From Chrysophaeum taylorii (lineage: Eukaryota; Sar; Pelagophyceae; Pelagomonadales; Pelagomonadaceae): a stretch of 64,000 bases of DNA. Below are positions 1 to 64,000 of this stretch, one piece after another. The DNA lies in NCBI GenBank assembly GCA_029834535.1, contig JAQMWT010000297.1, positions 124,001-188,000 on the forward strand, given 5' to 3'. Each line of letters begins with the position of its first letter. The stretch's first letter is position 1. The translations under genes were made by a program, and so were the position numbers. Below the pieces are notes generated by a model that had not been told where the DNA came from, made no database searches, and was given only the letters and a program-made list of their open reading frames with translations.

Positions 1-493
1 GACAAGGTTAGAAAGAAACGGATCGTGACGATGTTGGCAACCGGTGACGATGTTGGCACCGGTGAGTAGGTGTCATGATCAATGCCGTGAACCTGCGTGT
101 AACCGCGGACAACGAGGCGAGCCTTGTACGATTTGAAGCGGCCAGAGTCACACTTCTTGCGGAGGATCCACTTGAGAGTACAAATGTTGCCAGAAAACGT
201 CGAAGGAAGGCGCACAATCCCAGCAACCAAGCTGACCAAGAGAGCTGTATTCGTTAGCGATGGCTTGCAACCAGCCAGGACGCTCAGGATTGGTCGGAGC
301 TAAAGCTTCACGTAAATGGAAGTAATAGTAGTTTCGTCAAGGTAATACGAGAGAGATTTCTTCAGAAGCAGAGTAATAAACGTGTGCATGGGGATCAACA
401 AGGGTGTTAGCTAAACAAAGGGGAAGGAAGACACAATGAACTAACAAATGAAAGCTAACAGAAGAGACATACAAGAGTTACAGGGGGAAACAG

Positions 494-697
494 ATGGCCC
501 GTATCGACATCAGAATGGCCCGTATCAACATCAGAATGGCCCGTATACAGAATGCCCGTATCGACATCAGAATGGCCCGTATCGACATCAGAATGGCCCG
601 TATCAACATCAGAATGGCCCCGTATCAACATCAGAATGGCCCGTATCAACATCAGAATGGCCCGTATCAACATTAGAATGGCCCGTATCAACATTGT
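494..697. repeat. Tandem repeat, 21-bp unit, about 10 copies
   Basis: The unit AATGGCCCGTATCRACATCAG repeats about ten times with single-base variants; one unit is shortened to about 16 bp and one carries an extra C. A further partial unit lies near 712. The array sits in the integrase-to-RT linker of the copia family B relic. A 21-bp unit keeps the reading frame, so expansion could have occurred while the ORF was still coding. Confidence 0.9.
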
Positions 698-1916
698 GAC
701 AGGATGAAACAGAATGGCCCGTAAAAAAAAAAAGTTTGTTGGTTGTTGCAACGCGCGTTGGTCGATTTGCGCGGTCGGCCCCGTTTGGCACGACTTTGTT
801 TTGCACTTTCTGTTGTTTTCTCTCTTTTGCACTTTCAGTTGTTTTCTCTCGAGCTCGTAGAATGGTCGGTTCACGTGATGGGGTGATCAGTCCCAGTGAA
901 ACCGGCGCATTCTCATCAAACAAGGGGCAAGGGGGCAACAGCGAACAAGGGGGCAACAGCGGAAGAACAGGTGACAATGGGGCAACGGTAGACGAGAGCT
1001 TGGAAGCGTGATTCGAGAAAGTCAGAACAACGTTGAAGTTCCTTCGGTGGTTGACATTGCAGGAAATCGGGTAAGTGAAACTGTCAGCAAAATCGAGGTC
1101 TGAAGAACGATAGCGACAAAAGTGCCTGGGATGACGTGCGTTAGACGATTGTTGCCACTGAGGATCGCAGCGGGGCAAAGATAGCGGAAACACAAGCTGG
1201 TACATATGATGGCGGTGTACCAGACGTCTGATGAGAACATGGCCTTTGGGCAGATATGTTGCATGGTGACCAGGGTATGACGATGGTCGGAGTCGACAGA
1301 ATCCAAAACAGGCGTAAACAGGTTTGATGCGAACGTGGGTGTTTGGCTTTTGTGGCGCGAGCAAGTTGCCATGAGCAAGACCGCGTCCTGTACGCGAAGA
1401 TGGAAGACTTCGGACGCGCCAGCGGTGTAAGGAACGAACACAGGTAGACCAGGCTGCTGTATGCCAGCCTGCTGTGACAGATAAGAAAGTGGCCCGTTTT
1501 CGCAGTCGCAAGAACGAAATTGCCATATGGGCCAACGTTGGAGGAGCAAGCGGCGAGCTTCGCTTGTCATACTCGAATAGGCTGCGGTAGAAGTTGGAGA
1601 CAGTGGCAAAACAGTTGTGGCACGTAAGAACGTTGCAGATAGCTTGCAGATAGCGTCGCGGGTGCTGAACACGGAATTCACGTCGATAGCAAAACCGAAT
1701 TTTAAAGGTCAGAAAAACGGCGAAAAAGTGCGTGAAGGAGAACCACAAATCACACAGCAAAGAAGCGTCTGTCCAGGATCCCGAAGATGAGCGATCCAAC
1801 CACATAGGAAGCACGAAAACTGCGCACGCGAAAAATTTAGAGGCACAGCTTAGTTGTGGCAGGTGAAATGTGCGATGGAACGTGATTCACTGGTTTTACC
1901 AAAACCGACAAGCACA

Positions 1917-2101
1917 ACGAGGAGTGGATCAACGAATAGCTGAAAATGCACAACGGGGAGTGGAGCAACGAATAGGCGAAATACAGAACGAGGAGGGGAG
2001 CAACGACGAGGTGAAAAGACAGAACGAGGAGAGGAGCAACGACGAGGGGGAAATACAGAACGAGGGGCTGAGCAACGAATAGCGGAAAATACAGAACGAG
2101 G
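1917..2101. repeat. Degenerate tandem repeat, about 36-39 bp unit, about 5 copies
   Basis: Imperfect units built on GAGCAACGA...CAGAACGAGG repeat through this stretch. It lies downstream (on the minus strand) of the gag zinc knuckle of the family B copia relic, so it probably encoded a low-complexity, charged region of Gag. Confidence 0.75.
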
Positions 2102-2682
2102 CGCCTGTGCAATGGGAGCTAAAAACAAAAACGAGGGGCTTCCGTGGGATGGGGTTGTTGATGTGCTTGCATCAGACATTCGGCGGTACACACGCTGACT
2201 TGGAATTAACTTGATTGGCATGAGACAGAGTATCGGGAGGGTATGTGAGACGGTGGGTGTGGCCGTTTAAGGCGGTGAAGGGGGTGGAATAGATGGTGGT
2301 ATTAAGAAAAGCGGCGGAGTGGAACTAGAATCAGTCAAGGTGGGAGTAGGCAGCGAGCAGAAAAGGATTGTTAGTGGTGGGGTGGGTTTGTGTTGGTGTT
2401 GTTGGGTTTTGGAGTCATTGGAAGTGCTGCGCTGTTGAGAAGAACGGCGATGGTGGGTAGGGCGTTGTCGTGGAATAGCTAGGAACTTTGAAACTTGCGG
2501 CAGTCCCCCTTAAAGTGATCCTTGCAGCCGCCAAAAGGACATCGGGTAGTGCGTCGGAATCGAGCAGAGCCAGGTTGTTGGGAAAGGGGAGCGTCTAGGG
2601 TAGGTCAGTTGGAAGAGTCTGAAGTCGTGGTTGACGACGCGGCGGATAGCGCGGCGGAAGTGGTTGTGCATGCCATCGAAAT

Positions 2683-3058
2683 TGATTGTTGTTGAACTAC
2701 TCAAGGGTAGAACCACATTCATCGTTGTTGTTGAACTTCTCAAGGGTAGAACCACATTCATCGGTACGAAACGCGAGACGATAAAACAAAGCCAGTAAGG
2801 CTTGAAGCACGATGCACGTAGTCAAATGCGAGGACACACTCGAGGGTACGTCGGATCAGGTACAATGCCGAGCAACTTGAACTCCTTTGATAGGTACAAT
2901 GCCGAGCAACTTGTATACTCCGATGATGAACTTGTTGAGGAAGTTCGCTACGCGATCCCACGGCCCATGTAGACATCGGTAATGCGCTTGTAAAGTCGCG
3001 TGAAGTTCATGTCGCGGTTGTCATGTTGTTCGCGTGAAGTTCATGTCGCGGTTTTCAT
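2683..3058. repeat. Cluster of short two-copy tandem duplications
   Basis: Three separate direct duplications are visible. About 36 bp (CTCAAGGGTAGAACCACATT core) repeats at 2683-2762, about 33 bp (GGTACAATGCCGAGCAACTT core) at 2860-2912, and about 30 bp (CGCGTGAAGTTCATGTCGCG core) at 2997-3055. All are within the N-terminal gag region of the family B copia relic. Each is a simple two-copy duplication of the kind left by replication slippage or end joining. Confidence 0.8.
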
Positions 3059-3379
3059 GGATATCAACGTTGTTGCTTGACGCGAAATTCTTCTTCAGAG
3101 CAGCGAGATGCTTCTGCAGAGCGAGATGCTGAGATGCTAGTCCAAGGATCGTTGGTCGAGATAATGTGATCGCCGGTAGAGATGATCATGTTCGCGACGA
3201 CGTGTCCATTGGTGGAAAAAAAAAAAAATGTCGCTCACCGCTGAAGGCATCAAGGTTTTGCGAAAGCTTGCTATCTTTAATTTCGATCGAGGACATGGTA
3301 GACGAAACGAACCGAACACGTAGCAATGAACTGAAGCCGAGGAGGTGTCGCCACGAAGTCAAGCAGAGGCTCGATCGTG

Positions 3380-4715
3380 AACGAGCACCTGGTGCCATGT
3401 GAGAACTGAAATGGAGATGTGAGAACTATAATGGGGACGTGGTGCAGGGGTAACTGTCATAGCTTCCTCACAGGTCGAGTTGATTTGTTGTCGCCAGAAA
3501 TTACGGTTTTGAGCGAGGGAGTACCAGGTCGTCGGGGGTATATTGAAGTCGCGGAGTGCCTTGTTGAGAGCACGGCCGTACATGAAATGTGCGAACCCGC
3601 GGGGACGTTCAGAGGCGCACCAGGAGTTGAGCATTTTCCGAGGGAGGCGATGACAGGGCATGCGGGCAACTTTGGCCTGCCCAGCGAAGTTGTCGGCGCG
3701 AGATGTAGATGTCGATAGTCTCCAGGCCGAGGAGCCCGAGGGGTTGAATTTTTGATATGATGTTGCCAGGTCTGGCGACGTGTAACGCGGCACATCGCAC
3801 GCGCGCGTTCTGCGTGAAAGCACCGTGGACGATAGTAAACAACCTCGGTTCGGCATCATGATTCCGCACCGTGAAGGAGGATGGCGAGGATAAGACCGAC
3901 GTAGACAGCTCGTTTTTGGCGCGGGCAGAGACGTATTTTGAGGGAATAAAAACGTAGTGACAGAGCGCGCCGAAAGCCGCTGCCGGCTTCTTTAGGCGAG
4001 AGTCAACGTCCTCAGAGTCACTGCAGTTGCGTGAGAGTATAGAGCCCAAGTATTTGAATATCGCCACCACGGGGAGATATGACGGCCGTCACCTATGTCT
4101 AAGTCGGAGAGGTCGGCACTATCGTAGGTTGTCGGGTCATTGTAGATAATGCATGGCTTGGCGACAAACAGTATCTCGGATTTCGACTCTTTTCCTACTT
4201 GGCGGTCACCCGTCTAGACTTCCATACACCATCTGGCAAAATGCCGGATGAGACGGGGCGTCGCCTCATTTACAGCTCGACGATCGGGAAACGGGAACGC
4301 CACATCATCTGCGCACACTGACTCTTCGAGTACGACTTCCTCGGCGCCGCGTTTTGCGTTGTAGCGACGTCCAATAAGTACATCATCGTGCTTCGTCTTG
4401 AAAACGTACGCTGGTTCCCGACCTTCACGACGTCGCCATGAAATGGTCAAGGCCGCGTTGTATAGAACGAAAAGAACCGGACCTAGGACACCACCCGGCT
4501 TAAACGCCGATGATGGAGCCGATCACGGCGGTAGCGCCGGAGACGGAGAATCTCACTTGTATACGGTGGAGAGCTAATAATGATGCGTTAGAGTTTCGCT
4601 GGAACGCCGAATTTCGATAGCACTTGCCAGAGTAGTTCCCGCGGGACCCTGTCGAAAGCCCTGGCGAAATCAATGAATAGTACCCATGTTTCCATGCCTT
4701 CTTGGTATTTTGCCG
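3380..4715 (-). pseudogene. LINE reverse transcriptase fragment, frameshifted
   Basis: Minus-strand translation gives consecutive RT pieces of a non-LTR retrotransposon. TWVLFIDFARAFDRVPRELLW (palm, catalytic FIDFARAFD) lies near 4640-4700. The segment ending CADDVAFPFPDR, with CADD replacing the usual YADD, lies near 4290-4320. The thumb sequence FKYLGSILSR is near 4050, and LETIDIYISRRQLRWAG plus RLPRKML near 3630-3730. The pieces fall in different frames, so the gene is broken. The order and spacing match LINE ORF2 proteins common in algal and other protist genomes (known from memory). The endonuclease half is not attached on this strand; an endonuclease fragment on the plus strand starts near 5067. 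Confidence 0.8.
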
Positions 4716-5066
4716 AAGAAAGGTGACCTTTCGCTACCAGGTACCTATCTCGTCGTGATGAAGCTCGAGGTCGCGCGAGAGATTGTCTCCAACATCATAC
4801 GCGCGCGTGTCGGTGTCATCTCAGCTGAGATCGAACACGAGTCGAAGTGCCCTGAACGGGGACTGCCGACGCAACCTTCAGCCTGAAGATGGATTGAAGA
4901 AGCGTCGTGAGCACGACGCGGTTCGAAGAAGAGTTTCGTCATTAGAACATGTGTGCCGACACTGCGCGGGCCTTTGTGTGACAGCGGACCTCTTAAGTGA
5001 GATTTCTGACATAGTAGTATTTTACCGTAGTCTCGGCTTGAATGATTATGAAGGAATGAATGAATG
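4716..5066 (+). other. Possible LINE 3' end with (GAAT)n tail
   Basis: No gene is recognised. A plus-strand reading contains VCRHCAGLC, a weak zinc-finger-like pair of cysteines, and then LGLNDYEGMNE. The stretch ends in GAATGATTATGAAGGAATGAATGAATGA, a short tetranucleotide run like the simple-repeat tails of LINEs. It sits between a minus-strand LINE RT relic and a plus-strand LINE endonuclease relic, which favours a LINE 3' terminus, but this is inference. Confidence 0.3.
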
Positions 5067-5599
5067 ATGCGGCGGCGTATTCATGCGGGGGGCATGTACT
5101 AGGAAACTTGGCTCCCGGGAAATCAATCGCGTTGGTGGAAGCGGGCGGACTCACATTGTGGTTTGCTCATGGCTTCCTGCTGAAGACAAAAGCTACCGAG
5201 GCCATGGCCTTGGCTCTCAGCTCTTCGGCGGCGAGGGCATGGCGAGACATCGGCGTAGAAATGATTCGGGCCTCGGCTCGCTTCATGGCGTTGCGACATG
5301 TTTCGAAAGATGCGAAAGGTCACGATGGCGGGCTCGTCCTCGTCAGTGCCTATGCACCGGTCGGTAATGCCTCTACTGGGGCGTGGGCCTCTTTCTACGA
5401 TGATTCGGATACCGCGCTACAACTGCAACGGGCGTCACGAGACTCTTATTGTGGGGCTGGATGGGAACGCCAGCATTGGCATTCGGGCTGGTTTGGATGA
5501 GAGACATGTATGTGGTCCACATGGGGTCCGGCACGTGAACGACGCGGGTCGCCGGATGTACACCTTTCTCGCTACGAGGGAACTGGCAACCGCAGGCAC

Positions 5600-5748
5600 T
5601 AACTAACTAACGAACTAACGAACTTCAGACCTCTCCCGAGCATGGGAGCCAGGCCGGACCGACAGGGGCCAGTCCGGAATCACGGGTCTGTAGACGAGGG
5701 GCGCCGAAAGGTGGGTCGGCGGAGAATGATCATCAGGCTTGTCGCCAT
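5600..5748 (-). mobile_element. SINE-like element, 5'-truncated copy, with 8-bp target duplication
   Basis: The sequence begins (plus strand) with CTAA-type repeats and then matches the tail-proximal 140 bp of the elements at 11.0, 11.5 and 57.0 kb. It is flanked by GCAGGCAC at 5592-5599 and 5749-5756. Truncation at the end away from the simple-repeat tail, together with a target duplication, is what target-primed reverse transcription produces. It interrupts the LINE endonuclease relic. Confidence 0.8.
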
Positions 5749-6068
5749 GCAGGCACCTTCTTCGGAAACCCAACTATGGGACATGCGCACATCCTCGTTC
5801 TTGTTTGCGCCACCAACTCGACCATGTCGTCGTGGACCATCAAAAGTTGGGTCGTTTTTGGATTTAGGCGTCACTGAGAGCATCTAAGACTCTGATCACC
5901 GAGCGCTCAAGTGCATCGTCCGATTTCAGATGCGACTCGCACGACCTCACAACAGCCAACAACCCCACTTTCCCGCCTAGATTACTCTCAGCTGAAAACT
6001 CCCGTTGGTACAGCCAGCTTTTGTACGCCGTCCATGATAACCACCGCACCTTGGCAACGACACCGTCG

Positions 6069-6155
6069 GATTTCCCGGATGCAGGCTCTGTGTACTCCAA
6101 GTGGGAGACGGTCTGATTTCCCGGATGCAGGCTCTGTGTACTCCAAGTTGGAGAC
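6069..6155. repeat. 46-bp tandem duplication
   Basis: GATTTCCCGGATGCAGGCTC...GGAGAC occurs twice head to tail with a few differences, inside the LINE linker relic. Confidence 0.9.
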
Positions 6156-6599
6156 TGCGGCGAGCGCAACGGCTTCTGCCACGCTCAACCGCACCGACGC
6201 AACGAACCGGCACCTGCAGCTAAGATTCTTCTTTCAACCCTAGTTCAAGCGCGCAACTTGGCTTTCGCAGCGTTCGCGGCAGCACCCTCAAACGAAGTGC
6301 GTCGCTTGCTCCTCATTGCGAGGTGCTCGTCGTGCTGTTTCCACGTCCGTGGTACAGGCAAAGAAACGATGGATTTATTTGCTCGATGTGTGGCGGCTTG
6401 AATGCCGGCTGTGAGTCGCTTGGTCGCACGTCGCGAGAGATTATCGGCCGTCTTAAACAAGAGCGGCCTGTCCAAGGATCGGTCGTCACGTCAGACGCTC
6501 ATGCAAAAGCCGGATGGTGCGCGCTCTTCAACACCTCAGGAGAATGGAAGTGTTCCGAGCACACTTTGCGAAACCATACAACCGCCAACCTTGTTTTGA

Positions 6600-7817
6600 C
6601 GCAGGAGTCATTGGTTGAGTGGATCAAGTTCGTCATAGAAATATGGTCCCGGTGCACGTGACGGTGCGGCGGCGTCATTTCCGCGAGGAGCACCAGGGGC
6701 GTGAGTAATTTAAGAACTGAAAGGATGCTATCAAGTAGAGATCGTCGAGAAGACTTGGCAATTCAGAAGTCTTGGTATGTTTGATGATGTTACGGTTCGT
6801 ACATGGAGGTGTGATCTCAACGACGACATCGCAGTAAAATTCTGGCCGTTCGGCATCCGAAATGGAGTGCAGATGGTAAATAAAGGACAGTAAGGACTGA
6901 AAGATTATTGTATTCGGGAAACGTCGACGTAGCATTCTTATTGCAAGAGTGTCATCCGACTTAACAGCAACTTAAACATTGATGGTCAAGACCAAGTCAT
7001 TAGGGGATTGTGAGAGGAATGCAGGGGTCGACAGACCAGAACATAACAACATGACAGAGGTTTTACGGGAATGTTTTACGGGAATGTGTCCATTCTCGAC
7101 AGAAAAGAATACTGGTCGAGAATTTTGGTCACGCGGGTGGAGTTGAGTTCTAACGAACAAACTCAGTGTTCTGACGCATATTAAGTAGGAGAGGGCGAAG
7201 CGAAGGACGTTCCGGTAGTTTCCGCATCAGATAAGATGGTGAGAGAGACTCCCTCTATTCTCATGGTAGCGTTTCAGCGGAAATGCTAGGGATCTGAGTT
7301 CCATATTTCTGTCGCGAGGAAGAGTGTAGGGGATACAAGGCTAGGCTGGTAAATCATGATCGCGTGATAGTCAAGTTGGCTTTGTTCCATTCAGGTACCG
7401 ACAGGGTAAAAAGATGACGGCCTTTAAGCGGCTGCAGAAAAAGGGCGTAGTCGAGTTTCACATAACCAATCTCAGGATGAGATGGAAGGAGTGAAACATT
7501 TACTCGATTTAGCATCATGTGCGAGACCTGTTGTTGACCTTTGGCAGTTTGGACAACCGGCGCGTTGCGCTTGTCGACGGGGACAATATGCGTGAGACAC
7601 GCATAGTCGAACGCAGCGAAATAGAGGCACAGCTGTCTAAATAGACCAGCTGAAAGTGAGGAGGCAGATTGTGCTCCCTCATATACTTAGAGAGCAAGGC
7701 GTTTTCGGAATTGGCGCTGGTAGGGAAAATGCTAGCTGCAAATTAGTTTGGTTGATCTAATAGTTTAGGAGCCACAATGGTACGTGTGAATTTTAAGGGA
7801 ATGACTGGTGCTGTTGG
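6600..7817 (-). pseudogene. Copia family A relative: protease-region fragment
   Basis: Minus-strand translations align with the protease-to-integrase part of the large copia element further right. LLCSGLSTPAFL (7030-7080) matches LLCSGMSTPAFL at about 14.95 kb. The segment SDAERPEFYCDVV...TPPCTNRNII (6790-6870) matches SDAERARYYTDIV...TSPCTNRNII. YLDSCAS (about 7600-7625) corresponds to the aspartic protease motif YADTCAS. Gag and integrase are absent. The left boundary against LINE sequence is near 6600, and at the right it is cut by LTR A. Several frameshifts make it non-functional. Confidence 0.7.
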
Positions 7818-8218
7818 TGGAGCGATTTGACCTTCTCCGGGTACATGGTAGAGACGGCGTGCAGTCTTAGGCGTGTACAGACCATTCCGCTTGTCACATG
7901 CTACTACACAAGGTAGGGATTTAGGCCCTAGCTCCTTAAGGACATTAGGTCCCATAGAAGCGTTCACACTGACAATGAGGAATGAAGCCTCCATTAATTA
8001 AACAGACAACCCCATACCTGACGGTACGCACCTGGAGGTCTACTCCTTGTTGGAAGTGAACTGCAGATCTAATTCTTCATAATCTGAGATATAATGGCGG
8101 AAGGGTAAGGAAGGAAAGAGGGAAAGCCGTCTTACGGAGAGAAAACCCTCTTGTGGAGATAGGTGTGAAAGGAGTGAGAAGTTCCAGTGTCGTACACATA
8201 ATAGTGTAGCTCTCTGGA
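7818..8218 (-). repeat. LTR A (3' LTR, copia family A, subfamily 1)
   Basis: A 401-bp sequence present three more times in the window (18260-18661, 24544-24945, 59588-59990). In sense it starts TCCAGAGAGC and ends CTCTCCA, not the usual TG...CA. In sense it is preceded by a purine tract GAGGGGG (plus-strand CCCCCTC, 8219-8225), which marks it as a 3' LTR. Internal differences (TCTACTCCTTGTTGGAAGTG) group it with the solo LTR at 59.6 kb, not with LTR B. Confidence 0.9.
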
Positions 8219-8225
8219 CCCCCTC
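8219..8225 (-). promoter_or_regulatory. Polypurine tract of copia family A
   Basis: GAGGGGG on the minus strand directly abuts the start of LTR A, as at 24537-24543 before LTR C. This is the expected position of the plus-strand primer of an LTR retrotransposon. Confidence 0.65.
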
Positions 8226-8352
8226 GACGTGTGAAAGAATGGTGTATGCATTTCAGACTTTCTTGAGGGCGGAACTTGGGTAATGTACATAGGAGCAGCG
8301 AACAAGTGAACAAACAACAACAAGACATGGGAAGTTAATATGACAGATTAAT

Positions 8353-10341
8353 TTATGAGGTCGGGCGTGTCGTGATATTGCGTAAAGAAGCGGTGTCCAC
8401 AACATCAGATGTGTGGTCCAACTCATCCTCGCTATTATCTTCCAGTTCCTTTAACTCTGGAGAGGAAGAATTGTGGTCTTCGGCGGATTGGTCGTTAGCA
8501 TTATTGTTTGTAGTGATAGCATCACTTAAGGTGACCAGGGGTGCCATAACAGACGAGAGGAAGGACATAGCTGCATCCGGTGTTAAAGTATGCAGGTCCA
8601 ATGCCGGGATAACATTATCCTGTGCATCAGACATAGCGGCATGTAAGTGATGAGCTGCATCGTCGATTAGAGCTTGCTGAGACTCATCATATGTGTTTGG
8701 AGGAAACTGTCCAATAGACGAAATGAGCGATCGTGAAATTATGTGGACAAAGACAGCTAAGGTTGGTATTACATTATCTTGATGCATCTGGAGACTTGAC
8801 AGTATGTTATCTAAAAGCGCGACATGTTTAATATTCTCGGTTACTTGAGCGTGTAAATTGTCGTAAGCTTCTTGTACCTGGGTTACGTTCTTTAGCGCAA
8901 CCGATAGCTGTTGATCTTTCGCCATCAATTACTGTTCACTGTTCGTGAGACGTGAGGACAAAGATTGAATCTCTCCTTTTAACTGGCGTAAAGAGTCAAC
9001 CACATTGTCATTAGATATATCTGGCGTGGACTCGGCGAATGGAGTTTCGACTGGTGCTGGTGTTACACCTTCAGATAATGTATTATCTGAAAAGGCATCA
9101 ATTACAGCAGAGGGAGGGATAGCCAACCTGGACTAGCACGTTTTTAAAAGACGATTGGTGCTCAGGTGAAAGTTGACGAAAGTAATTAAGCATTGGCGGT
9201 ACCGTCTCGGAAGAAGTCGCGTTAAGTTGGTGAGATACATCATTAACGAAGCGTTCAATGAGCACATTAAGTAGCTCATCAGGATTGGTCACTACACATG
9301 TTTTATCCTCAACTGACTGTAGTAATGACCAAGCCGCTACAAGAATCTCAAGATTGACATTCGAGATATAAGGCAGCTGTAACAAGAGAGGAGCATTGTC
9401 CTCAGGGTTAATGATGATTTTAGAAGCATCAACGTTATGACTCGCCATACAACTCATGAGCGCCTCTTTGAGCAGCTTGTTAATAGCAATGGACTTTCCA
9501 AGGCGGAGAATGATAGCTCTCATGTGTGCAGCTGGATCATTATAACATGAAAGATGAAAAGATTGTCGATTATTGCGAATTAACGCTGACCCATGTTGTG
9601 ATAGGTTGCACATGACACAAATCAACAGAAAGAAGGGACGCGGTACGTCAAAACAATGCGAGGCATTGTTTTGTTGAGATGATCTTCGATGATTTTAGTT
9701 ATTTTGTCCGCTTTAAGCTCATCTTCAGTGCATAAAACGAGTACAAGGGGTGTACCCGGCGTATTGGTTTATTATAGCACCTGGCACACGCCACATGTAC
9801 TTTGACAACCCCTTTAATGGGTGGGTATCGATGAAAGCGAATACCTTCATTGGGCGGTATATTAGGGGCGTTCCGGATGCGCTTTGCCTTTACACATAGC
9901 AATGAACTCAAGAACTGGATATTGTCCACACAATTTGTTTGTTGTGCTTCCGTAAGCAGCTGTTGAATGGACTGATGCCAACATTGAGAATCTTTAGGTG
10001 GTGGTAGTAGAAACTTTGGTGCCTGGGTGCCAAGTGAAAGGACATTTCCCTGACATCATCGCCATTGCATCGAATTTACAGTGCTTGAGCAGGAAGTACT
10101 CGGACTTTGCTGCTTGCGGTTTAGTTTGTTGTTGGACAGTTGACTTAGGAGTCACGGGCGTGGACTGATTTCCTTGAGCAACCGAAAGGTATGTCTGATG
10201 TCTCCGATTAGGAGAACTGGTTGGAGCAACGCCTGGATTTAAAGCATTGAAAGGGGGGGATAATGATGACACGCCACCGCGGCCACGGTTCAGTACAGAA
10301 TAACATCGGCTCGCAGCATCCTCGTTCTTGGTGGGGTTCAT
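8353..10341 (-). pseudogene. Extra ORF (ORF3) downstream of pol, copia family A, broken copy
   Basis: Three minus-strand open segments (10341-9994, 9625-9098, 8928-8353) align in order with the single long ORF at 22465-24561, so they are one gene broken by stops and shifts. The N-terminal part is rich in Ser/Pro/Gln (SPNRRHQTYLSVAQG). The middle holds conserved Cys pairs (CARCYNK, CVMCNLS) and SCYNDPAAHMRAIILRLGKS. The C-terminal part has heptad-like, coiled-coil-prone sequence (MAKDQQLSVALKNVTQVQEA), then an acidic tail before a hydrophobic stretch in another frame (about 8270-8330). No enzymatic domain is recognised. It lies between RNase H and the 3' LTR, where env-like genes sit in some copia lineages (sireviruses). 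Confidence 0.7.
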
Positions 10342-10458
10342 GTTGTAGAGATCCCCGCATTGCGTATTTCATTTCATTTTACATTTTAGCGAGCCACGGT
10401 TCCGTTGTATATGAGGGTTAGTTTAACGTCACTTCGGACATAGTGAAGGGTGAGGGTC

Positions 10459-11017
10459 GACCATCTTGCTGAGCTACGGGTTGTTGTAAGCCAAGTAACG
10501 TGCGGAATCTGCTGAAGAGCGGAGCTCCGAAGGGTTTAGTGAATCCGTCAGCGATGTTTTGAGCACCGGAAACATGATGTAGACGTATACGTTATAACTG
10601 TACATAATCGCGAACACGAAACCAGCGTGTGCTGATAGCTTTGGCCTTAGTCGCACTGTCGGGATTATTTGATATATGAATAGCAGAAGCAGAATCCCCA
10701 AGTATAGGACTGTTACGTATGAGCGACGTGTCCGATGGGAGAGGGTTGTCATGAGCATCATAATCTAATAACAAATCTTTCCCTGGAGGTTGACGAAGAT
10801 AGTATTGTGGGTTTATAGCGAATGCCATTTCCGTTAACAATTTGCGTAACCAGACCACATCATCGGCACACATATTAAGGGCAATAAGTTCACTCTCATG
10901 CGTAGAAGTAGCTGTGATAGGCTGTAGTTTAGACTTCCAAGTGATGAGAGAACCGAACAAAAAGATGGCGTAACCGGTTGTAGACTTGCGGTCTTGTTCA
11001 TAAGAGGGTGCGTTATC
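10459..11017 (-). pseudogene. Copia family A RNase H fragment
   Basis: Minus-strand reading gives DNAPSYEQDRKSTTGYAIF, then TSTHESELIALN (the Glu-containing RNase H motif typical of copia) and ILGDSASAIHISNNPDS, ending near LQQPVAQQDG. It is nearly identical to 21735-22290 on the plus strand. The RT palm that should precede it is absent: the sequence goes straight into SINE copy 1 at 11018. It therefore joins downstream sequence of one element to upstream sequence of another (see LTR subfamilies). Confidence 0.85.
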
Positions 11018-11380
11018 GCCCTGATCGCTGACTGCGGTTGCGATGGAGGACGGTGCCTCATGAATCCTGAGCCTTGCGAGGGCATCCGCCCTCCCGGCGT
11101 AGGTTGGCACCTATTCGCCTCCCGGGCGGGCCGGTTGGCAGCCGGAACGTTCGCAGTGGGACGGGGTATGGCTGGGGGGCGAAGACGGAAGGTTATCGAC
11201 GAGTTGGTTGTCAGTCACATCGCGGTCTCCTCGTCGCATGGCGACAAGCTTGATGGTCACTCTCCGCCGACCGACCTTTCGGCGCTCCTCGTCTACAGGC
11301 CCGTGATTCCGGACTGGATCCTGTCGGTCCGGCCTGGCTCCCATGCTCGGGAGAGGTCTGAAGTTAGTTTTTTAAGTTAG
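11018..11380 (+). mobile_element. SINE-like element copy 1 (no matching target duplication)
   Basis: About 363 bp, nearly identical to the copies at 11539-11901 and (reverse) 57002-57374. It starts CCTGATCGCTGACTGCGG and ends in TTAG-type repeats (AAGTTAGTTTTTTAAGTTAG). Unlike the other copies, the left and right flanks do not match, so the two ends may come from different insertions. An antisense ORF of 77 codons is open in the full-length copies, but nothing suggests it is used. Confidence 0.85.
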
Positions 11381-11538
11381 CACATGGTGATGAAGTGATG
11401 GTGTAAAGGAGGAGATTTAGAAATAAGACGAGGAAAAGTCAGTTTAGAGGAAACACGGAATTGGCCGTTTTCAGGATTAAGGACAACATCGGCTAAATGA
11501 TTAACGTGGGGTGTTATTAAAGGGTTTATAACGTTAGC

Positions 11539-11901
11539 CTTACCCTGATCGCCGACCGTATGGTTGCGATGGAGGACGGTGCCTCATGAATCCTGAGCCT
11601 TGCGAGGGCATCCGCCCTCCCGGCGTAGGTTGGCACCTATTCGCCTCTCGGGCGGGCCGGTTGGCAGCCGGAACGTTCGCAGTGGGACGGGGTATGGCCG
11701 GGGGGCGAAGACGGAAGGTTATCGACGAGTTGGTTGTCAGTCACATCGCGGTCTCCTCGTCGCATGGCGACAAGCTTGATGATCACTCTCCGCCGACCCA
11801 CCTTTCGGCGCCCCTCGTCTACAGGCCCGTGATTCCGGACTGGCTCCTGTCGGTCCGGCCTGGCTCCCATGCTCGGGAGAGGTCTGAAGTTAGTTAGTTA
11901 G
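11539..11901 (+). mobile_element. SINE-like element copy 2 with 13-bp target duplication
   Basis: A 363-bp unit flanked by TTATAACGTTAGC at 11526-11538 and 11902-11914. It ends in (TTAG)n. It is inserted in the integrase C-terminal region of the minus-strand copia: removing it restores a readable CGANVI-NPLITP junction. No clear tRNA-type A and B boxes were seen at the 5' end, so the pol III origin is unproven; it could also be a very short non-LTR element derivative. Confidence 0.9.
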
Positions 11902-12080
11902 TTATAACGTTAGCACCACATAAGTAGATGTAGGGACGACATCGGTGTTCATATTTATGAAATTCTTTAGGTTCCAAATGCAGATAACAAACAGAACCAA
12001 AAGGTTTGAGGTAGTCCTGTTGGGGAACATCACATTGGTCTAACAAAACTTGTTAGGGGCTTAGGACTTTATTGTAAACA

Positions 12081-12348
12081 CGTTCGAGGGAAACGTTAAG
12101 GAGGGGGTTATACGATTGGATGGCATGTATAACAGCCCACGGGTAGTGCGGTGCCGGATCTGTTGGGGGGTGACCTTTATAGGGTACATTAAGCATATGC
12201 CGGAGTCGTGTAGACGTTCGAGGGAAACGTTAAGGAGGGGATTATACGATTGGATGGCATGTATAACAGCCCACGGGTAGTGTGGTGCCGGATCTGTTGG
12301 GGGGTGACCTTTATAGGGTACATTAAGCATATGCCGGAGTCGTGTAGA
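12081..12348. repeat. 134-bp tandem duplication in the integrase relic
   Basis: The block beginning CGTTCGAGGGAAACGTTAAG at 12081 is repeated from 12215 with two or three differences. Since 134 is not a multiple of three, it shifts the integrase frame; both frames of the same peptides can be read (NVPYKGHPP in one, MYPIKVTPQ in the other). Confidence 0.95.
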
Positions 12349-14338
12349 CGCGGCAGTGGCTATGTGACCAACAGCGGCTTCTACTTCATGATCAAAGACA
12401 TGTAAGTAAGGGGGGAACACGGACATATTAATACCATGTTCCACACGGAAGGGGGTTGTGACATGCTGAGATAAATAGGGTTCAAAGGAATCACAATAGA
12501 TTTGTTTTAGTTGTACATGAACATAATTAGAGCAAAAATTGCGGACAAACTCAAGGGCGTTACAAAATTCGCTGGAATTAGTGCTACGACAAAAGTACAC
12601 TAACAAAAATTTAGAAATGAGACACTTAAAAACAATGATATGTCGAATGGATCCCCATTCAGAGAGAACGGATACGTAACCACCGTCACATGCCCAGGCT
12701 TCACCAGGTTGAAAAAGTTTTCGAATGATGGTTGCTTGGTAAGGTGATGTGGATGAGGAAAGCGTTTTTTATGAATTGTACAATCCACACAGAACTTACA
12801 GTAGGGTACGTCAGATGGGTGGTGTCCAGGATTGGCAATAACCTGAACAGCCTTTATAGCTTGAGAATCACTAGAGTGGTGGATGTTGTGAAAATTGGTA
12901 GCTCGTTGTTGCGCATCTCGAAATGCAAGGGTGCCCCTGGCATGAACTTTCTTATCGAAGGGCGCATGCTTCTCATGGAGCTGTCTTGGCGTTATAAGAG
13001 GAATTTGTCTTTCTTTAGTAGGAGGTGATGTATCTGCGGATGAGGTGTTAGAAAGGAAGACATGAGCTACTGAATCGAGATGAAAAGATGGAAGTTCGTG
13101 GTTAGAAGCAAGATTATCACAACATGAGAGTTTTTTATTGGAGATGTAGAACATTGTAATGGAACTCTGGTGTAATATTAAGGATGTATCTGTTGGGAAT
13201 ATATTTGTGAAGAAGGTTGGCCTATAGTTTTTGGTTAGAGAAGCATGATCAGGGTCAAACGATGGTGATAGCGTTAATTTACGCAAGTCATAGACAAGCT
13301 GACACAAATGTTTATAAATTGTATGATATGTTCCAGCCGGAATAGCATTAGCGATTATGTCACAGCATAGGTCTGGGGACAAAGACAAAAGAAAATTGAT
13401 TTGGTGCGCTGTGAAGTTATTGGCGCGTGCCAATTCGCGAGTTGAGTAGTGTCGAATGCGATCGAGTTGTGGATCGTACACGAGCATATTAGCAAATCCA
13501 CGAATGGTGGGAGTAGGAGTGTATATAGAATGTACTTTGGCACCCATCTTCCTATCGCTTGATGTAATAAAGTCCAGGTATCTGCTTTGAGACAGATGCA
13601 TGTCACTTAGAGTAAACATTTTATCGATAAATTCGAGACGGTTTTCCTGAGGGTAGAAGACAACAGAATCGTGAAAAGCAGGAGAAGTATAGGGAACCAG
13701 TGCTTGTACTAGACGACGCGTGTCCTGATTTTCATTATTATTATGGTGTGCTTGGCAAAGCCAAAGAAAACCAGTAACAGGTTCGAGAAAAGCAGTCTTA
13801 TCGATTCCGGCATCATGTGTTAGGAAGGAATAGGTTTCGCCAAAAGCATTTATATGTGCCTGGTATTTAGAAGAGGAGTTAGAAACTGTTATGTCTCCGC
13901 CTGTATGTCTTCCACCGGTGATGTAAATGATGGAGGAAGTAGAGGATTTATTTAAAAATAACCTGTGAGATGGTTGGTTAGATTCGATAGTTGTAATACG
14001 AAAGGACACAGGTAATGTGATTGATTTAGGGAATAAGCGTCCCATAATATTATAGAGGAGCACAAAAGCTTTGAGTTCAATAGGGGATCTCATGCAAGCA
14101 AGTTGTTTTCTTGAATTAGTCAAGAATCCCAGGCGAAAGTTAGAAATGCCCTCCATTTCATCTTGACTGGGATGTTCGACTGTCTTATTAGAGTGCAGAC
14201 GAAGGAACAGCATAGTTAAGGTTTCAAGCTCAGTCACAGTTAAGCGCACGGATCCTGTACGACTAAAAATGTTGTAGGTCTTAGGTGTGGACACGAATGG
14301 TATGTCGGGAAAGACCTGCGTCCAAGGTTCGTCGACTA

Positions 14339-15668
14339 TTAACTTGCGACTGATGGAATTAGCGTGGTCTGCAATGTCCAGAAAGGAAGTGACTCGTTTG
14401 TTAGGCCATGAAAGCAGATCAAGAGGGCCGGTGTTATATTTACGTGCAACGAGGATCCATCTTTCTCTGGCTTGATAATCTCACAGATAGCATGGAAATC
14501 GGTCACATATATCCACCGTATAGTGCATCGTTGAGAAGATGAGATTAGCAACTCGTATGTGGTCTTCATACGATGCGGAGTGTGGTGGTGTCATTTCCAT
14601 GAAAAGAACAAGCGGCTTTAAAAGCTCAAGTACACTTAGAGCACTTGGAAACAAGGAGTCGTCCATATCACGCTCGAAAGTTGAAATGGATATCCCATTG
14701 ATTATGTTGCGATTTGTGCATGGAGACGTCAATTCCACTATATCGGTGTAATATCGTGCACGTTCAGCGTCCGATGCTCGATGGAGATATGTCAGAAACT
14801 TAGGTAGGGATGGGAGAACTTCGATGGAATTACCACAACGTCTTCGTAGCATGTGCGTGATATTGTCGTCGCTCTCAACAAGAGCTTTAACGTTGATGTT
14901 GATTTGCATGTCATTAGAAGCGCAAGCCAAGAATGCAGGAGTGGACATCCCAGAGCAAAGTAGAGTTACAGTAGGTGTTCGTGGGCTAGGAGACGAAGTT
15001 ACTGTGTGAAGCAAACGTGTGTTAACCTTGCGTCATACGGGAGGTGGGAAATGCTTGCGTATGTAAGGCAGCTGCGAATGCATTGACTCCAGGATGGTTT
15101 TAAGCCATGGGACGTAAATCACGCGTTCCACGAGGGTGGAATATAGTTTAAGCATTTCGCGTTGTTCATTAAAAGCACATAGTCTGAACTGTAGTGAGCG
15201 AACTTCCATTGTACGCGATTTTGCTTGTTGTAGCGAATAAATGGGTGGAGTGGGTAGCAGGTTATTAAGTCTAAACAAAGCAATCTTGACATTATCGTCA
15301 ATTTTACTCTGGATAGATGATTGTCCTTTAAACTCAACTCCATAAAGATGTATACCAAGTTTATCTTCTCCCCATTGAGTCATGCTGATGATGTGCAGAT
15401 CGGGATCGTTATGGTCGTTTTGCTTGGGTAGGCAAAGCGCAACGTCTAGCTTTACATATCCCTCATTTGGATGCTTTGGGAGAGCGGGAATGACAGTCCT
15501 TATAATCATAGTATGCGCGATACTCTGCGTATCCGTAGCAGTCTGGATAGCAGGTGATAAGGGCTCGGGTAGCTTTACGATGTGGATAGGATCAGCGTAA
15601 CGTTTAAAATTAATTACATGTTGAGAAGCACATGTGTCAGCATATCCTGGCGTATTCATTAGCGGCAA
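14339..15668 (-). pseudogene. Copia family A aspartic protease region
   Basis: The segment at 15668-15033 contains GYADTCASQHVINF near its start, in the position of the retropepsin active site. The usual Asp-Thr/Ser-Gly is Asp-Thr-Cys here, and the related fragment at 7.6 kb has Asp-Ser-Cys, so Cys in place of Gly is a property of the family. The segment continues with LPKHPNEGYVKLDVAL and EDKLGIHLYG. A second frame (15014-14481) follows with LLCSGMSTPAFL and TSPCTNRNIING, of no known function. Gag lies just upstream (18-bp gap) and the integrase ORF just downstream. Confidence 0.6.
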
Positions 15669-15686
15669 ATTGTACTCGTTGTACTG

Positions 15687-17830
15687 TTAAAGCATTGTTG
15701 CATAACAGGCATGTGTTGAGCTTTGACCAAACACATACTGTGTCATGAAACTTTGCGTTTGTTCAGAAGGCACAGCGACAAGTGTAAAACCAGTGTTTAA
15801 TTTTGGTAGCAATACAGGGGGGTCGGTGCCATCTTCATTATCTTCGTTGGGTAGATTATTGGGGAGCTCAGAGTGCGAGGATGTATCCCGAGCTTGACGA
15901 CGAACGATAGCATTCCGAGCTTTAACATTTATGTGCTGCAATAGCGGCTGAGGGATGTTATCGATTTCATCATCTTTAATGGACAGAAAAGTGTGGAACA
16001 TTTTCTCTGTATCAGCAGACCCCCTCTGCTCCGCATCACTGGGGGACGCTTCAGGTGCAGATGTTTCAGTTTGATACTTTTCTTCTGAAACATGAGATTC
16101 CTTATCGGCTTCTTGGAGGTTCACAATGGTATTGGACACAGTATCAACTCGAGATAAGTAGAGATGAACTTGGGTGGCTTCATCAGGATCTAAGGACAGT
16201 GTCGAAGCTTGAGAAGCGGTTGTCCAGAGGGTACTCAGTAAGCTTTTCATTTCCTCCTGTACCATTTTAGAGTAGGTAGAGGGGTTGGGATTCGCTTCCT
16301 GTAACTTACCAAACAGGTGGCGAGGACGATCAACTTGATAAGTAGCCCGGTCCATAAGAGACATATTATAACGTGCATTACGGTTAGGGGAGGGTGAGTA
16401 GACAGGACGATCGAAGCTGGTACCTTTGACGTTATAATTTGAAGGTGGACGATAGTACGACGTGTCACGAGGTAAAATTGTCGATGCTCTATCTTTTGCA
16501 TTACGAAGCTTACGAGCGTTGAAGCCAGACTGTCCAGCTACAGTAGCTAACAACGAGTAAGCGTTGTTTAGAGAGTCGTGGGATTGATGAATAGTATCCA
16601 TCAATAATACATTAGGTGGCTTGGTAGCGGTAGTACCAGGGATGTAAGGGATCCAAGATGCGGGTTTATCCAAGCGTCGGTTGGAGGAAAACTTTGTTTC
16701 ATTGTATATCTTTAACAAGAACTCCAATAACGGGCGAACGTCGTTAGGATCAACTAGCTTTAACAATTCAGGGTCGTGAGTCGAGTTGTTCCCAGAGCGT
16801 GTCTCGTAGAGTTTACACCATTCCAATAAAGATTGAGAATAGCGCTCGTGATCCGAGGGATTAGCATATAGACGGTAGATCTCCTCGTGAGCTTTAAGAG
16901 TGATTATGGAGTTATTAAATTGGATTGATGCTTCATCATTATTTAATTGCTTTGCCTCAGATTGGAAAGCAAGGAGTTGTTCGACAAATACATGGGCATA
17001 CTAATTAACATTTAAAGACATTCGATTAAACTGAGATTTAAGCTCAGTAACATCTGTACAAGACACTGTCTCATAGTAATGGTAAGCTAAAAGCATTACT
17101 GCACGTAGTTTATTAGGATGTGCAGTAAGTGCATATATCTTCTTTAATTGAGGTCACATAGCGTGTGCTGGTTTGTCTTGTGATTCCATATTAAAAAATG
17201 TGTACGAGAAACCAGCATACGTTTCGCAGTGTTTGATCCAGTCGGTATTAGAGAGACCTGTAAAGGATATGTTAGTTAGAGATGCATCATACACAATTGA
17301 TTTAGGGAATCGGGTATCTAATAGATTGAGGACACGTTTAACATCCTCATTTAATTCGGGACGAACGAGATTGTATGACTCTTGGTAATAAAGTCGTTCG
17401 AGATTATTACGGACATCAACTGTTAGTTGGTGTGATGAGTTGACGTGCCAAGTTTTAAGATGATCAGGCAGGGCATCTTCATCAGGTAAGTTTAAATCGT
17501 TCACTTGTTCAGCTTTCCATTGAGCGAAGATGATATCAACTTCTTGTTCAAGAAGTTGGTTATACTAAGGAGCATTCCGGGTGTAAGCTTCATATGAATC
17601 GAAGCAGAATAACGCGTCCACGTATGGACTTGTCATATGCCTGCGAAGCACCTCAATTTGAAAGCTCACCTTGGTTGAGTTGTCTTGGAAACGCAATCCT
17701 ACGTTAATTTTATCAACGAGGATTTGTTCTTGTTTGTAGATAACCGTAGTGGATATTGGTTTTTGTTTTGACGTGATTGTGACCTATTAAGAAATAGGTT
17801 ATAGGATTGATAGACACATTCGACACATAA
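15687..17830 (-). pseudogene. Copia family A Gag-like ORF, broken
   Basis: ORFs at 17504-17154 and 16826-15687 (minus) lie between the 5' LTR/PBS and the protease, so Gag is the expected identity. The larger piece has a Tyr/Arg/Pro-rich central part (YRPPSNYNVKGTSFDRPVYS) and acidic Ser-rich stretches. No CCHC zinc knuckle is seen. Stops separate the pieces. No enzyme motif is recognised; the call rests on position and composition. Confidence 0.5.
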
Positions 17831-18245
17831 GAATGAAGGGTTTCTCAAGTGCGGGTTCTATGTACAGTGCGATATTTTAAACGTGGGCTTATTGACAAGA
17901 CCAAGCAAATCAACATGCTATTTAAAACATGATGACTTGAGACTGAAGAATGGATTAGTTCTCGAGCAGTCGGTCTTTTGTTTGGGAATGGAAGGAAAAA
18001 AACCGTACAAGTTTCCGCGGCTTGTATAGGAAAAACTTTAATTTTATTGGTTATGCGAGTGCATGTGACCAGTGACCGACCCAACTCGGCCACAAACCAA
18101 ATTAACTGGTGGGCACATACCGTCACACAACAAATATGTACAGTAGACCACCGCCAAACACATTGTCGCATTGTACTCGCGATGAGGCGTAAATTGATCA
18201 CTCCATTTATACGTACAACACAGTTTAGCTGACACACCTACGCAT

Positions 18246-18259
18246 CTGGGCCCATAACC
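18246..18259 (-). promoter_or_regulatory. Primer-binding site: complementary to initiator tRNA-Met anticodon arm
   Basis: Immediately after the 5' LTR (minus strand) stands GGTTATGGGCCCAG. This is the exact complement of CTGGGCCCATAACC, the anticodon stem-loop of eukaryotic initiator tRNA-Met. Priming by a half-length initiator tRNA cut in the anticodon loop is established for Drosophila copia and yeast Ty5. Adjacency to the LTR end (18260) fixes the LTR boundary. Confidence 0.85.
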
Positions 18260-18661
18260 TGGAGAGATTTGACCCTCTCTGGGTACATGGTAGAGACTGC
18301 GTGCAGTCTTAGGCGTGTAGAGACCATTCCGCTTGTCACATGCTACTACACAAGGTAGGGATTTAAGCCCTAACTCCTTAAGGAGATTAGGTCCCATAGA
18401 AGCGTTTACACTGACAACGAGGAACGAGGCCTCTGTTAATTAAACAGAACACCCCGTACCTGACGGTACGCACCTGGAGGCCTACTCCATGTTGGAAAAG
18501 AGCTTCAGACTGGGTTCTTCATATTCATGAATAAGTAATTGCGGAAGGGTGAGGAAGGAGGGAAGGAAGGAGGGAAAGCCGTATTACGGAGAAAAAACCC
18601 TCGTGTAGAGATAGGTGTGAAATGTTCCAGTGTTGCACACATAATAGTGCAGCTCTCTGGA
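18260..18661 (-). repeat. LTR B (5' LTR, copia family A, subfamily 2)
   Basis: 402 bp, closely matching LTR C (shared GGCCTACTCCATGTTGGAAA and ATTCATGAATAAGTAATTGC, both different in LTRs A and D). In sense it is preceded by AGACA (plus-strand TGTCT, 18662-18666). The same five bases follow LTR C at 24946-24950. The PBS is adjacent at the other end. Confidence 0.95.
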
Positions 18662-19535
18662 TGTCTTCAAACGGACTCGAGTCGTTATTATGCAAATTGT
18701 TATTGGTGATGATATGCTTGTGTCTTTCGATAGGTCAAATTCCGACCATTATCAACGTCTCGTCTCGTTCCTAAAGACAAGCGTACATTCTCCTGATGAT
18801 ATCAAAGAACTGGGCCCAGCTGCTGGCTTCATTGGCTTGAGATTATTCGCACCCGTCGTAATCGTACGATTCAGCTACCTACGACAAACCAAAGCGATTA
18901 ATGATCTCCTTATAGCTGCGCGTCTGGGCCCTACCCAAATTGCTTCCACACTAGGCAAGCCCGGTGCGCATTTGTTAACTTCTGATCGTCCAAAGGTCAA
19001 TTCTCCAGAATGGCACTATACGCAACGTGTACCATACCGAGACATCGTTGGAGTTCTATTGTTCATTGCAATCATGACTAAACCTGGTCTTCTGTTTCAC
19101 GTTGTCCAGGCTTACCGTTTCGGTGACAAACCTGGTCGCAAGCACTGGACACACTTTCGTCCTATTCTGAAATACCTGCACGGAACACGCCACTTGAGTT
19201 TGACTGTTGATAGTTCAAAGTGGAATGAGTTTTATACAAAACGTGACGCCGACTGGGCTTGAAACCCAGGTACAAGGCGCTTAGTCTCTGGCTGCTTTGT
19301 GGTCGCGCTATCGCTTGGTGTTCATTATTACAACAACTTGTCGCTCGCTCTAGCTCTGAATCTGAGCTGATTGCCCTCTTTGGCTGCACTGCCTACCCTT
19401 TATGGCTCCGTCGCCTATTGTGTGATCTTGGTTTAAACACCAATCCAGTACCGTTGTTTATGGACCACAAAACGGTGCTATATCGTATGAAAGAGTTTGC
19501 TATTACTAAACAAAGAGAAACCTGCAGACTCTAGC
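18662..19535 (+). pseudogene. Copia family C RT (second half) and RNase H
   Basis: Starting directly at LTR B, the plus strand reads MQIVIGDDMLVSF (RT catalytic region, GDD in place of the common VDD). It continues with ELGPAAGFIGLR, RVPYRDIVGVLLFIAIMTKP (copia RT thumb) and GRKHWTHFRPILKYLHGT (the conserved HW..LKYL.GT segment). A stop at 19261 separates this from RNase H residues AIAWCSLLQQLVARSSSESE. The first half of this RT is not on its left but at 24946-25560 on the minus strand. The gene is dead. Confidence 0.85.
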
Positions 19536-19599
19536 CCTTTGCCGTCCGTTGAGATCGACATCTCTTCCTTGCCTTCCCTTCCCTTTCCACAATCAAATA

Positions 19600-20007
19600 C
19601 AATTGTGGCTGAGTGGAATCAAATGTCGGATTTAATGGGCACTTGAAGTTTTGAGCTAACGCGTCAGTCATGAAGGGCAAGGCTAGGCGCGTCCACTGGC
19701 GCAAGAACGGTGCTTAGCGGACAAATAACCCCTCCTCTGATCTCCCGCTCGCATCGTCACATGTATAGAAACCTACTGATTGTCCGGGAAACCTACATTT
19801 TGGATTTTACACCATTGTAGGCTCAAAGACGATGAGCCAAACGCAGCATGTATTGTTAGATTAGAAACAGGGTTGGGGGTGTTCGGGGATACTGTGAGTG
19901 ACGTCATCCGCCCCGCACCCTATACAAAACCAAATCTTTTTTTGTCGATTTCTCGAAAGAATGTCATATCACTAACCTCGACTTTTAATTCCACTCAGCC
20001 ACAATTG
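19600..20007. mobile_element. MITE-like element with terminal inverted repeats and TA duplication
   Basis: CAATTGTGGCTGAGTGGAAT at 19600-19619 is the exact reverse complement of 19988-20007, and similarity continues about 10 bp inward with two mismatches. TA occurs at both outer edges (19598-19599 and 20008-20009). A 408-bp non-coding body with TA duplication fits a Tc1/mariner-type non-autonomous element. No transposase is present. Confidence 0.7.
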
Positions 20008-20387
20008 TAGTCCTCTGATTTGTTCTCACGCTCATCATCATGGTCTAGCGCGCCCCGTAGGTACGTAGTCTTACATGTTAAATTAGTTGTGGTTCTACGT
20101 GTCATCTGTCGTGTGCTGAGTTTAGGGGAACTAACCTGTTCGCTGAACTCACTTACACGGTGAGACGGGATGGTTCTTCAGTGACTTTGTACCACTTTAC
20201 CGCAGAACACTCTGCAGGTTCTGGGCCCAGCGGGGTCTTGAAGAACCATGTGTTGCATACACGTAACTGATGGGTATTAAGACTGTTACCGCGCCAGTCT
20301 AGCCTCGCCATGCAACACGCTTGTGTTTAGACGCTCAACAACATGGGCTGTACATAGTTATGCCACACACGTTAAGACTGCATAACT
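20008..20387. other. Non-coding stretch with an 11-bp inverted repeat
   Basis: No ORF or known motif is seen. ATGGTTCTTCA (20170-20180) and TGAAGAACCAT (20239-20249) form an inverted repeat about 58 bp apart. The stretch lies between the MITE-like element and the RT start of copia family A and may be an LTR or flanking remnant of another element. Confidence 0.3.
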
Positions 20388-22293
20388 TTGTGTGTCTGTT
20401 TGTATGTTCTCGTGTTGTCGTGTGAGTGTTCGTGTGTTCTGTTGTCAATTGTACAGAGTGCACGCGCGCTATGGAATATTTTAGGTATGTCCACCTGGAC
20501 CCTCAAAGATGATGCACCTAATCGCTCTCAGACGCTGATCGGCAAAGCTTACGTCGCCGCCATCTCCAAAGAGATTTTTGATATTGTTAAGTTTGGCTGC
20601 TTTAAACTAGCGCTGCCAATGGTCAACTCAAAGCCTATTGACACCCGCCTCGTCCTACGTATAAAAACCAACGCTGCTGGTCAGTACATTAAACATAAAG
20701 CACACCTGGTCCTACGAGGATTCTTAGCCTCTCTGGGTACCGATTTTTTTAAACACATTCAGCCCTATGGCACAGCTTACTGGCATCCGTTGTGTTCGGG
20801 CGCTAGCAGCTCATCTGCGACTTCCCGTCTACCATGTCGACGTCCCTAACGCTTTTGTTCAAGCTCCCATCGACTCTCATGTCTATGTCAAACCGCCACA
20901 AGGCATTTACCTTCTCGATCCAGAAGATACTTAATACCAAGGCCGTCGTCTCCCAAAGCTACTTAAATCTCTCTATGGATTACGTCAGAGCCCTGCCCTT
21001 TGGAATCAAACCATAAACGGCTTCTTTGATTCATTAGGCTATACACGATTTCGAACAGACATATGCATTTACGCTAAAGTCCAAGCTGACGCTACATTTC
21101 TAATTTGCACGCTCTCAGTAGACGACGTCGTCATTACTTGCACTTCGGAAACTCTACGTCGCGAGTTCCAGCAAGCCCTGAAAAAGGAATACTCAGTCGA
21201 CACCTTCGAGGAAGTCCATACTCTCTTAGGCATGCGCATAACGCGTACAACTGATGGTTCTATATCACTGGACTGTTATGCTAAACTTGATGCATTGTTC
21301 GAAGAGTACCCCATTTTAATGCAGTTACGTCCCACCTCCACACCGATGTCACCATCACCCACGTATAAAACTGGAGAGCCATCTTCTGATATGGACAAGT
21401 TCATCCTCAACACCTTCTCCACTCTACTCGGCAAGCTCACGTTTGTCCAATTGGCCTGTCGCCCCGATCTATCACAAAGTCTCAGTCGTTGCTCTCAAGA
21501 AATGCATAATCCAGCATTTCTACATGTTCAAGTACTAACAGGAACGCTCCGCTACTTGCGCAAGCCCAAAAATCGCAATCTTCGCCTCTGGTACTACTCT
21601 GACTCTTCCGCTCTAATGGACCATCTTCGACTTCTTATCGGTAATCGTACTGACATGGCCACCATGTTGAATTACACTAAAGAACAAGTTTATTCAGGTA
21701 ATTTTGATCCATTGGTCGCGTTCGTTGATGCCGACAATGCACCCTCTTATGAACAAGACCGCATGTCTACAACCGGTTACGCTATCTTTTTGTTTGGTTC
21801 TCTCATCACTTGGAAGTCCAAGTTGCAGCCTATTACAGCTACTTCTACGCATGAGAGTGAACTCATCGCCCTTAATATGAGTGCCGATGATGTGGTCTGG
21901 TTACGCAAATTGTTAACGGAAATGGCATTCGCTATAAATCCTCACTTCTATCTCCGCCAACCTTCAGGGAAAGACTTGCTACTAGATTATGATGCTCACG
22001 ACAATCCCCTCCCATCGGACATGTCGTTCATACGTAACAGTCCTATACTTGGAGACTCTGCCTCTGCTATTCATTTATCTAATAATCCCGACAGTGCGAC
22101 TAAAGCCAAAGCTATTCGCACACGCTGGTTCCGTATACGCGACTACGTACAGTTAAAACGCATACGTCTACATCATGTATCCGGTACCCATAATATCGCC
22201 GATGGATTTACCAAACCCTTTGGAGCTCCGCTCTTCAGCAGATTTCGCACGTTACTCGGCTTACAACAACCCATAGCTCAACAAGATGGTTAA
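20388..22293 (+). pseudogene. Copia family A reverse transcriptase and RNase H
   Basis: The RT start (KHKAHLVLRGFLASLGTDFF, equivalent to KARLVVRGYxQxxGxDY) is followed in another frame by VDVPNAFVQAPIDSHVYVKP and LLKSLYGLRQSPALWN. TLSVDDVVITC holds the catalytic Asp pair, and MRITRTTDGSISL follows. The 353-codon open part (21232-22293) contains the thumb and RNase H with STTGYAIFLF, TSTHESELIALN, ILGDSASAIHLS and HVSGTHNIADGFTKP. Two or three frameshifts and a stop in the RT part inactivate it. Gag, protease and integrase are missing on this side; they are found inverted at 11.4-17.8 kb. Confidence 0.85.
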
Positions 22294-22464
22294 TCATTAC
22301 CCTTCATTATGTCCGAAATGACTTTAAACTAACCCTGCTATGTAAAGGAATACTGGCTCCCTAAATTGTGAAATGCAATAAAAGATGTGATGTGGAGATC
22401 CCTTTCATGATGAATCCCACTTAAAACAAAGATGCTGCGAGCCGGCGCCATTCCACCCTGAACT

Positions 22465-24561
22465 GTGGCAGGGGGTGGTGTATCGTCACTATCCCCACCT
22501 TTTAATGCTCGAACTCCAAGCGCTGCTCCGACTAGTTCCCCTAATCGGAAGCATCAAAACTATTTGTCGGTGGCTCAAGGACATCAATCTACGCCCATTA
22601 CGCCTAAGGCGCCCAAGGCAACTGTCCAACAACTGTCTAAATCGCAAACATCAAAGTCTGAGTATTTCCTGCTTAAACATTGCAAATTTGACGCACTTGC
22701 GATGATGTCAGGGAATATCTCTGCTCTTGGTGCGTCCCCACCGAATTTTCTCATCCCTCAGCATAAGGATCCCCAGTGTAGGCTTAAGTCTTCGCAGCAG
22801 CTGCTTACCGAAGCACAACAGACAGAATTTGTGGGTAACGTTCAATATCTTAGCTCATTGCTGTGCGTCAAAGCAAAGCGCATTCGGAATGCCCCCGCTA
22901 TATCACCTAATGAAAGTATTCGCTTTCACCGCTTTCCACCCATTAAAGGGGTTGTCAAAGTACATGTGGCGTGTACAAAATGTTATAATAAAACCGAGAT
23001 GCCGGGTACACCCCTTGTGCTCATCATATGTACTGAAGATGAGCTTAAAACTGACAGGATACGCCAAATTATTGAGGATCATCTCGCGTCTGAGCAACAT
23101 GCATCGCACTGCTTCGATGTACCGCGCCCTTTCTTTCTGTTGATTTGCGTGATGTGCAACTTGTCGAATCACGGGATAGCGTTAATTCGCAATAATCAGC
23201 ACCCCTTCCAACTCTCTTGTTATAATGATCCAGCTGCCCACATAGGAGCTATAATCCTCCGCCTTGGAAAGTCCATTGCTATTAACAAGCTGCTCAAAGA
23301 GGCGCTCATGCAGACTGCAACATCCCTTAACAACGTTGACGCTTCTAAAATTCTCGTCAACCCTGACGCTCACGCCCCGCTTTTACTTCAGCGGCCCTTC
23401 ATTTCGAGTGTAAATCTTGAGATCCTTGCAGCAGCTTGGTCTTTGTTACAGTCCGTTGAAGACAAAACCTGTGTAGTCACCAATCCTGATGAGTTACTTA
23501 ACGTGCTCATCTAACGCTTTGTTAACGATGTTTCTCATCAACTTGACGCAACTTCTTCCGAGACGGTACCGCCAATGCTTCACTACTTTCGCCAACTTAC
23601 ACCTGATCAACAATTAGCATTTAAAAACGTGTTAGTCCAAGTTGGCTACCCATCCCATATCATTGATACCTTCTCTGATAATACCTCTTCAGAAGATGAG
23701 TCACCAGCGCCGATCGATAATCCACCCGCGCTGAGCCCACGCCAGATAAAGCCAACGACAATATGGCTGAATCTTTACACCAATCAAAAGAAGAGATTCG
23801 GTCTTTATCCTTACGTCTCACTAATTTCCGAACAGCAATGGATGGCACGAGAACATCAACTATCGCTTGCACGAACTTCTCTCACACAGATGCAAGAAAC
23901 CTACGAAACTCTTAATACTCAAGTGACCGAGAACATCAAACATGTTTCTTTGTTAGATAACATCTTGTCAAGTCTTCAAATGCATCAGAACACCATAATC
24001 CCGACCTCTGCTGTATTTGTCCATATCATTTCTCGGTCGCTTATCTCGTCTATTGGACAGTTCCCTCCAGATACGTATAATGAGGCACAGCGAGTTCTAA
24101 TCGACGCAGCAGCTCATAACCTCCACACAGCTATGTCTGATGCACATGATCGTGTTATTCCTGCATTGGATCTACACGCTCTTACACCAGATGCTGCTAT
24201 GTCCTTCCTTTCGTCTGTTGCGTCACCCTTGGTCACCTTGAGTGATGCAATGACTACGCACAACACCAACACTGCTAACGAACTATCCTCCGATGGTCAC
24301 AATTCGTCTTCTCCAAAGTTAAAGGAACTGGACGATAATAGCGAGGATGAATTGGACCACACATCTGATGTTGTGGAAACCGATACTGCTTCTTTGCGAA
24401 ACATCACAACACGCTCGACGTCACAATTAATTTGTCCTGTTCTGTTGTTGTTTGTTCCACTGTTCACTGTTCTCATGTATATTGCACAAGTTCCGCTTCA
24501 AGAACGTCTGAAATGCATAGGCCGTTTTCACACGTTGAGGGGGTCCAGAGAGCGACACTAG
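22465..24561 (+). pseudogene. Extra ORF (ORF3) after RNase H, copia family A, near-complete copy
   Basis: One reading frame of about 698 codons interrupted by a single stop at 23512-23514 (TAA where the other copy has GAA). Features in order: a Ser/Pro/Gln-rich N-terminus, a Cys-pair region (CTKCYNK and CVMCNLSNHG) with a conserved block SCYNDPAAHIGAIILRLGKS, and a coiled-coil-prone segment (about 23860-23990). An acidic Ser/Asp/Glu-rich part follows (about 24270-24400), then a hydrophobic stretch LICPVLLLFVPLFTVLMYIA near the C-terminus. A local compensated frameshift at about 23730-23830 alters some residues. The end overlaps the polypurine tract and the first 18 bp of LTR C. No homologous family is recognised. 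Position and C-terminal membrane segment recall envelope-like ORFs of sireviruses, but a Gag-like or chaperone role is equally open. Confidence 0.7.
24537..24543 (+). promoter_or_regulatory. Polypurine tract before LTR C
   Basis: GAGGGGG directly precedes the LTR start TCCAGAGAGC, the same arrangement as at LTR A. It lies within the last codons of ORF3. Confidence 0.65.
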
Positions 24562-24945
24562 TATGTGTGCAACACTGGAACATTTCACACCTATCTCTAC
24601 ACGAGGGTTTTCTTTCCGTAATACGGCTTTCCCTCCTTCCTTCCCTCTTTCCTTACCCTTCCGCAATTACTTATTCATGACTATGAAGAACCCAGTCTGA
24701 CGCTCTTTTCCAACATGGAGTAGGCCTCCAGGTGCGTACCGTCAGGTACGGGGTGTTCTGTTTAATTAACAGAGGCTTCGTTCCTCGTTGTCAGTGTAAA
24801 CGCTTCTATGGGACCTAATGTCCTTAAGGAGTTAGGGCTTAAATCCCTACCTTGTGTAGTAGCATGTGACAAGCGGAATGGTCTGTACACGCCTAAGACT
24901 GCACGCAGTCTCTACCATGTACCCGGAGAGGGTCAAATCTCTCCA
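24544..24945 (+). repeat. LTR C (3' LTR, copia family A, subfamily 2)
   Basis: 402 bp, plus orientation, with only scattered differences from LTR B and clearly closer to it than to A or D. It is followed by AGACA (24946-24950), the complement of the TGTCT flanking LTR B. Confidence 0.95.
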
Positions 24946-25560
24946 AGACAGATAAAAGCAACGATCTGCCTTCGTTCAAACGAAGCCAAAATCAGTAAGA
25001 AGTATAGTTTAGCAATATATTCCAGCTCCGACTATAGCTTGATGAATGCAGTACCATGAGCGTTTGAGCTTTAAGATATTGTTGTAGCTCATTTTCGGGC
25101 GTTGAATGGGAAGGCTTTCTGCAGGCCAAACATAGACATCTTCACAAATTTTCACGCAAGCTTCAAAAGTTCCCAATCTTGATGGCGACTCTAACATAAG
25201 AAAAGTGTACAGTAGTTGCAGCAGCAGCGGGTGAGTGGTGAGTCTCAAAATAATCGACGTCGTATATTTGGGTATACCCGAAGACGAAAAGACGCGCTTT
25301 GTGGCGCTAAAATCGTCTGAGACAGTAAGTTTTGGCGGTCAAAACTTTAACTTTCTGACTCAGTGTACTTCTTTGTGAGGATCCATTTAGTAGTGCCGCG
25401 TAAGTTGCGACGAAAATCAGGTGGGAGCCAAACGACATCCCAGGTACCGAGCCTTTCACTGGAAGACAACATGAACCAATAGTACAAGAATAACAAAAAG
25501 AACGAAGAATATGAGTGACAGGAGTCATATCCTTTGAATGTAATCATTTGAGTGCAATGA
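24946..25560 (-). pseudogene. Copia family C RT (first half)
   Basis: On the minus strand from the right: LGTWDVVWLPPDFRRNLRGT then TKWILTKK (RT start, matching LGCWDVVRVPSTFSGNI in family B), EACVKICEDVYVWPAESLPI (the segment equivalent to QAPIDEDIYVWPPEGY), LKRSWYCIHQA (equivalent to SLYGLKQA) and LTDFGFV-stop-TKADRCFYL. It ends at LTR C. The next expected residues, SNG...IMQIVIGDDM, are found at 18662 onward on the plus strand, so this is the other half of the family C gene. Stops and shifts are present. Confidence 0.8.
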
Positions 25561-26368
25561 AGTGGTAACGAGAGAGAATAACGGGCAATTTACGTTCTTC
25601 GGTGCACATGGCAACATTCTGCAGCGTGTTGCCATGCGTCAGAAGACGCACTGCGCGCTTGCGGAGAATCAAGATCCGAAATATGAGGTGAGTCAGTGGC
25701 GACAATAGTAGTGGTCTGACTTTTAGATTCTGGAGGCGTTTTTCCCCCAGATCCGTTTGGAACCTGTAGAATCCGAAAGTGAGTGACTGTCTGACGTGGT
25801 TATGGCATTTTGGGAAGAGAGAGTGAGAATCAGACTTGAAGCCGTTAACAATAATAAAGGAAAGAAACAAGAAACAAAGTAGACTACAACTATATATGAC
25901 TAGGGGGGTTTTAAGTAACTTAAAGGTCGACCGACTGCTAAGAGCGTGCGTGCGGTGGCTTGAGGGTGCTAAAACAACAAACGAAACGAGACTCTAATAA
26001 AATCAATCACCTAGCTTAAAAAATGGCAGTTGCCCTCACATGGGCAAAGCTGTATTGGCATCAACTCGCGCAGCGTGAAGTGCGTCAGGTGACGCACCGG
26101 ACCGGACGGACAAAAAAGTAGAACATGTCCGCTGACGGACGGACGGACGGACGGACGGACGGGCGGCAAGAAGGACGAGGCGTGCGCGGCAAGCCGACGA
26201 GTCGATCCACCAAAAGAAAACGCAACAAGTTGCCCGAGTACAGCACAGTACAGTACACAGTACAGTACAGTACAATACAGTGCACAGTACAGTAGAAAGG
26301 TCGTCGTCGTCGTCGTCGTAAAGTGAAGTCGTATTATAAAAAGAAAGTCATGGGGAAAAAAAGTAAAT
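25561..26368. other. Intergenic stretch with simple repeats downstream of DNAAF5
   Basis: No gene seen. It contains (GACG)n at 26134-26161, CAGTA-type repeats at about 26238-26295 and (TCG)n at 26301-26319. The GC content rises sharply at the right, where the host gene island begins. Confidence 0.6.
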
Positions 26369-28579
26369 TTAAGGATCGAGGAGGGTATTGAGGAGGGTGT
26401 CGCAGTAGTGGGGGTCGCGGTGGGATGGTTTGACGTTGGTTATTTTGGTCTTGAGGAGGCGGGATTGTCTGGTGTCGGGTTTGTTGTGTTTTTTGACGAG
26501 GGCGTCGAGGACGTTGAAGACGGCGGCCTGGACGTCCGGGCGGGGGTCGTCGAGGTGGACGAGAAGCTGCTCGGTGGTGTAGTCGAGGGCGACGGGGGCG
26601 GCCTCGAGGCCGTTAGAGAGGCGGAGGAAGTCGACCAAAACAGCACAGGTCTTGAGTCTGATGTTGTCGTTGGAGTCGTCGAGGCGCTTGAGGAGCGCGG
26701 GGTAGGTGGCAGAGACGACATCGTCGTCGAGGGCGTCGTCGAGAGTGGCGAAGACGAGGCCGAGGCAGGCGAGCGCGAGTTCCCGGCTGGTGGCGTCGTG
26801 GTCGTCCATGGATGTGCGGAGGCTCGCGACGAGGTCCGGAGGGCATCGTAGGGCGGCGGAAGCGCGGGAGAAGAGCGCGTGGAGCACGGCGAGGGCGGCC
26901 TTGCGGGCCGTGAGGGCCGTCTTGCCCGCCTGCCAGACGAGGTTCGGCTCGACGGCCGCGGAGAGGACGGTCTCGGCGGCGCGCGCGGGGATCGGTCCCC
27001 CGGCGACGAGAGCGTGGAGCGTCGCGAGGCCCGAGACCCTAAGCTCGACGTCGGGGTTAGTGGTCAAAGGGAGGACGAGGGGGAGGAAGATGTCGAGGTG
27101 CGCGCGGCAGGCTGCGGGGGCGCGACGGACGAGGGCGTCGAGGAGCGCGTGTTGGCGCGTGCGCGGAACGATGGGCGGCTTTATCGCTCGGGTCGCGACG
27201 TCGGGCGCGAGCCGCGCCACCGCTTCCGGCGACGCCGAGGAGTCGGTGAGGAGGGCGGCGACAAGGATGTCGCGCTCGGCGGGGTCGGTGAGCGGGTGGC
27301 GCTGGAGGGCGGCCGCGGAAGTCGCGAGGCCTTGGCGAGACGGGTCGTCGAGCCATGCGTGTTCGGCGAGCGCTCGCGCGACGAGCTCGCGTTCCGGCAC
27401 CTCCGTCATCGCGGCCAACGCCGCTCCGAGGGCGTCGAGGTCGCGGGCCCGCTGGGCCGAGGAGGCGACCGCGTCGGCGACGCGCGGCACGAGGGCGTCG
27501 AGCGTTTCGCGGGCTGCGACGCGGCCGACGGCTCCGCACGCGCGGGCGCCCTCCGCGCGAACGGCGTCGTCGTCGTCGCCGCACAGCGCCGAGCCGAGGG
27601 CTAGGATGTCCGGGGCGCGGGACGCGACGCACTCGGGAGGAGCCGTCGCGCACAGCGCCATCAAGCTCGCACCGCCGCGACATCGCGCCTCGCGGCGCCA
27701 GTGGCGGCACCTCGCGCCGAGAGCCTCCAGCACGCTCTGGAACCGGTCGGCGGATACGCCGCCGGCGCGCTCGAGCTCGGCGGCCGCCGCCTCCGCGGTC
27801 GCCGCGTCCTCGTCGGCCTTGAGGTCCACCAGCACCCCGCGCGCGCTCTCGATCCCGCGGGCAACGAGGTGACCGGCGCAGGCGGCGACGCTCGTTCTCA
27901 CCGCGGCCGACCGGTCGAAGGTCGCCGCGAAAAGTGCCGAAACGACGGGCTCGGGGGGCGCCAGAGGCGCGAGGTCCCGGAGGGCCTCGAGGGCCGCGCC
28001 GCGTGTTTTGGCGTGCTGGTGGCCGAGGTTCACGATGGTCGCGCGCACGATCGCCTCGGCGCGCGGCCTCGTCGCTTCGGGGTTCGAACGCGCGACCGCG
28101 CCCGCCAGCCTCGACCACGCCCGCTTCGCCTCGGGGAACGCGTCCACGAGGGCCGCGGGCAGGGCCTCCACGACGGGCCCGGCGACGCCGTGCCGCTCGA
28201 ACAATGCGAGAGCCAGCTGCGCGATCCCCAGACGCAGCTCCTCCGACGGTTCGGGATACGGCGTCGCGCCCACCCGCGCGCACGCCGCTTCCATCGCCGC
28301 CTCCGGCGCCGGAACATCCCCGGCGAAGCCTGTCAGCAGCGCGATCGCGCACTCCCGGCACTTCTCCACGCTGTCGCTCAAGGCCTCCACGGCCACAGCG
28401 CTCGCCTTTAAAGCAAAGTACTGCCGCCGAGCCCTCGCATCCACATCCTCCTTCTCCAGCAGACCCGAACGCAGCGCCGTCAGACCCGCGCGCCGGCTCA
28501 TGCGGTCAGAGTCCACCGCCTGGTTCAGGCTCCGCTGCAGCTTCATCGCGAGCACGCCGTACGCCTCCCCCAACGCCAT
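26369..28579 (-). CDS. DNAAF5: Dynein axonemal assembly factor 5 homologue (HEAT-repeat protein)
   Basis: A single-exon, 736-residue HEAT/armadillo-type protein, Ala/Leu-rich with repeated helix pairs from end to end. In animals DNAAF5 (HEATR2) is a cytosolic factor needed to preassemble axonemal dynein arms. The C-terminal third fits that family specifically: the segment VEPNLVWQAGKTALTARKAA corresponds to the family's APNLxWHAGRTAAAIRxAA, ATYPALLKRLDDSNDNIRLK to YPELLKRLDDxSNDVR, and TEQLLVHLDDPRPDVQ to RELLVHLDDPxxxIQ. The extreme end SHRDPHYCDTLLNTLL corresponds to HRxxxYCEQLL. The frame is open upstream to 28693. The ATG at 28577-28579 (MALGEAYG) is chosen because upstream residues look non-coding, but this start is not certain. 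Length is near the animal protein (about 855). The gene implies motile cilia or flagella. Confidence 0.85.
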   Translation of the reverse strand: MALGEAYGVLAMKLQRSLNQAVDSDRMSRRAGLTALRSGLLEKEDVDARARRQYFALKASAVAVEALSDSVEKCRECAIALLTGFAGDVPAPEAAMEAACARVGATPYPEPSEELRLGIAQLALALFERHGVAGPVVEALPAALVDAFPEAKRAWSRLAGAVARSNPEATRPRAEAIVRATIVNLGHQHAKTRGAALEALRDLAPLAPPEPVVSALFAATFDRSAAVRTSVAACAGHLVARGIESARGVLVDLKADEDAATAEAAAAELERAGGVSADRFQSVLEALGARCRHWRREARCRGGASLMALCATAPPECVASRAPDILALGSALCGDDDDAVRAEGARACGAVGRVAARETLDALVPRVADAVASSAQRARDLDALGAALAAMTEVPERELVARALAEHAWLDDPSRQGLATSAAALQRHPLTDPAERDILVAALLTDSSASPEAVARLAPDVATRAIKPPIVPRTRQHALLDALVRRAPAACRAHLDIFLPLVLPLTTNPDVELRVSGLATLHALVAGGPIPARAAETVLSAAVEPNLVWQAGKTALTARKAALAVLHALFSRASAALRCPPDLVASLRTSMDDHDATSRELALACLGLVFATLDDALDDDVVSATYPALLKRLDDSNDNIRLKTCAVLVDFLRLSNGLEAAPVALDYTTEQLLVHLDDPRPDVQAAVFNVLDALVKKHNKPDTRQSRLLKTKITNVKPSHRDPHYCDTLLNTLLDP

Positions 28580-28675
28580 CGATATTATTATCCTACCTCG
28601 AGGGAGGGTTCTTCTTTTGTCTGATAACTTTTTGATCTGATCATAACCCGCCCGCAAGAGATTGTTCTGACAAGT

Positions 28676-28960
28676 GCAGGCCAGTAAGTTCACCTAGTCC
28701 CAATCTCTAACCCCAGCAAGTTCACCTGTTCCCCTGAAGTTCACCTGGTCCCAATCTCTAACCCCAGTAAATTCGGCGTCGTAAACCCACACCCACTCAC
28801 CCCACCCGCGTACTTATCTCCGCCCGGCAGGCACATCCCTCCTACCCCGCAAAACCACCCACATCTTTCATGCACCACACACACACGGACACCCCCCTCT
28901 TAGCAGTCGACGTTTAAAGACAAACAGACAGACAAACAGACAAAAAAATTAACCGATGTG
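28676..28960 (-). repeat. R2 and R1 dispersed repeats between DNAAF5 and the next gene
   Basis: The left part (28676-28780) holds repeated CCAGTAAGTTCACCTAGTCC-type units followed by CAATCTCTAACCCC, shared with 46.0-46.4 kb. The right part (28800-28925) is a minus-strand copy of the R1 repeat (ending TTAGCAGTCGACGTTTAAAG plus CAGACAGACAAACAG). No gene is present. Confidence 0.75.
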
Positions 28961-28976
28961 TAGTAAAGATAAGAAA

Positions 28977-29993
28977 CTATTGAACGCATCTTTGCGCGGT
29001 GGCACGGAGCCAGGCTAGCGCAACAACCTGGCGGGCGCGGTGTCGGAGGAAGAGGAAGGCGAGGTCGCGTCGGTCGTCGGAGACCGTGCTGAGCTCCTTT
29101 TTTTTATGCGCACGAGGTCGCGGCGGATCGAGTTTTGCTGCTCGGCGAGCCGCTTTGAGATCGCGTCGCTCGGCGTAGAGAAGTCTGGTCCAGGCGCGCT
29201 TGTCGGCGGCGAGTCTCGTCTCCTCGCGTTCTAAACGCTCGAGGTCGAGGGAGGCCTGGTAGGTGGTCGCGGCGCGGGCCTTTTTCATTGCGGCCATTAT
29301 TTTCGCGCTGGCGGCTACGGCGGCCGCGAGCTCGCCCTCGGCCCGCGCGCGGCGCGATTTTGTGGTCGCAGAGGGGGGCTGGGCCTTGGCGGCGGCGTCC
29401 AAGGCGGCGTCCAAGGCGGCCACGGCGTCCCGCGAGGCGCGGAGTTCCGTCACCAGCGCGCGCTCGGCGTCCGAGGCAACGCCGTAGTAGGGGTGGAGCG
29501 GCCCCGGTTCGCGATCGAGGCTCCCCGGGGCCAAGGCGGGATGCGGCGCCGGCAACCGCAACGGATTTCGGTCCTCGCAGAGCATTTTCACGACGTAGGG
29601 GTCTGCCCCCAGGCGGAAGACGGGGGCTTTACGGCCCAGGAGCTTCCGGCGACGTCTTAAGCCCAAGCCCAAAGAGATCGTCGCGCGCCTCGTCTCTTCC
29701 TCGTCGTCGCGCGACGCGTTCCGCTGCAGCGCCAGCTTGACCAAATCCAACTCGGACTCGTAGATGTCGGCCGTGCGGTCGTAGGTCACGTTGGGCAACG
29801 GTGGGTCGACGTATGCTTTAGTAGGTAATATTCTCCGCCCGCGGACGACTTTGAGACCAGCTTCGACAGGTCGCGCGCGCATCGCCCTTTGCTGGGCGTT
29901 GAACACGGCCGCCATTCCCCACGGGCACAGAGGGTCGGCGAGGGCGTCGTACGCGGGGATGCCGCACCCCGCGACGCGCCACTCGGGCCGCAT
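28977..29993 (-). CDS. Unrecognised charged, coiled-coil-prone protein
   Basis: A 338-residue single-exon ORF with GC-rich codon use like its neighbours. The N-terminal third is non-repetitive and looks conserved (YVDPPLPNVTYDRTADIYES). The middle is Arg/Lys-rich (LGLGLRRRRKLLGRK). The C-terminal half is Ala/Arg/Glu-rich helix, probably coiled coil, with DLERLEREETRLAADKRAWT. No domain or signal peptide is recognised. The start at 29993 lies 47 bp from the start of the divergent LSM11-like gene, so the two probably share a promoter. A ciliary role is possible given DNAAF5 next door, but there is no direct evidence. Confidence 0.65.
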   Translation of the reverse strand: MRPEWRVAGCGIPAYDALADPLCPWGMAAVFNAQQRAMRARPVEAGLKVVRGRRILPTKAYVDPPLPNVTYDRTADIYESELDLVKLALQRNASRDDEEETRRATISLGLGLRRRRKLLGRKAPVFRLGADPYVVKMLCEDRNPLRLPAPHPALAPGSLDREPGPLHPYYGVASDAERALVTELRASRDAVAALDAALDAAAKAQPPSATTKSRRARAEGELAAAVAASAKIMAAMKKARAATTYQASLDLERLEREETRLAADKRAWTRLLYAERRDLKAARRAAKLDPPRPRAHKKKELSTVSDDRRDLAFLFLRHRARQVVALAWLRATAQRCVQ

Positions 29994-30040
29994 CGACGTT
30001 ATTATGTCTTAAAGAAGATACAAATCCTTAAACCCCGCAC
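29994..30040. promoter_or_regulatory. 47-bp bidirectional intergenic region
   Basis: Only 47 bp separate the two divergent start codons. The stretch contains TTATTATGTCTTAAAGAAGATAC and no canonical TATA box at usual spacing. A shared promoter is inferred from distance alone. Confidence 0.4.
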
Positions 30041-30779
30041 ATGTCCTCCTTCGAGGCGCGCCTCTTTTCCTATTACGCGCGGTTCAATCCGGAGCGCGCT
30101 CCCAAGGTCGCCGAGATCGCGGCCAAGTACCAAGGTCGCGAGGCCGAGCTCTGGCTCAAGCTCGAGAAAAAGTACGGGGTCCTCGACTGGCGATGCGGCA
30201 GCTTCGACGCTTTGGCAGCGTTGAGAACGCTTTCCCCCGTCGCAACGGTCCCAACCCTCGACAACATATCCAAGTGCCGCGCGCTTCTCCCTGCGGACTC
30301 GGAGGGCTTCGAGGCCCGCGTCAAGCAGGGCGCGCACCACGCGCCGCGCGAGGTCGCGTCCTCGTCGTCGTTTTCGAGAGGGCGCCAGCTCCTCCGATCC
30401 ATCGCCGATCCCATGCGCGCGGGGCCCTTCTCGCTCCTTTTGCGGGCCCTCGACACGCGCGTCAGGGTCCTCGTCCGCGCCCTCAACGCCATCCGCGGCA
30501 CCTGCGTCGGCCTCCTCAAAGCCTTTGATCGACATATGAATTTGGTCTTGCTCGACGTCGCAGAGGTCTGTCAGACTCCGCCGGTCAATCAATCAACTCG
30601 CGCAGACCTACCTCCGAAAGGCGCGCCGCCCCGACAACCGCAAGCCCGGTACGTCTTCTTCTTCTTCTTCTTTGGAGAGATGACGTTTCTTCCGAGCAGT
30701 CACGCGCTCCATCCCCCAGCTCTTCATCCGCGGCGACACCGTCGTCCTCGTCTGCCGCGAGTCGCCGGCGGGTACATGA
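30041..30779 (+). CDS. LSM11: LSM11-like Sm-domain protein, three exons
   Basis: The Sm1 motif is seen in GPFSLLLRALDTRVRVLVRA followed by IRGTCVGLLKAFDRHMNLVL and LDVAE. The R-G-x-C-x-G pattern and the DVxETY continuation resemble Lsm11, the U7 snRNP subunit that with Lsm10 replaces SmD1/D2 for histone mRNA 3' processing in animals. The ORF runs through but the Sm2 motif (PQLFIRGDTVVLV) is in another frame. Two small GT-AG introns fix this: 30566-30605 (40 bp) and 30649-30699 (51 bp), giving exons 30041-30565, 30606-30648 and 30700-30779 with VAE-TYLRKARRPDNRKP-VTRSIPQLF in frame. The N-terminus (FEARLFSYYARFNPERAPKV ... KKYGVLDW) resembles a short motif found at the start of many protist proteins. 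The spacer between Sm1 and Sm2 is much shorter than in animal Lsm11. A generic Sm-like protein is the alternative. Confidence 0.65.
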
Positions 30780-30868
30780 TAATTATCATCATGTCGTGGT
30801 GGTGGCTTGTCGTCGGAAAACCTCGAGGGTGACGATGTCGTCGTCTCTCGCCTGGCGGCACGAGTTCG

Positions 30869-31050
30869 AGTCCTCGTCCTCGTCGTCGCCCTCGTCGTCG
30901 TCCTCGTCGTCGCCCTCGTCGTCGCCCTCGTCGTCGCCCTCGTCGTCGTCGGCTTGGACGACGCGGGGAGTCGACGCGACGCGCGGAGGACGGCGCCCCT
31001 CCGACTCGCTGTCGTCACGCCCCCCCCTTCTTCTTCTTCTTCTTCTTCTC
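30869..31050. repeat. GTC/CTC-rich microsatellites
   Basis: (TCGTCGTCC)-type repeats span about 30869-30952 and (CTT)n about 31028-31048, with little unique sequence between. They lie between the convergent 3' ends of the LSM11-like gene and the membrane protein gene; the CTT run overlaps the Lys-rich C-terminal codons of the latter. Confidence 0.8.
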
Positions 31051-34000
31051 GTCGTCGTCGTCGTGTCTGCTATTCACGGGAAAGATAGGGCCGCAGGGAA
31101 GAAAGAGAAGAGTTCGAAGGGCGTAGACGAATGCGAAGAGCGGGAGAAAGGCGAGGATAATAAGTGGTGCGTTGGCGGTGATGGGCTTGATCGTGCCGGT
31201 GCGAATGAGCTGAGCGCCTGTAGAGTCGTCACTACGTATTCGAAGACACCCAACCAAAAAAATCAAAAGGATGACAAAAGAACAACGACGCACAGTAGAA
31301 GGTGGCACTCGAAGCGAACTGCGAAACGAGGGAGAGGGTGTTGTCGTCGTCGAAGACGAAGGGATGCATTTTCAAGCCCAGGATCATGAAGACGAGGCTC
31401 GTGACAAAACCAATCGCGAGCTGGAAGGCCGAGCCGGGAAAGGCGATGGCGAGGACGGCGGTGAGCGAGACGCGGCGATAGGCCTCGACAACCTCCCAGT
31501 AGTAGCACCGAGGCTGGTAGTCGATCCACAAAAAACGCAACGAGACCGCGTCGTGGCCCTCGTCGGAGATGAAGCTACGGCGGTTCTCGTCGAGAATTCG
31601 CTGGTGGGTGGGCGAGTGCTTGACGACGTTGTAGAACGAAGGGCTCGATTTTTTGGAGCATCCCACAAAGGCCACCGAGGGTCTGATGATGCTGCTGCTG
31701 CAGTCGGTACCACCAGCACCACCAGCACCACCACCAGAGACTTGGAGGGTCGACGACGACGACGACGACGCGTCGTCTTTTTGTTTCGAGAGCGAGCCCT
31801 TGAGGACGCGGCGGTGACGGACGAGGAGGGCGAGGTACGCGAGCGGGCAGCCGACCGGCCAGACCATGACCGCCGCGATGGCGTAGGGCGCGATGTTATG
31901 TCTCCAGCGCGAGCTCGTGCAGGAGATGGTGGGAACGATGCGGAGGAAGGAGTCGTCTCGGGTGCCCGGGCCCGTGTCTACGTCGTCGCAGACGAGCGCG
32001 GAGAACGACGCGAGGGAGGCGATCGGGAGCGTGAAGTGGACGAGGAGCAAAAAACTTTCCGTGTAGAAAAGGCGGAGCTTGCGCCTCTCGACGCAGGACG
32101 GCTGTTGTCTCGCCTTGGCCTGGTACACGAGGACGAGAAAGAGCGCGACGCCGACCGGCGACGCCGTCGTCGCGACGAGCACTCGCTCGAAGAAGGCGGC
32201 GCCGCTGATCTGATCGAGGCATTCCGAGGGGACGAGACCCAACAACGATAAGTTTGAAATCGACATCCAGACGAGGAGCCCGGCGTAGGTATTCGGGATT
32301 TCGAGATCGAGCGCGACCAACGGCAGGTTGGATATGATTTGGAAGAAGGACAGGATTGCCTTGATTTTCGTGATGACTTTGGACCACTTCGAGGCGCGCG
32401 GGTCGTATCGCCTCGACACCGCCTCGACGACGTGGCTCGCCGCCGAGCTGCCGGTCGTCTCGGCAAACGCCACGCAGAGCTTCGTACCCGTGTCGGAGCA
32501 CGCGAGCCAGAGCACGAACGCGCAGAAAATGGTGCCCAAGAGGCCGTAGACGGCGAAGCCGAGTTTTCGGTGCTCTGATTTGCATCGCCGACATTTTCGG
32601 AGCCAGTCCGCGTAGAACCCCTGCTTGCAGACCTTGCAGAGCGCGCCCGCGTGTCCTTGGGCGCACGCGGCCGTCCCGACCCCAGAGCCGCCGGGGCACG
32701 CGCTCATCCTGTAGCACTCGTAGGCGACGACCGAGCGGCGGGTCGAGCGCCAATAGCCTTTCGCAAGTTCGAGCGTCGCGACGGTGCTGCCCGGCGTGTC
32801 GCAGTCGAAATTATCTTTGCATTCCTTGCACGACGCGCCGTCGAGGTATTCCTCGGCGGGGCACACGCCGCACTTTAGGTCCTTGGCGTCCAGCACCTCG
32901 TTTTCCAAGCACTCGCGGAGGTCAAAGGCGTACGGCAGGCGCGCCGACGCGAGCGATTCGAGCACCAGGTCGATGCTCGCGTTGACGCGCGACCCCGGAG
33001 CCTCCGTGATGATCGTCTGGTCGAACACCGCGCGACCCTCTCGCACGAGGACTATCGAGTTTTCTACCGGCGAATTCGTGTGGATCATCGCGGCGAGCCC
33101 GTGGAGCGACGTCACCAGCTGGCCGTAATAGTCGCGGACATCCACGATGATCGGCGATGTGATCGTCTCGCCGCTCGCGACGACCTGCTGGTTGCTATTC
33201 GACTCGAGAAAGAGCGCCGGCGTCGCGACGCTCGGGCCGTATTTCGCAGCGTTGCCGGAAACGCGGGCGATCGAGAGGAGCCTCGGCTCGACTTTGTTCC
33301 AGAACACCGCACCGCCACCGCCGTCGGGCGCTTGGTTGTCCACGAGCCGTGTTGGACTGCGCGTCGTCGCGTTGTCGACGCGAAACCGCACGGCCTCGCT
33401 CTGCGTCCCGTTCTTCTTCCACGGTGGCGGAGGAATCTCGTAGACGGCGTCCCCGACGACGACAACCTGGACGTTTGCGCCGAAGAAGCGCTGACCCAGG
33501 GTGTCGACGATCGTTGCATCGTACTCGCCGGGCACCAGGCACGTGGTCGACACCGCGACGGCTGCGGCGCGCCCAGTCGCGCGGTACACCTCGCGGTTCC
33601 CCGAGTCGGTCGCGACGACGACGCGCGCGTAGCGCTCCTCGAGTTCGTAGCACGCGCAGCCGTCGCACCTCGTCGGGTCCCCTAAAAAGCCATCGCTCTG
33701 GAGTGTCTCGCAGCCGACGCTCCAAGCGTCGCACGTCTGGACGCCTTCCTCGATGTTGGGCCACGGCACGACCCCACAGGTCGCCGTCGTCGAAGTCATG
33801 TCGACGACGACGTCGACGTCGACGCATTCGTCTCCGCGATCCAAAGCGACGTCCGAGTCGTCGCCGAGGACCGCGATAGCGCCACCGTTAGCTCCGTCCA
33901 GGGCTTTGTTTGCGACGACATCCACGCCCCGCAGCTCGACCTTGGAGTCCTCGACGAAAAGAGCTCCTCCGTACGAGCCGCGCGCTTGATTTTCCGACAA

Positions 34001-36487
34001 TACGCCCGCGACGACGATCGCCTCGGACACGCGCACCACGGCGACGCCACCGCCGTCCGAGGCTGCGTTTCTCGAGATGTTGACATCCCGTAACACCACC
34101 GAGGCCGCCGTGTCAGCGCTCGCAAAGCCTCCCGTGCCCTCGAACGCCGTGTTCCCCGACGCCGACGACTCGTTGACTCTGAGCGACGCGAGGATGCCGA
34201 CGAAGACGCCGCCCCCCGCCTGGACGGCGGAATTGAAGCTCCAGGTCGACCCGTAGATGCTTATTGACGACAGCATGTCCTGGTAGCAACCGCCACCCTG
34301 CTTGGACGCTGCGTTCGCAACGATGGCCGTGCCAAACAGGTGCGCTCGCGCACTCTCCACGACCGCGAGCGCTCCGCCGCGCGCGGCCAAATTCCGACCA
34401 AAAAAAGGCCGCCCTTCGCCGCGCGACGAGAGTACGAGACGTTGGGTGGCCGCGTGCTTTCCGACCTCGACGGTCAGCGACACCTCCTCTTCGTCGCGCA
34501 TTTTTGCCGCTGTTGCTCCCGCCGCCGAGACGGCCGAGACGAAGACGGCGCCGCCCGACCACCCCGCCGAGTCGCCCGAGACGGCGTAGACGTCGTGCTC
34601 CGCAGCAGCGCGGAGGCAAGCGACGCGCGGCTCGGGAGTCGTACCAAGGTCGACCTCGCCGGCCCCGAACATCTCGAGCGAGGCGCCGCGCTCGTCGCGC
34701 GACAGCCGATCGGCGCCGCCGACGACGACGACGCGCGCCTCGGCGACGACCGTCGCGCCGACCGTCGTTTCGGCCGATGCTTCCGAAAAATCGAGGCGTG
34801 TCTCGACCCATCGGCAAGCGTCCGACGACGCGTAGACTCGTGCGTCGGCGCCTGCGACGTCGACGCCGCCGCCGCTCGTGCCGCAATTGTTCTCGACCAC
34901 TCGGACTCCGCCCTCGAGCGCCGCGACGCCCTGCTCGCGCACGGCGACGCCGCCGCCCGCGCCGCCGGCCGCGTTCCCCGACACGACAGTCCCCGACGTC
35001 AGGTAGACCTGCCCGAGCACCAGCAGGCCGCCGGCCTCGCCCGCTGCCGTGTTGTTTGCCACGACGACCTCGCCCGAAAACGACGCCTCGGCCGAGTTGC
35101 CCACGAGCACGGCGCCTCCCGAACCACCGGCGACGTTCCCTACGATGCGAGTCCCCGCGCCCAACACGAGGACACTCCCCGCGTCGAGCTCGACAGCCCC
35201 GGTGTCGCCGTCGGTCGAGCACCCAGTGATCGAACCGAACGACGAAATCTCCAGCGCTCCCAGCAATCCGACTTTACCGGCGCCTCGTTCGTTGCGCGCG
35301 TAGCACGACTCGATTCTGCCGCCGCCGCGCAGGTACATCGTCGTCCAAGTCCACAAGTTGAAGGCACCCGAGTGGATTCCAGCTCGGCATCGCGCGATGC
35401 GCCCGGTCACCTCGACGACGGATCTCGTCCACGCGACCAGCCCGCCGCCGGCAATCGTCGCCGCGCAGTCCTCGATAGCACCAACGATCCACACTGTTGC
35501 GCCGACGTACGTCCTCAACCCCCCACCAAACACCGCCGTGCACCGCCGAATCGTGCCGCGCAACACGACAAGCGTGTAGTCTTCCGCGACCACGCCGCCG
35601 CCAAAGTACGCGTCCGAGTCCGCGACCGACGCTTTCTCTCCTATCTCGAGCTCTCCGCGACTCGCGAGACTCAACGCGCCGCCGCGTGTTGCAGAGCACG
35701 TCGAGATTACCGACCGGTCTTCGATCTCGGCCCGACGGCTGACATACAGCCCACCGCCAGCGATGGCGGTGCAACCCTCGATCCGCGCGCCCCCTCGAAG
35801 AGCTACCGAGCCGCCCGCGAACGCGCCGCCGCCCTTCCGCCCGGCCGCGCTCGCGAAAACCCGGCTCGATATCAAGGTGATGTTGCTCCCGGACCAGCCG
35901 GCGATCGCGCCGCCAAAATATACAGCCGTGCATGCCTCGAACGTCACGTTGACGGCCACGAGCGACGCGTTCGCGTGGACGACCGCGCATCCTCCGACAT
36001 CCGCCGTGCCCCCCGTCAGAATCAGGTTTTCCAACGTCGCGTCCTGTTGCACGCTCAAGAGTCGAGTGCTGCCGACGGCCTTGAGTTTCGTCATCCCTGT
36101 GATCGAGGCGCGCGTCTCAACCTCGATTGCCGATCGGACGTCCAGCGACGCTGCTCGCACGGAAGCGCACACGGCCGACGCCGACGACGACGCCGCCGTG
36201 AATGCGACCGACAGCTCCGCTTCGGTGCTGATGACGATGCTCGCGCACGACGTGCCCGACGACGAACCCTTGCGCACCGAACACCGCCGGCAGCCGCGGC
36301 AGTCGCAGGCGCTTTCCTCCCACAACACCCTGTCCTCGAGCTCGCTGCACGTCGTGCCGAGCCGCTCGACCTGATCTTCGCACGTCGTGTTGCTGCGCAA
36401 ACACGTCGCGGGACACGTCTCGTTCGCTTGGGCCGCCGCTACCGTGGCGATCACCACCATCTTCACGATTGTCTTATTGACCCACAT
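31015..36487 (-). CDS. Giant beta-helix / Cys-rich / multi-pass membrane protein, two exons
   Basis: Predicted 1,811 residues. The N-terminus is signal-peptide-like (MWVNKTIVKMVVIATVAAAQ), then Cys-rich. Roughly residues 90-900 are repeated Gly/Ala/Val/Cys units such as CTAIAGGGLYVS, NTAAGEAGGLLV and NAASDGGGVAVV, the pattern of right-handed parallel beta-helix (Pmp/pectate-lyase-like) repeats. A Cys-rich module follows near residue 1250-1360 (CGVCPAEEYLDGASCKECKD, CAQGHAGALCKVCKQGFYADW). The last third has about seven hydrophobic segments. The open frame ends at 31232, but a 37-bp GT-AG intron (31218-31254) joins DFFG in phase to AQLIRTGTIKP, adding a final membrane helix and a Lys-rich tail to the stop at 31015. 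Architectures of this type occur in algae and oomycetes; the function is unknown, plausibly cell-surface adhesion or sensing. Confidence 0.75.
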
Positions 36488-37123
36488 CGATCAAGTCTTT
36501 TTTTTAACGCTCTCTTCTCGGCCGGGCGGCGTGGAAATCTCGTATGCCACGTGGTACATCATCCTACGTATCCGTATTTTTGTTGTATAACTCATACCAC
36601 CTGACTTTCGTAATAATGTTACATACAATAATACACTTTTGTTTGTACAAAAGCGCGTTTGCGCATAAACCAGGTTTCTTCGAGCAAAACTGCAGATCGA
36701 CCGCCCCACCAACGCCGCTTTGCCACTTTCGAGTACGCCTCAAACGGCGTCGATCGGCATCTGGAGACCTGGAAAGTAAATGTCCCGATTAGCGAGGTTT
36801 TGGGCAGCGGAGACGTCTTGGGTCACTAGGTTTTTCGAGGGCAAGACCATCGAGTTTTCGCGGTTCTCTTGATGCCGATATCGATAGCCCTTAGTCGGCT
36901 TTGGGGGGGCTTGGTTCGTCAGAACAACCAACACACGTGGGATGACGACGATCTTCAGTTTTCTCTTCTGGAAGCTTTTTCGTCCGTTTTGGGCGCACGT
37001 TGTGTACTCAGAAAGAACACGCAACGGACCGATTTTACCTCATCATTTCACACAAAATGGAGAAGAGTTGCGGTGCTGCATTTGACGCCTGACGCGCCGT
37101 CCGAGCGCGTCCGGACAGTTTCG
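36488..37123. other. Intergenic, probable promoter region of the membrane protein gene
   Basis: No confident gene. ORFs here are short and have no recognisable product. The GC content falls compared with the gene on the left. No TATA box or repeat was identified with confidence. Confidence 0.4.
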
Positions 37124-37654
37124 ATGCATCTACGCAGCCTGGTGGCTCTCGTCATCCTGGCTGCAGTCGGAGGTGAAGAGACGGTGTACACCAGACAAAC
37201 CGTGCTCTTCTGGCCACCCAAGGCACGGGAGTACTCTTTTGACCCACTCCCGCAGGGCGTGCGACAGTACTCGAAGTCGCACAAGCACGCGGGGAAGTAC
37301 TTCGCGTGCTTTGACTACCACGAGCGAGGGCTGGAGCGAGGAAGGACCGAGGTCGTCAAGGTGGGTGTCTACGACGACACTGTCGCGGAAGCCGTAAAAT
37401 GCGCGTCAAAAAGCATCGCCTCGCACGTGAGCTCAAGGCCAACGCTGCCGGTCGCAAGAAGAAAACCAAAGAGGCCGAGGCGGGCTCCGGTGCCGGTTCG
37501 CCAGCGAAGAAGAAGGCGCGCGCGGCCGCGGCGGTTTCACTCGGAACTCCCACCGGGCCTCGCCGCAGTTCTAGTTGCGTATAGTTCGCTCGACCGCACC
37601 AGTCCAAGTAGAATCACGACGGATCCTGGCGAACTGCACCGACTTCAAGGATGA
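37124..37654 (+). CDS. Unrecognised ORF, possibly an AP2-like DNA-binding fragment
   Basis: The ORF is open from 36869; the ATG at 37124 starts MHLRSLVALVILAAVGGEE, which would read as a signal peptide. The middle, GVRQYSKSHKHAGKYFACFD followed by VVKVGVYDDTVAEAVK, has the layout of an AP2/ERF-like beta-sheet (GVR..., GKYxA, xGxYDTxxEAA), and in another frame it continues MRVKKHRLARELKAN and an Ala/Lys-rich tail. AP2-like domains are common in algal mobile elements, and a DDE transposase relic follows directly. The last 80 codons of this frame are Arg/Pro-rich and look non-coding. Either a transposon gene fragment or a chance ORF. Confidence 0.3.
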   Translation: MHLRSLVALVILAAVGGEETVYTRQTVLFWPPKAREYSFDPLPQGVRQYSKSHKHAGKYFACFDYHERGLERGRTEVVKVGVYDDTVAEAVKCASKSIASHVSSRPTLPVARRKPKRPRRAPVPVRQRRRRRARPRRFHSELPPGLAAVLVAYSSLDRTSPSRITTDPGELHRLQG

Positions 37655-38065
37655 AAAGAATATCCTCCAACACCTCGTCGAGGACCGCGGCCACCTCCTT
37701 CTCTTATCCCCGAAGTACCATCCCGAGCTCGCCGGTGACGGCGTCGAGTACGGGCGGGGCATGTCCGAGCAGTACTTCCGTCGCCACAACGTCGGCACTG
37801 CGGCGCAGATGACTGCCAACCAACTCACCGTCATCATCTTCGAGTCTATTGACTCTGCCAACCTGCCTCTCGCTCGCCTCATATGCGCTACTCGGGGATA
37901 AAAGGAGCGCGAGTACGAGCTCGCGTACGCCAGCGAGAACCAAGTTTGCGCCGAAATGGACTACACCGCCATCGAGGCCGCCAAACACACTCAGAAACTC
38001 CGCCGGGAACACCACGCGCATCGCTCTATCCCCCAAAGTGAGCTTACTCGCCTCGACGAGGCGGA
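37575..38065 (+). pseudogene. DDE transposase C-terminal fragment
   Basis: Plus-strand reading ESRRILANCTDFKDEKNILQ then VEDRGHLLLLSPKYHPELAG and VEYGRGMSEQYFRRHN matches the end of eukaryotic DDE-superfamily endonucleases (GHxxxFxPKFHCELNxIEYxWG with the last catalytic Glu). Here IEYxWG is VEYGRG, so the Glu is present but the Trp is lost. A stop at 37899 is followed in frame by REYELAYASEN, the usual downstream helix, so the gene is broken. Upstream Lys/Ala-rich sequence from 37399 may belong to it. Confidence 0.6.
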
Positions 38066-38435
38066 AACATGAGCATGTCACGTCTTAGTACACATCTGCC
38101 GCGTTTTATGATGTCACAGACCGTCACTTTCTCGACGAGGGTGATCGGGACGGCACGTTGACTGTCCCGCGCACGCGAATCCGCTTCGAAATCGGATGGT
38201 ATAGAGGAGTTGTGTCCTGCGAAAAACCTCCCGAAGTCGCAAAATCGCCGCCCCGGTCGGGAAAAAACGATATCCCCGCGTTAACAGGTCCGCCGAACCC
38301 CATTCGAATCTTCACGGGCAGCCCAAGACACCCCTTCTGGCGACTCTGTCGGCCCCTCTTGTCCGGCCGATACCAACCTTGACCCTTACCCTTTTTCCTC
38401 TCTTCTCCCCTGTTCTTCTCTAATAACGTCATCAT

Positions 38436-39227
38436 ATGAAACCAATGGAAGCAAACGCTCCGCCCCATCTACTAGATCAACCACACCAACTCGTGGAAGA
38501 TTCCACTTCCTCGAAGGTTATGGGCACCTCCGCTTATGGAGGCCCTCACCGCGAAGTGGGAGGACGATCGACACCTGCGCTCTCAGGCCGATGCACACAA
38601 TCCGGCAATAGGTGTTCCGGAGTCAACCGGTCAAATCCTTGCGTCACGAACGACAACCCAAGTTCCGACATCTCGAAGATCAAGATGCCACCTTCCTCTG
38701 AGGACGTCGATCCGCCTCCTCCGCACACCGCTCCGCCTTACCTCGATGTTCAAACAATCGACGCCTGCATCGCCCTTGTTGCGACTTGGCGCGCGGAGCT
38801 TGCCCTCGACCGCGCCGCTCGCGACGCCCGTGAAGCATCCGCTGCCGGCAAAGTGGCTGACGCCATTAACGCCTCTGTTGCGGCCAAAGTGCGAAGCGCG
38901 CTCTCGACGACCGCGACGCTCTCTTAGCCTCGCGTGCGGCTGACCATGCCAAGTGTGCTCTCCGTGACGCCAGTAGCGCTTCTGATGCGGCACTCCGCGC
39001 CAAACGTGCCCTTCTCCGCGCCGCTTGCCGCGACGTCCGCAAACAAAGCCTCTGCTGCGACCGACCGTGCTCTTCGTGACGCCCGCAAAGCGTCAGTTGC
39101 GGCCAAACGAGCCCTCGCCCGCGCCGCTCGTCGCGACGCCCGTGAAGCTTCCGCTGCAGCCAAAGTGGCGGACTCCGTCAATCCTACTGTAGTCGCCGCC
39201 ATGCCACCCAGGGCTCACCAGCGGTAG
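38436..39227 (+). pseudogene. Degenerate Ala/Arg-rich repeat ORF
   Basis: Two frames carry near-copies of one peptide: DRAARDAREASAAGKVADAI near 38810 and ARAARRDAREASAAAKVADS near 39130. In between, units such as KASVAAKRALARAARRD and NKASAATDRALRDARKASV continue the theme, so an old helical repeat protein was fragmented by frameshifts. No known domain is recognised. The right end leads into the 20-bp satellite. Confidence 0.45.
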
Positions 39228-39360
39228 CGTTGAGTATGGTCGAGGCCAGTCAAAGCATAATACCGGTACGGAAATTAAAATAGCGCGCCAACAACGTGAG
39301 CCTGTCTTCGCTCGCACGCTCCCGCTACAAAACTCTAGTTCACGGCTCCGAGAACCACCG

Positions 39361-39620
39361 ACCCACCGAGTTATAGCTCGACCCACCGAGTTATAGCTCG
39401 ACCCACCGAGCTATAGCTCGACCCACCGAGTTATAGCTCGACCCACCGAGTTATAGCTCGACCCACCGAGTTATAGCTCGACCCACCGAGCTATAGCTCG
39501 ACCCACCGAGTTATAGCTCGATCCACCGAGTTATAGCTCGACCCACCGAGCTATAGCTCGACCCACCGAGTTATAGCTCGACCCACCGAGTTATAGCTCG
39601 ACCCACCGAGTTATAGCTCG
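39361..39620. repeat. Minisatellite, 20-bp unit, 13 copies
   Basis: ACCCACCGAGTTATAGCTCG repeats exactly in register 13 times. Three units have CTATAG in place of TTATAG, which creates the 14-bp perfect palindrome CGAGCTATAGCTCG, and one unit has ATCCACC. The period equals two helical turns, and each unit carries a TATA-containing near-palindrome. Confidence 0.98.
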
Positions 39621-39744
39621 TTCACGGGCGTTATAGGCGCCAGCCGCGCCAAAATCGAACGACAGGGAGTTCACTCGTTCACGGACGTTATAGCCGCCAG
39701 CCGCGCCAAAATCGAACGACAGGGAGTTCACTCGTTCACGGGCG
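39621..39744. repeat. 57-bp tandem repeat, two copies plus a partial
   Basis: TTCACGGGCGTTATAGGCGC...GGAGTTCACTCG at 39621-39677 is repeated at 39678-39734 with few changes; a third copy is cut after 10 bp. It directly abuts the 20-bp satellite and shares the TTATAG core. Confidence 0.95.
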
Positions 39745-39865
39745 CACACACACTCTCCTCTATTCGCGCAATCTTCGCGTCATGTCTATCCGCGGTATCC
39801 TTGTGGAAGACACAATATTGTCAAAACTAGCACACGTAACACGCGAGGCACAACATCGAGCACGT

Positions 39866-40165
39866 CCTTCTCGCTGGGATTCTCTTATCGGGCAAAACGT
39901 GAGCACGCTACCACCCACGTCCTTCTCGCTGGGATTTTCTTATCGGGCAAAACATGTGCATACACGCCCTTCTCGCTGGGATTCTCTTATTGGGCAAAAC
40001 ATGTAGACGCAACATGTGTATATGCGCATGTGCATGCCACCATTCTGGACATACACGCCCTTCTCGCTGGGATTCTCTTATTGGGCAAAACATGTAGACG
40101 CAACATGTGTATATATATGCAACATGTGTATATATATGCGCATGTGCATGCCACCATTCTGGACA
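39866..40165. repeat. Interspersed 37-bp repeat, four copies
   Basis: CCTTCTCGCTGGGATTCTCT followed by TATCGGGCAAAAC or TATTGGGCAAAAC starts near 39868, 39919, 39970 and 40050. Spacers differ (51, 51 and 80 bp) and include repeated ATGTGTATATATATGC and GCCACCATTCTGGAC. It lies directly upstream (plus strand) of the tRNA-Glu pair. Confidence 0.9.
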
Positions 40166-40194
40166 CTACCTCCCTGCTCAAGAACCCAGTCGCT

Positions 40195-40302
40195 TCCGAA
40201 TCCGGGACTCGAACCCGAGTCTCTCGGGATCATTAGCATGGTCTAGAAATTGGACCGCGTGCCATGAAAGCCGAGTATGATGACCGCCTTTACCAATTCG
40301 GA
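40195..40302 (-). tRNA. tRNA-Glu(UUC) with a 36-nt intron, slightly degenerate
   Basis: On the minus strand, the acceptor TCCGAAT pairs with ATTCGGA (7 bp). The anticodon stem CTCGG/CCGAG encloses CTTTCA, giving anticodon UUC. The T-arm is TCGGG-TTCGAGT-CCCGG. Exons are 40302-40265 and 40228-40195, and the intron occupies 40264-40229 at the canonical position 37/38. The D-stem has one mismatch (GTA opposite CAT), which the second copy lacks. Mature length 72 nt, no encoded CCA. Confidence 0.85.
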
Positions 40303-40320
40303 CGAAGCACCATCGAAGAT

Positions 40321-40426
40321 TCCGAATCCGGGACTCGAACCCGAGTCTCTCGGGTTCAACGGCGTGCAGGATTCGAACTCTGCAGTCTTGAAAGCCGAGT
40401 ATGATAACCGCCTACACCAATTCGGA
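40321..40426 (-). tRNA. tRNA-Glu(UUC) with a 34-nt intron containing a T-arm-like hairpin
   Basis: The exons are identical to the neighbouring copy except in the D-arm, where this copy pairs correctly (GTG/CAT). Exons are 40426-40389 and 40354-40321, and the intron 40388-40355 is at position 37/38. The intron sequence is unrelated to that of the other copy and contains GCAGAGTTCGAATCCTGC, a perfect B-box core (GTTCGAATCC) closed by a short stem. The two genes are in the same orientation, 18 bp apart. Confidence 0.85.
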
Positions 40427-40839
40427 ACATACCCGTAACCCGCACACACAACCCTGTGATGAAATGGAAGCAGAAATGTTGTTAATAACTACGCACGCAG
40501 GCAAGTAAGTAGGACGTACGCACGCTGCCGGCGGACGAATGTGGGACGAAGTCCCAAGAATCAGGGTTTAGGCTCAGTTATTCGTCGCGAGCCAGACCGT
40601 GTTTACCGCCGATTGACGCAAGAACATCACTCACAACCTCATCTTGAGTGATTAGGATCCGATGCGATTGCATAAAAGTACCTCGTATGCATTGTCAGCT
40701 ATGCGTTGTTCCGCTCCTCGTCGTGCTTCTCGATTTTAATGAAAGCAAGGTCGTTCATTTTCGCGTGGCGGAGTCGGTCGTGGTCGTGGCAGCCGCTCGC
40801 ACCAGCGCCACACGAACACCCCCTCACCATGTTTTATCA

Positions 40840-41532
40840 ACATGGTGGGCGACATCGCAGACTATGTCCACGACCCGCGCTGGCTCTTCCAGCGAGATAT
40901 TCTCGCGCCCCGTCGAAACGATGTTGTCGATTATGTCAACGCGCGCGCGACCGCGGCCTTTCGCTGGGACGAGTCGACGGAGTTCTTTTCGGCCGATGAG
41001 GTTGGATCGGAAGACGACGCCTAGCTCTTTCCAGTCGAGTTTCTTAACTCCCTGACAATCACCGGCGTGCCAACTTTGACCACGAGCTTAAACATCTTCG
41101 CAATCGCGACCCGTCGCACGGCCACCGCAACGGCACCAGATACATCATCGATCGTATCGTCTCGTCTCGCCGAGGCTCCTCCTACTCGCCTATTGGGTGA
41201 ACGGCGAGGAAAAAAAAAAGTCGTGATCCCGCGCGTCGCCCTCACCGCGAAGCGGGGCTTGCTCCCCTTCGAGCTTCGCCGACGCCAGTTTTACCCGCCT
41301 TCGCCATAATGATCAACAAGAGGCAGCGCCAGACGCCCCGCAAGGTCGGCGTCTTGCCCAAGCCCGTCTCCAGCCACGGCCAGCTCGACGTGGCTCTCGG
41401 CCGAGTCGGGAAGCCCGAGGATATCGTCTTCTGGGTCGACGACTCCACCCTACCCCGCATGTGCTGCACGATACCGACACCCCCCCCCGCGTTTACACGC
41501 GCAGTGTCGTCTACGGCGAGCTCCTCGGGTAG
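40840..41532 (+). pseudogene. Helitron helicase (PIF1-like) C-terminal fragment
   Basis: Pieces in order: DPRWLFQRDILAPRRNDVVD (Helitron/PIF1 segment ...RaILAPrNxxVdxiN), ESTEFFSADEV, VEFLNSLTITGVP, KKVVIPRVALTAKRGLLPFE then LRRRQF, and the helicase motif VI region INKRQRQTPRKVGVLPKPVS then SHGQLDVALGRVGKPEDIVF. It ends VVYGELLG and a stop at 41530-41532. The typical INKSQGQT is INKRQRQT here, and frames shift between pieces, so it is not functional. No Rep domain is seen. Confidence 0.8.
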
Positions 41533-41689
41533 CCGCCCTCTCTCCCGCAGCAGGGTCGTCGGGCGCAGTGCCCAGCAGGCCGCAGCACCGACTCATGTGT
41601 GTTGAACAGAGAACGAAGATGCGGAACACCCTGAAAAGACGAGCGTTTGCGAGGGATCGGGTCGAGTGAGCGCAGAACGAAAGGCGGCG

Positions 41690-41890
41690 TTTAAGATTAT
41701 GCACCAAGTGAACGGGCGGGGCCCGTCCTATCTTCGCCTGCCCCACGACTCGGCGATGACCCTGGCTAGGCCCCGCATACCTATCTACGCCTGTCAGGCA
41801 CATCCCTCCAACCCCGCAAAACCACACACATCCTTCGTGCGCCACACACAGCCCCACCCCTCTTAGCAGTCGACCTTAAAAGACTAAACA
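41690..41890 (-). repeat. R1 dispersed repeat copy
   Basis: Contains GGGCGGGGCCCGTCCTATCT, CCACGACTCGGCGATGACCC, TCAGGCACATCCCTCC and CCTCTTAGCAGTCGACCTTA, the same ordered blocks as in the copies at 47.1-47.3 kb. The family also occurs at 28.8, 49.6, 52.9, 53.4 and 58.2 kb. Confidence 0.85.
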
Positions 41891-42699
41891 AACAGAATAT
41901 CTGATATGGGTCGCACTAACTTTAATAACCCTAATCCGTAGCCGTTGATTCTCGGCCGCTGGGTCCCTGGCGGCGCCCGGACGGTTAGGCTAGCGCCTGG
42001 CCGTCCTCCATAATCGCCTTGTCCAAGCGCCTTACCCCCAACCCACCCCACTCTCCTCTCCGCTCGACGCTCAATCTAAGCTGCTTTGATCAGTGCGCGC
42101 TCCGCCCTCTATAATCTTTGAGTTTGCTCCTAAGTCCTTGGCCGTTACAATCCTGAAACCCTGCACATCAAATTCTATCCGATGCTAGTTTCGTGTCTGT
42201 CGATGTCGCAAGCGTGGCTGACGTAGTTGCCGTGGATGCTCGGCGGCGTCTCCTCCTAAGCCCTCTTGGGTGCCAGCCACTGCTGCTTTCCGAACGCCTG
42301 CCTGTAATGCCCCTTCCCCCAAACAGCACCCAGCGCTTCCGGAGTCAGCTCCCACATGAAGCAGTCGACACTTGAAAATCCTCGTGATACCTATCCCTTG
42401 GTCTTAACGCGCTCCGTCTTCGACGCGCTGGTGCTCGAAATTAGGGCGACGGGAAGCGTACTCGTTCGTAAGGTCGGAGAATCGGCTCAACGGCCAATTC
42501 GACATCGAGCTGCTAGCGCAGCTCGGCGACCTTCTCGACGTAGGCTTGGCCTGTAGCGAGACCGTCGGATGTCCCGTTCTCTACCGGCACCTGCGCCGGG
42601 CGATTGCCCTCAAAATCGTGCGCCTCTACACGTCATCGCTCTTGCTTACCCTTCACTCAAGGTCATCGCTCTCGCTTACCCTTGACTCAAGAACGGGAC
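41891..42699. other. No confident gene; shared repeat and possible upstream part of ALKBH7
   Basis: 42078-42125 (CAATCTAAGCTGCTTTGATC ... CTTTGAGTTTGCTC) is shared with 46237-46285, so part of this stretch is repetitive. A 27-bp direct duplication (TCATCGCTCTYGCTTACCCTT core) lies at 42635-42690 just before the ALKBH7-like start. A missing N-terminal exon of that gene could lie here, but no clear mitochondrial presequence was found. Confidence 0.35.
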
Positions 42700-43179
42700 A
42701 TGATTCGCGGGCTGCGAGTGTTCACCGAGATGATCTCGCAATGCGAACACGACGTGGTCGTGCGCGCCATCGACCTAAAATTCGGGAAACGACGATACGA
42801 GAGGGACCACTGGGACGGTGTGATCACGAATTTCCGCGAAACGGAATTCCAAGCGTCTTTTCCGTGTTTTGAGCGCATAGAAGAACTGCTCCAAAGCCTC
42901 GGGGCCGGCAAGCTGCAGACGCCGCACGCCCTGGATCTCGCGCCCAACGGGCACATCGACCCCCACATCGACAGCGTCAAGTTTAGCGGGTCAACCGTTG
43001 CCGTGCTGTCGTTGGTGAACGCGGCAACCCTCCGACTCGGCCCGTCCGAGCTTAGAGTCGAACCGCGTTCTTTGTACGTGCTCCAGGACGAAGCGAGGTA
43101 CGACCACGAGCATGCCATTCTCCCGGAAGGCCGCCGCCTCTCCCTCATCTTTCGGGACGAGGTCGCTTCGGAAAGATAA
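42700..43179 (+). CDS. ALKBH7: ALKBH7-like Fe(II)/2-oxoglutarate dioxygenase
   Basis: 159 residues from the ATG at 42700; the frame is open back to 42604. KRRYERDHWDGVITNFRETE matches the RRRYEYDHWDxAIxGFRETE region of animal ALKBH7. HALDLAPNGHIDPHIDSVKF holds the iron-binding HxD (PHID), and GSTVAVLSL follows. EPRSLYVLQDEARYDHEHAI has the distal His, and GRRLSLIFR the 2-oxoglutarate-binding Arg. Animal ALKBH7 is mitochondrial and acts in alkylation-induced necrosis and fatty-acid metabolism. Compared with about 220 residues in humans, the N-terminal targeting part is missing or lies in an unseen exon. All catalytic residues are present. It sits between two Helitron relics, so gene capture is possible. 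Confidence 0.8.
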   Translation: MIRGLRVFTEMISQCEHDVVVRAIDLKFGKRRYERDHWDGVITNFRETEFQASFPCFERIEELLQSLGAGKLQTPHALDLAPNGHIDPHIDSVKFSGSTVAVLSLVNAATLRLGPSELRVEPRSLYVLQDEARYDHEHAILPEGRRLSLIFRDEVASER

Positions 43180-43388
43180 GTCACGCGGAGTCGTCGAGAG
43201 GGGCGTTGTGTCTCTCGTAGGCCCTACTGATCATCTACTCCGGGCGGGCGCCAACTACACCGTGAATATTGTTTATTACTGTGGCAAGAAAATCTCCCTA
43301 GGCACGAAGAGCCGGGATATTCTAAATATCCGGGGCGCGGTGTGCTCCTCCTGGTCACGATGGTTCGGTCACTTACGTACCGGGGGGG

Positions 43389-45640
43389 TTGAATGACCTC
43401 GATTCGCGGGGTAACGTACGTGTCGACGGCAAGAAAAACACGAAGAACCGCTCACGAGATAGATGGTTGAAAACCAGCCTTCTCGGTTGTTCGAGTTCGA
43501 TGCAACTGAGCCAACCTGGAGCTGGCTGTCGCGCAGAATCGTCGTACATTCACCTATCCATTCATAAACCCACCCGTGAGTCCCGAGGGCGTTCTTGTTC
43601 CATTTGTTCTCCTCGCTCTCGTCGTCCTTATCATTGTATTCATTGTCCGCCGACTCAAAGCGCCAGGAGCCGGGCTTGGTACCTTCGAAGGAAGATGAAC
43701 GATCTGCCGACTCCTCGAGCCACGTCCAGCGACGCCATCGTCATCGTTCTTGACAAAATATTCACACCAGATCTTGAATCCGGCGACCTTCTTTGGAATT
43801 CACCGTCGAGATCGCCTCAATGACGCCGAGGCGCTTGGGCAGCAGCCAACTCCCAGGGCACCTCGAATCGCTTACCAACCAACGCGTTACCGATCGTCGG
43901 AAGTTGTGAGCGATGATTCGGTCGTTGCCTCCGTTTCTTCTTCGACGCGCGTCGCTCCTCGGCGCGGCGCTCTTCAGCGCGCACGAGCCGCCGAGACTCG
44001 AGGTCGAGGCGCTGCGTCGTCGATTGGCGGTTACGGTCCGCGTCCCCGACACTAACGCCTCGGTCAAAAGTTCGCGGCGCTCCGACTTAATGACGTCGTA
44101 AAGGTGCTTCAGGCACGATATGGCGGTGCCTTGGCGATGGTCGCGTCCTGCATGGATGTCTAAAACTCGGCTTGAGGTCCGTCCTCCTACCACGCTCTGG
44201 CGTTCAAAGTTCGGCTCGAGCTCCGTCATCCACCACACCACGTAACTGGGCAAGTGCTCGAGGGCCATGTTGAGGCGCACATTGACGGTCGAGGTCTTCG
44301 AATTTTGCCCGGCGGCGCGAGCGCGCCTTCGTCGTCGACGAGTGGCTTGACGTGCGTGGCATCGCGAGACTTGGAGGAGTCGGCGATCAGCCGCTCGAGC
44401 ACCTTCTTGATGGCCTTGACGTGTCTGGCCTGGTGGATGGTGGCTTTCCGATGCGCATCGGCCTCCCCCATGTATTCCGTGCGACCGAGACGAGCTGCCT
44501 CGACGACGGCCAGCCCGACGTCCGCACCCACATCGTCGGCTCGATTCTTCGCCGTCGCTGGCCTCGGTGTCGGAGACACTCTTCTGACGCTTCAGGGCAT
44601 AAGTACCGGCGCCGCGACCGAAGACGCTGTCGCGAGCTGACATGAGACGACGCCGGACGCGGTTTCGACGTGCAGCATGTTGGAGAAAGAAAATCCCTGC
44701 GTAGTAATTTTGAGGGTGCCGAACTCGCCCTTAACCCAATTCGTGACGCGGCGCGAGCTCTCGCGTCATGTTGGCTGAGGCGATGTCGCCGTCGTCGACG
44801 TCGCGCATGGCCTGGCCGTTCTCGAAGGTCTGGATGTATCCCTGGAGCCAGGCTTTGATTAATTGGAGCATGGTCTTGGTTTCCAATTTCTCGTCTACGT
44901 GAAGTCGAACGTCGTAGAGACTCGCGCTCGCGGCCGCGACGTCGGAGACCTTCGTCCGACCCGTCGACAGACAGTCTGATCGACGCAGCCCGTGGTGCGA
45001 GAAACTTGGCATAGACCTCCACGGACACGTCGAACGGCTCGCACTCCCCTGTCGCCACGATCTGTGGGTCGTCCCAGCATAAGTCTCGAATAACGAGCGC
45101 GCGCGTGCTCGTTGATTCCCACCATTTCGAGAATGGACCAGTCGCCGAGGTCGTGGGAAGCAGCGAACAAGCGGAAGGGTATAATGAGCTTGTCTTGGAT
45201 GATGCTCCGGCCTAGTAAGGTGCCGATGACCTCGTTTGCGGTGAGCGTGATGAAGAGGTTAGACTGCGGCGCGTTCCTCCTCGAACCTCAACGACCGCTC
45301 GGAGTCGCTCGACCTCCAGCTCCGTAGCCAAGGCCTCCTCGGCCGCGAAGGCGCCGGCGTGGGACATCTAAATCTCGTGCTCGGCAACGACAGCGCGCCG
45401 CTGCTGCCTCCATCGGACACCTTGAGATTGATGATGATCTTGTCCTTCCGTGCTAACTGCTTCCGAGGTGATGGCGAGGACGGGCGCGTTGGTTGGTCCA
45501 AGTTGAAGCGGTCGTCGCACGCGGATCCGCGGCAACGTGCCTCTATGCGTGCCAAGGGACCATTGTTCTCCTTCTTTGCGCCCTTGCGAACGCCGGCAAG
45601 GCCAACATTGACCACCGTCTAATCGACAACGTACTCGATG
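43389..45640 (-). pseudogene. Unrecognised broken protein-coding region
   Basis: Minus-strand frames show several well-formed peptide stretches in succession but in different frames: LITLTANEVIGTLLGRSIIQ then DKLIIPFRLFAASHDLGDWS (45250-45110), SLYDVRLHVDEKLETKTMLQ then LIKAWLQGYIQTFENGQAMR (44920-44800), YMGEADAHRKATIHQARHVK then AIKKVLERLIADSSKSRDAT (44470-44360), and NMALEHLPSYVVWWMTELEP (44270-44200). This looks like one gene broken by indels. No family is recognised. High Arg/Glu content near 44000 (EARRLVRAEERRAEERRASK type) suggests coiled coil. It lies between ALKBH7 and Helitron or R2 repeats and may be mobile-element cargo. Confidence 0.35.
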
Positions 45641-46029
45641 GCAAGCCAAAAGTCCTATCGGTGTCGTAACTCATCTTCTCAACTTGAGGTGCTAGGTCAG
45701 CGCACGCGAGTTTAGCTCACCAGACCACCTTTACGCTTCGCGTGTGCGAAGTCTCGCGCCTACAAGAGGGTGAGCAAACATTGAAGTCAATGCTACCGTC
45801 GAGTTCCGTGATGTCCGTGATGCGCCCCAGATCGAGTGGCTCTCCAAAACGTCGTTCAAGCTTGGCAACGCAACAGACGCACTCTCTATCAACCGTTCTG
45901 TGCGGCTCCCACGCCTGACGGCTTTCAAGCGCACCCCCGTCGGATCCGCCGCGTCGGGAGCGTCGGTAGGCTGATCCCCGACGTGCACAGAAATTCCCAT
46001 CTGAATGCGTTTTTTAAATGAGGGTTTTA

Positions 46030-46410
46030 AAAGCTCGACAAGTGCAGGCCAGTAAGTTCGCCAGTAAGTTCACCTAGTCCCAATCTCTAACCCCAGTAAG
46101 TTCACCGGTCCTAGTAAGTTCACCTAGTCCCAATCTCTAACCCCAGTAAGTTCGACGTAAACCCACTTACTCGTGCTCACTCGTGCTCACATCCACTCTC
46201 CCCTCTCCTTTGAACTCGTCGCTCTCACCCCCGCCAATCTAAGCTGCTTTGATCCGCGCACGCCGCTAACCTTTGAGTTTACTCTAAAAACCCCAGTAAG
46301 TTCACTTGGTCCCAGTAAGTTCGCCTGGTCACTAATTTCACCTAGTCCCAATCTCTAACCTCCGTAAGTTCACCTGGTTCCAGTAAGTGCACCTGGTCCC
46401 AGTAAGTTCA
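46030..46410. repeat. R2 repeat: CCAGTAAGTTCACC units
   Basis: Units of the form CCAGTAAGTTCACCTGGTCC and CAATCTCTAACCCCAGTAAG recur about ten times with insertions, including a block shared with 42.08 kb. The same units flank DNAAF5 at 28.68-28.78 kb. Confidence 0.85.
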
Positions 46411-46419
46411 CCTACAGAG

Positions 46420-46970
46420 CGCATGTAGACGCCGGGAGGGGGCTTATCGGTATTGCGCAGCACGTGTGGGGTAGGGTGGAGTCGTCGACCCAGAAGAGGA
46501 TGTCCTGGGGGTTGCCGATCGACAGAGAGCCACGTAGAGCTGGACGTGGCAGAAGACGGGCTTCGCCGAGAGGACGCCGACCTCGCGGGGGGTCTGGCCC
46601 TGGCTCTTGGTGATCGATCGTTTGGCGTCGGCGGGCCTTAAGGGATACAGGTTGGAGGAGCCTCGGTGACAACGAGACGATCGATCATGTATCTGGTACC
46701 GTTGCAGTGGCCGTGCGACGGGTCGAAGTTGCGAAGACTTTAAGCTCGCGATCAAAGTCAGCATGCCGTTGGTTGTCAGGGAGTTGAAAACTCGACTGTA
46801 AAGAGCGAGGCGTCGGCTTCAGAACCAACCTAGTCGGCCGAAAAGAACTCCGACGCCTCGTCTTCGGGAAAAGAAGGCCGCGGTCATGCGCGCGTTGTCA
46901 GCATCGACAACATCGTTTCGACGGGGCGTGAGAATGGCGCGCTGAAAGAGCCGCCGCGGGTCGTGGAAAC
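46420..46970 (-). pseudogene. Second Helitron helicase C-terminal fragment
   Basis: Minus-strand reading gives HDPRRLFQRAILTPRRNDVV at about 46960-46900 and KRSITKSQGQTPREVGVL followed by KPVFCHVQLYVALCR at about 46625-46520. The motif VI core TKSQGQT is better preserved than in the copy at 41.3 kb. Frames shift, so it is a relic. Between the two Helitron pieces lie ALKBH7, the broken region and R2 repeats. Confidence 0.75.
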
Positions 46971-47059
46971 AGTCTGCGAGGCTTGGAGGATCACTGTCTG
47001 GCTCTCGCGTCTACCTGATCATTACTCTCGCGCCTACCTGATCCTTACCCTAAATCGAG

Positions 47060-47345
47060 GGACAGGAACCCCGCCCAGGCCGCCCGATCCCAGCAGGACG
47101 TCACCCTTCGTCGCACATACGTCCGGCGGCAGCATGCGTACGACCTACGGGCGGGGCCCGTCCTCTCTTCGCCTGCCCCACGACTCGGCGATGACCCCGA
47201 CTAGGTCCCGCGTACTTATCTCCGCCCGTCAGGCACATCCCTCATACCCCACAAACCCACCCACATCCTTCATGCTCCCCACACACACCCCCCTCTTAGC
47301 AGTGGACATTTAAAGACAAACAAAGAGACAAACAGTCTAACAGAC
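47060..47345 (-). repeat. R1 dispersed repeat, longest copy
   Basis: Includes blocks CACATACGTCCGGCGGCAGC, CTACGGGCGGGGCCCGTCCT, CCACGACTCGGCGATGACCC, the CACACACCCCCCTCTTAGCAGT block and the terminal ACAAACAGTCTAACAGACAG. The order of blocks equals that of the copies at 41.7 and (reverse) 49.6 kb. Confidence 0.85.
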
Positions 47346-47995
47346 AGACAAACATCTGTCGATTAGTAGTAAGGACTGCTATGAAGACGGAGGGGGGGGC
47401 GTGTGCGTGCTTGAAGGTTTTTAAAGGTCGACGTCCTGCAGAGAGGGGGGGTGCTGCGTGTGTGGGTTTCTCGACCTGCGTTCGATAATGAAGCCTAGTT
47501 CCTAGTTTAAACCCGTCGCTCGTGCGTTCCGACTTCACGCAGTCAGCACAGCACGGTTCTACGGATACCAGCGGAGCTGAAATCACAATATACCTCGACC
47601 TGTCTCCCTCATTTCCACCGAGCGCACGGAACACTGCGAACCGAGGAACTCACCGGATAGTTGATGCGTAAATCCTATGAGTTCCTCGGTCCCCGTCTTT
47701 TTTGAGACCAGCGTAGGGGTAGGTCCGCCCTGGCGCTTACGCACACGCATTCTTGAGGGTGGCGGAAAGCTTGATGAGGGAATAAGGCAAGAATTACTAC
47801 ATTCAAGGAAATGCAACCAAGACACGCTGAGAACCACAACAGCTGGGAGTCTTGGGCAGATGAGCCTCGGGGAGCAGGACCTCCGTAAACGGAACCAACG
47901 AAACGAGCTCAAGGGCTCCGGCTATTGTATATACCGAAAAAGTAGAAGTTCACTATTACCTGAGCAAAAGAAAAAGTGCACGTTACGAACACACT
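47346..47995. other. No gene seen
   Basis: Short ORFs only, none with a recognisable product. The left edge continues the ACAAACAG tract of R1; the right edge leads into the tRNA-Gly pair. Confidence 0.4.
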
Positions 47996-48065
47996 CTCAG
48001 AAACGGGAATCGAACCCGTGGCAAGCCGATGGCAACGGCTTATGTTGCCACTACACCATTCTGAG
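47996..48065 (-). tRNA. tRNA-Gly(GCC), copy 1
   Basis: Minus strand, 70 nt. The acceptor CTCAGAA pairs with TTCTGAG (7 bp). The anticodon arm AAGCCG-TTGCCAT-CGGCTT has anticodon GCC. The T-arm loop GGGTTCGATTCCC matches the B-box. No intron and no encoded CCA. Confidence 0.92.
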
Positions 48066-48107
48066 GTTAAAGGTTGCAACTTCCTACATTCTCTTCAATT
48101 CATAGCT

Positions 48108-48177
48108 CTCAGAAACGGGAATCGAACCCGTGGCAAGCCGATGGCAACGGCTTATGTTACCACTACACCATTCTGAG
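48108..48177 (-). tRNA. tRNA-Gly(GCC), copy 2
   Basis: Differs from copy 1 by one base in the D-loop region (plus-strand GTTACCAC versus GTTGCCAC). Same orientation, 42 bp apart, so a recent tandem duplication. Confidence 0.92.
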
Positions 48178-48517
48178 TTTTAATATTCTGAGCTACTCTT
48201 ACGGCCGCATTTAATGCGTATAGGATTTGAACAAGCACCCGTACGTCGACCTCCAGCCACGTTGTTGCGCGCATTGTCAACCGACAGCTTCACTTTTTGC
48301 CATTTTGAATGGAAAAATATGAATATAAATAAAAAACAATGTTTCAAACTGATACAACGGAAAATGCATCATGTTGTCGCGCGGTGCGACACGATCGAAA
48401 ATGAGCTTTCGCCACTGGTGGGTCCACATGAAAATGACCCCTATCTTGCCAGGCGCACACCGGACACCACAAGCCACGCGCGAGGTCGCCGACACGATCA
48501 AGGAGACCTGTGACCAG
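48178..48517. other. No gene seen
   Basis: AT-rich stretch beside the tRNA-Gly genes with no supported coding region. It contains several A-rich runs (on the minus strand, T runs that could end pol III transcripts). Confidence 0.4.
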
Positions 48518-49398
48518 CTAACACTCCGAGCTGGACGAATTTCGTCGGGCTGGCTCGACGATAGGATGCCAACGACGCAAAAAGTTACTCAGCGTGTGGG
48601 AAGCTCCAGATTGTGCTAGCCACGAGAAGAGTTGCCGCCGGATTAAAGGAGCCGGCCGCTGGGTTGAGGGAGTTCCAGTGGGCGACGGAAACGCCTGCTG
48701 CGCGAGGGCGAACTTCGAGATGATGGTCGACCTAGTTGGCTTCAGCGCGTCGTCGATGTCGACGGCGTCCGCAGGCCCAGTTACCGCCGCCAGTGATTTC
48801 GACGTCGACAGGGGCGGCCGCGTAGCACTCGGCTCTGCAGTTATACTTCCCGCGGGGCTTCTTCTTCGAGTCAAACTAGGTCTTGCGCCTGATGAGGCAG
48901 CTGGCGTCGCAAGCCTCTGTACATCGGAAGATCCTCGCAGATGCAGCCCTTCTTGCGTCGCGTCCTTGGAGCAAGGAGCTCCGTGTTGGCCGCGTCCTGC
49001 TTGGCTCGTTTCTGGGCACGGGTCTCGGCGCGCTGGCGCTTGGCCCCGTCCTCCTCTGGGCGCGGGCAGCCTCCTAACCTCTGCGCTCGACCAGGAGGAC
49101 GGAGAGCTTGGCCGAACAATGCCCGTCCGTGGTCCGGGATGTGGTCTTCCGAGTCTGATTCGCCACCGACAAGATACCCTCCTCCTTGGGGTACACCTCC
49201 CGCCCAAACTGCCGCTTGGTGATGATGCTTAGGACTTGCTCTCTCGAGCTTGGACTTAACGTACTCGGTCGTATCCTTCGGCACGTTCACCTGCGACAGA
49301 ATGGCCAGGTCGATTTCGTCCGTCTCCAACCGGCGCAGCGAGTGCACTATGAACTTGGACCGATCGACGTTGAGACGGAAACGCCGTTCCCCCACCAA
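48518..49398 (-). pseudogene. Unrecognised ORF, probably frameshifted
   Basis: Minus-strand frame 49398-48871 begins MVGERRFRLNVDRSKFIVHS then LRRLETDEIDLAILSQVNVP and DTTEYVKSKLE, which looks like genuine protein. It then becomes Arg/Ala-rich and appears to shift frame near 48950 into PAASSGARPSLTRRRSPAGS. No domain is recognised. Nearby R1 copies make mobile-element origin possible. Confidence 0.3.
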
Positions 49399-49636
49399 TT
49401 CCCCTCATGATGATACCCCTATTTCGAACATCTTGCCTTGTACTTGGAGTTATTTTAGTTTCCCGCTAGGTTTCTCCCGTTGCTTTTTCTTTGAGTATTA
49501 TTATCCACTCGAGACTTCCCTTGCCTGCATACCCTAGCATATTTTGCTGGGCTTTCCTGAAATCTCTTTACTCTTGCTTTTTCGTCTCTAAGTAAACTAA
49601 CGGATGAGGCAATTGCAAGGGGACATAAAAGATGTG

Positions 49637-49850
49637 CCCGAGGTGTGAAGATGGGCATGCGGGGCCTAGTCGGGGTCATCGCCGAGAAAGACCGCGGGGA
49701 GGCGAAGAGAGGACGGGCCCCGCCCGTAGGTCGTACGCATATGCTGCCGCCGGACGTATGTGCGGCGACGAAGTGCGACGTCCTGCTGGGCGCGGGCGGC
49801 CTGGGTGGGGCTGCCCGAGGCGGCGAGGGCACGGCGCGTCCGGCCCAATG
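49637..49850 (+). repeat. R1 dispersed repeat copy (inner part only)
   Basis: Reads GGCCTAGTCGGGGTCATCGC, GGACGGGCCCCGCCCGTAGG and GCTGCCGCCGGACGTATGTG, the reverse of the order in the copy at 47.06-47.2 kb. The CTAAGAGG end is absent. Confidence 0.75.
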
Positions 49851-49929
49851 CGTTGGCGACCCCCCACCCGCGGTAGATGCGGCGAGTTTGGGCCCCGCCT
49901 TGGCCTCCGTGAAGTTGGCACAGCCCATT

Positions 49930-50720
49930 TCGACCAAGGTTCGTAGAGTTGCTCTGTATTGAGTATGGTGAGGATGTCCGGGACGACGTGGCGTTGGGCG
50001 AGATTGCCTTCGTGATACCGGTCGTAGAGGCGCGTGCGAACGGCAGGGGCGCCGACGTCAGCAGAGATGCCGAAAACCTCCGAGGATATACAGGGCGGGG
50101 ATGCCGGCCTGTTTGACGATGGAGAGGACGCGTTCGAGGAGTAAGCCGTCGTGCCAGGTGGTGGTCCGCGCTCCTCCGCGGTTGCGAAGGTCGAGGTGCG
50201 CGAGAAGCGCCTTTGCGCGGGCTTCGTCGAGAACGACATCAGCGCCCAGAATGCGAGTGCCCGCGAGGCCCGAACAAGCTGGAGAGGGGTAGCCAACGTA
50301 TTGGGCACACATCTCGGCCCAGCAGCGGTTGGGAATTTGAGGGGAGGAGCTGGGCCACGAGCTGATGAACGTAGGCTCCCCGACGAGAGCATCGTTTCGT
50401 GAAGACGACCACGGGTCGCTGGAGTGCAGTTGGGCCGAGCTACTTCCTTCGCGCTGGGAGGTTAGAGCACGCTGGAGCTGGGGTATGAGCACGGGTCTCG
50501 AGACGGTAGGGTCAACGAGGACCCCCCTTGGAGACAAAAAAACTCGCGGTTGAGAGGACCGTCGACGACACGAACGTACGCGGGGTCGCTGGAACAAGCG
50601 CCGCCGCCGTGGGAAGCCACGTTCTACAGAGATCAACGCGAAGTACTACGTCCCACGCAGTCGCGAGTGCTCGCGCCAGACGGCAACCGGATGCAAGGAG
50701 GTGGTGCCAACGGCGCAACT
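49930..50720 (-). pseudogene. Unrecognised ORF pieces, possibly LINE-derived
   Basis: Minus-strand peptides include ILGADVVLDEARAKALLAHL then DLRNRGGARTTTWHDGLLLE and RVLSIVKQAGIPALYIL, followed in another frame by RTRLYDRYHEGNLAQRHVVP. The HDGL..ER...I...AG pattern resembles a segment near the end of some protist LINE ORF2 proteins, but this is a weak resemblance from memory. Several frames are needed. Confidence 0.25.
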
Positions 50721-50960
50721 CGTTACCCGCGCGAAAAGAGGTGGCACCCAGGAAGGACGACCGAGGCGAGGCGGGGGAGGTAGCCAGGGACCTCGAGTAG
50801 GATCGCCAAGATCGACGAGGTGTGGGAGGGGCCGCCGTGTCAACAAAGGCGGTGGGGCTGAGGTCGGAGCAGGAGCGAATGCCGCCGCCACCCCCCTTTC
50901 GAGCAGCAAGGTTTAGGCGTTGAAGTTCAAGTAGAGGGTCTAGTGTGGTGGTGAGCAGAT

Positions 50961-52292
50961 ATGATGTGGTGGTGGTATTGGGTAATAATCGTGGTCGCGT
51001 CCCTATGCTGCGTGGGGGCGGCGGTGGTCCTTGGAGGACGCAAAGAGGAGAAGGAGTTTAGCGTGGGCGAGTCGACGATCCGGCGCATGACGCGGCTCGC
51101 GATAGAGCACGGCGCCGTGAACTTGAGTCAAGGGTTCCCGAACGAAGCGCCGCCGGAGGCGCTGGCGACGTATGGCGCTGGCGCGTTGCTCGCCGGGGAG
51201 TCCGAAGCGACGGCGGTCGAGGCCGCTCGAAAGCTACCGAAACGAGGCGACCCGCGCGACGCGCTAAATCAGTACAGCTTTCCGTTTGGCGCGGGCTGTT
51301 TGAGAAGGGCCGTGAGCGGTTACTACGAACGAGTATGGGGCCAGCGCTGGGAGCCCGAGACCGAGATAACGGTGGTGCTGGGGGCGACCGAGGGCTTCGC
51401 CGCGACTATCCGCGCGTTGACCAAGCCGAAGGACGTCGTCGCGTTCTTCGAACCGTTCCACGAGCTCTACCCGTCGCAGGTCGCACTATTTTACTGCGAA
51501 GCGCGCGCGGTGACGCTCGAGCCGCGCGCGGACGGGTGGCGGTTCGATCCCCGAAAGCTCGACGCCGCGCTCCGAGGGGCGCGGTTGCTGCTCTACAACT
51601 CGCCGCACAATCCGACGGGGCACGCGTTCGACGAGAACGAGAGAGCTATAGTCGCGAGGCTGTGCGCCAAGCACGGCGTCACCGTCGTCACCGACGACAT
51701 CTACGAGCACGTCGTGTTTCGGCGACCCCACGTCCCGCTCTCGACCATCGTCCCGCGCCAAAGCCTGGTGGTCGTCGACTCCATCTCCAAGACCTGCAAG
51801 GCGACGGGCTGGCGAGTAGGCTGGGTGTTGGCCGACGAGAAAAATACCGCCAAGATCAGGGCGGTTCACGACCAGCTCGTCGCCTGCGGGCCGACTCCAC
51901 TCCAGGTCGGGGTCGCAAAGTACCTTGAAGAAGTCACCGCCGCCGCCTTGAACGAGATCGCGGACGACTACGCGCCCAAGAGAGACTGCCTCGTCGCCGC
52001 GCTTCGTCGCGTGGGCTTTGACACCGGTCCCCCGGTCGACGGGGCCTACTACGTCTTTGCCTCGTACGACAACGTCAAACCCATCAAGAACATGTCCCCC
52101 CTAGACGCGGCCATGTACCTCACCGCGCGAATCAAGGTCGCTTGCGTCCCGGGAGACAACTTCTACCTTCCCCGCTCCAAGAAGATCCACGGCCGCCGCC
52201 TCCGCTTCGCCTTCGTGCGCAGCCTCGACGTCATTCAACAAGCGGCGCACAATCTCCTAAAGCTTGTCGACGACGACCACCGCGACTCGTGA
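50961..52292 (+). CDS. Class I/II PLP-dependent aminotransferase with N-terminal membrane anchor
   Basis: 443 residues, single exon. The first ~28 residues are strongly hydrophobic (MMWWWYWVIIVVASLCCVGA), a signal anchor, absent from typical cytosolic relatives. The catalytic part follows the kynurenine aminotransferase/glutamine transaminase K pattern. VNLSQGFPNEAPPE is near residue 53, LNQYSFPFGAGCLRRAVSGY near 95, the substrate/PLP segment YNSPHNPTGHAFDENE near 212-227, TDDIYEHVVF near 246, and the PLP-Lys segment SISKTCKATGWRVGWV near 275-290. LRFAFVRS near the end carries the carboxylate-binding Arg. Likely reaction: transamination of aromatic, sulfur or kynurenine-type amino acids with a 2-oxo acid. 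A (GAT)n microsatellite starts at the stop codon. The gene appears intact. Confidence 0.85.
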   Translation: MMWWWYWVIIVVASLCCVGAAVVLGGRKEEKEFSVGESTIRRMTRLAIEHGAVNLSQGFPNEAPPEALATYGAGALLAGESEATAVEAARKLPKRGDPRDALNQYSFPFGAGCLRRAVSGYYERVWGQRWEPETEITVVLGATEGFAATIRALTKPKDVVAFFEPFHELYPSQVALFYCEARAVTLEPRADGWRFDPRKLDAALRGARLLLYNSPHNPTGHAFDENERAIVARLCAKHGVTVVTDDIYEHVVFRRPHVPLSTIVPRQSLVVVDSISKTCKATGWRVGWVLADEKNTAKIRAVHDQLVACGPTPLQVGVAKYLEEVTAAALNEIADDYAPKRDCLVAALRRVGFDTGPPVDGAYYVFASYDNVKPIKNMSPLDAAMYLTARIKVACVPGDNFYLPRSKKIHGRRLRFAFVRSLDVIQQAAHNLLKLVDDDHRDS

Positions 52293-52311
52293 TGATGATG
52301 ATGATGATGAT
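52289..52311. repeat. (GAT)n microsatellite overlapping the stop codon
   Basis: TGATGATGATGATGATGATG begins at the TGA stop of the aminotransferase gene. Each TGA keeps the stop in frame, so length changes would not extend the protein. Confidence 0.9.
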
Positions 52312-52884
52312 GGAAGCTGAAGAAGTATTTTATCATAAAAAATTCGGCCGCGCGCACGCGCGCACGACGCACCTGGGTGCTTTGTTTTGTAAACACCCAC
52401 CTACAAACATCAATCTCCAGGGAGCCTGCGCGAAGGGGAGAGAGAGAGTGCGAGATTTCCTCGGCCGCGGACGGACGACGACCGAGATGGCGCTTACGTC
52501 GGTCCATTTGAAGTCGCATAATAAGTCCACGCAAGTCGCGGCGGTTGGGCGACACGCGTGCTGCGTTGGGGTAACCGGGGCCGGCCCGGGGTTATAATAG
52601 CTTCGGCGGCGCCAAAGAAGACTCGCGAAGCAGCCGCGAGAGGTCAACGTTAGGGGTGGGTGGGAACCGAGCCCTCTCGGCAGCGGAAGAGCGTGGTCGC
52701 AGTGTCGCCCCGCAATGTGAAACACACATGATCGCAGTGGCCAGAGTGCAGCGACCAAAGTCCGGCACGAGACCGGGTGTCGCATCAGAAGAACGGCCGT
52801 TGGAAAGAAAGCCTGTGGTTGTGAAGTTCGCGCTTCTGAACACTGCAAACACCCACCCCCCGCTCGGCTTTAGGGTCCTTACTA
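52312..52884. other. No gene seen
   Basis: 3' flank of the aminotransferase gene. Short ORFs exist on both strands but none has a recognisable product. Confidence 0.4.
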
Positions 52885-53035
52885 CTAATCGGCTGATGTT
52901 TGTCTGTCTGTTTGTCTTTAAAGGTCGACTGCTAAGAGGGGGGAGTGTGTGTGGTGCATACAGGATGTGGGTGGTTTTGTGGGGTAGGAGGGATGTGCCT
53001 GACGGGCGGAGATAAGTATGCGGGACCTGCGGCAG
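52885..53035 (+). repeat. R1 dispersed repeat copy
   Basis: Contains GTCTGTCTGTTTGTCTTTAA, AGGTCGACTGCTAAGAGGGG, GGATGTGGGTGG and GGGATGTGCCTGACGGGCGG in order. Confidence 0.85.
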
Positions 53036-53334
53036 GAAAGGATTATGCGCGCTGACTTCTTACCCTGCTTCGACTGTGCCCTCGACGTCTCGAGGGTGCC
53101 GAGCGGGTTGAGGGGCGCTTCCTTCCTGTCGATCAACCTTCAAACTGCCCACGAGCTTCAATCCGAAGACTCGTGAAATGATTTATGGTTGAGATTAGTC
53201 GTTTTGAAAGGAGTAAGCGCCTGGTGGCGTTACAAATACGTGCGTCAGGGGTTCAAGTAGAGTCCAGTAAACGGGAAGTGGGGTAGAGAACTCGATAGGA
53301 CTAGGGGTAAGGATGGCGGTGTAAGGGTTACCGC

Positions 53335-53580
53335 CACAGGACCTAGTCGGGGTCATCGCCGAGTTGATCCTTAGTACTAATCGACAGATGTTTGTGTGTC
53401 TGTCTGTCTGTCTGTCTGTTTGGCTTTAAATGTCGACTGCTAAGAGGAGGGTGTGTGTGGGGAGCAGGAAGGGTGTAGGTGGGTTTGTGGGTCTCTCTGT
53501 TTGTCTTTAAATGTCGACTGCTAAGAGGGGTGTGTGTGTGGGGAGCATGAAGCATTGAAGGATGTGGGTGGGTTTGTGGG
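53335..53580 (+). repeat. R1 copy with internal duplication, next to copia family B
   Basis: The GGACCTAGTCGGGGTCATCG head is followed by (TGTC)n and two successive copies of TTTAAATGTCGACTGCTAAG AGG. It ends where the copia gag sequence starts at about 53580. Confidence 0.85.
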
Positions 53581-54549
53581 GTTTTGTGGCATTCCTGGCC
53601 ATCACAAGAAGGATTGTCGCAAGCGCCACCGCTATTTACTCTCCCAAGCCGCCACCCGCCCTCTTTCTCGTCCCACATACCCAGCTCGCCCTCGTCCCCA
53701 ATACCCACCTCGACCCAATCCACCATTCTACCAAAACTATCTCTCCGCCCCCATCCCACTCTTGCCTCCCTCTCAACCCTCTCCGCCGCTTCTTGCGTTG
53801 CCACCCTCCACCACACCCTCTCTCCCGCCTTCCACCGCCATATCCTCCTGACCCATCTCTTTCTGCACCCACCTATCCGTCTTTCAATTTCCATCTTTTT
53901 TCCATCTCCCCCTCCATTCACCAAGTCCTTTCATCCACCAATGCCCTTACCGCTCCAATGCCCGTACCGCTCTGCTCACCGTCCGTGAGCGCGATTATCT
54001 TCACTTCAGCAATCTTCGCCTCGTTGTCGACGATACAGGTGCCAACGTCAATCTCTTCAATTCCCCTGCAGGTTTTACTGACCTTGACAACACTCAACAG
54101 CACTCAATCAGTTCGGCTCTCGGCACTGGTTCTGTTTCTGGTTCTGGCACTGCTCACTTAACTTTCCCTTCCATTGGTCCTCTTGACAATCGTGGTCTTC
54201 CTTCTCCTGCACCCACTCTTTCCGCCCCTCATGGCATCCATGTCGCGTTCCCACATACCCTCATCTCTCCTGGCCTTGGTGACAAACGGATTCTTTCTGA
54301 TCATGCCCTTGAACAAGTTGGTTACGATTGTCCTACGATCCATGATGTTGGCCCTACTCATCCGCAACGAATCTTACGTCACCGCCAGACGCATCATGTC
54401 ATTCCTCTGCTTCGTCGCTATGGTCTTCTCTTGATCGTCTGTTGGATCGGCAATACGACCGCTGCGCCCTACGCGGATTTTGTTTCCCCTTTTGTGGCAT
54501 TTTCTTCTTGCCCTCGCGTACATGACCCTTGTGCGTTTCCCGTTGTGTC

Positions 54550-55790
54550 TCAACGTACTCAACTCAATTATGACATTTGGCATGCTCGTCTGGTCATTAT
54601 AGCCCTCCCTATATTCGGCGTTTGTCTTCTCTCGCTGTTGGTGCACCGCTTTTCCCAAGCTCCGCGTCTCTTTCTTTTTGTCCTGCTTGTGCTTTAGGTA
54701 AAATGCATGCTGCGCATGTTGGCCAACGTAAACCACATGCATCCACTTCCACCTCTCTTCCTGCCACCGAAATCTTGTCCCGTCCACGTGCCGTTGCCCC
54801 CTATCTTATTATCCACGCAGACCTCATGTTTACCGGTGTTCCTTCTTTCATTTACCAAGACCGTGCCATCCTTACGTTTGTTGATGATCATACGCGTCGC
54901 CGCACACGTTACTTTGCCCCCCGCCACGATGCACTTAAGAAGCCAACTCGAACTTTATCTGTCTACTGTGGTTCGCCCCTTTGGGTATCGCATAGCCCTC
55001 ATCTACACAGATCGTGACAAATCTCTTATGGGCCAATTCGAAACCTTATGTCTGGGCAACAACATCGCCATCAAACGGGCTCCTGCTGCTCAGTCTAAAA
55101 CTTCCCAGGCGCACGCTTTTTCTGGTGTTGTGGAACGCTCCCATCGCGCAACTGCTGATATTACTCGCACTCTTTTGGTGCATGCGCACCGTCCACCTGA
55201 TTTTTGGCGTTGGGCCATGGAAACGGCTGACTTCATCTCCGAGCGCATGCCAAACGCCTCCAACCCTGGTTACATGCCGCCATATGAAATGCTTCACGAA
55301 ACCTTGCCCCGCGTCGATTTTCTTCGTGTTTGGGGCTGCCCTGCTGCTATTCTTACTGGCGACAAATGGCCTACCAAAGCTATTACAGGCATCTTCATTG
55401 GGTATCCGTCTGCAGGACCGGGTTACCGCATTCTGCTTCAACGATCCACCGGTCCCGTCATCCATACTTCTGTTGATGTCGTTTTCGACGAGAATTTTGC
55501 TATGCGTAAGTCCCTGTCCTCCCAACCCCTTCCTCCTCCTCTTGTGGATTCTCGTTTCCCCGACTTATTTTATTATGACCCTCGTTTGTCTTCCGCTGTT
55601 GCTCCTGTGTCTCCTGTTTTTGATGCTCGGGAGCCGGCCTTATCGGGACTGATCACCCCAGAAACAATACCACAACCGTCAGCGGACAATACGAAAAGTG
55701 CACCATTACGTCGAGCCAAACGGAGCCGACCGCGCAAAGTCGACCAAAGCGCACCAACAACAACTCACAAACCTTCGAACTTCCATTCTC
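54550..55790 (+). pseudogene. Copia family B integrase
   Basis: IWHARL / GHYSPPYIRRLSSLAVGAPL and FCPACALGKMHAAHVG provide the HHCC zinc region (CPAC). IIHADLMFTGVP carries the first catalytic Asp, IALIYTDRDKSLMGQFETLC the second and SGVVERSHRATADITRTLLV the Glu. VWGCPAAILTGDKWPTKAIT then GIFIGYPS is the usual C-terminal segment. At least two frame changes (near 54600 and 54930) are needed to read it through. Confidence 0.85.
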
Positions 55791-56026
55791 GCGTTTGTCC
55801 ACAACGCAATGTCGATTCTGTTTCCTCCTGTCACTCTCTGTATGTCACTTATTCTAGCTTTCGTTTGTTAGTTCATTATGTCTTCCTTCCCCTTTGTCTA
55901 GCTCATACCCTTGTTGATCCCCCATCTGTCCACGTTCTAATGATTACTCTGCTTCCGATGAAACCTCTCAATATTCTTATATTGATGACGGCGCTATCAC
56001 TTCTACTCATTTACGCGAAGCTTTAG

Positions 56027-57001
56027 CTCAAACAAATCCTAAACGTCCTGGCTGGTTCCAAGCCATCGCCAAAGAATATCATTCCCTCGGTCAGCTCGGT
56101 TGCTGGGATGTTGTTCGCGTTCCTTCTACTTTTTCTGGCAACATCTGCACTTTAAAGTGGGTCCCCCGCAAGAAGTGTGAATCTGGCCGCTTCAAATCGT
56201 ACAAGGCTCGCCTCGTTGTCCGTGGTTACACCCAGGTTCACGGCATTGATTATCACGATACGTATTCTCCAGTTGCCAACATTGTCACCATACGGCTCTT
56301 TCTCACCTTTGTTGCTGTTCACGACTGGGATTTGCATTCGTTGGATGTCAGCTCCGCTTTTATCCAAGCTCCCATTGACGAAGACATCTATGTCTGGCCA
56401 CCCGAAGGCTATGCTCCTCGCCAACCCACAGATGGTTCCAAACTCGTTTACAACCTCCGTCGTTCTTGGTATGGTTGCAAACAAGCTTGTCGTAATTGGT
56501 GGCTTTCTTTGGAACGCTTCCTTGTCAATGATTGCGGCTTCGTCCGCGGATCTGGTGACACTTGCAGTTACAAGCTCGTGCTTAATTCTCTCGTCGTTCT
56601 CCGTCTCGTTCTTGTCGTTGATGATCTTCTTGTGGCGCAACCTCGTCATTGCCTTGGCCATAACCAAGCCTTCTTCCTCCGTTTCAAAGCCTTCACTGAT
56701 GTCAACGAGCTCGATCTTCACACTTACTTTGGTCTCCGCATTACGCGTGATCGCGCACGTCGCACGCTCGCTATCGACCAATCGCATGCTATCCGTGAAA
56801 TCCTCACCGAACATCGCTTCATCAACAGTAAACCAGAATTGACTCCCGCTCCCAAAGGTCTTCATCTTTCTGCGGCTGATTGTCCTGTACCTGGCTCCCC
56901 CGATCACGTCTTCATGGCACGCATCCCTTTTCGTCGTATTGTTGGATGTGTTTTGTTTATTTCTGTTATGACTCGCCCTGATATCACTTGGTCCGTCAAT
57001 C
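56027..57001 (+). pseudogene. Copia family B reverse transcriptase
   Basis: LGCWDVVRVPSTFSGNICTL, KARLVVRGYTQVHGIDYHDT, LDVSSAFIQAPIDEDIYVWP, LRRSWYGCKQACRNWW and LVLVVDDLLVAQ (catalytic Asp pair) appear in order. ILTEHRF and PFRRIVGCVLFISVMTRPDI belong to the thumb. The frame is cut at WSVN by the SINE and resumes SVNQCARFTHNPGKPHWYAL at 57375. Confidence 0.9.
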
Positions 57002-57374
57002 TAACTAACTAACTAACTTCAGACCTCTCCCGAGCATGGGAGCCAGGCCGGACCGACAGGTGCCAGTCCGGAATCACGGGCCTGTAGACGAGGAGCGCCG
57101 AAAGGTCGGTCGGCGGAGAGTGACCATCAAGCTTGTCGCCATGCGACGAGGAGTCCGCGATGTGACTGACAACCAACTCGTCGATAACCTTCCGTCTTCG
57201 CCCCCCGGCCATACCCCGTCCCACTGCGAACGTTCCGGCTGCCAACCGGCCCGCCCGGGAGGCGAATAGGTGCCAACCTACGCCGGGAGGGCGGATGCCC
57301 TCGCAAGGCTCAGGATTCATGAGGCACCGTCCTCCATCGCAACCGCAGTCGGCGATCAGGGTAAGGGTAGAAGT
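57002..57374 (-). mobile_element. SINE-like element copy 3 with 11-bp target duplication
   Basis: 373 bp in reverse orientation, beginning (plus strand) (CTAA)n then TTCAGACCTCTCCCGAGCAT. It is flanked by GTCCGTCAATC at 56991-57001 and 57375-57385. Removing it restores the copia RT reading frame exactly at the duplicated residues SVN. Confidence 0.95.
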
Positions 57375-57966
57375 GTCCGTCAATCAGTGTGCGCGTTTTA
57401 CACACAATCCTGGTAAACCCCACTGGTACGCTTTATCTCATACCCTCCGTTATCTCAATGGTTCTCAAGATCTTGCCCTTGTTCTTGGTCTCGATTCTAC
57501 CCTTCGTCTCTGTGGTTATTCCGACTCCACCTGGGCCGACGACCCTGATGACCGCCACTCCACTACTGGCTTTTGTTTTCTCCCTTGCTGGCTCTATGAT
57601 AGCCTACTGCTCACGTTCGCTGTACCTCCTCGCCCGCTCCTCTTTTGAAGCTAAATTGCTCGCTCTTTACGCCGCTACTGCTGAGCTCTCTTGGCTTCTC
57701 AAACTTTTTGATGACTTTGATCTCCCTCGTCACACGGTACCAATGTACGTCGATAACAGCACCACCGTCACCCAAGTCCGTCTCCAATGTCTCACGAGGC
57801 GCACCCGCCATATTGACATTCGCTTTTACAGCACCGCCGAATATCATCGCAATCGCATCATCGATCTCCAACACATTCCCCGCCTTGACAACCCTAGCGA
57901 TATCTTCACTCGCAATACGGAAGCTACTCCATTCCTCCGGCTTCGTGCTCGTTACCTCACCTCGTG
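57375..57966 (+). pseudogene. Copia family B RT end and RNase H
   Basis: NPGKPHWYALSHTLRYLNGS, CGYSDSTWADDPDDRHSTTG then FCFL, ARSSFEAKLLALYAATAELS, MYVDNSTTV, RRTRHIDIRFYSTAEYHRNR and HIPRLDNPSDIFTR are the RNase H motifs in order. One frameshift lies near 57590. The element ends near the stop at 57964-57966. Confidence 0.9.
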
Positions 57967-58239
57967 ACTTCGTCCGACAACTCCTGTCTTTTTCTGCCAC
58001 AATGCCTCTCCTGACGTCTTTTTCCACCTTTCAGCTTCTCCTTTGTGAGCGTCTCACTTACCCCTTTTTTTTTCCCCTTTTCTTTCTTTTCCAGCACCTG
58101 TGTGACGGCCTCACTTTCCCCTTTTTCCTTTTCTTTCTTTTCCAGCACCTGTGTGAGGAAGCTATGACACTTACCCCTGCACCTCGTATCCAGTATCCCT
58201 ACGTCACTCCCTTATCGCTAGTGTAACGCCCCATTCCAG
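57967..58239. other. Copia 3' flank with a short duplicated pyrimidine-rich segment
   Basis: CCTTTTCTTTCTTTTCCAGC ACCTGTGTGA occurs twice (58075-58108 and 58125-58157). No gene. It may be remnants of the 3' untranslated region or LTR of the family B element. Confidence 0.45.
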
Positions 58240-58335
58240 TTGTCTTTAAATGTCGACTGCTAAGAGGGGGGTGTGTGTGGGGAGCATGAAGGATGTGGGT
58301 GGGTTTGTGGGGTATGAGGGATGTGCCTGACGGTT
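58240..58335 (+). repeat. R1 dispersed repeat copy
   Basis: TGTCTTTAAATGTCGACTGC then TAAGAGGGGGGTGTGTGTGG, GGATGTGGGTGG and GAGGGATGTGCCTGACGG. The flanking TTCCAGTTGTC occurs on both sides (58233-58243 and 58333-58343), an 11-bp direct repeat that could be a target duplication. Confidence 0.8.
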
Positions 58336-58544
58336 CCAGTTGTCACATACCTGTTTAGGTCAACATGACGAGGCTAAAGGATTGCTGTCCTTACTACGAA
58401 TATGTGTACCCCCTCTTAATGTCCGTCGACAGCCAGCGTAAACCCTTACTTTCATTACCGAGACAGGTTAAGGATTGCGGATGTTGGACCGTTTCCAGCA
58501 CCAGAGGAGTGACGGAGAGACACGACGCTCCCACACCACAGGCG

Positions 58545-58720
58545 TCCGCATCTGCTGGCTATCCGCATCTGCTGGCTATCCGTGTCCGCTGGGTGTCCGC
58601 ATCCGCTGGGTGTCCGCATCCGCAGGGTGTCCGCATCCGCGGGGTGTCCGCGTCCGCAGGTGTCCGCGTCCGCAGGGTGTCCGCATCCGCAGGTCCGCTG
58701 GTCGCGGATACTTGCGGACA
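58545..58720. repeat. Minisatellite, about 17-bp unit (TGTCCGCATCCGCWGGG)
   Basis: About nine or ten units with small length variation (16-18 bp). It immediately precedes the readable part of the gypsy pol region and is in an open frame with it, but the repeat peptide (VSASAGCPHP) has no known counterpart. Confidence 0.9.
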
Positions 58721-58769
58721 CGGTCCAAATCCGCTGGTCGGATGCGGACACGATACGCGTCCGTGAGCT

Positions 58770-60620
58770 TCTTTACTTCGACGACTTGGGGAGTCCCTAC
58801 AGTTGCACCTTCTCAAGTTCGAACAGCGATGCCTATGAAGTGATAGCCTATGCTGCGCGCACGATGAAGGTCGAGCCTGGGCGCATTTACTGCGTGCCAG
58901 TCGCTCTTTCAGAGCCCATGGAAACCGGGCATGTTTTCGTTGCTACGTCTTCTGGATACGAGCAACTTGGGGTAGTCGATGGAATGTGTTCTTCTCCTGA
59001 GGATCATGACAGGTTCGCAGCTCGAGTGGCGATATCCTCTACCCAGGATGTGCCGACCGTGATCACTCAAGGTGAAGTCCTTGCTTTGGGCGATATTGTT
59101 CGTTTTGATGACGAGCTGAATGCTGAGACGGTCGACGATTTAACGAAGGATGGTGAAGCCGAATCTAACAAGGCTAACCTATCATTCAGTGTTTCGGTCG
59201 CAAGCCATCTTACTCAAGGCAATGTGGCTCCCGTACTGATGCTTTTGAGCTCAGTGCAGAAGGCGTCTCCTTCTGCCGATAAGAAGAAGAATTCTCGTCA
59301 AGAATCGCTCGGTAACGACGATTTCGACCGACGAACTGACGAGGAGGAAAAGAAATGCCGAGAAGTTACAGAATGCGAGATTCGCCGAAGGTTTGAAAAT
59401 GTCCACTGGGTGCCGATCACGTATCGCAAGGTTGTGATGCTCTTCAGCGGCGCCGGAGGAAGTACTTTAGGATTGCAACGAGCGAACGAGTTGTGCGGGA
59501 TGTCGTTTCGAGTCGTCCTTGCTCTTGACTCGTCAACAGCTGCCAACAAGGTTCATCAGAAGAATTTCCCGAAGATACCTGTGGTTCTCCAGAGCGCTAC
59601 ACTATTACGTGTACGACACTGGAACACCTCACTCCTTTCACACCTATCTCCACTCGAGGGTTTTCTCTTCGCAATACGGCTTTCCCTCTTTCCTCCCTTA
59701 CCCTTCCGCCACTATTACTCTCAGATTATGAAGAATTAAATCTGCAGTTCACTTCCAACAAGGAGTAGACCTCCAGGTGCGTACCGTCAGGTGTGGGGTT
59801 GTCTGTTTAATTAATGGAGGCTTCATTCCTCATTGTCAGTGTGAACGCTTCTATGGGACCTAATGTCCTTAAGGAGTTAGGGCCTAAATCCCTACCTTGT
59901 GTAGTAGCATGTGACAAGCGGAATGGTCTGTACACGCCTTAGACTGCACGCAGTCCCTACCATGTACCCGGAGAGGGTCAAATCTCTCCAGATTCAGCAC
60001 ACGCTCTGCGGACGATATGACTCGACCCTCCGATTGATCAAGGCTTATTTGCCTGAAGCGGAATGGTCATCGTCAATTTGCATGGCGTCTCCACCCTGCG
60101 TTCATTCAGCACTCTGCAACTCGACATCCAGAGATGCTGGCAGGGGAGTTACGGCCACTAATTGGACGATGAAGCTGTGCAAAATGGCTGGCTTCATGAT
60201 GTGGCTGATTGAACAGGAGGCGTCCATTATTTTTTATATAGCGCGCTTACACCCTTACGTGTACGTCGTCAATTTTCATGATATCACGCACTCTGATGAG
60301 CTCTCGCGTGCGATTGCTGGTTTCCAGTCACCCACTGCACTTGCAAGAGGCTCCGAAGACATGTGCGAATATGCAACAATAATTTGCTGCAGCTTTAGGT
60401 TACGCTCATGAACGCCACCTGCTCCAGCTGAATCATCTCGGCTCGTTCCGAGAAGCAACATATACGGCTTACACCGCTACGCGAGTTCCTCTTCGTTTGG
60501 GACCGCATCGCTCGGACACTCGGCCTTTGACTCTCGAGATGACGGCCGAGTTGCTCACGATGCCGCTGGACCATGATTGGGCTAGCTTGTATAAGACAGA
60601 TTCGTTCAAACATTTAGCGT
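58770..60620 (+). pseudogene. Gypsy Pol spacer plus cytosine-C5 DNA methyltransferase, interrupted by an LTR
   Basis: The first part (CVPVALSEPMETGHVFVA ... DVPTVITQGEVLALGDIV) looks like the segment after the protease of gypsy Pol. Then KVVMLFSGAGGSTLGLQRAN is motif I (FxGxGG) of C5 methyltransferases and RVVLALDSSTAANKVHQKNF is motif II (acidic residue, then NxP). With LTR D and one copy of its 5-bp duplication removed, the frame reads directly from FPKIPVV to QHTLCGRY and on to SSSICMASPPCVHSALC, motif IV with the catalytic Cys of PPC. In a shifted frame RPLTLEMTAELLTMPLDHDW (about 60520-60580) fits motif IX (R-x-L-T-x-x-E-x-A). Motifs VI and X are not clear. The domain would bind S-adenosylmethionine and methylate cytosine. 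It is now inactive (LTR, frameshift near 60410). Confidence 0.75.
59588..59990 (+). repeat. LTR D, solo LTR of copia family A (subfamily 1)
   Basis: 403 bp, closest to LTR A. No internal copia sequence adjoins, so it is a solo LTR. Flanks GGTTC (left) and GATTC (right) are a 5-bp duplication with one mismatch. It is inserted inside the methyltransferase reading frame between motifs II and IV. Confidence 0.9.
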
Positions 60621-60959
60621 CGCGCGGCGCATCCTTCCATGGCACATCGAACTTTTCTTCGTATTTGAACCTCACCTCAGGGTGGCTCTTATTGATCTTT
60701 TCACCTTTGACGCGCACATTCGGCTCGCTCCTTACTTTCGGCTCCTGTTCATGTTCAGGATCCGGCGGAACGTCCACTTTTGATTGTGGGGGGGGGGCAG
60801 CAGAAAGAGCGTGAGCCGTCCCCGCGCATCTGTTTGAAGCGGAAGCATAGGCACTTCTGGCGGCTCCCATTTAGTGGGATCCTGGAGATCATCTTTTGAC
60901 ACCCACTTAACGACACGAGTGCGCGTATTTGACAGTGGAATCTGTACGTGATGAAGGGT

Positions 60960-62774
60960 GGTGTCGGAAATTCGCAAATACTGCTCAAAGGATCGATCTG
61001 TCGGGCTCAACGCGGTCGGCATGACTTCGCCACTTTGGCGGACACCTCTGGTCACGGAGTTGTGCAGATCGACTGCTAAAATCGCAAGAGTGTCTGGGGG
61101 GACGACAGACGCGGACGGTGTACCGTTACCGCAGACTCCGGAGCACGTCAAGGACAATGAGGCGATGAAAGTCGTAACTCTGACGAAGGAAGAAGTCGAA
61201 AAGGTTGTTCGAGAACTGGGAATTCCCGACAACCTGGATGAGGATGCGAAGATGATGTTGAGCCACTGCGTGCAATACGCGTGGGCCTTTTTTGATCCGA
61301 TTATGAGACCCGTGGACTCGCCACCGGTTTCTCTACGATTAAAGACGCAAACCCACGACCGATCAAGATGACGCCTTATATGTTGACGCCAGCAAAGCTC
61401 GAGTGTCTCATAAAGCAGATCACTGAGTGGTGTCGCGATGGAGTCATCCGACCGGCGAACTCTCCGTGGGGATTCCCTGTACTGATGCTGCCTAAGAAGG
61501 GAGCAGAGGCCGGGACGTCGAATGCTTTTCGAGCTGCAGTTGACTTGCGTCAGCTCAATGATCAGCTGGTCAATGACAGTTGGCCGAATATTCGTCAGGA
61601 TGATGCTTTGGCTTTTCTTGCCACGCGCCGTTGGCGGACGTGCATTGATATTCGATGGGGTTATCATAACCTACGTTTGGACGCCGCCGCTCAGGACGCT
61701 GTTACGATGGTCAGTCCACTTGGAGCCCATAGTTTCTTGCGATTGCCTCTAGGAGTAAAAACAGCACGAGCTCTCTTTTGTAAGCAGATGGCTAGCGATT
61801 TGTCCACATGGATGTATAAGGACTTGGTCGCGTTTGTCGACGATATTATGATGGTATCGGATGAACTCCACCGACATTTACAAGTCTTGATTGAAGTGCT
61901 GTGCCATTTAGCGCAGCGAGGATATAGTGAACGAACTTCGAAGTTCAACCTCCTCAAAGACGAAATCGAGTTTTTGGGACACATTTCGACTCCGGAAGGC
62001 TCGAAGCCGAATCCCAAGACGTTAGAAGCGTTGCAGAAGGTGCCGATTCCCAGTACGTTGCCGAACACGTCCCCGAAGACCCAGATTCGATGTTTCATCG
62101 GCATGAGCAACTATTGCCGCCGATATGTGAAGATTTATTCGAAGATTGTGGAGCCGCTGAGGCGATTGTGTCTTGGAGACGTTAAGTTTGAGTGGACGCC
62201 TGAGTGCCAAAAGGCATGGGACACGATCATCGAAGCTTTGGTGGACTCTCGCGGAGTTTATCATCCTGACTACGATCTTCCTTTTCAGATCCGCTCGGAT
62301 GCTTCCAAGGATGGTCTGGGCGCGTATCTTTTTCAGCTCGTGGATGTCAATGACGAAACCGGCAAGGTGACACGAGAGGAACGAGTAATTGAGTATTGGA
62401 GCCGAGGTGTGCCGAAAGAGATGCGGAACTATGAGCCTCGCCGGCTAGAGCTACTGGCGGTTGTTCTTTCTCTTGAGCATTTCCGCTCGTATATCGAAGG
62501 TCACAGGACGATCCTTGAAACGGATCATCGCAACTTGACGTTTGTACGAAAGGCGAAGCACTCGTCTGGGCAGTTGGCTCGATGGGCGATGCGGCTCGCC
62601 GATTTTGATCCTGAGTTGGGTTACAAACCAGGAAAGTCGCCGGGAATGAGTATCCCCTGTCTCTCTCGCAATCCTATAGATCATGTCATCGAGACGGTTG
62701 AGTTTGGTGAGCCCTTGAACCACGCATATATATATGTATCTAGTGTGCCAAAAACTTCCTCGCCCTGTCGATGA
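60960..62774 (+). CDS. Gypsy reverse transcriptase and RNase H
   Basis: The upstream ORF (60958-61371) gives the RT leader (TLTKEEVEKVVRELGIPDNL, WAFFDP). The main ORF (61368-62774, 468 codons) begins MTPYMLTPAKLECLIKQITE. RT motifs: GVIRPANSPWGFPVLMLPKK, AAVDLRQLND, WRTCIDIRWGYHNLRL (first catalytic Asp), FLRLPLGVKTARALF, DLVAFVDDIMM (catalytic Asp pair) and EIEFLGHISTPEG. IRCFIGMSNYCRRYVKIYSK is the connection. RNase H shows FQIRSDASKDGLGAYLFQ, YEPRRLELLAVVLSLEHFRS and ILETDHRNL. The two ORFs overlap by 4 bp in different frames, so a frameshift lies near 61365. All catalytic residues are present. Confidence 0.9.
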
Positions 62775-64000
62775 TGAAGGAGTACCTTTAGCTGGGTGCC
62801 ACGTCATTCTGTCGTTTGTTACGACTGAGTTACCTGTGGAGGAAGAAGACGAGGATCTCGATGATCCGATGCAATTGGTCACGTCTCATGCTACGAGACA
62901 ACGTCAGAAGCAACGTCTGCAGACCCAACCTAGTATTTTCCGTGATGCCGATGAATACCAAGAGTACATCGACAAGATCCCGGATAATACTTTGGAAGAG
63001 ATAGCCAAAGAGCAGATCACTGATGCTACTTGCGAGGACATTCGCTATCGCATGGCTCAGGGCCATTCTCTTCGTCGGTACGGAGCCAACTATCGCTATC
63101 AAGTGGTGAAAGGAGTTCTCTACCGTGCCGCACCTGACTTGCACCCGATGATAGTCGCACCCCGAACTTTACGGACGATCATCATCCGATTGTACCATGA
63201 CACGCCTCTCAATCGTGGTCACATGGGTCGTCAAAGTACAGTGCAATCGATACTTGAACGTTTTTGGTGGCCCCACATGTCTAATGAGGTGGGTGCTTAT
63301 ATTGCTGGTTGCATAGTGTGCAAGAAAGCTCGCACGCCTGAACCAAAGAGAGCAGGTCTTCTTCAGCAACCAGTAAATGATGGTGATTGCGCCCTCCTTT
63401 GTATGGATTTGTTAGGACTTTTGCCCAGTGCTGGTCCCGATACATATCTGATCATATTATTTGATCCATTTTCTCATTTCTTGATTCTTGACGTACTACA
63501 CCATAAGACTGCTGAATCAATCCTCGAGTCTTTTGTCGCGAATATATTACTCAAGGGTTATCTACCTCAGAGGATTCGTACCGACAATGGGAAAGAGTTC
63601 GTCAAAAAATTGATGGAAGAGTTTTGTCATCTCTTCAATGTTCGGTATAGTACCACGATTCCGTATCATGCTCAGGCTAATCCTGCGGAAGGGTCAGCCG
63701 CTTTATCAAGGCTTTCCTCCGTGCGTGTCTTCAAAACCGCAAGATCGCGGACTGGCCCGAATTCGCGGAGTACATTGCTTTTTGCTACAATCGTAAGTTT
63801 ATTCCGGGAACTCAGATCTCACCTTTCATGCTTCGTCTCAACCGGCAGCCTCTATTGCCAACAGATTATACGATCATGGATCTTGATGTCCGCCGCCTGC
63901 CGAAAACTCGCTCCGATGTTGAGGCAGAGACTCGCGAGAGGTGGAAATTCTATACCGCTACGGTGAACGAAGCTCGCGAGAAGGCTCTTCGTAAACCACG
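62734..64000 (+). pseudogene. Gypsy integrase, one frameshift, truncated by the window
   Basis: The zinc region is LYHDTPLNRGHMGRQSTVQS then IAGCIVCKKAR (HHCC). The catalytic Asps are in LLCMDLLGLLP and RIRTDNGKEF, and the Glu in QANPAE. Right after NPAE the frame shifts by one missing base near 63690; the next frame continues RVSRFIKAFLRACLQNRKIA then DWPEFAEYIAFCYNRKFIPG and SPFMLRLNRQPLLP to the end. It is otherwise well preserved, so the inactivation may be recent or a sequence error. Confidence 0.85.

Follow-up and report, generated by a model that had tools for sequence, protein, structure and literature searches.

A putative, divergent C5-methyltransferase domain in Pol of an abundant Ty3/gypsy retrotransposon family in Chrysophaeum taylorii

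Within the genome of Chrysophaeum taylorii, an abundant family of Ty3/gypsy LTR retrotransposons carries a methyltransferase (MTase) domain as a fixed part of Pol, between a post-protease spacer and the reverse transcriptase (RT), and this domain almost certainly belongs to the family of cytosine-C5 methyltransferases (C5-MTases). The original prediction had placed a C5-MTase at this position in Pol, and other copies of the element, profile–profile comparison and signs of purifying selection all agree with it. The window, that is, the whole 64,000-nucleotide stretch of DNA that was analysed, contains a dead copy of the family. Taken as a whole, it is probable that this copy is the remnant of an element whose divergent C5-MTase would be made with Pol and packaged, and might be used to methylate the element's own DNA.

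The features of the window copy are collected in Table 1. The order RT, RNase H and integrase that is typical of Ty3/gypsy Pol was identified by Pfam in the open reading frames of the window (RT and RNase H at 61296-62771, integrase at 62719-63963) and in an intact copy, L041. Upstream of these domains lie motif I (VVMLFSGAGGSTLGL, 59431-59475), a motif II-like acidic residue followed by NFP (ALDSS...NFP, downstream of motif I), a PPC motif IV with its cysteine codon at 60097-60099 (within ASPPC), and a motif IX-like RPLTLEMTAELLTMP at 60521-60565, all where they had been predicted. When the L041 polyprotein was used as a tblastn query, the first match in the window corresponded to amino acids 1196-1457 (63% identity; 58801-59586, covering the spacer and MTase motifs I-II), and the gag and protease part of the query had no match in the window. 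The copy is truncated at its 5' end, and directly upstream of the spacer stands a tandem repeat of 17 bp. The MTase frame is broken by a frameshift near 60294, and the tblastn match for motifs VIII-IX spans 60233-60622. An end of the domain at 60620, as first proposed, was not upheld, as motif X is found in the inverted segment that follows, near 61112-61080 on the minus strand. The insert that interrupts the domain has 42 listed matches in the genome, itself and its twin contig included (40 scored of 701 candidates), with identities of 82-100% and mostly covering query positions 2-404/405; inspected by eye, its termini (59587-59991) are not clearly LTR-like in character.

Table 1. Layout of the broken Ty3/gypsy copy in the window.
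Feature	Position	Strand	Basis
Post-protease spacer of gypsy Pol	58801..59430	+	tblastn against L041 polyprotein
C5-MTase motifs I and II (VVMLFSGAGGSTLGL ... ALDSS ... NFP)	59431..59586	+	PF00145, window ORF, below cut-off
Repeat of about 405 bp inside MTase domain, outside element proper	59587..59991		genome matches with near-constant bounds
C5-MTase motif IV (ASPPC) and motif VI position (EQE; ENV usual)	59992..60294	+	tblastn, L041 aa 1457-1557, 83%
MTase motif VIII region and motif IX	60295..60622	+	tblastn, L041 aa 1538-1667, 63%
Inverted segment: MTase motif X and MTase-RT linker	60613..61112	-	tblastn, L041 aa 1666-1763 and 1763-1832, 65-73%
Linker end, reverse transcriptase and RNase H of gypsy Pol	61108..62753	+	Pfam RVT_1 4.8e-13, RT_RNaseH 1.2e-26; L041 identity 80-90%
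Integrase (H2C2 zinc-binding and rve core), continuing beyond window end	62731..63995	+	Pfam Integrase_H2C2 5.1e-16, rve 7e-11; L041 identity 74-80%

Other repeats and genes were noted elsewhere in the window. Directly upstream of the gypsy copy is a separate broken copia element (54698-57964; SH3_retrovirus, RVT_2), in which no MTase match was found by tblastn with the pol of a copia element described below (L025) or by Pfam searches of three of its frames. The copia pol gene contains an insert of about 373 bp (57002-57374), flanked by 11-base direct repeats that were recognized by eye (56991-57001 and 57375-57385). The copies of this insert listed in the genome (42 matches, 40 scored of 1748 candidates) mostly share 98-100% identity along about 355 bases, and it appears to be a young SINE-like insertion. 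Two adjacent tRNA-Gly (GCC) genes are located on the minus strand at 47995-48177, and a 107-base tRNA match, given by Rfam only, at 40320-40426 on the same strand is perhaps intron-bearing.

Searches of the genome with different parts of the element gave match counts that are lower bounds: at least 142 for the spacer with motifs I-II (141 scored of 888 candidates), at least 150 for the motif IV region (937 candidates) and at least 131 for the whole MTase of L041 (1009 candidates). Among the 131 scored matches to the whole MTase, 96 cover at least residues 6 to 292 free of stops, 18 more span this length with a stop, and 17 are partial. Several features occur at matching places on contigs C10 and C297, identical or nearly so, and these are perhaps haplotypes or a duplicated contig; because the two carry near-identical stretches, gypsy copies may in part be counted twice.

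The L041 copy has a single open frame of about 3,067 amino acids (3,026, plus 41 further upstream), in which the MTase precedes RT, RNase H and integrase (Pfam RVT_1, RNase H, H2C2 and rve). Its LTRs of 336 bp (TG...CA) are 100% identical, and the insertion is therefore recent. No target-site duplication was found at L041, the one copy examined for it, and the flanks differ. In L041, L037 and L035, inspection by eye showed a retropepsin-like region with DGMAD ahead of the spacer; Pfam gave no protease match in L041. The placement of the MTase next to RT is shared widely: 60 of the 87 scored RT copies (87 of 1344 candidates) have a listed MTase match on their own strand just upstream of RT. The median distance is about 625 bases, some distances being estimated from the list of motif IV matches. 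For five of the other 27 RT copies the upstream stretch was looked at, and MTase sequence was present in all five, in some of them partial or beside a rearranged spacer. Copies with the MTase ahead of RT exist elsewhere in the genome, and the refuting case, in which the domain would be missing from all other copies of the family, is not what was observed. There are at least two subfamilies, between which the MTases are 82% identical and in frame at the same position in Pol.

The identity of the domain was analysed with sequence profiles, using the motif numbering of C5-MTases and the residues that are usual at each motif. The Pfam C5-MTase profile, PF00145, has a curated cut-off of 22 bits. 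A match above this threshold had been anticipated; it was obtained for the isolated MTase domains of two other copies, L041 and L037 (26.4 and 27.4 bits, profile positions 2-52), and not for the MTase piece of the window, which scored 18.7 bits (window ORF, profile positions 2-46, pieces searched apart). The whole L041 polyprotein scored 18.9 bits. Comparison by hhalign with 68 C5-MTases (60 bacterial or archaeal, 7 phage and 1 DNMT2-like) gave an E-value of 1.1e-11 over motifs I-IV, ending at PPC, and placed SPPC, which is invariant in all seven aligned domains, on motif IV. When the first 62, 95, 125, 150 or 200 columns were removed, and with them motifs I-IV, the best match ran from column 230 to 272 or 286 and corresponded, in register, to the IX-X block of the profile (positions 302-343 or 302-357). 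The score of this block exceeded those of 30 out of 30 column shuffles at all five cut points, narrowly at one of them (25.2 compared with 24.6), with single-comparison P values of 0.003-0.01. Against a smaller set of eight references, the alignment without its first 62 columns matched best in motif IV alone. Motif VIII was assigned by eye (LMSCRVRLL). On this evidence, the domain bears the signature of a C5-MTase in motifs I-IV and, less strongly, in motifs IX-X.

Selection on the domain was gauged from sequence divergence between copies. Over 289 codons, comparison of L041 with five copies of the other subfamily gave dN of 0.114-0.117 and dS of 2.1-2.4 for the MTase, with dN/dS of 0.048-0.055; these ratios are rough because dS is saturated, and the contrast with the two other frames of the same region (0.64 and 0.60, L041 compared with L037) is still clear. 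For the same pair of copies dN/dS is 0.082 in the protease (PR) region and 0.142 in the spacer. Identity is highest in the MTase (82%), lower in the PR region (72%) and lowest in the spacer (63%). The MTase is thus under strong purifying selection. It is the combination of open frames in many copies with this selection (dN/dS of about 0.05) that identifies the MTase as a fixed domain of Pol and not a chance insertion.

Whether the domain is catalytically active is uncertain, because isolated domains have no Pfam match past motif IV and because all seven aligned domains have EQE in place of ENV at motif VI (the Glu being kept) and AS in place of the usual GN at motif X. These substitutions, the failure of Pfam to recognize the C-terminal half and a methylation footprint that is not clear (see below) would suit a domain that has kept the C5-MTase fold and binding of SAM or DNA, has lost methyl transfer, and now has a structural or targeting role within Pol. 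However, the SPPC cysteine and the FSGAGG loop are both invariant in the seven domains, and dN/dS of the MTase is below that of the PR region; we consider the loss of methyl transfer rather unlikely.

The origin of the gypsy MTase was sought in protein, viral and structural collections. In a set of 5.8 billion proteins, the MTase part of the polyprotein had no homologue at an E-value of 0.001 among 1,234 candidates, comprising only proteins of 0.55-1.75 times the polyprotein length, and the alignment of the MTase domain had none at 0.01 among the 7,998 scored candidates, those with the most shared words. The MTase and RT of the element matched nothing in IMG/VR, a set that possibly holds no records near this genome, and a phage search with the MTase gave six weak matches with E-values from 0.03 to 9. 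In a tree of 28 rows, with no DNMT3 reference among them, the stem of the gypsy MTase measures 3.86 changes per column and that of the MTase of a copia family in the same genome about 3.6; both stems are very long, and the tree places neither enzyme. In this tree the gypsy MTase falls with neither of the two cellular MTase genes found in the genome; approximately unbiased (AU) tests do not reject such groupings, with p-AU of 0.40 for the host DNMT2-like protein and 0.28 for DNMT5, or a grouping with the copia MTase (0.107). The motifs that we take to be characteristic of DNMT3 are not seen in the gypsy MTase. By these searches and this tree it is an orphan, and its branch is long.

The best solved-structure matches of the gypsy MTase are DNMT2 proteins, at E-values of 0.067 and 0.073 that are not significant. 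Together with the grouping with the host DNMT2-like protein that the AU test leaves standing, these matches could be read as a sign that the enzyme methylates RNA in the manner of DNMT2, the tRNA primer or the genomic RNA being its target. Such a role is improbable, as the E-values of the DNMT2 structures are near chance, a DNMT5 grouping is likewise not rejected, and the residues that follow SPPC are, by eye, unlike those of the host DNMT2-like protein. A chance landing of host MTase sequence in one gypsy copy, to which the window copy, taken alone as broken and under the Pfam cut-off, might point, is rejected as vanishingly unlikely, because the domain is in frame at the same place in many copies of at least two subfamilies and under purifying selection, and the tree (if not the AU test) separates it from both cellular genes.

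The gypsy family is not the only retroelement in this genome that is associated with a C5-MTase. A search of the genome with PF00145 listed at least 57 matches (123 scored of 474), and the first 20 loci were examined. Two of these 20 are cellular genes, which we read as DNMT2-like (L009, contig C634) and as DNMT5-like with SNF2-like sequence (L010, contig C621), the latter having its best named match in Tribonema minus (57%); this match and a form ID-like rbcL suggest that the host is an ochrophyte alga. The remaining 18 loci (L011-L028) share one MTase, with identities of 64-100% and stops within the match in four of them. As an example, L025 (C96:59400-69300; 3697-9552) has a frame of 1,952 amino acids in which PF00145 comes first (32.1 bits), followed by rve (17.2 bits, below the cut-off) and RVT_2 (133 bits), and it is a copia element with a C5-MTase ahead of integrase and RT. 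The MTase of L025 has canonical residues (TLPCQ, ENV), and a protease region was recognized by eye before the copia MTase. In tblastn with the copia RT of the window, an RT match was found downstream on the strand of the MTase at 10 of the 18 loci (L025 included), on the other strand only at three, and at none of the remaining five within the stretch examined. By hhalign, the copia MTase matches C5-MTases at an E-value of 2.2e-13 and shows nothing to the gypsy MTase. Close kinship of the two is rejected, with an hhalign probability of 2.7%, while a single origin is not rejected by the AU test given above (p 0.107). DNMT5 is a maintenance type of enzyme. Since the other examined loci (20 out of 57) comprise only one DNMT2-like and one DNMT5-like gene, retroelements may supply the de novo cytosine methylation of the cell; this, along with the recruitment by two unrelated superfamilies, Ty3/gypsy and Ty1/copia, of different C5-MTases into the same slot in Pol, right after the protease region, is a scenario that we put forward as possible but doubtful.

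Retrotransposons with C5-MTases have been described in a small number of lineages. A gypsy lineage in Klebsormidium, named in the original prediction, is confirmed by the KnitGypsy-Dnmt3 element of Klebsormidium nitens, an LTR Gypsy element with an MTase of the DNMT3 clade (de Mendoza et al. 2018, PMC5890265). A copia lineage in Symbiodinium was named there in error: the same paper reports LINE and DIRS elements with DNMTs in Symbiodinium, and Copia without a DNMT. KnitGypsy-Dnmt3 and the present family are alike in being intronless LTR Gypsy elements that occur in several copies and have a C5-MTase within the Pol frame, with Ka/Ks under 0.2 (about 0.05 here, with dS saturated). KnitGypsy-Dnmt3 differs in that its MTase belongs to the DNMT3 clade, whereas that of C. 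taylorii is an orphan with LFSGAGG and SPPC; its repeats are called DIRS-like, whereas the one copy examined here, L041, has a plain LTR pair; and its host is a charophyte, whereas the rbcL of the present genome appears to be of the red lineage (form ID). Symbiodinium also has C5-MTase retrotransposons of high copy number, SymbioDIRS-Dnmt3 and SymbioLINE-Dnmt, and the SymbioLINE MTases are orphans too, but these elements are of the DIRS and LINE classes and not LTR elements with a DDE integrase (PMC5890265). A methyltransferase within a retrotransposon polyprotein is likewise known from DIRS elements in which it is a Dam-like N6-adenine MTase (cited in PMC5890265 and PMC6338049); this enzyme acts on adenine and is structurally unrelated, and the elements use a tyrosine recombinase.

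Other reports bear on how new the gypsy case is. In stramenopiles and several algae, Ty3/Gypsy and DIRS retrotransposons that encode DAM and DCM enzymes are said to occur, with adenine and cytosine enzymes not separated by host, in a passage that cites other work (PMC6338049). These would cover the present element if gypsy elements with a C5-MTase are among them; the passage gives no sequences to compare, and the mention of such Ty3/Gypsy elements in stramenopiles lowers the novelty of our case. A further paper puts DNMT3 in ‘LTR Copia and DIRS’ (PMC12344493), citing the 2018 study, the text of which has Gypsy. A Sola1 DNA transposon of Ectocarpus is reported to carry an N4/N6 MTase (PMC12477816). 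The titles and beginnings of abstracts that were listed, from a literature collection with few subscription papers or preprints, showed no further case of an LTR retrotransposon with a C5-MTase. The association of gypsy with a DNMT is already known from KnitGypsy-Dnmt3, while the MTase of the present family is an orphan; what surprises is that one genome has both this family and a copia family with a C5-MTase.

A mechanism can be proposed in which the MTase would be produced as part of Pol and packaged together with RT and integrase, and would then methylate the cDNA of the element or, following integration, its site. The most likely gain would be a new copy that is pre-marked and so less toxic or less visible to the host. 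Pol products are packaged. This property and the result of a yeast assay form the basis of the proposal: SymbioDIRS-Dnmt3, a retrotransposon DNMT, is capable of de novo CG methylation in yeast, according to the 2018 paper (PMC5890265). In the same paper, KnitGypsy-Dnmt3, the only gypsy DNMT tested, had no activity in yeast, which its authors regard as inconclusive. That the MTase of C. taylorii acts on the element's own DNA is a plausible reading to which we hold tentatively.

A footprint of such methylation was sought in the differences between copies. Among gypsy copies (45 pairs, not independent), C/T differences per site are 0.039 at CpG, 0.040 at CpT, 0.032 at CpC and 0.021 at CpA, and among copia copies (34 pairs, again not independent) they are 0.113, 0.135, 0.089 and 0.066, respectively. 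For gypsy loci the ratio of observed to expected CpG lies at 1.11-1.28, the window copy having the lowest value and the recent L041 the highest. Decay of CpG as a mark of methylation was not borne out, as the C/T rate at CpG is not above that at CpT and CpG is not depleted. Methylation is either rare, or outside CG, or has left little mutation here.

It is a question of wider interest why selfish elements carry an enzyme of the type by which they are usually silenced, and few lineages in which they do so have been described. The present family adds a gypsy lineage whose orphan enzyme is strongly selected, and the same genome has a copia family with a different one; together they give this the look of convergent recruitment rather than of a freak event. 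The presence of different MTases in two unrelated kinds of element hints that such enzymes are picked up repeatedly. The genome of C. taylorii, at 70.8 Mb, has many copies with open frames, of which one or more are very recent, and would allow self-methylation to be tested directly by sequencing of the methylome.
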